NCBI GenBank assembly: GCA_947561715.1
Contig: OX387197.1
Coordinates: forward strand, 4,345,001-4,409,000
Source: Ascidia mentula
Taxonomy: Eukaryota; Chordata; Ascidiacea; Phlebobranchia; Ascidiidae
Direction of reading: 5' to 3'
Length of the DNA stretch: 64,000 nucleotides
Under the pieces are notes generated by a model that did not search any database, was not told where the DNA came from, and saw nothing but the letters and a program-made list of their open reading frames with translations. The position numbers and the translations under genes were made by a program. This document shows positions 1 to 64,000 of the stretch, piece after piece. Numbering within the stretch: the first letter of the stretch is position 1; the number at the start of each line of letters is the position of its first letter.

Positions 1-286
1 TAACCTTGTGTCAATCAAAACACAGTTTTATTTCCAAGAAAACTTGTTTCGCTAAAAAGCATCATCAGTTCTACTTCTAATATACAAACGGAAAAGTCAA
101 AAGCGTTGGAAAAAGGTGGACTTTAGGAAGAATTTATTAAAGTTTGTCATTCAGAAATCGCGCATTTTTGATATGCGATCGCACTTCAACCTGACGATTG
201 TTGCGAACGATACAAAAACATATCTCGGTCTGGAGGAGATGACCCCGCGAAACCTTGTGGTTTTCGAAAGCAAAACGCGGCCTTAC

Positions 287-3200
287 CTTTTCCATGTCAC
301 GTCCCTGCTTGGTGTTGTGGCCGATGCGGCCGATGAAAGACACAAGCTGCTGACGCGCCTTCTCGCCTTGCGTGAGCCACGATTTATGAATGAGCGAAAA
401 CAATAGATCGAGTTGCTGCTCGTTCAGCTGCGGGGAAGCCCCCGAGATGATAGACTGCACGTTTTCGGAGACGGACAAGCTAGCGTTGTCCTGTGAGAAA
501 ATAGCGCGAAGATCGGTAACAATGTCCATCAGCTCCATATAAATTAAATCACATTAATGCATTATACGGTATATACAATTAACTTTTTTGAGCATGCAGA
601 CAATTATATACTAGGTGAAGGTTGAAAAAAATATTTTATTAAGATTTTTCTGCTGGCATCATGTAAATTTACCTTTGAATAAAACAAAACAATCCTTTAG
701 TACACTGCAATTGGTAAAAACTGTACAAAGCAGTAGTATTAAAAATACTTGCAGCATTGAAATACCAACCTGCAATTTCCAAAGTAAACCCAGTTCATCT
801 GAACTTAGTTTATCTCCTATGAACTCAACAACTTTACGAATCTTGTCGCAGTATTGTGATTGGTCAATATGACCGTCCAATGAAATGCTGAGTAGTTTAT
901 TGTCAACCAACCAATCCAAGACCTTGTCTCGGTCAATGGTTGAATCGCTCATAGAGAACTGGTTTGATTCTTCGATAAGCTTCGTTACCTGCAAAATGAA
1001 AATTTTTGAAATGTAACAAACTTTTTTATATCCAACCACTCTGCAAGGATTATTCTTGTGTGTCTACATGTCAGATGGCAGAAAACAGACAGTTGAAACA
1101 CACAAAGTGTTTGTCTTTAATATCATGTTAGGACAGTGATGTCAGACACACATACCTCAATGAAAGGTATAAGCAAGAAAGTTTACAGATTTACGGCAAA
1201 ATTCACACAAAAATGGCTTTTCAGTTTGATAAGGGCACTGTATTTTTGGTATCAGAACAAATCTATACACTTACTTCTTTTAATGCATTCATCTTTGCAT
1301 TAAAGTGTGGACACTTCACCATTCTAAGAGTGACTTCCAGTCTGAGATCGTCAACTGATGTCACATCCTTAGTCCACATCACCCTACAAACTCCCTTCAT
1401 CGCAGTGAGAAGATCGCTCAAAGAACCAAGTTTCTGCAATGAATATAATATACCCATACAAAATAACAGAAAATATTTTTTTTTGTGATAATTTGGAAAA
1501 TAAGGCAACTAAAAAATGTTAAAGTTAGATCTGACAGAGCATTAATTTTTGTCTGTTTTTATTTGTTTTCCATGAATTTTGCCTGTTATTTGGATACTCA
1601 AGTTTTCCTACTTTATCTTACAAAACATAATTTTCAAACCTTTAACTTAAAATCATCTTCTGACAGCTCCCGAATATATTTCACCGCAAGTTCAAGAACT
1701 GGAGCAATGTAAGACTGAACACACGCTGGATTTAACCAATCCGCACACAGAGAGAAGGGTTGAAGGACTGCAGCTAATTGTGATGCATCCAGTGAGTTGT
1801 TCCGCCCTAGTGCTGCTTGAATTTCGATTAACCCACCCTGAACATACACAATTAATTTACAAAATTTCGCCCCAAAACAAGTCTGAAAACGATTCATAAA
1901 AACCATTTGCTACTCAATACATACAATTCCATGACAATAAACTTCATAGGATAGCCTGCTCAAGCCTACTGTTAATTTTGGTACCTTAAAGCAAAAGGTG
2001 TTGATCAGGTTGACCATCCATCCACGATGATCACAAAATCTTGGTATTTTTTTGTTGTCAAGACCAGAAGGCCTGGCATAACACTTGTCTAAGCCACCAA
2101 ATTTAGTTTCCCACGACGATTGATTCCATGTTTTGTATTTGTTTTTTACATTCCATGCACAGTCTGGATCAAATGCCTGAGAACAAGACATCAACAAATT
2201 TAAAATCCTGCAATGTCTTCTTGCAACTGTTACAAAATATTTTACAGAAAAAAAAAAAAAGAAAAAAAAAGTAACAAAATACATCATTGAGAAATAAATT
2301 ACACACAACCAAGCACTAACTAAAAACATTATAGGCTGTTGCCCAAACTATGCATTTGTGAATATATATCACAAATATCCCACAATTCTTTAAAGATGTG
2401 TGCAATCACATAACACAATAATTTCAGGAACAGAAAACAAACAGCAGTTTGACGACAAAGGAATATTGTTGTGAATGCTTCAAATTAAAAATATATATGG
2501 CAAAAATATTGACTTGTCAGTTGCATGAACATCAAACTTACTGTACTAAGTATTTGCAGCATGGATATAGGCAGAGGATCAAACTGCATTCGAGCAACAA
2601 TAAGATCAATAAAAAGCAGCAACATTTCATGGATCCCTTCCTGGACATCTGTAAGCCATCTACAGTGAAACAAATGATAAGATAACTTTTCCCACCAACG
2701 CATATGACATGCGAAAGTGCAAAACACAAGAACACTGCACTTACTTTTGTACTGCGTTAGAGGTAAGCAACTTGTCAAAGCATTCTTGCATGCATCGATC
2801 CAAAAACCTCGTGCAATTTTCATCTTGATTTAGTAAACCTGAAAATTACAGAATTACAATTCATGTTAATAAGCTATCCTCGTAAACACAACGTAATGTA
2901 AGTTTGTCATAATACGCATAACGGAACTGTACAAACCTTCTCGAATTTGTTTTGTTGCAGCAATGAGACATTTTGCTAAAGATTCATCAGTCCTGAAGGG
3001 AATTGACCAATCTTCAGTAAAAACTCTGCCCTCGAGTTCCACAAGGTTGTGGTACGGAAAGTCTAATCTTCCATCTAAAAAATATATATACAGCCAGGGT
3101 AATTGAGAAAAGTATTTTGAAAACAAAATGGCAAGACTTTTAAAATACTCTCAATATCTATCTTTTAAAAGTGAATTTAAAACCTGAATCTTTGGAGTCT

Positions 3201-3609
3201 GAATTCTTCGGATCAACATTTTCATTGCCATGTTCATCATTCTTAACAACATCTTCATACGATGGTGGTGAAGTGCTGTTGTACAAGTCACTAAGAAAAA
3301 GAAACATTCCATTTACAAGAATTCAAACAGATCTGCTATTTTAAATCACCTGCCCTGCAGATCATTCATAATCACATCAGACTCATTTACATTATCATAT
3401 GAAGACATGGGCATTTCACATGTGAGATATGATACAGCTTCATTAAGATCATCTTTCGCGCATTGTAGGGCTCTTCGTACATTGCTTTCATCAAAGAATC
3501 CCATTCCTAAGTCAGTGAACACTTTATGGTTTGAAAAAGTTCTTTTGTATCGGCAAGAAAATCGTAACATACCTATTAGAGCTTCAACATTCTTTTCTGA
3601 GACATCCAT
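287..3609 (-). CDS. USP24: USP24-like ubiquitin C-terminal hydrolase, 5' part (partial)
   Basis: Amino-terminal part of a very large deubiquitinase; family members remove ubiquitin with a USP cysteine-protease domain, which lies outside this window. Exons on the minus strand: 3609-3573, 3506-3350, 3290-3184, 3074-2937, 2838-2745, 2659-2542, 2176-1985, 1837-1640, 1433-1275, 988-770 and 490-287. They join in frame to 541 codons and the gene continues left of position 1. It starts at an ATG with a UBA-like domain (EALIGMGFFDESNVRRALQ), then an acidic linker with SPPSYEDVV. Armadillo-like helical sequence follows with strong resemblance to vertebrate USP24, for example VEFIGDKLSSDELGLLWKLQ and LLFSLIHKSWLTQGEKARQQ. 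Human USP24 is about 2620 residues, so roughly the first fifth is present. Head to head with TRIP13. Confidence is high for family, slightly lower for each exon edge. Confidence 0.92.
3507..3572 (-). other. 66-nt in-frame mini-intron in USP24 exon 1
   Basis: Between codons for EALIG and MGFFDES lies a 66-nt stretch that begins GTATGT and ends TTAG on the minus strand. It is a multiple of three and has no stop, so the open frame runs straight through it. USP24 proteins have an uninterrupted UBA domain here, which argues that it is removed as an intron. Confidence 0.8.
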
Positions 3610-5025
3610 TTTAATATTGGGATATGGAAGAACTTCGTGATGAATAAATCAAGTGTAAGTTATATGCAAAGTTCCATTTGCATTTAAGGGTATATGGTTT
3701 ATGTTTTTGTGCAATACAATGTACCAAAGCAGCTTACATCAGAATTGTCGTAAATCTTTTGCTTAACGTAGGCTATCTGCACAAAGTAAAATATGAAAAA
3801 CCTAAGGATATCAAATGAGCAAAAAAACTTCAAGGTAAATCAGGCAAACACTCGTTTTAATTGCTCACTCAAACCTCAAATACACATATAGGCTGCTAGA
3901 ACCTAAACGCCGCGTGAATTCAACCGGGTCAGCTAAGCGAATTTGCTTTGGGCCGCCGCCCGAATTTTAATCTTATTATAGGTTACTTATGGCCTGCAAT
4001 CGGGAATGATATCTCCTTAAAAAGAGGAACCAGAGTTTGATAAACAAACAAATTATTATTTTTACAATACAAACACACGATTTATATTGAAATTGCAATT
4101 TAAGTTCCTCACAAAACCATTAATCAGCAAATGAAATAAGTTTTGCAGCGTAAATCGTTGTGAGGATATCGTTGAACTGCGTGTTCGCCATACAGTTACT
4201 CAAGCGTGAAGTGCGCGGGTTGTTTGATTAATAACAATAGATGATAAAATATTTTTTAAACTAACCATCTTCCGTTGCCAACAGCACTTAGTGTGTTTTG
4301 TTGTTGAATGCTATTAAACTCTTGAAATATTTTGCATTATTTTTGGGTCTGTGCATCACTGGTGAAGTTTTTAGTTCTTGCAAAATATATATTAGATAAT
4401 CGTGAGCACAAGCAGCAAAGCATTAGTTTGTTACCTTAAAAAGCTGCTTTTTAGTTGTTGCACAACCTTTTCGTGACATTGGCAATAGTACACTAATTGT
4501 CAGACACTGTGTAATCCCATTTTGCACTTTAAATTATCACAGAAATCGATCGGTTATGGTGTAGGCTACCAAATTGAAATGAAATGTTGCAAAAGGTTAC
4601 CGATAATCCGCACAATATAAATTAGCTGATGCACTAACATTCAGAAATGTTGCGATTCTCCACGCAAATAACGAACTTCTGAGTGGTGCAGGTACATTTT
4701 ACAGACAACTGAAAAAAAACTCTGGAGTCGTTTAAGTGTTTTAACTGGTAGTAATGCAATACACAATAATAAAATAGGTTTGTGTCAAGAGAACAGATTT
4801 AAGTGATAATAAATCGTGATTATGTGTTGTCCTAGATTTTCTACCACATGGAATCCTAAAAACCTGGCATTTATGAATATTATATATGTGTTTATGTATT
4901 TCTAAGAAAAAAAAACTTATAAAAAAAAAGAAGAAAATTTTTTCTGTGACCACATTTGTGCCAATGATTTTATTTCATCAACAGACTGTTAGTTGTATTG
5001 TTGGTGGCAAACTGTGTAAACAAGA
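3610..5025. other. Divergent intergenic region between USP24 and TRIP13
   Basis: No gene is seen. The two genes are transcribed away from each other, so this 1.4 kb must hold both promoters and 5' leaders. I could not fix a TATA box or initiator with confidence. Confidence 0.5.
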
Positions 5026-6769
5026 ATGGCAACTGACATTGAGAAGCTTCTGAATGGTCACCACGGTAGTTATAAGCACACCAAGAGTGATCGCTTTCAC
5101 ATTGAAGTGTGCCAGAAAGACACAAGTCCTCTCAAATTTTCTAACATCAAGCAGATCACAATGCAGCACTTAAGAAAGCATCCTCAATTTGTTCATGAAA
5201 CTGCCATTGTCAACAATTCAATGCCCAGCAAGCACATAGCAAAACTCTCTGTGTATCATGACAAAGATGAATCACTCGTTAAATTTGGCAACATTCCTAT
5301 TGATGAGGATTGTTTGTCATTTTATATTTACCGGATGCACAGTGAAGAACAGGAAGATGAACTTCTTGATGAAGAGGAAGAAGAGCTTCCGGCAGCCACC
5401 CATTGGCTCTTGCCCTCGAAGTCATTCTCAGATATATGGGACTCCCTTTATTATGATACCGAGGTCAAAAGGAACTTGATTAACTACGCCATAACAGGAT
5501 TGCTTTTTGCCGACAAGGGTGTAAACCAGAATCTGATTTCCTGGAATCGTGTTGTTTTGCTTCATGGGCCACCGGGAACCGGAAAAACTTCGCTTTGTCG
5601 GGCACTTGCGCACAAGATTTCTATTCGAATGTCACAGCGCTTTACTTCTGCCTCTTTGTTGGAAGTGAACAGTCACAGCCTGTTTTCCAAATGGTTTTCA
5701 GAAAGTGGGAAATTAGTGATGAAAATGTTCAAAAAGGTATAAATGTGGTCTTTATGGGTTGGTTGGTATATTTTGGAGTTCAATTTAATATCTATCTTGT
5801 AAAAAGCTTGAGTATTTCAACATTGTTACATTAATATATTAATATATATAGACACCTTGGTCTTCAGTGGACTGTCAGTTATACACCTTTTCAAAATAAA
5901 TCAATACTAGTGCATATAGAGATCCTTATTCAGATTAATAAGAAGCTTTGTTGATAGAATTTCTACTAATTATATATATACAGGATTTTTTTTGTTTTGA
6001 AAATTGTTCAATCATGTGTACACTTATTATATGAGCACTTCATGAAAGTAGCTCGATATCATATCGCTGGTTAACCTTTCTGTGTAAATTGTTTTGCAAA
6101 AAATTTCTTAACCATTTTTTGTAAACACTGTGTATATATATGTGGAAAACTATTTTTCTTTAATTTTTAATTTGCATTTAAAAGGTTGAAGAGCTACTGG
6201 AAGATGATTCACACTTAGTTTGTTTGCTTGTGGATGAAGTTGAAAGTTTGACAGCAGCAAGATCTTCTGTTGCCAGTGGTACTGAGCCATCTGATGCGAT
6301 TAGGGTAGTGAATGCTTTGTTGACACAAATCGACCGACTGAAGCGCTACAAAAATGTTCTCATTCTGACCACATCAAATGTGACCGAAAAAATCGATGTT
6401 GCATTTGTAGACAGGGCTGACATAAAGTTCTACATCGGGCTGCCATCTCCCTTTGCAATTTACGGAATGTATTGTTCTTGTGTAAATGAGCTTGCGAGAG
6501 TTGGTATAATTTACCCAAAGGAGCCACTGCATCCAAACCCTGCTGACCTAACAAAGCAAACCACAGTCAGTGAGAACAGCCTCCAGCTGCTGGAGATCGC
6601 CAACACAAGTGAAGGTCTGAGTGGAAGGACAATCAGAAAGTTGCCATTTCTTGCCTACTCCCATTTTTTGCACAACAAGCCTAGCGTGTCTTTTCACGAG
6701 TTTCTGGGCGCACTTACCAAAGCCATCTCATTGCAGTTTGAAGAACGTCAAAACCTAGTTAAGTCTTAA
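5026..6769 (+). CDS. TRIP13: TRIP13 / PCH2 AAA+ ATPase (pachytene checkpoint protein 2)
   Basis: AAA+ remodeller that, in studied species, opens closed HORMA-domain proteins (MAD2, HORMADs) with the adaptor p31comet, acting in the spindle checkpoint and in meiotic chromosome axis control. Two exons: 5026-5736 and 6185-6769, joined in phase 0, 431 residues (human TRIP13 has 432). Walker A (GPPGTGKT) is at about residues 181-188. Walker B (CLLVDEVESL) has its Asp-Glu pair at about 254-255. Sensor-type ILTTSNVTEKID and the family block FVDRADIKFYIG follow, and the C-terminal EGLSGRTIRKLPFLA block is intact. The N-terminal region includes an acidic run (residues about 105-125). The ATG at 5026 gives the expected N-terminus. 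The single 448-bp intron follows KMFKK. No sign of damage. Confidence 0.97.
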
Positions 6770-7271
6770 TGCTACTCGAATGCAAATTCATTTTTTCGTG
6801 TTTTTTATTGTATCTGTTGATATACTACTTTACACTATTTGACCAATTTGATTCTGTTTTAAAACTCTTACATCAAAAGGTATGTATGTTTTGTGCCTTT
6901 TAGTTATTGTTATTTTACAAAAGAACGTTTTCAAAACCTCTCTGGTAAAACTATAGATAAACAATAGCAAGTCGGTATAATAGCTTTAGACGTCACAAAG
7001 TACACATTCGGAGCAGGGTGGTTGAAAATTCGGATCAGGTAAGGACTAGTTTAATAAGATTTTGTGCAATTTTTTCAACCCACCTCCAACGAATGTGCCG
7101 GGTAAACTGAAACACTGAACCTGGGGGAATTACCAGCTGGTAATTTCCAAACATTTGGAAATGTTATCAATGGCCGTTTTATTTTCTAACATGCAGCGAT
7201 TTATTTCCAAAGTCTGCCATAAACGGAAGGCATCGTTCAGATTTCAACCAAAGAAAGTAAAACAAAGTCCA
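6770..7271. other. Intergenic, nothing recognised
   Basis: The stretch separates the ends of TRIP13 (plus) and the next gene (minus), which converge. It must contain both 3' ends; no clear AATAAA signal was assigned. Confidence 0.4.
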
Positions 7272-8721
7272 TCATATAGCATATGCGCACGCTATGGCTG
7301 AATAGTAAGCTAATGAACCCGCCAGTGCAGCGATTATAAGATGAACGAAGCTGGAACCTCTGTAAACTCCACTTGGGAGACCTTCTAAACCATCCGGAAG
7401 CCAGAATGTATAAACCGCCAAGACGTAACAAATAGCTGAAAATTAAGGACAGTCAGTTACACATTGATGCGTTGGTTAAAAATAGACATAAAACCGAATA
7501 TAAACCACTTTTCTGGCCACAATAAAATAGATGACTTTTCAGTGAACATGCCTTGGCACAATTGGAAATAGGCCTACGGATACACAATCTATACGCACCG
7601 GTCACGAAAGACAAAGTCCTTAGACCATAGTACAAGAAGTTGCGTCTTCGACAAAACTCGATGACGAATTCAACCAGTTGAACGGAACCCGATACAACAA
7701 AGGTTATCCAAAAAATATGTCCAGCTTCTAAATGTTCATGAAATGAGTGTAAATTAGGCTTAGTTTCAAACATCCGAACAAACTAAAGTTAGCGTTTAGG
7801 TTATCACCAAAGTATATAGGCCAGGCCTAACAAAAGTCCAACTATACCGTACAAAAATCCATCTATGTGAGGAAATGGATCCATCCATTTAACAGAAGTA
7901 TTGGCTATTGCTATCCCTACAAAACAAATGTATCGGTGTTCGTTAGTCGTCCCAAAACCAAGTGGTGACATAATAGTCCAGTGTTGTGATACTTACTCGC
8001 CACAGTTAACACCAAGTTCATGAGCAGCGCAATGGCTGCGACACTTTTTACTGCATGGGCAAGAAACAACAGCAAGGCTAAAAAATGGCAAACGAGCCCT
8101 CCAAGTAATAGCAAAAGAACACCTCCTCTGGTCTCGTTCAGCATTTCTGAAAAGTGTTGCTGGGAAAATTATTGCGACATTTTCTTACTCAATAGAACCA
8201 GTAGCAATAATTTATCAGGCCAAAAAAATATTACTTAATGCCATAATGTGACTTTTATAGCTAGGTATATTTGTAGCCTTTAAGACTATAGCCTATACGG
8301 ATCTATTATGCAAAACAAAGTAGAATTAATAATGCATAGGCTATGTCAGAAAAGTGCAGCGGCGATGTGTATCCTATATTTCTGTCTTTACAAACTTTGA
8401 ATGAAAGGTTTATAAAAAAAAAGTAACCGCGTTGTTTTCTATACTGTTAACATTGTATACAAGAAAATAATTCGGCGAAATCGATAACATTTACAGCATT
8501 AAATAATTTATGCATTTATTCCAAACACACCTGTACTGTCGTTATAGCCTACCGTTGGATATTCTGCTGCAGCCTTGTTCGTCGCAAAATGCTATCAGAC
8601 CAAGACTAGATTTAGACTGTTCCCTTCTAACCCAGTTCTGTGACAGAATCGCCTTCAAAGCGAAGGCAAGCGATATACTCAGACAAAACCCGGTCCAACA
8701 ATTGTTTTTGTTGAACTCCAT
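7272..8721 (-). CDS. Claudin/PMP22-like multi-span membrane protein (gene 1)
   Basis: Five exons at 8721-8553, 8146-7997, 7916-7848, 7727-7599 and 7435-7272, all junctions phase 1, 226 residues. Exon 1 holds the first span and an extracellular loop with the claudin-superfamily pattern W...GLI..C...C (QNWVRR then SLGLIAFCDEQGC). Exon 2 is a single hydrophobic span with a loop. Exon 3 is a short polar piece containing a possible glycosylation site (NTS). Exon 4 is another span (FWITFVVSGSVQLVEFVIEF). Exon 5 has two hydrophobic parts around DGLEGLPSGVYRGSSF, the family's second-loop pattern. That makes five hydrophobic segments rather than four, so topology is uncertain. Gene 2 at 13.2 kb is a close paralogue with almost identical exon sizes. 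Claudin-like proteins form or regulate junctions, or act as tetraspan adaptors; the specific role is unknown. Confidence 0.75.
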
Positions 8722-10676
8722 CACCAATAATTCTAACCAAAAACCTTTAAATTGTTAAAGGATATTCTGCGTGAGCTTAACAGTAAAGCATTTCGTTTAC
8801 ATCTTTCGCTGCACTTCTAACGACGCGAACAGTGTGAGTGGAACGCTGCCTTTTTCAACCCTGCAATCAAAATGCCCACTTGAGAATTCCAAAACCGCAA
8901 TAGAAATGCAGGGTACAAAATTAGAAGCATGCACAGCAGGGTGCGAAAACCTTTCATTTCAACAGACCTCGGCTGTCATTTGGATCATTGATCAACAGAA
9001 TTCAACATACACTGATTGTAGGATACAGATCCTTAATTGCCGTGTACTTTTTTATATGCGTGCAATTCTCAACCTTTTATTCCAATTTGCAGTTTCACAG
9101 CAAACAGATAAATAAAACTAGAATAAACACGATTTAAAACTAAATGCCTACACGGCTCCACCTTATTCAAATAGAATGCAACTGATCACAGCCAAGAAGG
9201 CATTAAAATAACGTACAAATAACTAGATTGCAATGGATACACTAACTCAACATTACAAGCACGCGCACAACCAAACACAAAATAAGTTTTCGCGCATGAG
9301 TGCACCCACAGAAATCATACTCAGTTCTGTCCGTTACACTGATCTTGAGCTTGGTCTCATGTTTGCTTACTATACACTGCGTTGCCCGGAAACTGTCCGA
9401 TAGAACAGCACGTTGTGTCTGCATTCCCTGGAAAGTGCAAGGACTACGGTGGAGCGTACATCAGTGAAACAGGGCGAACGTTATAGACTCTGTTAAAAGA
9501 GCATCGCCGCGACGTTGCAGCGAAGAATAGCCATAGAACAGCACTGGCGAAACACGCTGCCACACTCGGCCACCGAGTTAACTTTGATGAGGTCCAAATC
9601 CTAGAGATGGAGGAGGACCACACAAAGCGTTTATTCCTAGAGACGCTCCACATTCACAAGAACAACCAATGCGTGAATGACAAGGGGCAATGTGTGTACT
9701 TTCCAGTGGTTCATAACGATTTGTTGTAACTGTTACGCCCCGCTACACACCTGGTCACGTGACAATACAAGCGGTACCAATGTTATCCGTTCTCTTTTTT
9801 CTTGTGTTTTTCTTACGTTTTTCTTGCGTTTTTACTGTTTATGCGTTTGCAACAAAAATAGCAGTATATCCCTGGAAAGTGTTTGAATTTCTCGGTCTCC
9901 TTTGATCTGCCTCTAACTATCAGAATGACTCTGTTAAAATTATGCATTTGTTATGGAAACTATGGTGAAGGTCTAAATACTTCGTCTATAGACTTGGTGG
10001 TAAAAACGTATTTTGTTGTAATACAAGTGCAAGTGCGCATATAGGCCTATATACTTCGAGTAAATCACAAACAAAGTGATTACTTATAAATCATTTGCAT
10101 ATAGCTAATTGCTAGGTTACGATTGTGGATCTTAATTGCGCTGCCTTGTTTGTGGGACATGTATTGTATTTTCACTTGCTTTGTTCACTTGAACTACGGT
10201 CAACACAGCATACGGAAGAAAGCTTGTAGCTCGAATGAGTTTACAAAACAAGAAATAGACTGTAATCATTATTACAGAGCTTAAGCAGTTGTTTGCGGTT
10301 ACATCCTGACAAATCAACGTACTTCACAACCTGAAACAGAAAGCTGACAGAAATTTAGAGAAAAGTCCTATAACCTACTATAGGGTGTATATTAGTGTGC
10401 AAAAAATCTCGGTCGTCCAAAAAAGGGTTTTGGCTGTATTAGTTTGGTCGTTAAACATGTGTATCGGTTGCATATACGTCACTAATAACGATTTTTGCAA
10501 CATGTTCAAATTGAATGAAGGCAATAAGTGTACAGTCTGTTACATATTCAATACGCCTGTCATCTTTAAAGTTTAAGAGAAACGCCAAAGTTGGCATGAA
10601 TTTCATAACGTATAGCCTACGCATAGTAAATAGCTATTGCATATCTGACGTTATTTGCTCTTCTTAGTTTGCGTTC
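8722..10676. other. Intergenic with one retroelement fragment
   Basis: Apart from the Penelope-like fragment nothing coding is recognised. It lies between the divergent starts of claudin-like genes 1 (minus) and 3 (plus), so it should hold both promoters. Confidence 0.45.
9422..9843 (+). mobile_element. Penelope-like element fragment with GIY-YIG endonuclease domain
   Basis: On the plus strand the translation shows a GIY-YIG endonuclease C-terminus: a GGAYISETGR core, then LKEHRRDV, ALAKHA..LGHRVNFD, and a RLFLE..HI block. That order is typical of the EN domain of Penelope-like retroelements. The tail downstream (from about 9671) recurs in inverted orientation at 13698-13868. No reverse transcriptase is seen upstream, so this is a truncated copy. 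Confidence 0.7.
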
Positions 10677-12701
10677 ATGGCTTCATTTTGTTACTTCCAT
10701 TATAAAATGAGAAACTGTGTAAGAATTTTTCTGTTAATTGGAGAGTTTTGCTTGGTTTTCTCTTTGGGCTTCGCGATTCTAGCGGCAGCCTCTGAACACT
10801 GGGTGGAAAACCCCTTGTGTGATTGCTCTCTGGGAATTCTTTACCTTCGCAATGGATCTAACATTCAAATAATTCCAAAAGGCAAGTGAACCACGCACTT
10901 TATCAAACTATTAAGTGTTTACTAACCTCACAATCTCTCCTGAAAAAACTATTTTAGCTGGACAATCATTGTTACAGCCTATTCGCCAGTAGAGCTTGTG
11001 AGGTTGTTAAACATTATGTCTGGTAGCGTCAGCAACAAACTATCAAATGTATATTATCCGAAAAAATATTCTCGCCGTTGTAGTGTAAACTGCGTGCCAT
11101 GCACCAAACGAACGAGCCTTTTGTGACTTTAACAACACAAGATGGTTTTACCAATAACTGCTACTGATCTTTCATTGCAGAACTACGCAGCAGAGAAAGA
11201 AGCATTATGGCCGTATTGTTGACCACTGGTATTATCACCAATATTATTGCCGTGATCGGACTCTGCAGAACCTTTACAATGAAATGGAATTTTGGTTCAG
11301 CTTTATGCTCATGTGCGTTCAAAGGTTTTAAAACTTGTAGAAAGTTTATCGTTTGACTAGAGAGAGTAAATAGCATATAACACGAATCAAAGTAGCTTTA
11401 AAATGAAATATAAATGCGGAGATCGTGGCAGAAATTATGTTTTGTTAGTATAGCCAAATCAAATGTTCAATTGGACCTATACAGGAACTCTAAACATGGT
11501 TGAAGATTTAACGTCTGTTTTATTTTTTCAAAGCAATCTGGGGAGATTATTCTTCGTACTAATTGTGCGCTAAACACCGACGTTCAAACTATAAACTTTT
11601 TCCCAGAATATAATGAAGAGTTTTGATTTTTAATTCCAATAACATGATAAATACACAGTGTTGGGCATAAGTAAACCGATTATTGTTTAGGTTTGTTCTA
11701 CTATATGGCGGTCGTTGTGTTTCTTATCCACGGTTTGCATGGTCTTCCCCATACTGCATACAAAGGAAGAAGTGTTTACGTGCTGATGGGATCCTGGGTG
11801 CTGATATTTTGGTCATGCTTTTGTATGTGCGTTGTACTTCGAAATACGCCACCGAGTGACGAAGGTAAATTCATTTGATTTTTTATGTGTTATTCTCACA
11901 TTCATCTGCCTTGATTTGTTTGCTACTCTTGTTGCCGTTTCAAACCCTGTTTTAGACTACAGTTGTAATAGATGGACTATAAATGAAATTCCCTGTTTGT
12001 GATATGCGAGAAGCGTTACAACACAGTAGTTCTAAATACTATATTTGATTGAGCGTTTGTTAGTATTTTGACCATCCACCGTTGTTAATATACATGTCAG
12101 CTAGGATACTTGACAGTAGTTAATACATTTAATACATTGAATGCACTGCAGATATTGAAGCTGGTCCAAATAAGCTAACAAACCGCGCCGAAAACTGTCT
12201 AAGCATTGAATCAAAAGGTAAATACAATTTAGTGTAGTAAATGTTGTTGTAGTCACAATAGGTTTGTGGCAAAAGAATAGTTCCGATCTGAATTTTGTAA
12301 GAATTTTCAAAATAGAAAAGCAATAGACAACAGCATTTTGCAAGAAAATCAAAAAGACAGCAGCAACCACAATCACACAGAGGCGATAAGAATAATAGTA
12401 AATAGTCGTCCTGTTGTTCCGGTTTCGGCCAAAACATATTTTTTATCGGCAAATGCGAATAAATACAAGTCAATAATTTTAAGCGAACTTTAAATTTCCT
12501 TGTCGCTTGGATTTTTCCCAAAGAATCTTATGCCCTTTCTCATGATAAACAATTATTTATATATGACCGGTCCTTTACGTATTTAGATTAGGACTTGAAA
12601 TTTGCTCCGTTATAATTTTTACAGAGTTGAAGAACAAGAATGAAAAGAGTAATGTTAAACAAAAATACTGGAACAGCTTTATTTCAATTTTAAGGCTGTA
12701 A
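10677..12701 (+). CDS. Claudin/PMP22-like tetraspan protein (gene 3)
   Basis: Five exons: 10677-10881, 11181-11324, 11691-11864, 12152-12217 and 12625-12701, phase 1 throughout, 221 residues from the first ATG or 211 from a second ATG at 10707. Exon 1 has span 1 and a first loop (SEHWVENPLCDCSLGILYL) that only loosely keeps the W-GLW-C-C pattern. Exon 2 carries span 2 (IMAVLLTTGIITNIIAVIGL). Exon 3 carries spans 3 and 4 around HGLHGLPHTAYKGRSVY. The last two exons give a polar, Lys/Asn-rich cytoplasmic tail. The first intron begins GCAAGT, a canonical GC-AG donor; no GT donor gives an open frame. The one-unit exon plan (span 1, span 2, spans 3-4) equals half of the larger genes at 25-46 kb, so this may resemble the ancestral single unit. 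Ligand and role are unknown. Confidence 0.75.
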
Positions 12702-13224
12702 GCAGACAATTTGGGAAAACGCTTTCATGTTGTGAAATTGAGCTTTAATAATTTTTCGTCGAATGTTATTTATGTTGACGCTTATTTCCATTTTATCTCG
12801 ACATGAACATCTTTAATCAAATAAAATGATTGCTTAAGATTGACAGTGTCCAAAATAATGAAGTTACAAAGATATCCTGAACTCTACCAAAATAAAATAA
12901 ACCTTTCGTGGTGTCCGGTGGTAAAGGATCAGACAAACGATTTAAATACATCAAAATTCCACATTTTACTAAACGATCTAAAATGTAAAACTGTAGTTGG
13001 CATCGTATTTCCTTGAACTGTTTCTTTTTATATTGTTAGAACTCTCTGTTTTAGATAATTACGCTCTATCATATACCGTATATATATACACATCAATAAA
13101 GGAGTATTGAAAAGTAGTAGCTGCAACGTACAATCTTACGTGAGGAGATGTGACATCTGCACACTTCCTATATAGTAAAATGCCAGTAAATCTTGTAATT
13201 ATCTTCTCAAATTGTCGTTACATA
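12702..13224. other. Intergenic, nothing recognised
   Basis: AT-rich DNA between the convergent ends of genes 3 and 2. No coding sequence or repeat structure was identified. Confidence 0.4.
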
Positions 13225-14543
13225 TCAGCGTGACGGCTGTAATCCAATATAGAAGGCTAACAAACTTGCCACTGCTGCGACCATGAGGTTAATGGAAGCA
13301 GAACCTCTGTAAACAGTATTTGGAAGTCTTTCCATACTTTCAGGTTGCCAGAATGAGTAAACCGCCAGCAAGTAGAATATCGCTAACAAAAATAATACGA
13401 GCTCTTATTGAAATTTACAATTCAAAAATCAACTTGTAATAAAAAAATACGCACTCGTCACAAATGACAGGATCCACTGAATGTAGTAAAATATGTTGGA
13501 TCTGTAACAAAGCTCAATGATTCCTTCAAGTATGTAAACTGCACTTGGGAACACACAGGCATACCAAAAGAAAATTTCAGCATCTTGAATGTAAAAACTT
13601 TGTAAATAATAATAATGATCAACGTATTATTAACACACATTGTGTTTTAGATTGTCAAGTATATGCCAATTTTATGCCAACAATATTACATCAGGCGCAA
13701 ACACTAAAAACGCAAGAAAAACGTAAGAAAAACACAAGAAAAAAGGGAACGGATAACATTGGCACCGCTTGTATTGTCACGTGACCAGGTGTGTAGCGGG
13801 GCGTAACAGTTACAACAAGTTGTTGTAAACCGCTGGAAAGTAGACATATTGCCCCTTGTCATTCACGCAAAATAGTAATACTTCAATAAACGTTAGGGCA
13901 ACAAACTCAACCAGTCTCACCGTACAAAAATAATTGTACTTGAGGAAGGGGATCGAATAGTCCAACTAAAGACGTGTTTATGGCATTCCCTAAAAAAATA
14001 AACGTTTTACCCATATTTATATTACGTTTGTAGCATATATTTTACTTGTTATCTGCGTGACAACCATCATGATGCACGCAATCGATGGGATAGGTCTCAT
14101 AGTGTGGCCAAGGTAGGAAAGTAGGGTTACAAAATGTAAAACGATTCCTCCCAATAGCAAACGCAAAACCGTTACCCTTGTCTCGTTGGACATTTCTAAA
14201 AAAATATTAAAAGTAAGCAAAACGAAGTAGCAAAGTCCTACGTTGCCCTTTGTTACCCTTTAGTCTAAACCAGGATAATATTGCTCTTCAGCTAACTTGT
14301 GAATGAGCTGAATTGAATTCAACCAAACGAACTCTATTACTACTATTACTGTAAATAAAACACATCCAACTTACCATTGGGAATTCTACTGCACCACAGT
14401 CCATCGCAATAACCAATTAGTCCAAGACAAGATTCAGACTGTGCCTTTTTTACCCAGTTCTGAGACAAGACCGCCTTTATTGCAAATCCAAGCGAACCAA
14501 GCAAAAAGAATCCGGTCCAATATTTTCGGTTGTTTGCGTCCAT
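13225..14543 (-). CDS. Claudin/PMP22-like multi-span membrane protein (gene 2)
   Basis: Paralogue of gene 1 with exons 14543-14375, 14195-14046, 13989-13921, 13583-13455 and 13382-13225 (169, 150, 69, 129 and 158 nt), 224 residues, phase-1 introns. Exon 1 shows TGFFLLGSLGFAIKAVLSQNW followed by CLGLIGYCDGLWC, the claudin-type loop. Exon 5 shows FWQPESMERLPNTVYRGSA, matching the family second-loop pattern. The third intron contains an antisense Penelope-like tail. The start ATG is fixed by alignment with gene 1. The extra short exon 3 (DPLPQVQLFLY) is conserved in both paralogues, so it is probably real, but its place in the membrane topology is unclear. Confidence 0.75.
13698..13868 (-). mobile_element. 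Penelope-like element tail, inverted relative to the 9.4 kb copy
   Basis: The reverse complement of this stretch matches the end of the 9.4-9.8 kb fragment closely, including the end of the coding frame and the T-rich tail with repeated CGTTTTTCTTG. It sits in intron 3 of gene 2. Confidence 0.7.
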
Positions 14544-14771
14544 TGCTATTTAACAACTCCAAACAGCCTTTTCTGTGGCAACACGTCACATAGTTATTAA
14601 AACTGTGAAATTGTCAATTCTGTACACCTCTGCTTCAACACACGCGTCCGTGATCTACATCTTCGCTAATAAGTAACGGACCACAGCACACTCTTTATAT
14701 TGGTTTTGTGTGTGGTTCTTTATCAGACATTCGCCTTTGCAAACAAATGAATTTCTTCTTCCTGCGCAAAA

Positions 14772-14882
14772 CACCAGAAATGGACCAACAAGTAGTGTTT
14801 CAGTTTCTTCCGCTTGTTCAAATGTTTTTCCAACAAACAAAGCTTTGCTGGGTTTTCTATTTGAACAGGTTGTCTGTTTACA
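14772..14882 (+). repeat. Dispersed repeat, copy 1 (second copy 24748-24850)
   Basis: This stretch and 24748-24850 share long near-identical runs (GGACCAACAAG, then GCTTGTTCAAATGTTTT and CCAACAAACAAA). Both keep an open frame reading SVS...ACSNVFPTNK and LLGFLFEQV. No family is recognised. It could be a relic exon or an uncharacterised repeat. Confidence 0.6.
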
Positions 14883-16834
14883 TTTTGCTGATATACCGAC
14901 TAGACACCAGCCCTGTTTACACAAAATGGTTTGCGAGCGAGCTTGCAGCATCGAGCCGTGAAGAACTAACAGACCATAACGAGCGAGCTTCGGTGCTCAA
15001 TTCACATGAGCGCTGATAATTAACAAAAACGATACAAACGAAGAAAGGCTTTGCTGTTGTTACATGTCAATGCGTTGCTTTCTCACAATCGAAGACTTGG
15101 ATGGCCGTGGCGATTACAGAGGTGAGGTATAATGGTGGTATATAGGCAAGGCTTTATGTCTACTGGAATAATGTGTTTCGTTTTGAATATTGGTTAAGTT
15201 AAATGTTATTTTCATTTGTTTTAGGTCAGGGTAATGGACCAAAGAGACGCTAGTCGACGATAGGTCGACGGGAAAGTTAATTCTATACCACCTTTGGAAA
15301 GCCCTTAGGAAAGTTAATCTCTTTACAGCGATACCTTACTTGTGCGCGATTTCGTGGGGGAAATATTCGGAAACTCGACATTGATAGAATTAGCTGTATT
15401 ATGTTGAACAGCTTTGAAATAGCAAAATGGTCGTAGGAAGTATACCTGGAATATGCGCTGTCAAAAATTTGAAAACACGTTTGACGCCGTAACCCAATGA
15501 TTAGTAATTCTACATAGTCCTCGCCGTTTAAAGAGAAAATATTGCTGGCACATTATTTCACAGCATCGTCGAGTCAAACAATGTTGTTTTAAAGCTCTGT
15601 TTCTTATGTTTTTTTTAAACGTTTAATAGCAGGAAACCATTTACAGTTGTTTCATAAGGTTGATCATGTGTTTTTAAGAGGTAAATAAATTTTCAATGCA
15701 TTGTGGTTTTGAAGCTTAATCAATTATTTCTACAAACAAGGTACTTTGTAATAAGTTTGCACGCGAACTTTCAACGTTACTGAACTATACATAAAACGCA
15801 CCGAAGCACAACGTACGATCGTACCAGTGTGCATGCGCCGTGGCAACATAGTATCAGAGACGCTTTGCCAAATCGGGCGAGGCGCGGGTATTTCTCTATC
15901 GTTGTCGTATCGTTAGCCAGTGGGAATCAGCCTATGGAATATCACAACTTAACAATGTTTATCTTAGCAGTGTTTTTTATACAAATAACTTTCTGGTGAT
16001 GCGAATTTATGCCCAAGACCTGGCTTTTATTTATTTGGAAAATTTCCGTGCTGAAGCCATACAGGAGGGGAATCACCACATGCTACGCTTGAGTGATCGG
16101 CGACTTATGATTGATTTTTTATTGACTTCAAATTTGTGTTTGCCTTGCCATTTAACACTAAAGCTATCGTAAACTTTCCAAAATCACTTTAATATATAAT
16201 TATTTGTGCATTGCATAAACAATTTTGTTCTGTAACCGGCTTCCGAACAATTAATTTTTAATTTTTTTTTTTAGTTTATAATGCAACTGTTAATATCTCA
16301 ACTTTTTAAAGTGTCGGAGTATTTTAGACCCAATAAACTATTCACGGACTCGAACACAGAATAGGTTGAAACTTACCTGAAGAAATTGGACTGCCACAAT
16401 CACATCTATATTTCAGTTTCATGCAGAAAACAAGCTGTCAATACCACAATTCACATTCTCAAACCGCCATCAATTTGCTTGAGCGGATTCATATTATAAA
16501 GGAGTCGCATTTGCCACATTTTGATGCCATTGTTTTGACATTCTGCGGGTCAATCAAATTACAACAAGTTGCAGGAAACGACGACACTGCTGTTTTTGAC
16601 AATTTTCATTAAAACAAGAAAGATTAGTCTGTTTTTGAATGGCTTGCCAAAACCATGTGGACTTTAATCAGCTTAGCAAGGAACACATTATTCATAAGTC
16701 GATGCTGCTGTTTTTGAGCATACCGGTGCCTAAGTTAATGTTACTGAGGTTACTCATTTCATGTTTATGTTACTTAGAGTTTTAGGGAAACTAATAAGGT
16801 AACATTAATTCGATCTCACCCCAAGGAAAAGAAG
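14883..16834. other. Intergenic upstream of the CCP array
   Basis: No gene is recognised. The end (around 16000) contains a short sequence (GCGAATTTATGC..AAGACCTGGC) repeated near 20260, showing that the array grew by segmental duplication. Confidence 0.4.
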
Positions 16835-17264
16835 ATGAAACGTTTATTCCCGAGTCAACTGGTTGCTATTGTTCTTATCAGTTTGCACGGTAAGCTGTAC
16901 CCATCGTAAATTACCTACTGATGGGATAACTTACACCCATTTAAAAGTGAAATGTAACCTAGGAACAAATACGGTTTTTAGTGAATAACAATTAAATATG
17001 TTACAAGTTCTCAGTTTGGACAATTTTTAGCACTAACCGTCTACCCTAACTCTCTCGGGCAGTTAACGAACTCGATCTTTCTCAACAGGTTGTTATCACC
17101 CTATACTAAAAGAGGACGTTCAATGGACTTTCTTTACCTTGTCCCACCCTGCATATTTAATACAATGCAGTTGTGCGAAACCCGGACAATTTCTCATTGG
17201 ACCGAGGATCAACCTGTGCACAAGGGGTGATTATTGGTTATTCAAACCACCTTACTGCATATAA
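16835..17264 (+). CDS. Secreted single-CCP (sushi) peptide, divergent member
   Basis: Two exons, 16835-16889 and 17089-17264, joined in phase 1; 76 residues. Exon 1 is a signal peptide (MKRLFPSQLVAIVLISLHG). Exon 2 encodes one CCP-like module with four cysteines and the terminal W...PPYC. CCP modules in other animals bind complement components, microbes or partner receptors; here a single free module is exported. The N-terminal half of the module differs clearly from the three paralogues downstream, so this is the oldest or fastest-evolving copy. The gene structure (55-nt first exon, 176-nt second exon) is identical to the others. Confidence 0.75.
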
Positions 17265-18645
17265 TTACAACGTTACAACAATAAATTAAAAAGTTGTTGA
17301 GTGGAGTGTGTGTTTAGAAATTGCGTGTTTTAAGGTGAAAGTGAATCGTTCATTTGTTCCAATCCGATAATAAATACATACGGAATTTTTATTATCTGGT
17401 TGAATAAGTAGTTCACGCTTCAAAATAATTTCAGTGACAGTTCAAAGCCAATGGTGAAATTCAATCAAATGGAGAAGGCATTTTTGCATAACACGGATTG
17501 AAAACAGGCGAAAAAGACACCCTTGCAGTTGCAAATATACAAACTGTCTAATTTATGTAATGCTTGTACTGGTCACGATTGCTTGACCTTGTCTGTGCTT
17601 CAAGATCATCACTCACGTGGTTGGAGGGCAACTTGTGGCCTTTTGAATTATCAAGCTTTTTCTGTGCTTTACTCAAGGTTCAGTAAATGCTCACTTGTTG
17701 TTGCAATTCTTATTGTCTGAAAGAAAGAAACTGAGGTACACGGCGAATCAAAGTTAAAATATAAACAACATATTTTATCATATGGGAACCATTGCCCTTT
17801 GAGAAACAAATGTGCAAGACCTTTTTATCTGTTTGTAAATAGCCCTCTGAACACCACGTCGACTTGAAAATATCAAGGTCAGCAAAACAACAGCAATAAT
17901 ATGTCTATGTGCCGTTGGTTTGCGCACACTTGCGTGGAAGATAGATGTTTAAAAACACGTTCAAAACATTTGAGAGCCAATCTTTACTAACGTCTTGCTA
18001 CGTGGTCTATAATTATGGGTCACGGCTGAAACGCTTGAGTCCTACTGTAATTAGGATTGGCATTTAAATTTTCGAACATTTTCATCTTAAACTTTCTGCC
18101 TTGTTTTTATGCAATTACTCTTTCGTACTCAGCCATCGTTGATGTTAATTGTATGTATGATTTAGATCAGATAAATTTTCCCATCCTAATTGCTTGTGAA
18201 AAGTTTTAGACACCTTTAATTTGTGTTTTTGCATGACTAATTTTCTCGTCAAATTTCGACATATATGTGTATTTTAGAAAGTGGTACACAACCACTACAC
18301 CACGCATTCTGTGTACTTGGAATCGTTACGTGTCGAATTATTCGCATTTCGCGTGACACAACTCTTGTAGATTTTTTTTCATGCGTCATTGCGCCGCCTT
18401 TATAACCTGTCGTCGTTAATGCGACGGCCACTGAGTTGCAAGAGATCCAGAACACGTGTGATATAAATTAAATCAATTTGTTATTTTCTCATATACTTGC
18501 GTTTTATCGAAGTAACTTGGTTTGATCAAACCGGTGGAGATGCGTCGAGTCAATGCTACTCACCTGCATTGTTTTATATTTCATGTTATTCAGGGTTTTA
18601 TAAAAACTATAATATTCAATCGATCTCCACTTGTAAGGCAAGAAA
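17265..18645. other. Intergenic, duplicated upstream segment
   Basis: Contains a stretch at about 17815-18000 (TCTGTTTGTAAAT to GAGAGCCAATCTTTACTA) that recurs at about 21035-21235 and, shortened, near 23610-23720. It is therefore part of the duplicated unit that carries each CCP gene. Confidence 0.5.
18599..18606 (+). promoter_or_regulatory. TATA-like box of the second CCP-peptide gene
   Basis: TATAAAAA lies 40 bp before the ATG and inside a block, conserved before three of the genes, that starts with TGCTACTCACCTGCA. A start site 25-30 bp below would leave a leader of only about 10-20 nt. Confidence 0.5.
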
Positions 18646-19499
18646 ATGAAAATTTTATTTTCCTGTCTGCTGGTTGCTGTTCTACTTCTCAGTGTGGAAG
18701 GTAAGCGAAACTTATCGGATCTTATCTATCGGCAAAATAACTTATTCCTCTCAACAAAATTCTTCTCAAAATGTTTTGTTAAATGACAAACACAACTACA
18801 ATTACAACAGTTTGCAAATGTGCTGCATATAACTGACTTCAAAAGTTGAAATATTGGGATCTACCCAAAACTGCAGATGCAGGCCTAGCGATCACTGTAA
18901 TTTATTTAATAATACTAAAAACAGGTGTAGCTTTTTATTACAGGATCAACCTGGCTTATAATCAGGAATATATATGCATCTTCAGTTCCTGCAGTAAACA
19001 TAATAAATGATTTTAAAAACGTCTGAGAAACAATAACAGTAAAGCCCTTTCTTTACTGTTATTGTTTTTCAGACGTTTTTAAAATCATTTATTATGTTTA
19101 CTGCAGGAACTGAAGATGCCCAAGGGGCGAAATATATATTCCTGATTTATAAGCCAGACTGATCCTGTAATAAAAAGCTACTGCTGCTGCTTTTTTTAGT
19201 GCTGCATATAAATTATCAGTTTGCATATGTTTTTTTAGGTTCCGGGTTTAGGCGAAAGTAATATAGCCACTCTTGTTATAACAATTAACGATCTCAATCT
19301 TTTTCCAGGATGCGGTTTTCCTCCAACAACGTCTGAGGTTGTCTTCTCTCCTTTTCTCAAAACATACCCAAGTGACTTTAAGGTGGCATACGAGTGCCAA
19401 CGTGATGGCTCGCTTCTGATAGGATCACTGTACAACGAGTGCACAACCGATGGTCATTGGTTGCACCCATCTCCTGTATGTCTTGATGTACAACCTTGA
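18646..19499 (+). CDS. Secreted single-CCP (sushi) peptide, second member
   Basis: Exons 18646-18700 and 19309-19499, phase 1, 81 residues. Signal peptide MKILFSCLLVAVLLLSVEG is followed by one CCP module: GCGFPP, YPSDFKVAYECQRDGSLL, ECTTDGHW, SPVC. Pattern and spacing fit a complete CCP with four cysteines and the conserved Trp before the last Cys. Unlike the third and fourth members it continues for five residues after the last Cys (LDVQP). Its 608-bp intron carries a long inverted repeat. Upstream promoter-like sequence is shared with its neighbours, so co-expression is likely. Target unknown. Confidence 0.82.
18927..19181. repeat. Long foldback (inverted repeat) in the intron of the second CCP gene
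   Basis: The left arm 18927-19044 and right arm 19051-19181 are almost perfect reverse complements around a 6-bp spacer. They differ by a block of about a dozen bases missing from the left arm and a few substitutions. This looks like a MITE or foldback element, or a hairpin formed by inverted duplication; no target-site duplication was confirmed. Confidence 0.9.
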
Positions 19500-21366
19500 A
19501 ACATAGCCTACATTGGCTTGAAACATGAAAACGTAATCAAAATTTTGTCATATCGTTTTTGAAAAAACAAATACAAAATATTTTTTGATGGAACCTTGTA
19601 AATTGGCTTAAATTGTCATTGAAATTGTACAATGTCCATTTGTGAAAATGTCGATGTTACAACTAAAACTAAACATGTTGCACTGTTATAAATGAACTTT
19701 TTTGTATAATTTCTGTAATACATAAGGAAAAAACGCAAAATCGAGAGCCTATAAATATTTACTACGCAACTGCATTTTCTACCAATTCTTGCATTTTTTG
19801 CGATTTCGAATTAACTGTGTTAAAGGTTTAAATCCAATTATTGGGGGAATAAAACTCTACAATTAGTAAAACTGCAATTAGTAAAACGATAGTCATATAC
19901 GCTGAAAAATTATTCGACATCGGTAGCAAAACATTATGTGTTGCTGGTGAGTTTGTCTGGACTTTCTTAACAATTTGGTTGTAAAATAGGTAATCTGACA
20001 TAGAAAAAACAACAGCTTCATCGCTTCATGAGAAAAAAAGTTAAAGTACAGTTTACCTTTTTTTAACACTGCATGTTGTAATTGTGAGTAACACACAAAC
20101 AGTGATAATAAGTTTGAAAATCGGCGTTATGTTTGCAAAACAAAACAGTTGAGTTTACTAGTTTGGTGTAAATCCGCTGCAAACACAATTTCCAGCGTTC
20201 AAGGTTTGAAATGTTAAAAAAATTCAATAAAACGTCGGACATTTTTTTGCGAATTTATGCTTAAGACCTGGCTTGTAAATTAGTTTGCAGCACTTACGCA
20301 AAGGATTGCTAAAAGCAGTTATGCATATCATTTTTAATACATTGCTCAAACTATGTCATTGCGTAATCGCTTTACGAAAAATGTTTTTCATACTTTGTTC
20401 AAGTTTAAAACATAATTCCTTGATATATTAGCTTTTTAAGGTGTTGGAGTATTTGCCACAATATAACTGTTCACGGGTGACAGAAGAAGTTCTAGGTGCC
20501 GACGACAAGCTATCAGCTGATTTCTGTGGTCTCTTGCGACAATTTAACTTGTGTGTGACAGGATAGGTTAAAAGAGTGGCACTGTTCGTAGCGCAACTAT
20601 TGTAGAATCTGGACGAACTGCAAGGCATTTGCAGTCGAATGATTTGCGAAAACATTCAAACAACCAGGCAGCATCACATGAAGAATACAAGTTAGACTGC
20701 CACAACTACATTCTAACAGCTTGTTTGTTGTATCAACTACATCTTATATAGAATATAGGCACCGTGGCCCTTCGAAAAAAATGTTCCGGTGCCTCGAAGG
20801 TTTATTTGTGAGATGGAAGGTGGGACAATGCCTTTGCGGTAGAAATTCCTCAGTCAAATCAAACAATGATGTTTATGAGTTCCTATACTCGCATGGTTCG
20901 TGGTCCGCCACGCACGAGTCTGTCCACAACATATGTCAATGTCATTGCTATTGTTATGGTTTCCTGCGTTTCAATCAAATTACAATAAGTTACAGGAAAT
21001 GCCAACTCTGTAGTTTTGACAAGCGAAACAGGAAGGTTTCATCTGTTTGTAAATGGCTTGTTCAATGCCACGTGAGCTTAAAATTATAAAGTTTAGCAAA
21101 ATCCACAATAATAATAAGCCGATGTGCGGCTGGTTTGTGCATACTTGACCATGACTTGTGTGTGAGATAGATGTTTTAAAAAACACGTATAAAAGCTTTT
21201 GAGAGCCAATCTTTACTACCGTCTTATTAGCTTCTTTAAATGTAATATTCAAAGCGATTGAGATGCGCCGAGTCAGTGCTACTCACCTGCACTGTTTTAT
21301 ATTTCACGTTATTCAGGGTTTTAATAAAACTTTAATATTCAACTGATCTCCATTTGTGAGAGGAAA
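19500..21366. other. Intergenic, duplicated upstream segment
   Basis: No gene is recognised. It includes copies of the segments seen at 16000 and at 17815-18000. Open frames here are not conserved between the copies. Confidence 0.45.
21319..21329 (+). promoter_or_regulatory. TATA-like box of the third CCP-peptide gene
   Basis: TTTTAATAAAA occupies the same place, in the same conserved block, as the TATAAAA boxes of the second and fourth members, about 40 bp before the ATG. Confidence 0.4.
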
Positions 21367-21960
21367 ATGAAAACCTTATTTTCGTGTCTGCTGGTTGCTG
21401 TTCTTCTTCTCAGTGTGGAAGGTAAGCTAACCTTACCGTTATCTTATCTAAGTTTAAAGTAACTTATTACTTTATATCTACGGACGCATCAGAAAGTAGC
21501 TCAAAGTTTTCTGTGTCTGGAAAAGAGTTTCTCAGCAGGGGGTTCTCCGAATTCATTACTTGACCAGGTGGTTATCGAACGTAAACAAGTTGAAAAAATC
21601 TGTCCCAGGATCTGTCAACAGATTACATCAACAAATGTTGTGTTGAGTGAGAAACAAATACGAAATAAGTTGCAATTGGTCTGCACACAAATTATCGGTT
21701 TCGATTTGTTTTTATGGTTTCGAGTGAAGTAAAGCAGTATAACCACTCTTGTTATAACAGTCAACAATCCTAATCTTTTATCAGGATGCGGTTCTCCTCC
21801 AACAATGCCTGGGGTCGTCTACTCTCCTGATTACCCAGCATACCCAACTGACTTTAAGGTGGGATACTCGTGCAAACGTCATGGTCGGCTTCTGACAGGA
21901 TCACGGACCAACGTGTGTAAATCCGATGGTCATTGGTCTCACGCATCTCCTACCTGCTAA
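21367..21960 (+). CDS. Secreted single-CCP (sushi) peptide, third member
   Basis: Exons 21367-21421 and 21785-21960, phase 1, 76 residues. Signal peptide MKTLFSCLLVAVLLLSVEG, then one CCP module: GCGSPPTMPGVVYSPDYPAY, TDFKVGYSCKRHGRLL, NVCKSDGHW, SPTC and stop. The coding exon is nearly identical to that of the fourth member 2.4 kb away, while their introns are far more different. This suggests recent duplication with selection on the exon, or gene conversion. AATAAA follows at 22016. Confidence 0.85.
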
Positions 21961-22015
21961 AATTGAAAGCCTTAAAACTTAATTTGGTTTGAAACATCAA
22001 AACGATAAAACGAAA

Positions 22016-22021
22016 AATAAA
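22016..22021 (+). terminator. Polyadenylation signal, third CCP gene
   Basis: AATAAA 56 nt after the stop codon. An equivalent signal lies 45 nt after the stop of the fourth member. Confidence 0.55.
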
Positions 22022-22498
22022 CTCCAAACCATGGAAAGTGTGTGTGTGTGTAATACAAATCTGTTACCAAGAAAAAAAAAGTTTGTTTTATCATTTTAAA
22101 AAAAAACAAATCCAAAAATAAAATAAATTTGGAGGTTTATTTGTAAGAAGGAAGGTGGGACAACGCCTTTGCGGTAGAAGTTCCTTAATCAAAGAAAACA
22201 GTAGTGTTCTTGGGTCCCTACACTCATGACTCGTGGTGCGCCACGTACGAGTTTGCCATTGATATTGTTTTAGCAAGTACAATGGGTTGCAGGAAAATGC
22301 CAACGGTGTAGTTTTACCAACTTTCACCAAAAGCAGGAAGTTTTCGTCTGTTTGTAAATGGCTTGCTTAACACCGAAAATATTAAGCTCAGCAAAAACCA
22401 CAGTAGTAATTAGTCGACGTTCACTTGTCAATACCTTCGAACCTTTGCAGTGTCTTCAGTTTGCATGGCAACCTCAGTAGCACGAGTAAATGTCAGCT

Positions 22499-22629
22499 CG
22501 TCAACGTTGATTTTAAAAATTGCCTTCAGCACTGCTTCATTGCCTACGGAGCAAATAAACCTTGTGCGCAATGCTTCGCCCAACGGGTTTCAAATAATTT
22601 GGTTTCCAATCAAAGAAAAATCACACGTG
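22499..22629 (+). repeat. Direct repeat to the left of the 770-bp repeat
   Basis: Nearly identical to 23436-23561 (both start CGTTGATTTTAAAAATTGCC and end ATCACACGTG). The two copies bracket the 770-bp dispersed repeat. Confidence 0.75.
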
Positions 22630-23399
22630 TTGGTCGTTTGACCACTTTAATTATGAACTCATGCTTCACAGTTATTTCGCTTTGATTTTTGGCAAGGGCG
22701 TGCCTTGTTTCCCTAATGTGTAATGCGGCACTGGTCATGTTTCCACTTCGGCACGTTTGTGCAATTGGCTCCTCTTTGATTGCGTTCCTACGTCATCGTA
22801 AATCGTGCGTTTTTGTCACGAGTTGTTGTTCACGCCTTGGCAGAATGCATTGGGACCATCAAACTCACAACGGTCTGCTCGATTGTGAATTCAACTACAT
22901 CAGATGTAAGCGTAGTTTACATTGATTTAAGCATGTTGGAAGGAGATCGGAAGTAAGGTAAGATATTAACAGCAAGATCAAAACAAAAGTCTTATGTATT
23001 TTTTCGAACGAAGATTTAAAGGAAACTCTTTACGTGAACGTCACATAATAGCCATTTGTTGTCATCGACGAGATGAGTGCGATAGCATGTTGATGCATGT
23101 GGTGTCAAATGGTTGTGCGGGTATATTGTTTAACGAAAGAGGTAATTTGACAGATAATACCCAGGTTGCTAGATTAGCCATTATTGCAGTAGGATTACGA
23201 GTCTACCACTGCAAACAGAAAGCGAAAAGTGATAGCATACTAACTATATAGCAAGCTTGCGTGTGGTTAGCAATGTTCGTAAATATTATTTGTCTGCAAA
23301 TGATTTTTTATTGACGTTGGTGCGAATATGAAAAACTTTATTGATTTATTGTACAAACTTTATTCGTAATTAAATCTGCTTATTTTCGTAGTTTTGGTA
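22630..23399 (+). repeat. Dispersed repeat, copy 1 (second copy 31310-32152)
   Basis: Matches 31310-32152 over its whole length, with edges fixed by loss of similarity: starts TTGGTCGTTTGACCAC, ends TTTTCGTAGTTTTGGTA. It contains short open frames (such as MARACLVSLMCNAAL) that differ between copies by frame, so it is not clearly coding. No terminal inverted repeats or known family were recognised. Confidence 0.85.
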
Positions 23400-23435
23400 G
23401 CTCAGGTTTACGAACAATTGTCAATTCCATCGATC

Positions 23436-23561
23436 CGTTGATTTTAAAAATTGCCTTCGGCACTGCTTCATTTACAATGGAGCAAATAAACCTTGTGCGC
23501 AATGCTTCGCCCAACGGGTTTCAAACACTTGGGTCTCCAATCAAAGGAAAATCACACGTGC
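23436..23561 (+). repeat. Direct repeat to the right of the 770-bp repeat
   Basis: Partner of 22499-22629. The second 31-kb copy of the inner repeat lacks these flanks, so they are not its termini. Confidence 0.75.
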
Positions 23562-23788
23562 CTGCGTCGTGGCGAACGCGTGCAGCTAAATCCTAGCATC
23601 AAAGCAGAAATGCTTGGTCTGTTTGTAAATGGCTTCCTTGGTGTCACGTAGACCCAGTGATGACGCACACTTGTACAAGCCATGTGTGGAAGATAGGTGT
23701 TTTAAAGGTTTCGAATTAAACCGTTTGAGATGAAGTGTGACGAAATTACTCACCTGCATTGTTTATATTTCATGTTATTCAAAGTTTT

Positions 23789-23795
23789 TATAAAA
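23789..23795 (+). promoter_or_regulatory. TATA box of the fourth CCP-peptide gene
   Basis: TATAAAA 36 bp before the ATG, within the same conserved block as in the second and third members. Confidence 0.5.
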
Positions 23796-23830
23796 CTTCA
23801 ATATTCAATTGATCCATTTGTGAGGGGACA

Positions 23831-24371
23831 ATGAAAGGTTTATTTTCGTGTCTGCTGGTTGCTGTTCTTCTTCTCAGTGTGGAAGGTAAGCAAACTCTAT
23901 CGTAACTTATCTATTGGTAAAACATCTTGTTTTTCCGAAAAAAGGTGGGGTTTCACCAAATTCATTACTTGGCCATTGTCATCGAACCCAAAAGAGTTAA
24001 GACAACCCAACCTAGAATCAACAGATTATATTGAAACAAAATCTTGTGTTAAATGACAAGTAAATTTTACACACCACGTTCCAAATCTACTACACACAAA
24101 TTTTCAGTTTTAAGATGCTTCATTTGATTAAGTAAAAGAAAAAGCACTATAGCCACACTTCTTACAACACTCACCCATCCCAATCATATTATCAGGATGC
24201 GGTTCTCCTCCAACAATGCCTGTGGTCGTCTACTCTCCTGATTACCCAGCATACCCAACTGACTTTGAGGTGGGATACGCGTGCAAACGTCATGGTCGGC
24301 TTCTGACAGGATCACGGACCAACGTGTGCAAATCCGATGGTCATTGGTTGCACCCATCTCCTACATGCTAA
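23831..24371 (+). CDS. Secreted single-CCP (sushi) peptide, fourth member
   Basis: Exons 23831-23885 and 24196-24371, phase 1, 76 residues. Signal peptide MKGLFSCLLVAVLLLSVEG, then a CCP module differing from the third member at only a few positions (VVVYSP, TDFEVGYACKRH, HWLHPSPTC). Four conserved cysteines and the Trp are present. It has the shortest upstream copy of the duplicated segment. Its 3' neighbour is the convergent claudin-PARP gene A. Confidence 0.85.
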
Positions 24372-24415
24372 TATTGAATGTTGTAAACCTTTGGTATGGT
24401 TTAAAACATCAAAAC

Positions 24416-24421
24416 AATAAA
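24416..24421 (+). terminator. Polyadenylation signal, fourth CCP gene
   Basis: AATAAA 45 nt after the stop codon. Confidence 0.55.
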
Positions 24422-24747
24422 ACGAAAAACTAACTTACAACTGTAGTAAGTGTGTGTGTTAAATTGCAAGGTTTGAGATTAAAATTAAATCAATCTTTTA
24501 TTTCAGTTCGGGTAAGAAAGCACGCGGAATTTATGTTATATGTTAAAGGAAATTCACGTGGAATGCCGTCGCGTTCCACCGATTGAGAAATACACATGCT
24601 GATACTATAGTTACTGACAACATGTAGCAATATGCAAATAACAGCCGGCTGTTAGTTATAGCATAGATATAGAAAAAACATTTATGCGTTCTTGGAAGTT
24701 ATAGAACTACGGTAAATTGCCAAGGGCAATAGAAAATTAACTATCAA

Positions 24748-24850
24748 TAGCGGAAGGACCAACAAGAAGTGTTTCATTTTCCTGGGCTTGTTCAAATGTT
24801 TTCCCAACAAACAAACCGTTGCTCGGTTTTCTCTTCGAACAAGTTGCCAT
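24748..24850 (+). repeat. Dispersed repeat, copy 2 (first copy 14772-14882)
   Basis: See the partner at 14.77 kb. The copies flank the CCP-peptide array on both sides, 10 kb apart, in the same orientation. Confidence 0.6.
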
Positions 24851-25273
24851 TGTTGTGATTGCCGGCGAGACAATATTTATTTCTGTACATTGAACTGGTG
24901 TTGCACGTTTTGCCTTTTCATTCCGCCGTTTGGATAATTTCTTTACAATTTTTACGGTTACACTTTATCGCATAATGCGTTGGGACAACAACCACAATAA
25001 AAAGCTTGCGGACCTGTGCTACTTAAATAAACAGCGGTTTGCTTCTTGGGACAATATACCAACATACTCTTTGATTTTATTTTGTGATTCTTGTTATCTT
25101 CCGTCACAAAAAACACTTTATGTACATTGGAAAGATCAACGTTAGCAAATTTTCACGCGGTTTGCATCACAACAAAATCAGAGGAAACCAAAAGTGCATT
25201 TACTTCAATTTTGTCCTGTTGGTTAGTTTAGACAAAAACAGAAATGGGACTCGCGATCAAATGGAAATTAATG

Positions 25274-28200
25274 TCACACACTGACCGTGACCCCAACATT
25301 TACTTGAACGCTTGTGCTTGATTGGATTTGCTGTGAGATCTTGCGGTAAGTTATCACATACTTGGGATAAGCGCTCGCATCCTTAAAAACTACAAATAAA
25401 CTAGGATACTTTTCATCATCGACGACGCTGTTGTATGGGCGACGATCTTTTGCAACAGGTGTATCTTGCAATTCACTGTTTCCCCTGCAGTAGAAGCCAG
25501 TCACCACGTCTGCGATTAGCATTTTACGTAAACCGCTTGGTTCCGCTTTGGCGAAGTTATCAGCATAATCAGCCAGTTTTGCGAAATAAACTCCTTTTCC
25601 GAACTTCGTGCCTTACGAAAACAACATTGTTGTGGGAATTAACAGCTGGTATTTGAAAATCATTCATTGCACGGAAGATTAAAACAGGCAATATTTGCAA
25701 CCAAAAGTTGTCTTATCCGTTATATCGGTGTTTCACACTTACACCTTCATTAGGTTTAGAAGCCATGATGTATATGCTTTTCCTCAACAAAATACATTAC
25801 ACGCATTTATTCGTAAATTCCAAAGATTACCGTGTTTGCCAAAGTAGCTTGTGTTGAAACCAGTATTGCAGATTTTGTCGATCGCTTCTTTTCTCGTGCC
25901 ATGAAAAAGCTCGAAAGACACTTTGGCGCCTGGAAATCGCCACCGAAGTTCGCGAGCAGCAAAATTTTTTTCCGTCTGATACTGAAGGAAAAGCTTTCGA
26001 TTTTGAACTCTTTCCACCTGAACATTACAGATTTTTGTCACTTATTGCGAATCGTTACAAGTTGTGGCTAACGTGCTCAAAAACAGAACAACGGGATGCT
26101 AAATGGGCATTTGTTACTTAAAACTAACATTGCGACGTCTTTACCAAACCGCAGAGTGCGTTGTAATTTTTGTGTCGTCCAAGTACTTTTTCATTCATTC
26201 ATTCAAAATTGTTGGCTATTAAATGATTCGGCCGAGCACGAAGGTAATCTCTGGCATAAAATCGAAAAACTCGCTTATTGCATTTGCCCCATTTTAGCGA
26301 CGCCACGTTTTGTATCCGGACACCCTCAACTCTAACTGGCATTCAACGATGCAATAGGACTTGGAAAATTTACTAATTTGAGAAGTGTTTTATGCCTTGC
26401 CATGCACCTCAAGATCGTCCAACACATTAGGCGGCAATGCATTGGTTGCAATGACAGTGAATTGTCGGTATATACTGTACAACGCAAAGCAACAAGGAAA
26501 AAGTGCGTCAAGGTTTGGACCAACGACCTTATAGATAGATTCGTCGGCCGAGACAGGTGCCCATGTACCACTTACGCAGGCAGTAGCACTGCTTTTACGG
26601 TGAAAGGCAGAAAAGAGTGCTTGTTGCAAATAATTGTTTTGAGTAACATTTTGTTGTTTTGGCGAAAGAAAAATATTTTTACCGAAATAACTTCAACTGC
26701 AGAAATTGTGTCCAAGAACTTTCGTTTGACGTGGACGTAATCAGGTTCATCTTTATCAAGAACAATTCGACAATTTTCTTTTCCCTCCAACCGACTCCAT
26801 GTTCTCGGAACATCTGACAAGTCAATAAAAAACCGTACATCAGTTTCTGCTGTGTAATGTTAACAATCCCTTTTTAATCGTTTTCAGAGCAACAGAAAGA
26901 AACAACTTCCTACGTAACTTGCAACGCGATCGACCCTAAGGCATTAGCATACTATGTCACGTGATCTATTCCGCAATCACACTTTGTTCTGTTTCAGATT
27001 TTACCGAACATGGACAAACCTGTGTGAACAGCTTTCCCTGTGACGGGTCTAGGATGGACCCTAGCATGTCGGAGATGCGATGGGCCCCTCATTTCATTCC
27101 CATCATGACTTATTTCTCTCACAGGAATACCTGTGGACACTACTCGATGTTCTGGCTTTGAGATTTCGAAATGTGATGTTGGCAAACCCACGTCGGAATC
27201 CGAGTCATGTTTACCGAGTATCATACACACGTTTGCCACGAGGCACAACACAAAGGCAATTACGACTTGGTGGTAGCTTGTCCCTATGTGCCAAGAGCCA
27301 GCAAGATCTTCCAGACCATTCTCACTACCAAAGACTGCAACTGCGATGAGCAAGCAGCAATCTGTACCAATCATAATGCGACATTGTTTAATATTTTTAT
27401 GAAACTGTATAATTTTGAATAAAATTACATAAAATTGTATTAACGTATGTTTTATTTTATCAAACAATGAAGGTAAAACCAACGTTTCGTCCACCATCGG
27501 GAGAGACTTCCTCAGGGTTATGTCACAACGATAATTCATCAAGCGCATAAACACTAACCCTGAGGAAGTCTCGGCGGATGGTGGATGTAACATTGGTTTT
27601 AATAAACACTTACGAAACTTAAGTGCCAGAAGAGCAATTCCTATTAATTACTATGCCTGGCTGGAAAAATAGCCGTATAAATGAAGGTTTTGTTTTCAAA
27701 GAAAAACCTTACTTGTTACGATCAAGGATGATATCCCAACACGCTTAAATATGCTTCTCAATCTTAACAAATAGAGGATGTAACTGATGAAGCCAAGAAA
27801 CTGCGAGAGGGTTCCTAAAATCATCATGGACGCGACGGCATTTCGAGCGTGGTTTGCAACTATACAAACAAACTCTTTAACCATATTGCATGTTTAAGTT
27901 AAGAAAGCTGGTGCAAAATTTTCAATTTTATAAAAGGCCATTTTGTGAACCATATATTTATTCAAACAGGCGTAGATACTGTATATGTTTATATTTCTGC
28001 AAAGAATTCAACCAACCTTCATCCGATGTCGTGATTAGACACGATCCGTTCTTGCAAATTGCAAATAACCCGAGTGTTGTAGAGTTTGAGTAAGCCCATT
28101 CTGAGGAGGTGGTTGATATTACGGTGAGCAACAATGACGTTGCCAGGAAAGGTCCGGTTAAAACTGAAGGTCGATTCCAGTCCTCAAGAGAACATTCTGA

Positions 28201-29260
28201 CAATTTCAAACAGCAAAATTACCTTTCATTCTTAGAACGTTTGTTATGCAACAGTTGATGTAAGTTATACAATATTTACCGTTAAATAGGAAAAACGGGC
28301 ATGACAAAACATTTGCCACCAATGCCAAGGTGACAAAGATGAAGCCTGATCCGCGATACCAACTATCATCCAGTCCTTCTAACCCAAGGTCACTTCCAAA
28401 CACGCCGACAGCAATTAGGAAGAAAGCAACTGCAAAAAACATTTATTTTGTTAAAAAGGCATTCAGCATTCCTTGACTGATTGAAGATTATTTCCTTCGA
28501 GCTCATCCCGTGAAGATTTTCAAAAATGTTATTATTTTGTAAGCCATCGTCTTTGTCAAGACTATAACCAGGAGTTTATAAAGTAGATTTGGTACAGTTA
28601 TAAAAACCAGAAAACCACGGAAAGCATAGTTTTATTGCAAGTAAATATAAGTTACACTTGTTCCTCCTAAGTTTAATCTTCCGACCCAAATCACTAAGAA
28701 CGGGATGTCAATGTGCCAGGCACCCTTCATACACAAACTTATCATCACAGCGATAGTTCGCAAATTTTTCGAATCGCATTCAGTTCTACAAATTGCTGTT
28801 GGCAAATCTATGTCGTGTAGAAAAAAAACTATTATCAGAGAACCAGTGTTAGGACTGAGTTTAAACAAATTCAACGCACTCGCAACAGCTATAGGGATCC
28901 GTTGCGCCTTGCCAAACTTTTTCTTGAACGCGAAGAAGAAGAATATTGACAGGGAGACGGACTGGGCAATAATTCCAAGCAACAACATGGCTGATACCGC
29001 TTTCCTTGAGTGACTTTCCATTTCTATTAAGTACGAAGTAATTAAAAAAGACATTAGTTGTGCGAGAGAACTACAAACAAACCTAGAGAAATTCCTTCGC
29101 ATGAGAGTCCATCGCAAAAAGCAAACAATCCCAGAGTCTGACCGGACAAAGATTTTCTCACCCAGTCTGTAGTGACTGCAGCTATGACAGCCAAGACGAG
29201 TGAGACGGCCGCCAGCATGCCGGTAAAAATGAACGAATTCTCCTCATTTAACCTTCCCAT
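25274..29260 (-). CDS. Eight-span claudin-like protein fused to a PARP catalytic domain (gene A)
   Basis: Nine exons: 29260-29083, 29023-28880, 28429-28280, 28196-28017, 27859-27713, 27361-27005, 26813-26683, 26017-25831 and 25611-25274; 603 residues in one frame. Exons 1-3 and 4-6 are two homologous claudin-like units, each with one exon for span 1 plus loop, one for span 2 and one for spans 3-4. Loop-1 patterns are TDWVRK..LGLFAFCDGLSC and SEWAYS..LGLFAICKNGSC; loop-2 patterns are GLEGLDDSWYRGSGF and GLEDLAGSWHIGTSY. A polar linker (about 317-385) leads into a PARP domain: VPRTWSRLEGKENCRIVLD, VERVQN, FHGT, GKGVYFAKLADYADNF, MLIADVVTGFYC and YPSLFVVFKD. The triad is H468-Y500-L563. Lack of the catalytic Glu predicts mono-ADP-ribosylation, as in PARP10/14. 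The PARP domain should face the cytoplasm. All exon phases agree. The fusion is inferred from splicing phase and open frames, not from a transcript. Confidence 0.85.
27474..27601. repeat. Inverted repeat in intron 5 of gene A
   Basis: Arms 27474-27520 and 27555-27601 (47 nt each) match at about 41 positions around a 34-nt spacer. The arm reads CCTGAGGAAGTCTC and CGTTTCGTCCACC. That resembles end sequences often seen with Penelope-like elements, but the family assignment is tentative. Confidence 0.75.
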
Positions 29261-30450
29261 GAGTTTGTCTACTATTTAAAATAAATGCTTAACACTTATC
29301 AACCTAAAGTTAACAATCTCCCGTTAATGTTAATCGTCGTTTAAAATCTCCCTGCGGCGTAAGGTTTAACACGCGTCCTTGTATCTTGGCACACAACTTA
29401 CTTCAATGTTTCCACCCCAGTTTAATCCGGTTTCGCTCAATGATGGGCTTTAATTAAGCTGTTAAATCGTAGAGACAACTGTGGCTTTGCATACCTGCAG
29501 TCACGCTGTGCAAAAACTTTCGTAAAAGATGAAAAGAATTAAAGAAACTGTGCCGGATCTATGCATAAACGAAACCATCCTGACAGGCTGTCGATCGATA
29601 ACCTACTAAATGAGCTTCAATCAGAAACTTTCGTGGAAGATGTATAACTGTACACAGCAAATGACACGCGTTTGCGTTGTATGGACCCTTAACTACGTCG
29701 TGACATTACCAGCCAAAAAAATTAGGCAAAAAATATCTATCCACCCATATTTACTAATGTTTTATGCAGTCTCAGAGACTAAGACAAAAACTATGATGTC
29801 CCTAAAACAACTCCTACGCCGGAATAACAACAACAACACACTGTTCAGCAATACGGATAACAACACTACTACAGTTTACAATCGATGTCGATGGTTGTCC
29901 GAAACAATTGTTTGTGGCGTTCTCCACCGACCTTCCTGATTTGTATTGTCTTGATGGAAGACATTAATCGGACGCGGTAACCATTATAATCGCTTTCAAA
30001 AGCCTATGTTGGAAGTGCTTTCCCACGCTATGACAAAGAAGTTAATGTGATAGCACTCAAAAGGTTCTGAAATCGACACTATTTTGTTACCGCGCTTCTG
30101 CCACTGCATACTACGTCAAAAGCGCGCGTGTCGCAAGATTAATCACAAATGATTTTGACAATAGGGCAAATTGATTTTAATGTAGATAATACTTAAAAAA
30201 TTAGCTGCTAATACAAAATATATCAATCGGAAAGCATATAAAAACGTAACCATATAAAATATTGCTATTTTGCACAATTAGAAGTTATCAAATTGCTTGA
30301 AACATTAATTCCCATTAAAAATGTATTTAATTGTCATAGCAGGATAACAACATGCGACGTGAGAATCGTTGCCTGGAATGCTGCTTTGATACTTTTAATT
30401 TTCAACATCAAGAATCCACAATTCGCACAAGTTTGTCGTGCCACCTTGGA

Positions 30451-30562
30451 AATTTAAATACCTTCAATGAACCTTTGACAATTTAAATATCGTTTTGAAC
30501 GTTTGGCGATGCAAATATCGTCAGTGATCGCTCGACGATTTAAATATCGTCAATGATATGGA
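30451..30562. repeat. Degenerate tandem repeat, about four 29-nt units
   Basis: Units share ATTTAAATATCGT followed by a variable TCAATGA-like part and a GACG/GGCG end. Similarity decays across units. Confidence 0.6.
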
Positions 30563-30947
30563 CAGCTTGTTGCTTTTTTGTTGGAATACTCAAACGTTTA
30601 TCAAAGACAGCAAATAACAAAATCGTGTAGTTGGGTTTTGCTCATGTTTTCCTAAACCTTGACGGTACCTTTCGTGCTTTCATTTATTATTCTGAAAAAG
30701 TTGGTCGAAATAAAAAGTACAAATATCTTTGATATTATAGTAAACTTTAGTAAATTTATAATTTTATGAATTTAACCCGTTCTTACGACACAATCACAAT
30801 GACTTTCACGTTTTGCTTTTGAACATATTTACATTTACAGAAATGTGTATTTACATCAATAAAATCTGCAGCAGACATTTAGCTTTGGCTTTCCTATTTG
30901 TTACATTAAAATTAAAAATCAGTTGTAACATACCAAAGAAAGGTATA

Positions 30948-30991
30948 CTTTTCTTCAAGATAGTAGAATTTTCTACTATCTTGAAGAAAAG
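30948..30991. repeat. Perfect 21-bp hairpin with 2-nt loop
   Basis: CTTTTCTTCAAGATAGTAGAA is followed after TT by its exact reverse complement. No U-rich terminator context or RNA gene was recognised. Confidence 0.85.
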
Positions 30992-31309
30992 ATAAAAAGA
31001 TAAAAAGCGTATTAAATTTTGCAAATTGGAATGAATTTTGTCACAGAACCATAAAAATGCCACATTTAATCAAGCTAAGAAGTGAATTCTTTTTGCTTGA
31101 AATCCGTGTGTCATGACTTAAATGATTACATTATCTTCCATTGTTGTATATTAGTTATGAACTGACCTTCTAGCGCATAAAACTTTCTGGTAATACATCC
31201 CACAAGCGTTTTGTCCGCCATGCGACGAGGCATCAACGGGATTATGACCAGTGCTGTAAAGGCTCTAATGGTCCTAAGACAAAAGGTCTAAGGAATTTAA
31301 AGGAAATTG

Positions 31310-32152
31310 TTGGTCGTTTGACCACTTTAATTCTGAACTCATACTTCACAAGTTATTTCGCCTTGGTTTTTGGCAAGGGCGTGCCTTGTTTCCCTAATGT
31401 GTAATGCGGCACTGGTCGTGTTTCTACTTCGACACGTTTGTGCAATTGGCTCCTCTTTGATTGCGTTCCTACGTCATCGCAAATCGTGCGCTTTTGTCAC
31501 GAGTTGTTGTTCACGGCAGAATGCATTGGGTCGATCAAACTCACAACGGTCTGCTCGATTGTGAATTCAACTACATAAAATGTGAGAGTAGTTTACATTG
31601 ATTTAAGCACGTTGAAAGGAGATTGGAACTAGGGAAAGACATCAACAGCAAGATAAAAACAAAAGTCTTATGTATTTTTCCGAACGACGATTTAAAGGAA
31701 ACTCTTTACGTTACGTCACAATATAGAAATTTGTTGTCATCGACGAGATAATTGCGATAGCATGTTGATGCATGTTGTGTCAAACGGTTGTGTGCGTGTG
31801 TTGTTAAACGAAGGAAGCAAAACAAAAACAAGAGTACACATGTAATTTTTGCGTTGCTTTTTTTTGAAATCCTTCGTTTACGATAATTTGACAGATAATA
31901 TCCAGGTTGTTAGATTAGTAATATTTGCAATAGGATTACAAGCCTTCCACTGTTAACAAAAGGCGATAAGTGGTAACATAGTAACTAAATAGCAAGCTTA
32001 AATGTGGGTAGCAATGTTCGTAAATATTTTTCAAGAGATAATTTGTGTGCAAATGATTTGTCATTGACGTTGGTGTGAATATGAAAAATTTTATTGTTTT
32101 ATTGTACAAGCTTTATTCGTAATTAAATCTGGTTATTTTCGTAGTTTTGGTA
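31310..32152 (+). repeat. Dispersed repeat, copy 2, ending 25 bp before the gene B start codon
   Basis: Second copy of the 22.63-23.40 kb repeat, longer by about 73 bp because of small insertions. Its right edge lies immediately before the ATG of gene B at 32178, so it may supply promoter or leader sequence. Confidence 0.85.
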
Positions 32153-32177
32153 AAATTACTGCCGTTAGTCGAAAAAC

Positions 32178-34847
32178 ATGAGTAGATTTAAGGAAACGTA
32201 TTTGTTCATTATTACTGGCATGTTAGCAGCCGTTTCGTGCACACTTGCTGTTATAGCTGCAGTCACTACAGATTGGCTGAGAAAATGTACGACAAGTCAG
32301 ACTCTGGGACTCTTTATGTCATGCGATGGATTCTCATGCGGAGGAATTCCTCAAGGTTTGTTTGTGATTCGCTTGCACATAAACATAATTTTTTATTAAT
32401 TTACATTTAATAGAAATGGAAAGTCACTCAAGGAAAGCGGTATTGGCCATGTTGTTGCTTGGTATTATTTTCCAGTTCATCTCCCTGTTCTTATTCTTCG
32501 TCTTCATGTGCAAAAAAAAGTTTGACAAGAAAACAAAATGGATTCCATCACTTTTTGCGAGTACGGAAAATCTTGTTTACTAGCTAATTCACCAATCATA
32601 TAATTGTTTTTGTATGTTTTGTAGTGTGCTAATGCACAGAAATGTTGTGCTGTAATGCAAGATTTGTATGACCATAAACTTGAAACGCACGTGTTCATCA
32701 TCCTAACACAAAAACACTTAAATTCACAGATGTTAAACAAGATTACTTGGATAAAATTTTTATCTACATATCGCTATATTTCTAATACTTTTAATAAGAA
32801 AGTAATCAAATATTAACACTCGAATATTTGTACTTTTTTCAAAAAAAGGACAAATTATCATGTAGACATATTTTGTCAATTGTAGTCGTTTGTTTTACGA
32901 TTGTTGTCGGCGTGTTTTTGAGTCCGGTGGGACTAGAAGGACTTGAAGGGACTTGGAATCGTGGATCAGGCATCAATTACGTCATCGCCGCGTTGGTTGC
33001 GAGTTTTCTATCCTGTATTCCTGCCTTATTTAGATGTAAGTTATTGATTTCTTTTTGTGCTAAATTAAACAAAATACCGATTTGATAAGGAAAATAGCAT
33101 TAACACATTAACAGGCACTATTCATACTTCAGGTTTAACTAAAGACCCAGGACAAGACTTGAATCGTTCTTCAGTCTTTGCTGGTCCTTTACTGGCGACT
33201 TCCCTCACCGTGTTAGTTGTGTCTGCCGTGTCTTCACAGTGGGCCTTTTCACCAATCAACTCACAAACCATTGGACTCTTTTCCGTCTGCGATGCAGGAA
33301 CCTGTCGACTTTTGCCAACAAGCAAACGTAGGAAATGTTAACGTAATAGAAATAAGTTGAACCACATTTTGTTCCAAGACTAAATCTTACACTTAACATC
33401 ACTTGTTATTGGGTCTTCTATTTTGTTGCCAACATTTAGAAATTTACTGCGTGGCAACTTCATTAAATTCTGTTTATTTTTTTCGACATGTTTGTAAAAA
33501 GCAAACGAATCTACTGCACTACAGAGACAAAAACAGAACATCTTCAGACGCCATATTTTTTTTTGCAAATGAACCCCTGCCAGCAAAACCCAGCAGTCGT
33601 TTTATTTCATATTGTATGTTTAGTGATAGCAAACCCGTTGCGAATGGTCGTTGCTTCCGCGACGATTTTGGCGACCCTGTTACAATGCATTTGTATTGTC
33701 TTCTACATCACCTTCCTGTTATGCAGACGTATTCAGCTGAAGGGCGTGGGGATTCTTTGTTCAATACTTTCTAGTGAGTTTGACATTTAAGCAGTATTGA
33801 CCTTTATACTTACATTTAAAAGATGTGGTTACAAAACTTCTGATGCAAACTGTTAAAGTGTAGTCAAAAATATTACTTTTGGAACAACAATATGGTTACA
33901 AAATTAACATTAAATCGGTATGTCGCTTTGGATCCATTGATTGTGTTCGACATTCTTGGTAAAACGTGCATGATAAAGAAATAATATTCTTTATTTCGGT
34001 ATAATATGTCGATGAATTGCTGGTGCACTGACCTTTAAAAACATTACGCTTTTTCAATGAAAGACAAGCTCTTCAGCTCCTCGAAGTGGTGAAGACATAA
34101 TTATGCCTTGTTCATAATATATTTTTATCTCGGCAGATTGCTTCCTACTCATAGCAGTCGCAAGTTTTGGCAGCGCAAAGTCGTTGGAAGATTTGTCTGG
34201 CATTTGGGAGAGAGGGACAAGTTACGATGAAGCGATTGCTGCTTTGTTCTTGGGCGTGTTGGCCTCTTATTACTTTATACTGGCTAAAACTGACGGTGGA
34301 TCGAAGCAAGTTGAGGAGAAGTACGAATTACGGGAGAACACGAGACTGGAGGGAAGCAAAACCGAGGACACTCGAGCTCAAACCGCCCTCAACACTGAAA
34401 CAGGAGGTGAGTGTTTTGTTGAGTTTTAAAAAAAACTTGAGTAAGACGAAACAGAGTGTGTTTTCATACACAATGCCTGTGAAGATAAAGCAAAGCACTG
34501 TTAATGATAAACGTGATCCCAGTCGATACACGCTGACTTGTTTGGTCTATGACGATGTAGATGACGTCAACCTTGGCCACGATAAAAAAAACACGTGATT
34601 GTCAGACGAAGTCAATCACGATTACAACGAAAGTCGTTAATTATCTTAATTATCTCTTTGTCACACGTAACTGCAACCAAACTTTCAAAGTACTCGCCTT
34701 TTAAAACAATGACCTATAGGCTTCGTGGGGTGTTTTAACGGTAATGCAGTAGTGGTGGCATGTTTTGTAAATCTGGAGTGTATACCGTAACATATCACAT
34801 TTTCCTTTACAGCCATATCTGTCAAAAACACCAACAACCAACACTGA
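32178..34847 (+). CDS. Eight-span claudin-like protein without PARP domain (gene B)
   Basis: Seven exons: 32178-32355, 32414-32560, 32886-33035, 33133-33327, 33624-33773, 34137-34406 and 34813-34847; 374 residues, all junctions phase 1. It has the same two-unit plan as gene A: loop-1 patterns TTDWLRK..LGLFMSCDGFSC and SSQWAF..IGLFSVCDAGTC, loop-2 patterns GLEGLEGTWNRGSGI and SLEDLSGIWERGTSY. After the charged tail of exon 6, the next exon adds AISVKNTNNQH and a stop instead of the WDxM-type start of a PARP domain. No PARP exon was seen between it and gene C, which converges from the other side. It is the only plus-strand member. It could be a regulator or decoy partner of the fused forms, but that is inference. 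The last exon is the least certain part. Confidence 0.78.
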
Positions 34848-35437
34848 ACGGATGCTGATTCTAGTTGTGATTGTTGTATACACTTTCTTCTCCTTTCTTA
34901 TTCCGAAGTTTCTTCTTTGATCTGTTCAATATACGAATGTGTCTTTCCGTCCGGGCAACAGTCTCATTTTTTAAAAACATAGGCTACTTGCAATTGCAAT
35001 GTTTGGTTGCAATTTTTGATTAACGTTCCTAGCCACAATTGTATTCATCACATGAATATTTGGATAATTAAACGCTCTTGGACAAGTTGGTTGCTACTTT
35101 TTGTGCGTTTTTTTGCACGTCAAAAAAATGAACTTCTGTTTTTGTGACAATATAACAATTAACACATTGGTTGACGTACACTAGAATCATAGAGAAACTC
35201 AACGTTAACACAATAGGTTGTATTGCAAATTGTAACTACACTGTAACATATTATATATTATATACATAACGTAAAATCACGTTACAATATGTCAATCAAA
35301 ACGAAACAAGAGTGTGCGTTAAAATAGAACAACAGTCATCGGCACGTGACAGCCACAAGCTCGCAAAACAGGAGTTTCAAAATTTATTTGGAAAACTTAA
35401 TTGATTTTGAAACTGGACGTTTTTATCAATATTGCAA
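34848..35437. other. Intergenic between convergent genes B and C
   Basis: AT-rich; holds both 3' ends. No PARP-like coding segment was found on the plus strand. Confidence 0.45.
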
Positions 35438-38400
35438 CTAAACACCGTTTCGGTAGGTTATAACGTATTTGGGATAAGCGCTCGCGTCTTGAAAAACTAC
35501 ATATAATGTGGGATCGTTCACATTATCCACAACGCTGTTGTAGTGCTGACCATCATCTGCAAGAGGAGTATCCTGCATTTCGCCGCTTCCCTCGCAGTAG
35601 TATCCGGTAACAACATCAGCAATCAGCATTTGACGTAAACCGCTGGACTCTTCCGTAGCGTAACCATCGGAATAACCGGCCGTTCTTGCGAAGTAAACTC
35701 CTTTTCCGTACAGCGTGCCTTTGCAAAATGGAGTTATTGTTGGGGTTATCCTTTTTGATCAATTTACAATTTTACAATTTATTTGCACACTTATGTCTGT
35801 GATTTCTTTCTGGCGAAATTGCTAATACGATTACCATTTACTCCAAAATAACTTCTGTTGAAACCGGTTTCGCAAATATGGTCGATCGCTTCTTTTCTAG
35901 TTCCGTGAAAAAGCTCACGAGATACTCTGACGGCATTGAGTCTGCGCCTTTCAAGTTGAAGAGAAACAAACTTTTTTTCAACTTCATATTGCACGAAGAG
36001 TTTTGGGTTCTGGACTCGTTCGACCTGAAAACCAAAACAATAGCCTCTTGCATTACAACCCATTAAACTAGTGCAAAACTAGGTGGTAAAGATACTTATT
36101 ACGAACTCACAATTTCGTGTGCTACGACTATGTTTCTACATATTGGTATTTGGAATAAACATGTTGCATCACAACTTTTTTAATTAAATTGCATGGAAAA
36201 ATAAAGATTTACCGAAACAACTTGTGCAGTGTTCAGAAATTTCTCATAGACTCTGATGTACTCTCGGCTGTTCTTTTCGAGAATAACTCTTCGGCAGACT
36301 TCTTCTCTCTCCATTCGGATCCATTCTCTTGGAACATCTGAAATGTTTGGTAAAAGAATCGTTCTCGCGTTACCAAAACTTCTAGGACTTAGGTAATCTG
36401 AAGCTGCGTAAAAGTTTTACTTCAAACAAGTTTTTCATGACACAAAATTTTATAAATCAAAAATCAAACAAACCTTTGTTAACAGTTCTTACAAGGGTGT
36501 GTCTACGGTCGTTCTCCACTGTTTCCCTGTTTTCACCCCGCTCCATGCCTTCTGTGTATGGGTATGACGGGCACGTGATAATATAACTTTCATATTTTCC
36601 TAAAATCATGCACACGTTTGCTACGACACAGAACACAGAAGCAGCTATCGCTTGATGGTAGCTTGTTCCTCTGTTCCAGGTTCCCACGAGATCTTTCAAA
36701 CCCTTTCCACTGCCAAAGACTGTGACCGCACTAAGTAAACAGCAATCTAAAGCAACCATAGCGTTTAGTATTAGGTTCTTCTTTCGTCGCTATACTGTTA
36801 CGTAAGAATTGTATTATTCCAAAAAAATTACATGAAATTATGGTGGCTAAAAACCAATTACTCTTACTTTCATCAAACAATGAACAAGAAAGTGAAAACT
36901 TAGAACCTACTTGAAACAATTAAACAAGCAATCCCAAAACGCTTTAAAATAATCCTCGTCTTTAACAAATAGAGGATGTAACAAATCAAGCCGAGACACT
37001 GGGAGAATGTCCCCAAAATCATCATGGACGCAACGGCTTTTCGAGAGGAGTTTGCCATAACTGCATAAACAAGTTCGATAACCCTAATTCAGGCTATCTT
37101 TTCAAAGTTGCGTTAAATAGAACAGAACAATTTTGCATTTCTTTATTGTAAAATGCATTTGACTGAAAGTATCTCATCAATATTTCAGTAAAAATTGTGC
37201 CTTTATCTAAGCATAGCAGTTTGATCTGTGCATACATTTTACTTAAATAATGCTCCTTTTTCGAATTAACTTACGTTCGTCCGAAATCGTGATTTGACAC
37301 AAATCGTTCTTGCAAATCGAAAAAAGCCCGAGCGTGTATAACGTGAAGCTTGAGTAAGTCCACTCTGAAGAGATGGTTGATATTACGCTGAGCAGCAATG
37401 ACGTCGCCAAGAAAGGTCCAGTAAAAACCGACGGACGATTCCAATCATCCAAGTACCAACATCCTAAAAATTAAATAAATTACATACAAGAGTAGCGGCG
37501 TACCTGAATACGAGGTTAATTTTATTGTTGTTCTGTTCTATCGCTGATCACCAGGAGGTCAAAGTTACCAAGATCACATCACAAACCCCTTACCACAATA
37601 ATCAGTGGTGTTTTCTTGCCACTAGCCTCAATGATGCAGTTACAATAATATGGTATATGGTCAACTTCAATAAGTCCGAGGCAAGTGTTTGTGTACCTGA
37701 GTTGTTGACCTTATCGTTTTGTCGCTGCCCATGCAATTTAATTTTTTGTCTATTTTATAATTTAGGTGCATTGAAGTTCTATTGCCCAAGATAAAGATGA
37801 TTTAATTTCATTATTGTATGCTGTGTCTGTGTTTTCTCGGACACGCTATAGTGTGTATAAAGGCGAGATGTACTTTAAGAACACACTTTTGTGTTTTTGT
37901 AAAGTTAATATAGAGACTTCTACGGGATGCTTACTTTGATACGCAAGTCATGAATACGCGATTCCAAGACATGTAAAAAAATCTTCACATTTATATTTAC
38001 CGTTTTTGATAATAAACACACAGGACAGAGCACTTGCCACCAATGCGGAGATGATGTAGATGAAACCGGATCCGCGATACCAACTATCATCCAGTCCTTC
38101 TAACCCAAGATCACTTCCAAACACACCGACAGCAATTACGAAACAAATAGCTGCAATGATAATGTTCAGCTGGCGTGGGCCATAAGGCTGTTGTGAATTA
38201 ATGTACACTTAAAATATTTATAAATATGGTGCATTGGCCATACCAGCTACAAGCAACTGAAAAATACAGTTCCAAATTTGCTGGAGCTTTAGTTTTGCTT
38301 TTAATTCGTGGCCTCGAAGTTAAGACAAAGGAGTTTGCCGACCAGAATGACCCCCCAACTTGCCAGTAAACCGGCATAACAACTTATGGCATCTTACACC

Positions 38401-38964
38401 TATTATATAAGTCACAACTGAATTACTAAATCGACGAGTCACCAATATATTTTTATATTCGATTTCAATTAATTCCTTGATTAGATTTTGTATTCAATTT
38501 GAATGATTTGAAGAAACTTATATGTAGCATTCTATTGTTAGAAAACCAGTATTAAAAAGCTAAGTTTGATCAAACTTACGTACTCGCAAAAACTGATGGG
38601 ACCCACTTTACTTTGCCATAGTTTCTCAGACATGCAAGGACGAAGAATGTTAACAGGGAGAAGAACTGGAAAATTGTACCAAGCAACAACATGGCTGATA
38701 CCGCTTTCCTTGAGTGACTTTCCATTTCTGTCGTTAGGCAAGCATGTGAACAATATAGTTTATGTGTAAGCAAAATACAGACAAACCTTTAGGAATTCCT
38801 CCGCATGATAATCCATCGCAAATAGCAAAGAGTCCCAGATTTCGACTGGTCGAAGATTTTCTCAGCCAATCTGTAGTGACTGCAGCTAAGACAGCAAGTG
38901 TGCACGACACGGCTGCTAACATGCCAGTAAGAATAAACGCGAGCACCTCATTAATCTTTACCAT
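35438..38964 (-). CDS. Eight-span claudin-like protein fused to a PARP catalytic domain (gene C)
   Basis: Nine exons: 38964-38787, 38727-38584, 38150-38001, 37463-37275, 37060-36911, 36746-36474, 36337-36213, 36024-35835 and 35718-35438; 559 residues. The start MVKINEVLAF is chosen because it matches genes A, B and D in distance to the first span and gives a 178-nt exon 1 in all of them. Two claudin-like units show TTDWLRK..LGLFAICDGLSC and SSEWTYS..LGLFSICKNDLC. The PARP part starts VPREWIRMEREEVCRRVI, continues VERVQNPKLF, ELFHGTRKEAID, GKGVYFARTAGYSDGYA, MLIADVVTGYYC and DPTLYVVFQDASAYPKYV. The triad is H443-Y475-L538, so mono-ART-type transfer is predicted. No inactivating change is seen. 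Head to head with the decayed CCP-pentraxin copy. Confidence 0.86.
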
Positions 38965-39235
38965 GTTTAATTGGTAAACTAACGATATCTTCAAAGTAAA
39001 GGTTCATAATTATAAATATATGACAAAATCAATATACTATAAACGTAAATTGCAATGACAACGAATAACGTGCGTCACAGCTTGTCAGGCACTGTAATAA
39101 TCTTCGAATATAGCCTTTGATTCAAGAAGACTTAGCGACTATTGGGATCATGTCTGTTAGTTTAATATTCTGCTAGACCTCAACAACGTAAACACTTAGG
39201 CAACCTTAAAAAATTTACTCTTTGTTATATTTATT

Positions 39236-39559
39236 TCGTTTTAATCGTTTCCAGTGCCTGATTTATTAACATTACGACATACTTGTACAAACCTGTCCAA
39301 AGAGCTTAAACCTAGCAACTATTTTGTAGCTCGTAACAAAAGTGTCACAGACGTTTCAGTTCCTGTAAGTGTTCCCTGTTGTTCAGGGCATGCAGTTGAT
39401 ATTTTTGTCCGTAGCATGAGAAGGAAATACAAAAATATACTTCGTTATGCCAAATCATTCGATACCTTACGTCACATAATGACCAGACATTGTGGTAATA
39501 CAGCTTTTACAATTTCTATGCATCAGATTGCCAGTGTGAGATTCAATTTTATCGTCTGA
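39236..39559 (+). repeat. Conserved open-frame repeat upstream of gene C
   Basis: Matches 46292-46614 closely; both copies have a roughly 100-codon open frame with PDL.TLRHTC and FTISM.QIA. Most differences change the amino acid and no gene context fits, so coding status is doubtful. A shorter piece also lies at 43557-43642. Confidence 0.6.
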
Positions 39560-40073
39560 TGTCTTATTTTTTCTTGCAAACAACTGATTAAAAACCTTAT
39601 ATCCTGTTTATTTTTTATCCATTCTCACGTAACACGGGTAGCTTTGTTCTGTCGCGCCATTATCATTGTTAGCCAATCGTGATCACGAATGCACGAGAAA
39701 TTGCACGATTTCCGATGACGTATGTGCACGAAGATGGTAAAAGCGAAAGTGCTACCGCGAAATGTTGATGCAAACTACTGGTTAAAATACGTTAAAAACG
39801 CGAAAGTCATCATCGCTAGATGCGTCACATGCATTTGCCACTTCCATTCCAACAACGGTCTATTCAATTAGGGCTATTTATTTGTACTTTGCAAGCGAAA
39901 CAGCGCATATGATTTTTGATTTAATTTACTGTGGTAACAATGATTCTTTATGAAGTCACAATTCGACTTTGTCAGAACTTTATTGCTTCTCATATTGGGG
40001 TAATTATTCTTGTACAAGTCATTTCAGCCAAATCTACATCAGGTCAAACCAACCGCATTAATGCTAGAAGAAA

Positions 40074-41566
40074 ATGATCCCCGAGTCTCACCATGAATTA
40101 CCGAAACAAGTCCGAGAATACAGATTCAATTCGAAACGGTTAAGAAAAGGTAATCCAGTGTTACTTAATTATGTTATAAAAGTTGACGATACCATTTGAC
40201 GTAATACCATAACGTCTGCTTCAGGTACTTTTTCGTTGCCACAAACGACCGGCATCAAAGGACGCAATATTGGGGTTTTGGGTATTTTCTTTGGTATTCT
40301 CGTACTTTTCAACACTGTGGTTTCAACATATCTCCAACCTCCGTATGTTGTTGGTTCCAGCGTGATTTCCAACTGTCAAGCAGATCACGAATCACCAGTT
40401 CCTCTGCGGCGAACGTGTTTACAAGACGGAACTTGGAGCAAACTGAATCCAAAATGTATTAAAAATGGTCAGTTAACACTTTGGCAGAGAAACAATAAGT
40501 GAACAACAAAAGCCAGTGACAATTTTGAAATGTAATACTGTACAGCGATTCTTGTGCAGAAAAAATTGGAAAAATTTGATCGCTTTCAATGCATTTACAA
40601 TGTATATGATTGTGCATCAGTACGAACTTTAATTGAGGTTTGACAATGATGGGTTTAAGGTTGTCCATCATCAACGTACACCTTCCCGAGGCATAAGCAG
40701 ATCGAGGACTACTTGTGGTACCAACCCCACGTTTCAAGCCTTAGCAAGGCCACCACGCCAGGAGCAGATAACGACATTTTTTTTATACTGGGTCCCGGAA
40801 CGAAAGTTGCCTTGGCTGCAGGACGAATTGTGGAAGTGTTTGAAATCCCTCAGTACAGTATCTACAACGTACGTACCGTGGTTGGGTCAATTTAAGAAAT
40901 AACTAGTAAAAAATGCAATAATTTGTGTTGTAACTCAATATGTAACAAATCATTCATGAACAAAACCCACGGTTTTATAATTTTTTTAATTTGAATGATG
41001 TAGCTCTTGGAATATGCTGCAAAATAAATTCTTTTTGGCAGACGTGTTTCTACAAGGTGCATTGAAAATGATTGTAAAAACATCTGCCAAATGAAATTTA
41101 CATCAACTGTAGCCTATGGCCGATTTTTCCTCACAACACGTCGTTACGTTACTGCAACGCATAAACACTTTCGTTGAACTAATACACCTGCCAAAGAAAA
41201 TACTTGCATGAACAAAAAACTTTCTGTTTGTAAAAAGTGACACCACTTCGTTATATTGTAAGTTATACAAACTTGCCTAATTTAATACGAAGTCACACTT
41301 TTGCATTATTGCTTTTCCACCGAAGCATCAGTAAAATGTTCTTCTTAAACCAACAACTTGTTAATTCTGTTGACAGGGGGACAATCAGCAACTTTTTCAT
41401 ATGTCCTCGAGTGCTCGAAGCGAGTGAGGTACAAGATATGCACAGTAACTGCGTTTGTCCTCAAGGTTACGTCATCAATCTGGCACGTGACAAAGTTTGG
41501 TTTTCGGACAAGTTAGAGAGGAAACGAAATATTGCCCTCAGGTTTAAAAATCGTGTCAGGCTTTAA
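40074..41566 (+). pseudogene. CCP-pentraxin gene copy 1, decayed
   Basis: Homologue of the intact gene at 47.5-49.7 kb. Recognisable parts are 40074-40149 (N-terminus MIPESHHELPKQV), 40225-40467 (membrane span fused directly to the second half of the CCP module), 40660-40868 (start of the pentraxin domain) and 41377-41566 (C-terminal exon). Missing are the microexon, the first half of the CCP module with its first two cysteines, 57 bp of the pentraxin exon, and the whole exon with HFCVWFDTT. The last exon also has a frame change (GTGTGGTTCTTC versus GTTTGGTTTTC). The first two deletions keep the frame, so a short membrane-anchored product is not excluded. Confidence 0.75.
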
Positions 41567-42384
41567 ATAAAAGCATTAACAGGAAAAAGTACTGTTATAA
41601 TATTTTGCAAATGTCACTAGCTTTGTGTACACACATATGTTACAAGTAAAACCTTTCCACAAAATGACCACTACAATGAAAGTTACGCCTGCATAGATCC
41701 TCAGTGCTAATTAGTTAGCATTAGAATAAAGATAACGCTCCTGTCATTGCACATTTAAATAAATTTTGCTTGTGAGTATTGATAAATTAATAGAAGGTTG
41801 ATTTGTGACTACATGAAGATAAAGAAACATTGGTGCCCGTAACTGATTGGATTCAAAATTATCCTTTGTGCTCTGCATTCTGTTTGAAAAGTATACAGCA
41901 GAGTAGATATCACCAAAAAGTTTAGTACATTTAAAAATCTTAGAAATTACGGGTTCTCAAATTAAGTTCAGGTTTTATTCTGTGATTGGTAACGGTTTTG
42001 TGTCAGCCGTAGATCGTTTTTATCAAGTAGCCGGATTTGGACCAAACGTGGTTGTACAATAATCGATTCTTCTTTTTTACAGATTTTCATTAAACATTAA
42101 AACATTTGTACAACAATGCAAGAAAATATTGCAACTTACATTCAAACCTACAATGATACCATAAAACGTACTGTAACCCCACAGAATCAAGTTTTGAAAA
42201 AGTATGGCAATATACTATCAACATAAAAAATTAACAAAGATTTTGCCAATCAGCAATGATGTTACATAAACAGCCATATTTGTACATCTCACGTTATTTC
42301 CGTTAAAAAATACATTGGTACTGGTTAATTCACAGATTTATTGATCAAGGGTTGCTGAAACTTGACAACAATGCAGTAGCGCTG
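41567..42384. other. Intergenic between convergent genes
   Basis: Parts of it (41570-41760) match 49677-49860 and so belong to the duplicated unit. Nothing else recognised. Confidence 0.45.
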
Positions 42385-45300
42385 TCACATATATGTAATT
42401 ATATACTTTGGATAGGCACTTGAGTCACGAAAAACCACAAATATTGTTGGATATGATGTTGTATCCACAACACTGTCATATAGTTTTCCGTTTTGCTTGG
42501 TTGGAGCAGCCTTCATTTTACTGCTGCCACGTCCGTAATGTCCAGTAATCACTTCAGCTAGAATCATTCGCTTGTGACCAAATCTGTCAGGGTTCGCGAA
42601 ATTGTTGGAGTAAGAGGCATTTCGGGCAAAATACACTCCATTTCCGTACAAAGTTCCTGAGAAATTATTTAACAGGACATAAAAAGACAGTGACCCCAGT
42701 TTTATAGTTTTTTGCCGCCACTAAGGTCATTTCTGCTCCCTAATTAATCTGTAACACTGTAACAAATAAAAGCTGCCTTGACAGAATTCAGTAAAGTAAC
42801 TTTAAAGGACGCAGCTCTCTGAAGGTGAAACAAATTTACTGACATTATTGTCTGTGAAAACAGTTTGAAAACTATTATATCTATAATTTTGTGGCAAAGA
42901 GAAACATTTGTTGGGAGCCAGTCACATAAAAAACATTTATCACCGTTTACTCCGTTGTAGCTTCTATCGAACCCGTTCTGACAAATGTTTTGCACGGCAT
43001 CGCTGGTTGTACCATGGAATAGTTCTCTTGTTACCAGCATTCTGTGATTCCCCTCCGACTTTAATTGATCTTTAATGTGAAATTTGTGGTTCTGGAACTG
43101 TTTGTGGAGATGGACATTTTGAACTCTTTCAACCTAAATTAAAAATTTGCGTATTAGCATATGACTAAGTATGTCTTAAAAATAAATAATAATTATGCCT
43201 TAATAATAGTGCAGTCAAGAGTTTTTCCAACTTGTCGTGCGACCGCTCTAAATTCGTTTGAAGACCTTCGCACTGGTACAAGTTTTTGAGTGTCCTCACC
43301 CATTTTGTCCCAATTTTTAGGAAATTCCGGCTCTGAAAATATTTTATTCTTTTGTAATTTACACCAACTGTTAACGTTCTTCTGTCTTCAGGTATAAAAA
43401 ATTTGCTTTTTTTTATCTATTTCACTGTAGCTTTCACTGTGTGGTTCTTCATGGTGAAACTTTGCCTGTGATTTTGGTACGATTTTTCTGTTGATCAAAA
43501 ATTATGTTCCGCTTAAAAGTACAATAATTCTAATTACATCAACTTATCTAGAGTGTGTTGTAGTTTCAATCGTTTCCAGTTCCTGATTTAGTAACATTAC
43601 GACATACTTGTACAAACCTGTCCAAAGAGCTCATGCTGGGTAAAAGTTTTGACTGAACATTGTTACTTAAATATTCATACTATTGTTCTATTCTAACATT
43701 TATGAATCGTTACACAGACCGCACAAACATTTTTGCTTAAACCTTTCTATGCGCACCTTTTGACAAAGTCTTGTTAAAAATGATCACCAAATTAATATTG
43801 CCATGAAACAAAAAAATTATATGTTACAAATCTAATAAACCTTTGTCAACAGCTTTTACATGGGTGTGTCTACGGTCGATCTCCACTGTTTCCCTGTTTT
43901 CACCCAGCTCAATTTCTTGTGTTGCCATATCACTTTCATATTTTCCTAATATCATGCACACGTTAGCTACCACACAGAACACAGAAGCAGCTATCGCTTG
44001 ATGGTAGCTTTTTCCTCTGTTCCAGGTTCCCACGAGATCTTCCAAACCCTTTCCGCTGCCAAAGAGTGAGACCGCACTAAGTAAACAGCAATCTACAAAA
44101 ACCAGAGCGTTTAGTATTCTTTCGTCGCTATACTGTAACGGAAGAATTGTATTATTCCAAAAAAATTACATAAAATTAAGGTGGCTAAAGAACAGTTACT
44201 CTTACTTTCATTAAACAATGAACAAGACATCGAAAAGTTAGAACCTACTTGAAACAATTAAACAAGCAATCCCAAAACGCTTCCAAATAATCCCCGTCTT
44301 TAACAAATAGAGGATATAACAAATCAAGCCGAGACACTGGGAGAATGTCCCCAAAATCATCATGGACGCAACGGCTTTTCGAGAGGAGTTTGCCATAACT
44401 GCATAAACAAGTTCGATAACCCTGATTCAGGCTATCTTTTCAAAGTTGCGTTAAAATAGAACGGAACAACTTCCCAATTTTTTATAGTAAAATGCATTTG
44501 ATTGAAATTATCTCATAATATTTCAGTTAAAATTGTGCTTTTATCTAAGCATAGAAGTTTGATCTGTGCATAAATTTTACTCATATAATGCTCCTTTTTC
44601 GAATCAACTTACGTTGGTCCAATATCGTGATTTGACACAAATCGTTCTTGCAAATCGAAAAAAGCCCGAGCGTGTGTGGCGTGAAGCTTGAGTAAACCCA
44701 CTCTGAAGAGATGGCTGATATTACGCTGAGCAGCAATGACGTCGCCAAGAAAGGTCCAGCAAAAACCGACGAAGAATTCCAGCTGTTCATGTTGCAACCA
44801 ACTGACAATTAAATAAATTACATACAAGTAGCGGTGTACCTGAATACGAGGTTAACTTTATTATTGTTCTGTTGTATCGCTGACCACCAGGAGATTAAAG
44901 TTACCAAGATCACATTACAAACCCCTTAGAGAAGTTACCACAATAATCACTGGTGTTTTCTTGCGACTAGCCTCAATGATACAATTACAATACTATGGCC
45001 AACTTCAATAAGTCCGAGGCAAATGTTTGTGCACCTGAGTTGTTAACATTATCGTTCATCGGTACCCATGCAATTATTTTTTTGTCTATTTATTCAGGCG
45101 CATTCAAGTTCTATTGCCCAAAATAAAAATGATTTGATTTCTTGATTGTATGTGGTAGAAAAATATCTGTGTTTTTTCGATACGCTAGTGTGTAAAAAGG
45201 CGAGATGAACTTTAAGAACACACTTTTGTGTTTTCGTAAAGTCAGTGTAGAGACTTCGACGGGATACTACGCAGAATCATGAATACGTTATTCCAAGTTT

Positions 45301-46019
45301 ACATGTAAAAAAATTTCTTCTGCATCCATCACATTTATATTTACCTTTTATGAAATCAAACAACCAGGACAGAGTAGTTGTCACAAATGCGGAGATCATG
45401 TAGATAAAACCTGATCCGCGATACCAACTATCATCCAGTCCTTCTAACCCAAGATCACTTCCAAACACGCCGACAGCAATTGCGAAAAAGATAGCTGCAA
45501 TATATTTGTATATTCGATTTCAATTACTTCCTTGATTAGATTTTGTATTCAATTTAAATGATTTGGAGAATTATATATCTAGCATTCCCTTGTTTGACAA
45601 CCAGTATTAAAAAGTTAAATTTGATCAAACTCACGTACTCGCAAAAACAGATGGGACATCCTTTACTTTGTCATATTTTCTCAGACATGCAAAGACCAAG
45701 AATGTTAACAGGGAGAAGAACTGGAAAATTGTACCAAGCAACAACATGGCTGATACCGCTTTCCTTGAGTGACTTTCCATTGCTGCCGTTAGAATAGCAT
45801 GTGAACAATATAGTTTATGTGCAGGCAAACTACAGACAAACCTTGAGGAATTCCTCCGCATATTAATCCATCACAAATAGCAAAGAGTCCCAGATTTCGA
45901 CTGGTCGAAGATTTTCTCAGCCAATCTGTAGTGACTGCAGCTATGACAGCAAGTGTGCACGACACGGCTGCTAACATGCCAGTAAGAATAAACGCGAGTA
46001 CCTCATTAATCTTTACCAT
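42385..46019 (-). CDS. Eight-span claudin-like protein fused to a PARP catalytic domain (gene D)
   Basis: Nine exons: 46019-45842, 45782-45639, 45494-45345, 44801-44613, 44398-44249, 44092-43841, 43332-43199, 43133-42944 and 42656-42385; 552 residues. The membrane half is very close to gene C. The first PARP exon is of another type: EPEFPKNWDKMGEDTQKLVP, with the WDxM of other PARPs, instead of VPREWIRM. The intron after it starts GCATAA, so a GC-AG intron is inferred; the orphan exon at 49.9 kb has the same length and the same junction. Then VERVQN, ELFHGTTSDAVQN, GNGVYFARNASYSNNFA, MILAEVITGHYG and YPTIFVVFRDSSAYPKYI; the triad is H439-Y471-I534, again mono-ART type. Intron 6 contains a fragment of the 39.2-kb repeat. 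Head to head with the intact CCP-pentraxin gene. Confidence 0.84.
43557..43642 (+). repeat. Fragment of the 39.2/46.3-kb repeat in intron 6 of gene D
   Basis: Shares TTTCAATCGTTTCCAGT and CATTACGACATACTTGTA with the two larger copies and then loses similarity. Confidence 0.7.
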
Positions 46020-46291
46020 GTTCAATTGGTAAACCAACCATATCTTCAAAGTAAAGGTTCATAATTATAAATATATGAGAAATTCAACATACTATACACG
46101 TAAATTGCAGTGACAACGAATACGTACGTGCGTCACAGCTTGTCAGACACCGTAATAATCGTTGAAATACAGCCTTTGATTCAAGAAGACTTAGCGACTA
46201 TTGGGAGTATTCCTGTTAGTTTAATATTCCGCTAGACCTCAACAATGTAAATACTTAAACCTTAAAAAATTTAATTTTGTTGTATTTATTT

Positions 46292-46614
46292 CGTTTCAAT
46301 CGTTTCCAGTGCCTGATTTAGCAACATTACGACATACTTGTAGAAACCTATCCAAAGAGCTCAATCCTTGCAACTATTTCGTAGCTCGTAACAAAAGTAG
46401 CACAGACATTTCAGTTCCTGTAAGTGTTCCCTGTTGTTCAGGGCATGCAGTTGATATTTTTATCCCTAACATGAGAAGGAAATACAAAAATATACCTCGT
46501 TATGCCAAATCATTCGATACCTTACGTCACATAATGACCAGACATTGTGGTAACACAGCTTTTACAATTTCTATGCAGCAGATTGCCATTGTGAGATTCA
46601 ATTTTATCGTCTGA
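46292..46614 (+). repeat. Conserved open-frame repeat upstream of gene D
   Basis: Partner of 39236-39559. It starts about 270 bp before the gene D ATG, at the same relative position as the other copy before gene C. Confidence 0.6.
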
Positions 46615-47524
46615 TGTCTAATTTTTTCTTGCAAACAACTGATTAAAAACCTTATATCCTGTTTATTTTTTATCCATTCTACGTAACACGGGTAGCTTTG
46701 TTCTGTCGCGCCATTATCATTGTTAGCAAATCGTGATCACGAATGCACGAGAAATTGCACGATTTGCGATGACGTATACGCACGAAGATGGTAAAAGCGA
46801 AAGTGCTACCGCGAAATGATGATGCAAATTACTGGTTAAAATACGTTAGCAACGCGAAAGTCATCATCGCTATATGCGTCACATGGATTGCGTTTACAAG
46901 ACATTTAAGTAAACACGTTTGTCTTATCGTATACAATTATTAAAGCAGGCGAAATGTCTTTGTGGTTTTCAGATAAAATACTAATTTCGTCAACGTGCAG
47001 GCCGTTAATTGTTTATCTTTGTTCACAAAGTCAGTCTTGGAATATTTCCTTTAAGTGTGAGTAAACGGCTTCTTTGATAAGCAGTATTTCTATTCTACGT
47101 TGTGTGTTTGGAAATCTCCGTACCACTTTTATTCCACCAACGCCGTACTTAATTAAAGCTGATTATTTGTACTTTGCAAGCGAAACAGCGCATATGATTT
47201 TTGATTTAGTTTACTGTGGTAACAATGATTCTTTATGAAGTCACAATTCGGCTTTGTCACAACTTTATTGCTCCTCGTATTGGGGAAATTATTTCTGGGT
47301 CAGATTCCTTATCATTTAAGATTTAGATCAATGTAGTAAGTAACAGAAAATTGGTATAAACGATTTACTAATGCACAAGTGGTATCAGATATTTCAAGGT
47401 GTGCATGACAGTAAATAGTGCTGGTCAAATAAAGCAATTGTTAAATTGTTCACTTCGCTGGATCTTGTGACACTTTGCAGCCGAAAAAAGCAAGTAAACT
47501 TGTCCGCATTATAGCTAGAAGGAA

Positions 47525-49655
47525 ATGCAGCCCGAGTCTCACCATGAATTACCGAAACAAGTCCGAGAATACAGATTCAATTCGAAACGGTTAAGAAGAG
47601 GTAATCCAGTGTTACTTAATTATGTTAGAAAAGTTGATGATACCATTTGACGTAATACCATAACGTCTGCTTCAGGTACTTTTGCGTTGCCACATACGAC
47701 AGGCATCAAAGGACGTCATATTGGGGGTGTTGGTATTTTCTTTGGTGTTCTCGTACTTTTCAACACTGCGGTTTCAACATATCTCCTAATCGTAAGCTCA
47801 AATAACGTGCTATAAATTTGCAAGTGAATGTGAAATGTTTTGCAGCAGTCAGAGTCGTCCGGAAAAGGTAAGATGCAAAACTTCTCACTTTGCAAGTACA
47901 TTGTGCCGCTGCGACAGGTTGCGAGGAGCCACCAAAGGTGGAAAATGTAGTTTGCAGTTCTCTCCAACCTCCGTATGTTGTTGGCTCCAGCGTGATTTGC
48001 AACTGCCAAGCAGATCACGAATCGCCAGTTCCTCTGCGACGAACGTGTTTACAAGACGGAACTTGGAGCAAACTGAATCCAAAATGCATTAAAAATGGTC
48101 AGTTAACACTTTGGCAAAGAAACAACAAGCGAACAACAAAGGCCAGTGACAAAATACTTGTAAATACTGCACAGTGATTTTTGCTGCTTCCAACTTTGTA
48201 GAAAAAGATTTTTTTATTGCTGATGAATTTACAATGTTTGTGCAAAGGTAGTAAAGTATAATTGAGGTTTGACAATGATTGGTTCAAGGTTGTCCATCAT
48301 CAACCTACACCTTCCCGAGGCATAAGCAGATCGAGGACTACTTGTGGTACCAACCCCGCGTTCCAAGCCTTAGCAAGGCCACCATGTGCTTCTGGCTGCG
48401 TTCCGAATATCTGCAAGAGAACACGGTCGTGAGTTACGCCACGCCAGGAGCAGATAACGACATTTTTCTTATACTGGGTCCCGGAACGAAAGTTGCCTTG
48501 GCTGTAGGACGAAGTGTGGAAGTGTTTGAAATCCCTCAGTACAGTATCTACAACGTACGCACCGTGGTTGGGTCAAGTTGAGACATAACTAGTAAAAAAT
48601 GTGCTATTTTTTGTCATGACTCAATATGTAACAGAGTTTCTCAATCAGGAACAAAACTTACGGTTTTACATTTTTTCATGCATCTATATGGGGCTATATT
48701 GTTCATTTTTCACAATTATAGATAGCCCCAAATAGATGTAAGATATTATAGAAAGCCCTATATAGGTGCTGTAAAACAATAAATTCTTTTGGTCAATCGT
48801 TTTAATTGTTTCTACCAAGTCCATTGAGAGTGATTGTTAAAACGTTGGTAACATCTGTCAAAGCTGTATGGCAAACTTGAAATCTCTTAAAACATAAGTT
48901 ATTCAGATAGACTCACTTTTGCGTATGGTTCGACACAACCTCGCAGCAATGTGGAGTATTTGTAAACGGAACACAAGTTACAAACAGAGCCCATGCCGGA
49001 ATAGCGACGAAGGCAGGTGGCAGTTTTCTCATTGGACAGGAACAAGATGATGTTAACGCCGGGGGGTTGGTAGCATCTGGAGCCCTCACGTGAGTAAAAT
49101 GAAGCTACGTTCTGTGATTTAATTCTGTTACGGTAATAGTTATATTTTCCTAAAGGCTCGCAGAGTGTACAACAACCAGTATAATGGTGTATATTTGAAT
49201 AAAACCGCATAAACGATAAAAACTAAACCTCTCTTTCCTCACAACACGTCGTTACGTTACTGCAATGCATGAACACTTTCGTTCAACTTGTATACCTGCC
49301 AAAGAAAATACTTGCATAACAAGAAACTTTCTGTTTATGAAAAGTGACACCACTTCGTTATATTGCAAGTTATACATGCTTACCTAGTTTAATAAAATGT
49401 AACACTTTTGCATTCTGCTTTTTACACCAACGCATCATTGAAATATTTTTCTTGCATCAATAACTTGTTAATTTTGTGCCCAGAGGGACCATCAGCAACT
49501 TTTTCATATGGCCTCGAGTGCTCGAAGCGAGTGAGGTACAAGATATCCACAGTAACTGCGTTTGTCCTCAAGGTTACGTTATCAATCTGGCACGTGACAA
49601 AGTGTGGTTCTTCGGACAAGTTAGAGAGGAAACGAAATATTGCCCTATGGTTTAA
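47525..49655 (+). CDS. Type II membrane CCP-pentraxin protein, intact copy 2
   Basis: Seven exons: 47525-47600, 47676-47791, 47846-47867 (a 22-nt microexon), 47918-48097, 48289-48554, 48911-49089 and 49484-49655; 336 residues. It has no N-terminal signal peptide. A basic N-terminus (REYRFNSKRLRR) is followed by one span, about residues 41-64 (GGVGIFFGVLVLFNTAVSTY), then one CCP module (CEEPPKVENVVC to CLQDGTWSKLNPKC), then a pentraxin domain. The latter shows MCFWLRSEYL, SYATPGADNDIF, VEVFEIPQYSIYN, HFCVWFDTTSQQCGVFVNGT, GGSFLIGQEQDDVN and TISNFFIWPRVLEASEVQ. Pentraxins recognise microbial or damaged-cell ligands and recruit complement; CCP plus pentraxin on the cell surface suggests a pattern receptor. 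The exon set is fixed by splice sites and a single open frame. The microexon is the least certain. Confidence 0.82.
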
Positions 49656-49896
49656 AAATCGTGTTAAGCTTTCATAAAAGCATAAACAGGAAAAAACACC
49701 GTTATGGTATTTTGCAAATGTAACTAACTTTGGGTACACATATGTTACACGTAGTACCTCTTTACAAATGACCACTTCAATGACTTGATCATTACCCACG
49801 TTTACGCCTGCATATATCCTCAGTGCTAATTAGTTACCATTACAATGAAGACCAAACCTCTGTCATTGTCTTAATATTAATAAGTATTAATTATGC

Positions 49897-50030
49897 CTGA
49901 ATGATATCCCGAGGTAGGGTTTTTTTAAATCGACTGATAACCTTTCCAAATTCGCTTGAAGAACCTCGCACTGGCACAAGTTTTTGAGTGTACTCATCCA
50001 TTTCGTCCCAATTTTCAGGAAACTCCAGCT
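49897..50030 (-). pseudogene. Orphan PARP exon (WDEM type)
   Basis: A 134-nt exon, flanked by CAG acceptor and GCATAA donor, coding LEFPENWDEMDEYTQKLVPV and on to PRDIIQ. It matches exon 7 of gene D in length and sequence, and the flanking intron DNA up to about 50160 also matches. No membrane exons upstream and no catalytic exons downstream are present, so it is the broken edge of the tandem duplication. Confidence 0.78.
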
Positions 50031-50759
50031 CTGAAAATATTTTCTTCTTTTGTAATTTACATTCACTGGTAAAGCTCTTCTGTACCCTGGTATAATAAAT
50101 TTGCTTTTTTATACCTATTTCACTGTTGCTTTTACTCTTTTGAATAGTCATTCTGCAAAAATGGAATACTACTTTCCGTATTTGATATCCAATTAACAAT
50201 TTAAAAAAAATGACTTTCGTGACAGTAGTTGAAAGTTTTTTTACTAACTTACACCTAGGTTCAACCAACCTAAACGCTACAAATGTTTCTTGCCAACTAA
50301 CTAATTGGCAGGACCTAAACAACATTCGATATTCTAACGTCTAATTTCAATACACTATAACCGCAAGTACTGCTTTTCGGACTCAATCATAAAAGCCTGG
50401 GTTAAACCTCTTTTTAATTCAACATATGTGACTGGGACCGAACTGCATACAAACGACAAGTAGCAGTGCGTCGATCGACTTAACATCGGACAAATATTAA
50501 CTAACTGAATTGCCGTTATCTTAAATAGCATAGCTTTACACTTACGAGAAAAACTAATATTGAATTCGTACGACTTTATGTGCATTGCCAGCGAAAAAGT
50601 ACCTCCTATAACTGTGTTTGTCCAAGCCCCAGTCAATTTAAACCATGACTCTGTCGTATTTTTTATCTACAACCTTGAGCACACTGGGCGCGCGCTTCAC
50701 GCAGCGCGCTAACATGCTAAAACGATTTTTTGACGAAAAATACGACTAAAACGAGATCA

Positions 50760-51290
50760 CACAATCGGGAAAATGCGTTCGAGAAGCATGTTATTCTGCT
50801 TCAAGCTGGTACGCTTGCGAGGTCTGTCCCGTTTGGGCGGTTGTGCCACTGCGATTGATTCGGTGAGGTCCACGTGATCCAGTTTGATTCTGTCCATGGA
50901 GACTTCGTGGTGTCGGTGTTAAAGGTGGCCAATACTTGCCCGTTCGAAGAAATGCATAACGACACTCGGCGGTGTCACCTGCACATTGGCGTGGCGTGAC
51001 ATTGGGGTTGGTAGAAGCTGACGCACTGCCTCCTGCAAGTTAGGCAACAGTTGTTGAGGTATGGGAGTCTCAATATGCGTATTGACGAAATCACCTGGGA
51101 CAAAAATGGTAGAGCCGTAGACCAGTTGGGCGGAGGAAGCTTGCAGGTCCTATACTAAGCAAAATCCAAAGTAATTCATCAACCCAAATAGGTCCCGTTA
51201 GCCTAGCCATGAGAGCACTTTTCATGTGTCGGTGAAAGCCCTCGACTTAGCCATTGGATATGGCATGGAAGTAGGTAGTGCGGTGTGCTG
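50760..51290 (-). mobile_element. Ty3/Gypsy LTR retrotransposon fossil, integrase region
   Basis: The minus-strand reading shows the end of a Gypsy-type integrase, including the SSAQLVYGST and PGDFVNTHIETP blocks. The copy is old, truncated and broken in several places. No long terminal repeats or other parts were found around it. Confidence 0.7.
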
Positions 51291-51299
51291 AATGCACAA

Positions 51300-54200
51300 A
51301 AAGGACTTAAAGTTGAAAATAGACATCATCCGAGAAAACCCCTTTGATTGCGGCCCATCCGATGCATTCACCAAAAATCTCATGTGGTCTTCACTGTCTG
51401 CAACGTCACTACCCGACGTCATCGGAAACGTCATCAGCGCAATTGGAGAGCGCGTCTGCATCCACATCTGTGACTTCAATACCTTCTGTCGTCACGGAGG
51501 CAGTACGATACTGACGTGATTCACTCACTATGCGCGCAAGGTATGTTGTTGCCGTATGAATTGAGGATGTGGATTTTCCTGGCGTTAAATACTTTCCCCT
51601 CATTGGATTTTCTATTTTATTTTTATGTTCTGTTCATTACATTTTAGTTTAGATTTAATAAAATCCCTGAAGCTGTTAAAATTACGCAAGTATACAAAGG
51701 TTTAAAACCAATGTCTGTTTAGAAATATAAGTTAAATTTACTAATATGCAATTTCATCGATTAAAAATAATAATAAAAAAAATTTCCCTCAGAAGCAGCA
51801 AGCCGTTGTCCAAAGCTTTGAATCGAACCCGCGCCAATTTCCGACGCGTTGGGAGAAAAGAGGGGTTGATGTGACAGAGAAAGATGTTCTATTACATGAC
51901 AAGATATCAATCGGAAATCGATTTCCATTATTATCAACAAAACATCCACAAGAAATATTTGATGGCAGCGAATCAGGGAAAGTTCGGGTTGAAAGGGATT
52001 CCCCCAAATTTACTGAACCGGAAAAAAACGGTAAAAAACTTTACCAACCTGTGCGAAAAGTATATTTTATTCGGAAAATTAACATGAACATAATATCTTG
52101 CATGACGTCATGTTCCAGAATAACTCGAACACTTTTGGCAAACCAAGATGGCGGCTTGAAAACATCTCTGAAAAGTCGATCTCGCACAAAGTGTGGCGTG
52201 TAAAGGTTCGCAGAAAGATAATACTTGTTAGATTGATAAGTTCTGATTTGCAAAACCGAATCTGTGTCAAAAGTTAAGTGGATTAAGTGGGAACGAGAAA
52301 GCTTGTAAGTGTTGCGAAGCCAACAGAAACATTGCCACTAATTTAATTTTAGAATCGGCGTCAACCTCAAAGAAACAGAACTAAATACGCCAAGTGTATT
52401 TCCATGATACAGAAGAATCTCCGTGAAAATAACCCCCTAATGACGGTGGGGGGAAATAAAATGTTCGTTGATCAAGTTGATATCCACAACTGCTTGGCCA
52501 ATACCTGTTGATGTTTTTGTTCCCAATAATACAGAGCGACTTTCGTGTTGTGGCACCTTTTGATTAAGAAAATTGAAGTGTTTTCATACATGTATTTCGA
52601 TAATGATGAGGTTTGTGGTTGGGAATTGCCCTTTTAACTCATTCCATCGTCATAATAGTTGTAAACACGTCATATAGCAACCAGTGGTGCCAGTGTAATT
52701 AGATTTAACAGTTGGATGAGCACAGGGGTGCTGCAGTTGGGGATTCGGAATTTTCGGTCGACTGCGGTTTGAAGTTCGCTTGTGAAACATTGCAGTAAAA
52801 GTTCATGTAGACTTTGCAGAAAAGGGGTTCAAACGTCCTTGAGGCAGATTTTTCCTTTGCCCCATGGAGTTCAAAAATTATTTCCGGACAACTTTTACCT
52901 GTTTATATTCCAAATCGGACAAATAGATATTCTGCAATACTTCTGCTTTTCTTCATCAAAAACAAATAGTTTTCAAGGTTACTTTGTCCGGAATTGTGCT
53001 TGGACAGATACATCAACCTCAAAATATCAACACCAGCTAGAAATAAAGATCCGAAAGGGACGAAACAGGGACGACCAAAAATAAATATCGGGCGTCACGG
53101 TTGGAATCAGACTTTTGGGAGCTCGGGACGTAATCTCATGTTTATAAACACAACATTCGCTGCGAATTTTACGCATGGTCAGTCGACTATTACATGACTT
53201 CACAGTACAAGTATAACGATTTGCTTGTTTAAATTCATATGTGCAGAATGTTAATGGGATCTGCGTACGCAAAAGCCTGAATTACGATTTGCTTCGTTTT
53301 TGCACTTTTTCAGGCTATTTTAGAAGTCGGTGATGCTCGTGTCTAAGGTTGGTAAAAAAGCAGTAATAGTTACGTCATCGAAAGTCTGTTAGTCAGTACA
53401 GTTGTACAGAAATTTGGCAAAGTTTGCGTCATTACGGAAATTGCTGCGCGGGGCGCTTAACACCACTTTATGGGCCAAATGTAGCCCGAGGGCCACGGGT
53501 TGGCCAAACCTGATTTATCTGGTGCAGTCTGACAAACCAAGCAAAACCGGACAACTAAAACCCCATGCATTTGTCTGTTCTCGAAAAGAAATGAAAACGA
53601 AGCGAATTCAACAAACCTCCTTTGCGTTTTTACGCTGCTCTTGCGTAACAAACTGTTTGTGTGTGGCGAGGGCATTTCGAATTCTTGAATTGTTAACGGG
53701 ATTATTTACCCACATTGTGCAGTTTGATTTGATCACTGAGGAGTTTCATTCAGTTTATTAAAAAATTGACAGAGGCTTAACCTTGCATTTTAACGTGTCA
53801 GCTACAGAAAAGTTTGAAGTGTTTCTTTCCGATTTGAGGCCGTACCTCGCAGAAATATCGCGACGATGTTCAAATAACTGGTTCATTACAATATCACCGA
53901 TGTATTGCAAGGCCTACCAACAACAGTGGCGCAATGAAGCAAATGATTTTAAAACATTACACTCTGCAATCGCTTTTGCTATGTTACACATTTATTAGGA
54001 TATAAAACAGCAATTAGGACAGTTATCGTTCAGGATGTTGAAATCAAAAACGACATTTACTTTTCTTTTTCTGTCGAAGTCGCGCTTTGATTTAAGTTTA
54101 TGCAAATAACCTATAATTTTCCCTTTTATTCTTGATAACCATTGATTTGCTGAAATTTCGTGTCATAATTACGAAATAAATAGTCACTGAATCTTACTCG

Positions 54201-54406
54201 TAAACGATTTTAAAATTAATGGAATTTTATTTGTGGATAACCACGAAATGAAAGCAAACAGGGACGTTTGTAAACTTTATAACCTTCTGTTATTTCACAA
54301 TATTTCTGATAAAACTCTACTTTATCAAATTCTCACACAGCATCGCATTCAAATAATAGTCTTTAAAAACATCTGTTAATCCGCAGAAAAAAAGAAATCG
54401 TAGATA
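51300..54406. other. Intergenic, nothing recognised
   Basis: Three kilobases upstream of the LDLa receptor gene. Open frames up to about 120 codons occur (such as 53402-53761), but none has recognisable domains or splice context. Confidence 0.4.
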
Positions 54407-57400
54407 ATGTTAAAGATGTTGCTGATGTTGGTGTTGATCGGATGGGCGGAAGGTGAATGTCCGGGTGAGGACACAAGTCTGGCTCCTCTCCCCATCACAA
54501 GTAAGTTTCGATTGAAATTGACAAAATAGCTCCTGAAGATAAATAAAGATCATGATAATTTGCAAGAAACTTGGAACAAATAACACCTTATGCCATTTTG
54601 TCCGATATGAACCTTGTAACTCATAACAGGAGGGAAAAATCTTCCGGTTTGTAAAGCTCCGTATCTTGATCCCAACTGCACTTGTCCGTCGTCCATGTTT
54701 GAATGTGCTTGCCACAAGGTCAGTAAATGTGGGTCGAATCAACCAGGATGTATTGGAATGGGGCTGGTGAGCAACTCACACAACAACTGTGGAGACTGGA
54801 GTGATGAGGACCGTGACAGTTGCCCTGATAGTAGTTTCAAGTGCGATTGTTCTCACACAATATGTCCTGGATATTGTATGTATGCGCAATGGCGATGCGA
54901 TGGATTCTCACATTGTCCTGACGGTAGTGATGAATTTAACTGTACATGCCCAGCGGATACGTTTGAGTGTCCATGTTACAAAACTAATAACTGCTCATAT
55001 TTGACTTTTGGTTGCATCGGTAAATCATATCAATGCGATGGGATGAATCAGTGTGGTGATTGGAGTGATGAGGTTAACTGCACATGTCCAACGGATAAGT
55101 TTGAGTGTCCATGTTACAAAAATATTAACTGCTCATATTTAGATGGTGGTTGCATCAGTAAATCTTATCAATGCAATGGGTGGACTGAATGTGGTGATTG
55201 GAGTGATGAGGTTAACTGCACATGTCCAACGGATACGTTTATGTGTTCATGTTACAAAACTAACAACTGCTCATATTTGAATGCTGGTTGCATCAGTAAA
55301 TCTGATCAATGCAATGGGTGGACTGAATGTGGCGATTGGAGTGATGAGATCAACTGCACATGTCCAGCGGATAAGTTTGAATGTGCTTGTGTTGGATTGA
55401 AACAATGCATTGAAAAGGATTTAAATTGTATTGATCGATCTTTGTTGTGTGACGGAAAACCTGACTGTATTGATGGAAGTGATGAGACACATTATTCTTG
55501 CAACTGTTCTGCTGCATACGCCAGATGTCCATGTCTTTCAAATAACACACAATGCTCACCAGACGGTAGATGTATACCTTTTAGCTGGATAAATGATAAC
55601 TTCATAGATTGTGTTGGTGGAATTGACGAACTTTGTTCATTTTCTAACATCACATGTCAATCTTGTTATGTGGTTGCTGTAACTTGTCCAAGTGAAAAGG
55701 AGGCCAGAAATCTCATACATACGACTGATCCATATACGTGCAATGAAGTTGTTAGTAAAACGTGCGCTACTGATGTTATTAATTGTGAAGTTAATGAACT
55801 GGTTTGTACTACTTCTATATGCAGCAAATCCTGCGAAAACTTATTTTTCTGTGAAAATCAACAACTTATTGCAAGAGAATATTTTTGTGACGGGCAAACG
55901 ATTGATGGCTGCAAGGACAAAAGTGACGAAGATCAACATGGGTTTGGGTTTAAATGTTCTGGTTCAACAAGAAAAGGCGTTTGTGTTTTGCCTCAAACCA
56001 ACGTCTACGATTCAGTTGCTCAATGTTCTGACCGTTCTGATATTTGTTTCTTCAATGGACAGTTTAGATGTTTCCAGTGTTTGGACAAAAAGCTGATAGT
56101 TTCAAGCAAGCAAGTTTGTGACGGTGTAGTGGATTGCTTTGATATGTCAGATGAATGTTTGTGTGAAAATCAGACATTGTGTCGCGATATACGAGGAGAT
56201 TGTCCCCAGAACCAAATTCATTGTAAGAACAGTTCTACGTGTGTGGACCAAAATAAGGTGTTGTGCAACACAAATGTGCAATGTGTTAACCAAACTAACA
56301 CAAAATACTGTTTAACTGGCACAGCATCAGTGCAAAGTGAATGTGTAGCAGATGACAACATTTTCACACAGGAAATCCAGGTAAAGGAATCATATTGCGT
56401 GACAGCTATGAATGCTCTTTTTAGATATCTTAGATCGAAAGTGGGAGTACATGTAGCAAGGATGAACTATCCCATGTGGTGTGATGGATCTGACAATGAT
56501 TTTTTAGGAAGTATGGGAGAACATTTTTGTCCGAAAAGGTGTTTTAACAACGGAGTTCACTTAGACAAACAAGGAGTCTGTGATGGAATAATTGATTGCG
56601 ACGACAAATCAGACGAATTTCTTGAACTTTGCAACAATAGCCGCTACTACTGCAAAAGTGAACGAAAAATATCTATCGATAGAAATTATGTTTGTGACGG
56701 AATAGCCGATTGCGATGACGTATCTGATGAAAGCAGGTGTCGCTGTGAACATACCAGGTTTTATTGCACCAATGAACAACCTTTGTCAGTTGAAAAAAAA
56801 CTTGTACAGAACGGAATTAATGACTGCTCTGACGGAAGTGACGAATGTGTTAATTTGAACAGAAACGCATTTGCAGACGTCAACGAAATGATCGCAAACC
56901 CAGTTTATCGAGGTATCTTCTGGGTGACAGGCATCTTAGCATTGGGTGGGAATTCATTTGTACTTGTTACAACCACACGTGTCTTAATAAAAGTTAAAAA
57001 AGACCAGAATTTGGTTATTAATACAAGCGTTTTTATTCTTAACCTCTGCGTGTCCGACCTTCTCATGGGAGTTTATCTACTGGCAATCATAATACAAGCG
57101 ACTAGATTTTCTGGATCATATTGTGTGTTTGATAAAGAATGGAGATCAAGTAGCTTCTGTTCAGGACTTGGAGCACTTGCAATCGTATCATCAGAAGCAT
57201 CGGCTTTCACTATGACAGCTATGACCACATTTCGCCTGATATCGGCCTTTAAACCTTTCCTCATGCGAAATGTCAGTGTTACTATAATTGTGATTGCTGA
57301 GTTGTCTTGTTGGATATTAGCCATTTTGTTGGCAACCGTTCCTTTGCTCAACGCAACTTCTCAGTACTTTGTTGCTGATGTTTGGTTTCCAAACAACTTT

Positions 57401-58057
57401 TATGAAACCGAATTCGTGTCAAGAGAAAACATGTCGTTACTTGCACAACGAATTTCCGCATTACAGCCAGAGTCTTGGTACGATGTTAAACGTACAATTG
57501 AAAACGCTTTTCCGCGTAACTCTATCAAGGGAGAGTTCGGATATTATGGTGAAACGAGCGTCTGTCTGCCTCATTTGTTTGCAACAACCAATGAGTTTGC
57601 TTGGGAATATTCAACATTCCTTATCACAATCAACTTTATAATGTTCATCTACATGGTGGTTGCTTATTTTCTTATTTACAAACGAAGCAACCGCATGAAA
57701 GGATCCAAAAATACTGATGTCAGCTCCAAGATGCAAAAGAGAATCACCAGGTTGATTTTGACCGACTTTTGTTGCTGGATTCCAATTTGTGTAATGGGAT
57801 TTTTGAGTGTAGGAGGAATGAGGATGCCTGGAGATGCTTATGTGTTGAGTGCTTGTCTGTTGCTTCCAATCAACAGCGCTCTAAATCCATTGCTCTACTC
57901 CAAAACATTGGAAGAGCGATTTTTGAAGATAAAGGAATGGCTTGTTTCCAAAATATCATCATTACGTACTTCAAGGAGCCGTTCGTCTAATTTAAGTGTT
58001 AAATACAACACCCGAGCTGATGAGGATGGTGGTAGATTGATTGAAATTGTTGGATGA
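54407..58057 (+). CDS. LDLa-repeat rhodopsin-type GPCR (RXFP/GRL101-like, no leucine-rich repeats)
   Basis: Two exons, 54407-54500 and 54630-58057, joined in phase 1; 1173 residues. Exon 1 encodes the signal peptide (MLKMLLMLVLIGWAEG). About twelve LDL-receptor class A modules follow, many with the Ca-binding ending CGDWSDE or CDGIIDCDDKSDE; several in the middle and end lack cysteines or the SDE motif. A seven-span domain begins near residue 790: TGILALGGNSFVLV, NLCVSDLLMGVYL, TMTAMTTFRLISAF in place of the DRY region, and NSALNPLLYS (NPxxY) in span 7. The NLCVSDLLMGVYL block resembles relaxin receptors and snail GRL101. Those carry leucine-rich repeats between LDLa and the spans; none are seen here. 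Ligand unknown; G-protein signalling is expected from the family. Confidence 0.9.
54947..55360 (+). repeat. Three near-identical 138-bp LDLa-coding tandem repeats
   Basis: Units 54947-55084, 55085-55222 and 55223-55360 differ at few positions and each encodes a 46-residue LDLa module ending WSDE.NCT. They are recent internal duplications within the receptor gene. Confidence 0.88.
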
Positions 58058-58821
58058 TTTGGAGTTCCAAGCAAAAGTCAAGTTCTACGAATTTTTGTTG
58101 ATATCGCTTTGCGTAGATTGGGGGAATGCGAACCCTCAATATGAATGTTATAGTTTTCTTTGTGTTGTTGTTGTGACTGTTGTTAAATGGTGGATGCTTT
58201 GAAAGGCTGTTTGAATTGCTTTATTTGGTACAACAACACTCACCAGAGTTAAGAACAAACTGAACATGTGACAAATGCATTTAACTGATCGAATTTACAG
58301 ATATTTACTTTTTATAATTGTGTTAACATATTGTGACATTTCATAGTGGCAACAAATTGATAATTTACTACATAGCCTTAAGTCAAAGATGAAATCATTG
58401 GATTATGGAGCCTTGCCGATCGCCGTGGTGTAAAATCTTTTTTTTTTGAGTGGCGTTAGGTCAAGTCTGACCAGGCAAACGCAAGCTTGTCTTCACTCTT
58501 AATGTTTGTGTTCAATTTCACACTCCCGGCTGGTGCTGTCATTTTGTCTCTAACTTTCGTTTGCTTTTGTGCAAGTTAGTCCTAGCCATTCTACTGTTCA
58601 TTTTAACAACTTGATGTTTAACTTTGCCTGCCTTGTGTACGTACAACGGCACTTGGTTAGAATAAAATTGTACATACAGAAAAAAGACGGAAATAACTCA
58701 ACCAGAGAAGAGAGTAAAAAAACTTGTTTTTTTAAATCAAAGACTGTATTACCTTGAGTTTCACGAAAGATGATTTGATAATCGTTTATTTGAAGGTAAT
58801 TAATAAGGCGATTACACAAGG
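58058..58821. other. Intergenic, nothing recognised
   Basis: Contains a poly-T run at 58438. No gene or RNA is recognised. Confidence 0.35.
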
Positions 58822-59015
58822 ACTGACGGATTTGACCGAAGAAAATGATTTTGGCTAAAATTGTTACTGGACATTACTGCGCTGGGAAGAGTGAATTGAT
58901 AGCTGACCCGTTAAAGTCAAACGGAAGTCTTTCAGACATTGTTATGAATACCATTGGATATCCAACAATATCTGTGTTTTTTCCTGGCGATAAAGTGCCT
59001 ATCCAACATACATAA
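58822..59015 (+). pseudogene. PARP catalytic-domain fragment
   Basis: From 58836 the frame reads KKMILAKIVTGHYCAGKSE, then IGYPTISVFFPGDK and a stop. It matches the last PARP exon of gene D (MILAEVITGHYG, YPTIFVVF). The beginning (DGFDR) is in another frame, and no FHGT or VYFA exon is found upstream. This is a relic. Confidence 0.72.
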
Positions 59016-59462
59016 TAACTTACGAACAAAATACAAAAGAAATATAAGTCCATTTTAAGTTCTAAATTATTGGCCCGAGAACATGGAATTACAAAGGTAC
59101 TTACGTACAAAAAGGCACTTTTTTACCCACACATAGTAATACTTTTGGTCCCAAAATCAAAGCACTGAAAACGACAAACATGAGTCAACTGTGGGCAACT
59201 ATGGAACTTCTTCACCTTCGGAGGAATGCAAATCCAATGGTGGAGCTTTATGAACCTTCACGTCGATTTCCTGTAAACGCAAATGGAAACTTCCAGTTTC
59301 GCTTGTACAAATCATTTACTTTAAGCTACGTGATGCGAGCATAAGTTCTGTACAACTGCGTTCTGTAATGGCATGACAATTAATCACTTCGAATCTCGTT
59401 CTCGCTTATCCTATGTGCAATACAATCTTTGCAATCCAATTTTGAAACAGATCAAACCTTGC

Positions 59463-59543
59463 TCGTGTTCGACTTTCGGCAGAGTTGTCGCCCTATTTCC
59501 ATCCTCATGTTCGTCGCCCTGGGGTGCAGCCGTTTCTGTAACA
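59463..59543 (-). other. Exon-like segment, possible continuation of the GD-repeat gene
   Basis: On the minus strand, between a CAG acceptor and a GTTTGA donor, it reads ETAAPQGDEHEDGNRATTLP in phase 1. A similar acidic exon-like piece is at 60228-60293, and a terminal piece with a stop lies near 59250-59276. Joining them to the gene upstream requires skipping an in-frame stop, so this is uncertain. Confidence 0.3.
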
Positions 59544-60519
59544 CACAGAGAATGTATTATAATTGTTACACGGTTTTTCATTACTATGTTGTCATTGAAT
59601 CATGGCATCTGATGTAGTTGGTGTGCAAACAACTGTCCGAAATGTTGGGTGCTGTTCACGTACAGTATTTGTGTTCAATAACAAGCTTTTTGAGCGGCTA
59701 CAGGCAAATGTTATTAGTAAACGGACGATAATATGAGCAACTGATTTGAATGTTTTCAGTAAAACTACGTTCTTTTCCTAATGGCAGGCCTACTCCATTC
59801 AAAACACATTTTCGGGTTGGCGTCACTTGTTATTGGTTACACTTTCATAAGGAAACCGTTGTAGTAAAATTCAATACTTTATAGTGTCAAAATATTTGAA
59901 GCATATACTTCTAGAGGGAAAACTACCGGTCGGTGCATTCAGTTATCACTTTAATGTTTTAAATATTTGAAGCATATACTTCAGAGGGAAAAAGCTACTT
60001 TATGAGAATGCGTCCTTCAGACCTATTTCACACTTTCAGTCCTACTTCACTTGTTTCCACTTGCTGGGCCCGGTCAGTGCATTCAGGTACCACTTTAATG
60101 TTAAACGCAGTGTATAGTATTGCAAACGTCCTTGCTTAACAGCAGACTTATAGCTTTTTCTTTCCTCTTTAGAATCTGTACGTGATGCAACGATACAAGT
60201 TTAACCCGACGCAATGATGCTCATACCTGTAGTTGGAGCTTGGTCTGAAGTATGCCCAGGGACTGGGGCGTTTTCAGGCTGATCACCATCTGTATTAAGT
60301 GTTTTTACTTCAGAGATAGCCCAAAATATGCAGTAATGTAAATTGCGTGTAAAGATATTTTGGAAAAAGAAAAATTTTGTGAACACAGAAAATATTGTTG
60401 TTTGGTATCATCATATCTGCAGTCCATTAGCTGATACTTTGCATATTAACGCTATGAATTTCTACGCATTAACTACACCCATACTATAAGACCCAACAAT
60501 CGTCTTACTCATTTCATTT

Positions 60520-61518
60520 TCAGTTTCTTGCTTGCTTTCTTCATCCTGTTGAGTTTGTATAGTTGATGAAACACCTGTTGTATAGAACTTATATCAGACA
60601 CAAGTGGATTCAATCATGAAAATACAATGACATGATGCAAGTGTTGCTCGGCACGCGTAAATACGTCAATGCTAACCCTGATAGACTGTGGCCCCATCCC
60701 CAATATTTCCGGCGTCGACAGTTGCATTGGTAAAATCAAATTTTGGTCCATTGTACTTGTCACCCACGTGCTGATGATCTATAACAACACATTACAAAGC
60801 ACAACTTACAGAAAAAAAATATCATAAAACCTCAATTCATACCCTTGTAGAATTTTTTTCCTGGACTTGATCCAGCACCGGATTTTTGATCGCTTTTCCT
60901 GACTCTTTTCCTCTCAGCCTCATTTGCTTTCTCAGGTGCGACTGCTGTTTGCGTAAAGTGTTTTAGCCATTTTATACTTTTGATCAGGAAAATTACTTAC
61001 AACGTTTTGCAGGTTTTGAACTATTCGACCTGCTTTCTTGAGCTGGCAACCGCTTATTTTGAGAACCTTAAATAATTTTTAGGACACTGTTTTTGTTAAA
61101 CATCGATACCTTAATGAAGCATTAAGAATGTTACAGTTCCATTAAATGTGTTGTTCTGCATGCAATGTAGGTTACAGACAAAGCAGTAAAAGTACCTTGG
61201 TGCACAATGCCATCGTCACCGACATTTCCAGCTTTTATGCTTGCCCCTGAAAATCCATACTTTGGTCCTGCGTAACTATCCCCGATACGTGTGGAACCTG
61301 AAAAGCGACACAAAAAGACTCACATGTAACATCTAGTAACTCGGTTTCAACCAGAAAACGGGATTTGCCTTTCCAAACTTACCTTCATTAATTTGATTCA
61401 CGGTTATATCTTTTTTGGATGCAATAATTGTTGTTTTTCCTATGATTTGGGCGTTATCGCTGATGTTAACAGACATTGCACCAACAAATGCTATTTCAAA
61501 GCTGTTTGAACTTTGCAA
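60520..61518 (-). CDS. Unknown protein with two GD-rich 30-residue repeats
   Basis: Exons: about 61518-61383, 61297-61196, 61066-61001, 60941-60843, 60778-60677 and 60575-60520 (stop). The first has an ATG at 61476 (MSVNISDNAQIIGKTTIIAS), but an acceptor at its left edge means it may not be the first exon. Exons 2 and 5 are both 102 nt and encode homologous repeats: GDSYAGPKYGFSGASIKAGN with VGDDG, and GDKYNGPKFDFTNATVDAGN with IGDGA. Between them are basic, Ser/Lys-rich exons (EAERKRVRKSDQKS) that look disordered and could be nuclear-directing. I do not recognise the family; the repeats could form a small beta structure. It lies between two PARP relics or genes, and its exon style resembles the N-terminal exon of the PARP gene at the right edge. 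Confidence 0.5.
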
Positions 61519-63401
61519 CTAACAGAAATACTACAATATTTGTTCAATATTTTTATTTACTCCTTTTTGCAGGTTATTTGACATACATGATAGTAAAGAA
61601 ACAATATTTCAGAAAAGGGTAATTGAATTGTTTTGCATGTGTGCTAGAGAAGTGCAACAACACACAATTTATAAAAATATTCTTTTCATTATGGCATTCT
61701 ATTGCAGCCAATTGTCTTCAGGTAATTAATTCGAAATGTCACAGCCCATTTTTACTTACATTTAAATTCGTTTTTGATTCAAAATTCCGAAGAAAGTATA
61801 AAACCGTATTAAATATCCAACTACATCAAAAATTCGTGATGGAAATCTAACCAAACTTGATTGGCCGCCATCCGAACTAGCGTGGGCTGTGATGCGTAAC
61901 GTTTTTTCCAATAATGGCGGGAAGCGGGTAAGAAGCGTGACGCGAGCCCGCTTTAGGCGTCATTTGTAAACCACTTGCAAACACCGCTTATTTGAACCAG
62001 GTGCATAAACGTGAATTACCTTTTTGCAAACATTACCAGAGGGTAGCTAATTTAAAAAAATCACCACTATCTCAAAATTTACGACCAAACAAAAGCACGT
62101 AAATCAAGCTTTCAAAAAGTATTGGACTTGTTTAAAAACACAGAAGGCCGCCGAAGCCTATACAGTTAAGCGCACACCCTCATTGTAAACACGGTTTAGA
62201 GGTGGTCCGACACATACTTGTTTCGATTGATGTTGGTTCAAACATATGGTCCCAAGCTGTTCTTTTCAAAAACAATCTTATACCGTCCAACTATCGAATA
62301 AAATCAATCTTATCTTATTCAGCTAAGGGTGGCTATCCTGAATTCAGCGATATCTGGGAAAACTAATCTTTAATCTTATTATGTATGCTATGGAATGAAC
62401 TAAAACTTAACTGATTCAGTTTAGGGCTACGCTAGACATACAAAACGAGAGGGGGTTCCCCAGTTTTCTTCCCCAAGGAAATTGAACGGGTTTTTCCCAC
62501 GAAAATTCACCGCACGTTTCAAATTATCGCGGGAGCAAAAAGGATTCTATAGAGATCGTATTTTACTGATATATACTTAAAATTACTGAATAATTACAGT
62601 AAGTAGCACCCAAACTAATGGCTGTGGTAATAACTAAATAAAGCTGCTCGCAGAAAAGATGCATTACGTGCACTAGTTATGGCGGTAGTATTCTCATTAT
62701 GTTTATTCAAATATACAGCATACAAAGTTTTATTGCCATGTTCGCGTTCACGGACTGCGGCAATTGGCTTGACTTTTCCTTCTAAGGCCGTTGAGGTGGA
62801 TTAAAAGTGACGTCACTTCCAAAGCAAAAAGCGTAAAAAGACCTGTGCTTCAGGTCGTTCTGATGGAATACGTGGAATCTCTACTGCTTTTGATTACTTT
62901 TGCGCTATTCAGCAGTCAATTCTTGACAGATACAGAGATTTAAAAAAAAATTCTAGGGAGCGGAAAGTGGTTTGGCACTTGATTGAAAGTGACGTCACCC
63001 TCAAGGCAAAGAGCGTAAAAAGGCACGAGTTTCAGGTCATTCTGATGAAATACGTGGGACTTCTGTGGCGGTGTTAATGCGAAATACTTGTCAAGTAAAA
63101 TATTTTGCAAAATAATGTAACCTGTCATAATATAAACCCAAAAGAATCTCAATTGTATAGTTTAAACCTTGTTGTGAAATACTGCTCAATGTTGCGGTAC
63201 TTGCCAGAATGACAATAGTTGCCATGTTGTATGTCATATTTTGACAGGGTTGTTTCCCGAATAATTCACCTACATTTCAATAGATTCCAGTTTATGTAAT
63301 TTTTATCAGTGTATAAACCCTAATTCTCATATTTTGCAAATGGTTGGGACAGCACTTGTTGCGGATCTAGTGATAAGTCGGAGCGAGATCTGAGAATTCA
63401 A
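61519..63401. other. Intergenic with CRE-containing direct repeats
   Basis: No gene recognised. It includes two related segments of about 85 bp described separately. Confidence 0.4.
62798..63068. repeat. Two related segments, each with a perfect TGACGTCA palindrome
   Basis: 62798-62883 and 62977-63068 share AAAGTGACGTCAC, AAGCGTAAAAAG or its variant, and CAGGTC.TTCTGATG.AATACG. TGACGTCA (the CRE core bound by CREB/ATF proteins in animals) is at 62808-62815 and 62990-62997. They lie 0.5-0.7 kb before the first visible exon of the right-edge PARP gene. Confidence 0.6.
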
Positions 63402-63474
63402 GCTCCCGGTGAGGCTTGAACTCACGACCCTGGGCTAACCAGGCCCAACGCTGTACCAGACCTGCATTGTATCG
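63402..63474 (-). tRNA. tRNA-like sequence, probable SINE head or tRNA pseudogene
   Basis: On the minus strand a perfect T arm (GTGAG-TTCAAGC-CTCAC) and a 5-bp anticodon stem with a 7-nt loop (CTGGTTA, anticodon GGT) are visible. The 5' acceptor side does not pair with CGGGAGC and the D arm is weak. It therefore looks like a tRNA-derived repeat rather than a working tRNA. Confidence 0.5.
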
Positions 63475-63537
63475 GCATATTGCCACAGGAACACTTTTTG
63501 TCTGACTGAAACTTCAATCGTTGCCAGGTATAACGGA

Positions 63538-64000
63538 GGAAGATGGTGATAGCGCTTCAGAGCAAAGGACGAGTGGGCCCGAAGTTAGATTGAAAACTTC
63601 ACAACTAACAAACATCAGAGAGGGTCGCTTCAACAACGGAGCCACACGTAAATATGATATTGTATGATGTAGTTTACTACTATGGCATATGAACAGTTAT
63701 AGCAACCATATTGGATCAGTGAATCCAAGCTAAACGTATTGAGAGTTTCTGTGTCAAACTGAAAACCTTTTCACGCAGAAACTTACATCACTATCTCCAG
63801 CCAACTTTTTTTAACAGAGACATTCAAATAATCGATTGCTGTAAAAAAACGATGAGCATTTAATCAGGCAAGTTATGATTTCTCGCTTTTTTGCAGATCT
63901 TCCAATTGATTGGGATAAAATGGATGGACAACCTCAAAAACTAGTGTCTTTAAGACATTTTTCATTGGAGTTTAAACGTGTGGTTAGACAAGTTCAAAAC
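63538..64000 (+). CDS. PARP-family gene, internal exons, cut by the window end
   Basis: Two exons are visible: 63538-63647 (acidic linker, ITEEDGDSASEQ and NIREGRFNNGATR) and 63897 to at least 64000 (LPIDWDKMDGQPQKLVSLRH). They join in phase 1. The second matches the WDxM-type first PARP exon of gene D and of the orphan exon. The catalytic exons with the H-Y motifs should follow beyond the window. No membrane-span exons are seen immediately upstream, so the N-terminal partner, if any, is unknown. Confidence 0.7.

Follow-up and report, generated by a model that had tools for sequence, protein, structure and literature searches.

Genes that join claudin/PMP22-like membrane units to a PARP catalytic domain: a predicted protein family in the ascidian Ascidia mentula

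Introduction

Exons of a claudin-like membrane protein are followed on the minus strand of an Ascidia mentula contig by exons of a PARP catalytic domain, which raises the question of whether the two sets belong to a single gene, referred to here as gene A, whose product would carry an enzyme as the tail of a membrane protein, or to two neighboring genes that have been read as one. The window analyzed is the whole 64,000-nucleotide stretch of contig OX387197.1 from 4,345,001 to 4,409,000 (assembly GCA_947561715.1), and coordinates without a contig prefix refer to it. A reading of these letters alone (the sequence-only reading) had proposed a single fused gene with a frame of 603 residues. Here we describe the organization of gene A, its relatives in the window and elsewhere in the genome, the affinities and history of its two halves, and the alternatives to a fusion.

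Organization of gene A

The spliced model of gene A confirms the coordinates 29260-25274 (minus strand) and joins nine exons into a single open frame, although the frame is 598 residues plus a stop codon in length rather than 603. The predicted product begins with a tandem pair of claudin-like four-span units and continues through a linker into a catalytic domain of the PARP14/15 type, with the parts arranged as follows:

Exons 1-3, 29260-29083, 29023-28880 and 28429-28280, minus strand: first claudin-like four-span unit, including the start codon (from the model, splice sites and hydropathy)
Exons 4-6, 28196-28017, 27859-27713 and 27361-27020, minus strand: second four-span unit and predicted cytosolic tail
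Intron 6, 27019-26814 (206 bases), minus strand: phase-1 join between membrane half and PARP half
Exons 7-9, 26813-26683, 26017-25831 and 25611-25274, minus strand: PARP catalytic domain (PF00644, 71.4 bits)

Exons 1-3 and exons 4-6 are two copies of one four-span unit. All eight introns are GT-AG and fit in phase, as had been claimed, and every junction is in phase 1 except that between exons 7 and 8, which is in phase 0; exon 6, matching in phase, stops 206 bases short of exon 7. Just downstream of the gene lie two similar Sushi-repeat open reading frames (21733-21960 and 24153-24371, plus strand), each of which scores above the Pfam cut-off.

Related genes in the window

Three relatives of gene A are present in the window:

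Gene B, 32178..34406, plus strand: paralogue with two claudin-like units, between A and C
Gene C, 38964-35438, minus strand: nine-exon plan as in A, 559 residues, two claudin-like units followed by PARP
Gene D, 46019-42385, minus strand: nine-exon plan as in A, 552 residues; membrane half close to that of C, PARP half of another lineage

A phase-1 donor chosen by eye marks the end of the gene B model, and a profile search of the window finds no PARP exons after it. The junction of exons 6 and 7 falls at 36474/36337 in gene C and at 43841/43332 in gene D. Intron 7 of gene D (43199-43133) is GC-AG, a class with 556 members among 113,879 Ciona introns (PMC2760879).

There are also more fragmentary or distant relatives. 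A stretch at 49900-50025 (minus strand) resembles exon 7 of gene D and is possibly a remnant, exons 8 and 9 not being found beside it, and an exon-9-like PARP fragment lies at 58839-58982 (plus strand), where no exon 7 or 8 was recognized. Two more distant, single-unit claudin-like genes are located at 7308-8715 and 13255-14543 (minus strand), and no PARP was found beside them. Upstream of the PARP at C1:4408.9-4410k, hydropathy reveals no claudin-like exon in 59100-63950 of the window.

Claudin-like and PARP exons elsewhere in the genome

A profile search of the genome reveals six further loci, on contigs C1, C2 and C70, at which PARP exons come after claudin-like exons in the same orientation. 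Full models were obtained for three of the six, and these have no internal stop and GT-AG introns that are in phase. The loci are:

C1:4411.6-4413.7k, modeled as C1:4411626-4413736: 7 exons, 420 residues, one claudin-like unit, a linker exon and PARP
C1:6518.9-6523.1k: claudin-like then PARP exons; exon 7 not found at 6518-6523k
C2:7188.8-7192.4k: claudin-like then PARP exons; only one full claudin-like unit found
C2:7214.3-7218.6k, modeled as C2:7218605-7214318: 16 exons, 739 residues, two claudin-like units, a macro-like stretch and PARP
C70:3774.1-3778.4k, modeled as C70:3774100-3778402: 10 exons, 693 residues, two claudin-like units, a long glutamine-rich coil exon and PARP
C70:3858.4-3861.8k: claudin-like then PARP exons

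The single unit of the C1:4411626-4413736 gene has no Pfam claudin match and is seen only by the family's own profiles. When 16 claudin-like clusters (including three weak clusters in the window, and two at C70:3788k and 3798k that rest on one search) are compared with 44 PARP places on C1, C2 and C70, using a distance of 4 kb that was picked post hoc, a PARP follows on the same strand within that distance in nine of the 16, lies upstream in two, and is on the opposite strand in two. The recurrence of the same order and strand at other loci indicates that the arrangement of gene A is more than chance. The sequence-only reading had described one fusion gene; the reading of A as a fusion is supported, and A is one of a gene family. 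From the exon plans, this is a lineage-expanded family of predicted genes, in which claudin-like exons are located upstream of a PARP or macro-PARP end and joined to it via phase-1 introns.

The membrane halves

The similarity of the membrane halves to claudins is distant. Gene A as a whole matches Claudin_2 at 15.9 bits against a cut-off of 29.1 (E 0.012), and its first unit matches PMP22_Claudin at 20.8 bits against a cut-off of 26.7 (E 0.00039); gene C is likewise under the cut-off for Claudin_2 (18.5 bits), and for gene D Pfam lists no claudin match. Both cut-offs are passed by one of the five whole proteins scanned, the C2 member (PMP22_Claudin 37.9 against 26.7, Claudin_2 33.1 against 29.1). 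When single units are scanned at E up to 1, using nine units that represent A, C, D and two further modeled genes, five match Claudin_2 (best 7e-5) and three match PMP22_Claudin (best 9.6e-7). A tryptophan, an LG pair, a first cysteine and a later arginine are invariant in all nine units, and GLF and a second cysteine are present in eight. Claudins carry GLW, within the loop signature W-GLW-C-C, and GLW is found in none of the nine. By these resemblances, the predicted membrane half is a divergent relative of the claudin/PMP22 proteins. Of the label 'claudin' that the sequence-only reading had used, the kinship holds, as does the PARP domain at the other end, but gene A alone falls below the Pfam claudin cut-offs, and 'claudin/PMP22-like' is therefore the better wording.

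Profile searches of the PDB with the membrane units give no significant match, the best being LHFPL4 (E 0.052), MOSMO (0.077) and CACNG1 (0.36), and chance matches to ribosomal proteins have similar scores. Canonical claudins were also considered as a source: there are seven PF00822 matches elsewhere in the genome, six of them above the cut-off, and none lies within ~200 kb of the PARP matches listed.

Hydropathy predicts eight spans in A, nine in C, two of which overlap, and eight in D, two of which again overlap so that seven are distinct. The loops that follow spans 2 and 6 of gene A have five and four basic residues, respectively, and no acidic ones, which would place these loops and the tail inside, although the loop after span 4 breaks the charge pattern with one basic and three acidic residues. 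The topology of gene A is accordingly to be read as a prediction from charge and hydropathy.

The PARP halves

All five whole proteins scanned match PF00644 (PARP) above its cut-off of 26.7 bits: A as listed above, C at 74.8, D at 86.1, the C2 member at 76.2 and the C1:4411k member at 88.0. The closest solved structures to the catalytic domain of gene A are PARP14 (E 5.7e-30) and then PARP15 (2.6e-28), and the histidine of its LFHGT, the tyrosine of its GVYFA and the leucine of its SLFVVF motifs align with identical residues of PARP14. For gene D the closest are PARP10 (6.2e-34) and PARP12, with PARP15 and PARP14 near behind, and its histidine, tyrosine and isoleucine align with those of PARP10. 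We take these histidine, tyrosine and hydrophobic positions in A and D to be the PARP active-site triad, of the kind that marks a mono-transferase. In the C70:3774100-3778402 gene, a glutamate (PTEYIIF) occupies the third active-site position, where A has leucine.

Pfam matches across the genome number at least 77 exon matches for PF00644 and at least 69 for Macro, and many of the Macro matches listed adjoin PARP clusters on C1, C67 and C73. Large expansions of PARP and macro exons are seen at C1:3.7-3.9 Mb, C1:7.2-7.5 Mb, C70:3.48-3.86 Mb and on C73. Among the at least 69 Macro matches listed, C70 has none and none adjoins the C2 genes, and A, C and D have no Macro match in Pfam at E up to 1. 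The C2 member has a Macro match of 20.2 bits that is just under the cut-off of 22, and it is mainly this gene that suggests that the PARP half was derived from a macro-PARP.

Selection and exchange of PARP halves

Comparison of A and C indicates purifying selection on both halves, with a dN/dS of 0.30 in the membrane half (dS 0.62) and 0.20 in the PARP half (dS 1.22); the linkers of the two genes are too diverged for dN/dS to be estimated. Genes C and D are much closer in their membrane halves (dS 0.105), where a dN/dS of 0.63 implies that constraint is weak or recent, and are saturated in their PARP halves. Their DNA is 86-92% identical through exon 6 and over the first 38 bases of C's intron 6, at which point the match ends; the break in homology thus lies within intron 6, and the phase is preserved across it. 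On the PARP tree, D groups with the C1:4409k and 4413k genes, and C with A. The simplest reading is that C and D differ by an exchange of the PARP half via the phase-1 intron, a module swap.

The tree has 31 rows, nine of which are labeled as fused, and fused and unfused PARPs are intermingled on it. The fused label needs five changes, four of them forced by starred branches, compared with a mean of 8.0 when labels are shuffled (8 of 500 shuffles were as low as five); these counts carry a long-branch warning for A, C and the C1:6518k gene, and 'unfused' is a label taken from the available sequence only. A single origin of the fusion was considered and set aside, since five changes imply several gains or losses, and we do not claim one origin.

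One gene or two

The principal alternative to a fused gene is an operon of two genes, in which a claudin-like gene ends just past exon 6 and a PARP gene is trans-spliced at exon 7. In Ciona about 20% of genes are in operons, in which neighboring genes directly adjoin with no DNA between them, and gene models often fuse such genes in error (PMC2760879). The 16-base Ciona spliced leader (printed in PMC7986045), followed by GTA and then A or T, has 1,679 exact copies in the A. mentula genome, and the reversed pattern has none; among the first 100 places listed, an array that begins at C1:15239662 has a spacing of ~720 bases.

The gene structures bear on this alternative in both directions. First, if intron 6 were retained, the membrane frame would end 8 residues later in A and 5 residues later in both C and D, as expected of a gene that terminates there, but the 63 codons between the last span and the exon-6 donor of A contain no stop (P = 0.013 at local base composition), which agrees with the earlier claim that the membrane part is open up to its last donor, and the corresponding 40 codons of C (P 0.063) and 33 of D (P 0.10) are open too. 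Second, a trans-spliced PARP gene would need a start codon after the acceptor, and C and D have one in frame early in exon 7 (at offset 23 in C and 29 in D). In D this is the first ATG, but in C it is preceded by two that are out of frame, and A has none that is usable: in its PARP part of 218 residues the first in-frame ATG is residue 137, beyond the active-site histidine and tyrosine, reading back in frame from exon 7 reaches the upstream stop before any ATG, and the ATGs before residue 137, including the first, are out of frame. The PARP part of A would therefore be producible only as the tail of a longer product. The statement of the sequence-only reading that the PARP part has no start codon of its own thus applies to A and fails for C and D, and the early ATGs of those two genes make the argument specific to A. 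Third, exon 7 retains a phase-1 acceptor, although none would be required if it were a first exon. Fourth, gene D has an AATAAA 16 bases ahead of its exon-7 acceptor, as a gene that ended before exon 7 might, and A[AT]TAAA is present in the last 50 intron bases in two of five introns before exon 7 (those of D and the C1:4411k gene) and in five of 40 others, from few introns in five genes (Fisher P 0.17). Finally, the two halves of gene D differ in their history, which separate neighbors could show as well. The presence of a spliced leader makes an operon possible for C and D but hardly for A, and taken overall we consider it unlikely.

An assembly artefact, or chance adjacency of two expanded gene families, is highly improbable: local amplification of both the claudin-like and the PARP families makes chance neighborhoods likelier, and seven of the 16 claudin-like clusters lack a PARP within 4 kb downstream, but order and strand are the same on three contigs, phases fit in all six modeled genes, and the nine downstream same-strand placements compare with two and two for the others. 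The reading of gene A as a claudin-PARP fusion is supported by its open phases, by the missing PARP start codon in A, and by the recurrence of this plan in its paralogues.

The proposed protein and its relation to known systems

Read as a fusion, gene A would give rise to a single transcript and very probably encodes one membrane protein, whose predicted order from a cytosolic N terminus is a pair of claudin/PMP22-like four-span units, a linker and an ADP-ribosyltransferase of the PARP14/15 kind, the last two on the cytosolic side. The claudin-like part would probably anchor the enzyme at the membrane or at a site of cell contact, its outer loops would perhaps sense neighbors or ligands, and the cytosolic PARP part would mono-ADP-ribosylate itself or cytosolic proteins in its vicinity. 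The sequence-only reading went further in suggesting that ADP-ribosylation would be placed directly at a junction-like membrane protein.

Each part of this predicted protein has known counterparts. In its catalytic domain it resembles PARP14 and PARP15, the clade 3 mono-ADP-ribosyltransferases, and the C2 member retains a macro-like stretch before the PARP as well; unlike them, it has claudin-like units in place of the RRM, KH and most or all macro domains. A PARP tied to a membrane, as predicted here, is also seen in PARP16, which has a C-terminal transmembrane region, and in a clade 3 protein of a sponge, whose PARP is preceded by an N-terminal transmembrane domain (PMC4245714), but in contrast to these single-anchor proteins the membrane part is polytopic, with tandem claudin-like units, and the enzyme is PARP14-like. 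Like members of the claudin/PMP22/LHFPL superfamily it has four predicted spans per unit; W, LG, C and R recur across the nine units compared, and differences from the superfamily are its GLF, its closely spaced cysteines, its tandem units and its C-terminal enzyme. What would be new is the membrane architecture of a clade 3-type PARP.

The sequence-only reading knew of no claudin-PARP fusion, and this agrees with the literature: no such protein is described in the titles or abstract openings among the matches listed in open-access work on claudins, PARPs and tunicates. Two unrelated papers mention 'claudin' as well as 'PARP catalytic domain', in one of which the sentence on claudin is itself unrelated, and the word 'claudin' does not occur in the available text of the PARP papers checked for it.

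In vertebrates, PARP14 and other clade 3 PARPs evolve fast and with positive selection, and they are linked to interferon and antiviral defense (PMC13224862). More tentatively, and with rather less than even confidence, we suggest that the family could represent diversifying polytopic receptor-enzymes, in which claudin-like loops sense or make contact, the cytosolic output is of the PARP14 type, and new members originate when the enzyme half is swapped via a phase-1 intron. Such PARPs may serve immunity, a role that for A. mentula is a guess from their kin and from the size of the family.

If the fusion is real, a member of the vertebrates' sister group would carry ADP-ribosylation as part of a polytopic membrane protein, and the family would offer a direct handle on the coupling of contact or barrier proteins with ADP-ribose signaling. 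In genes C and D, module exchange would appear to have been caught within a single intron.
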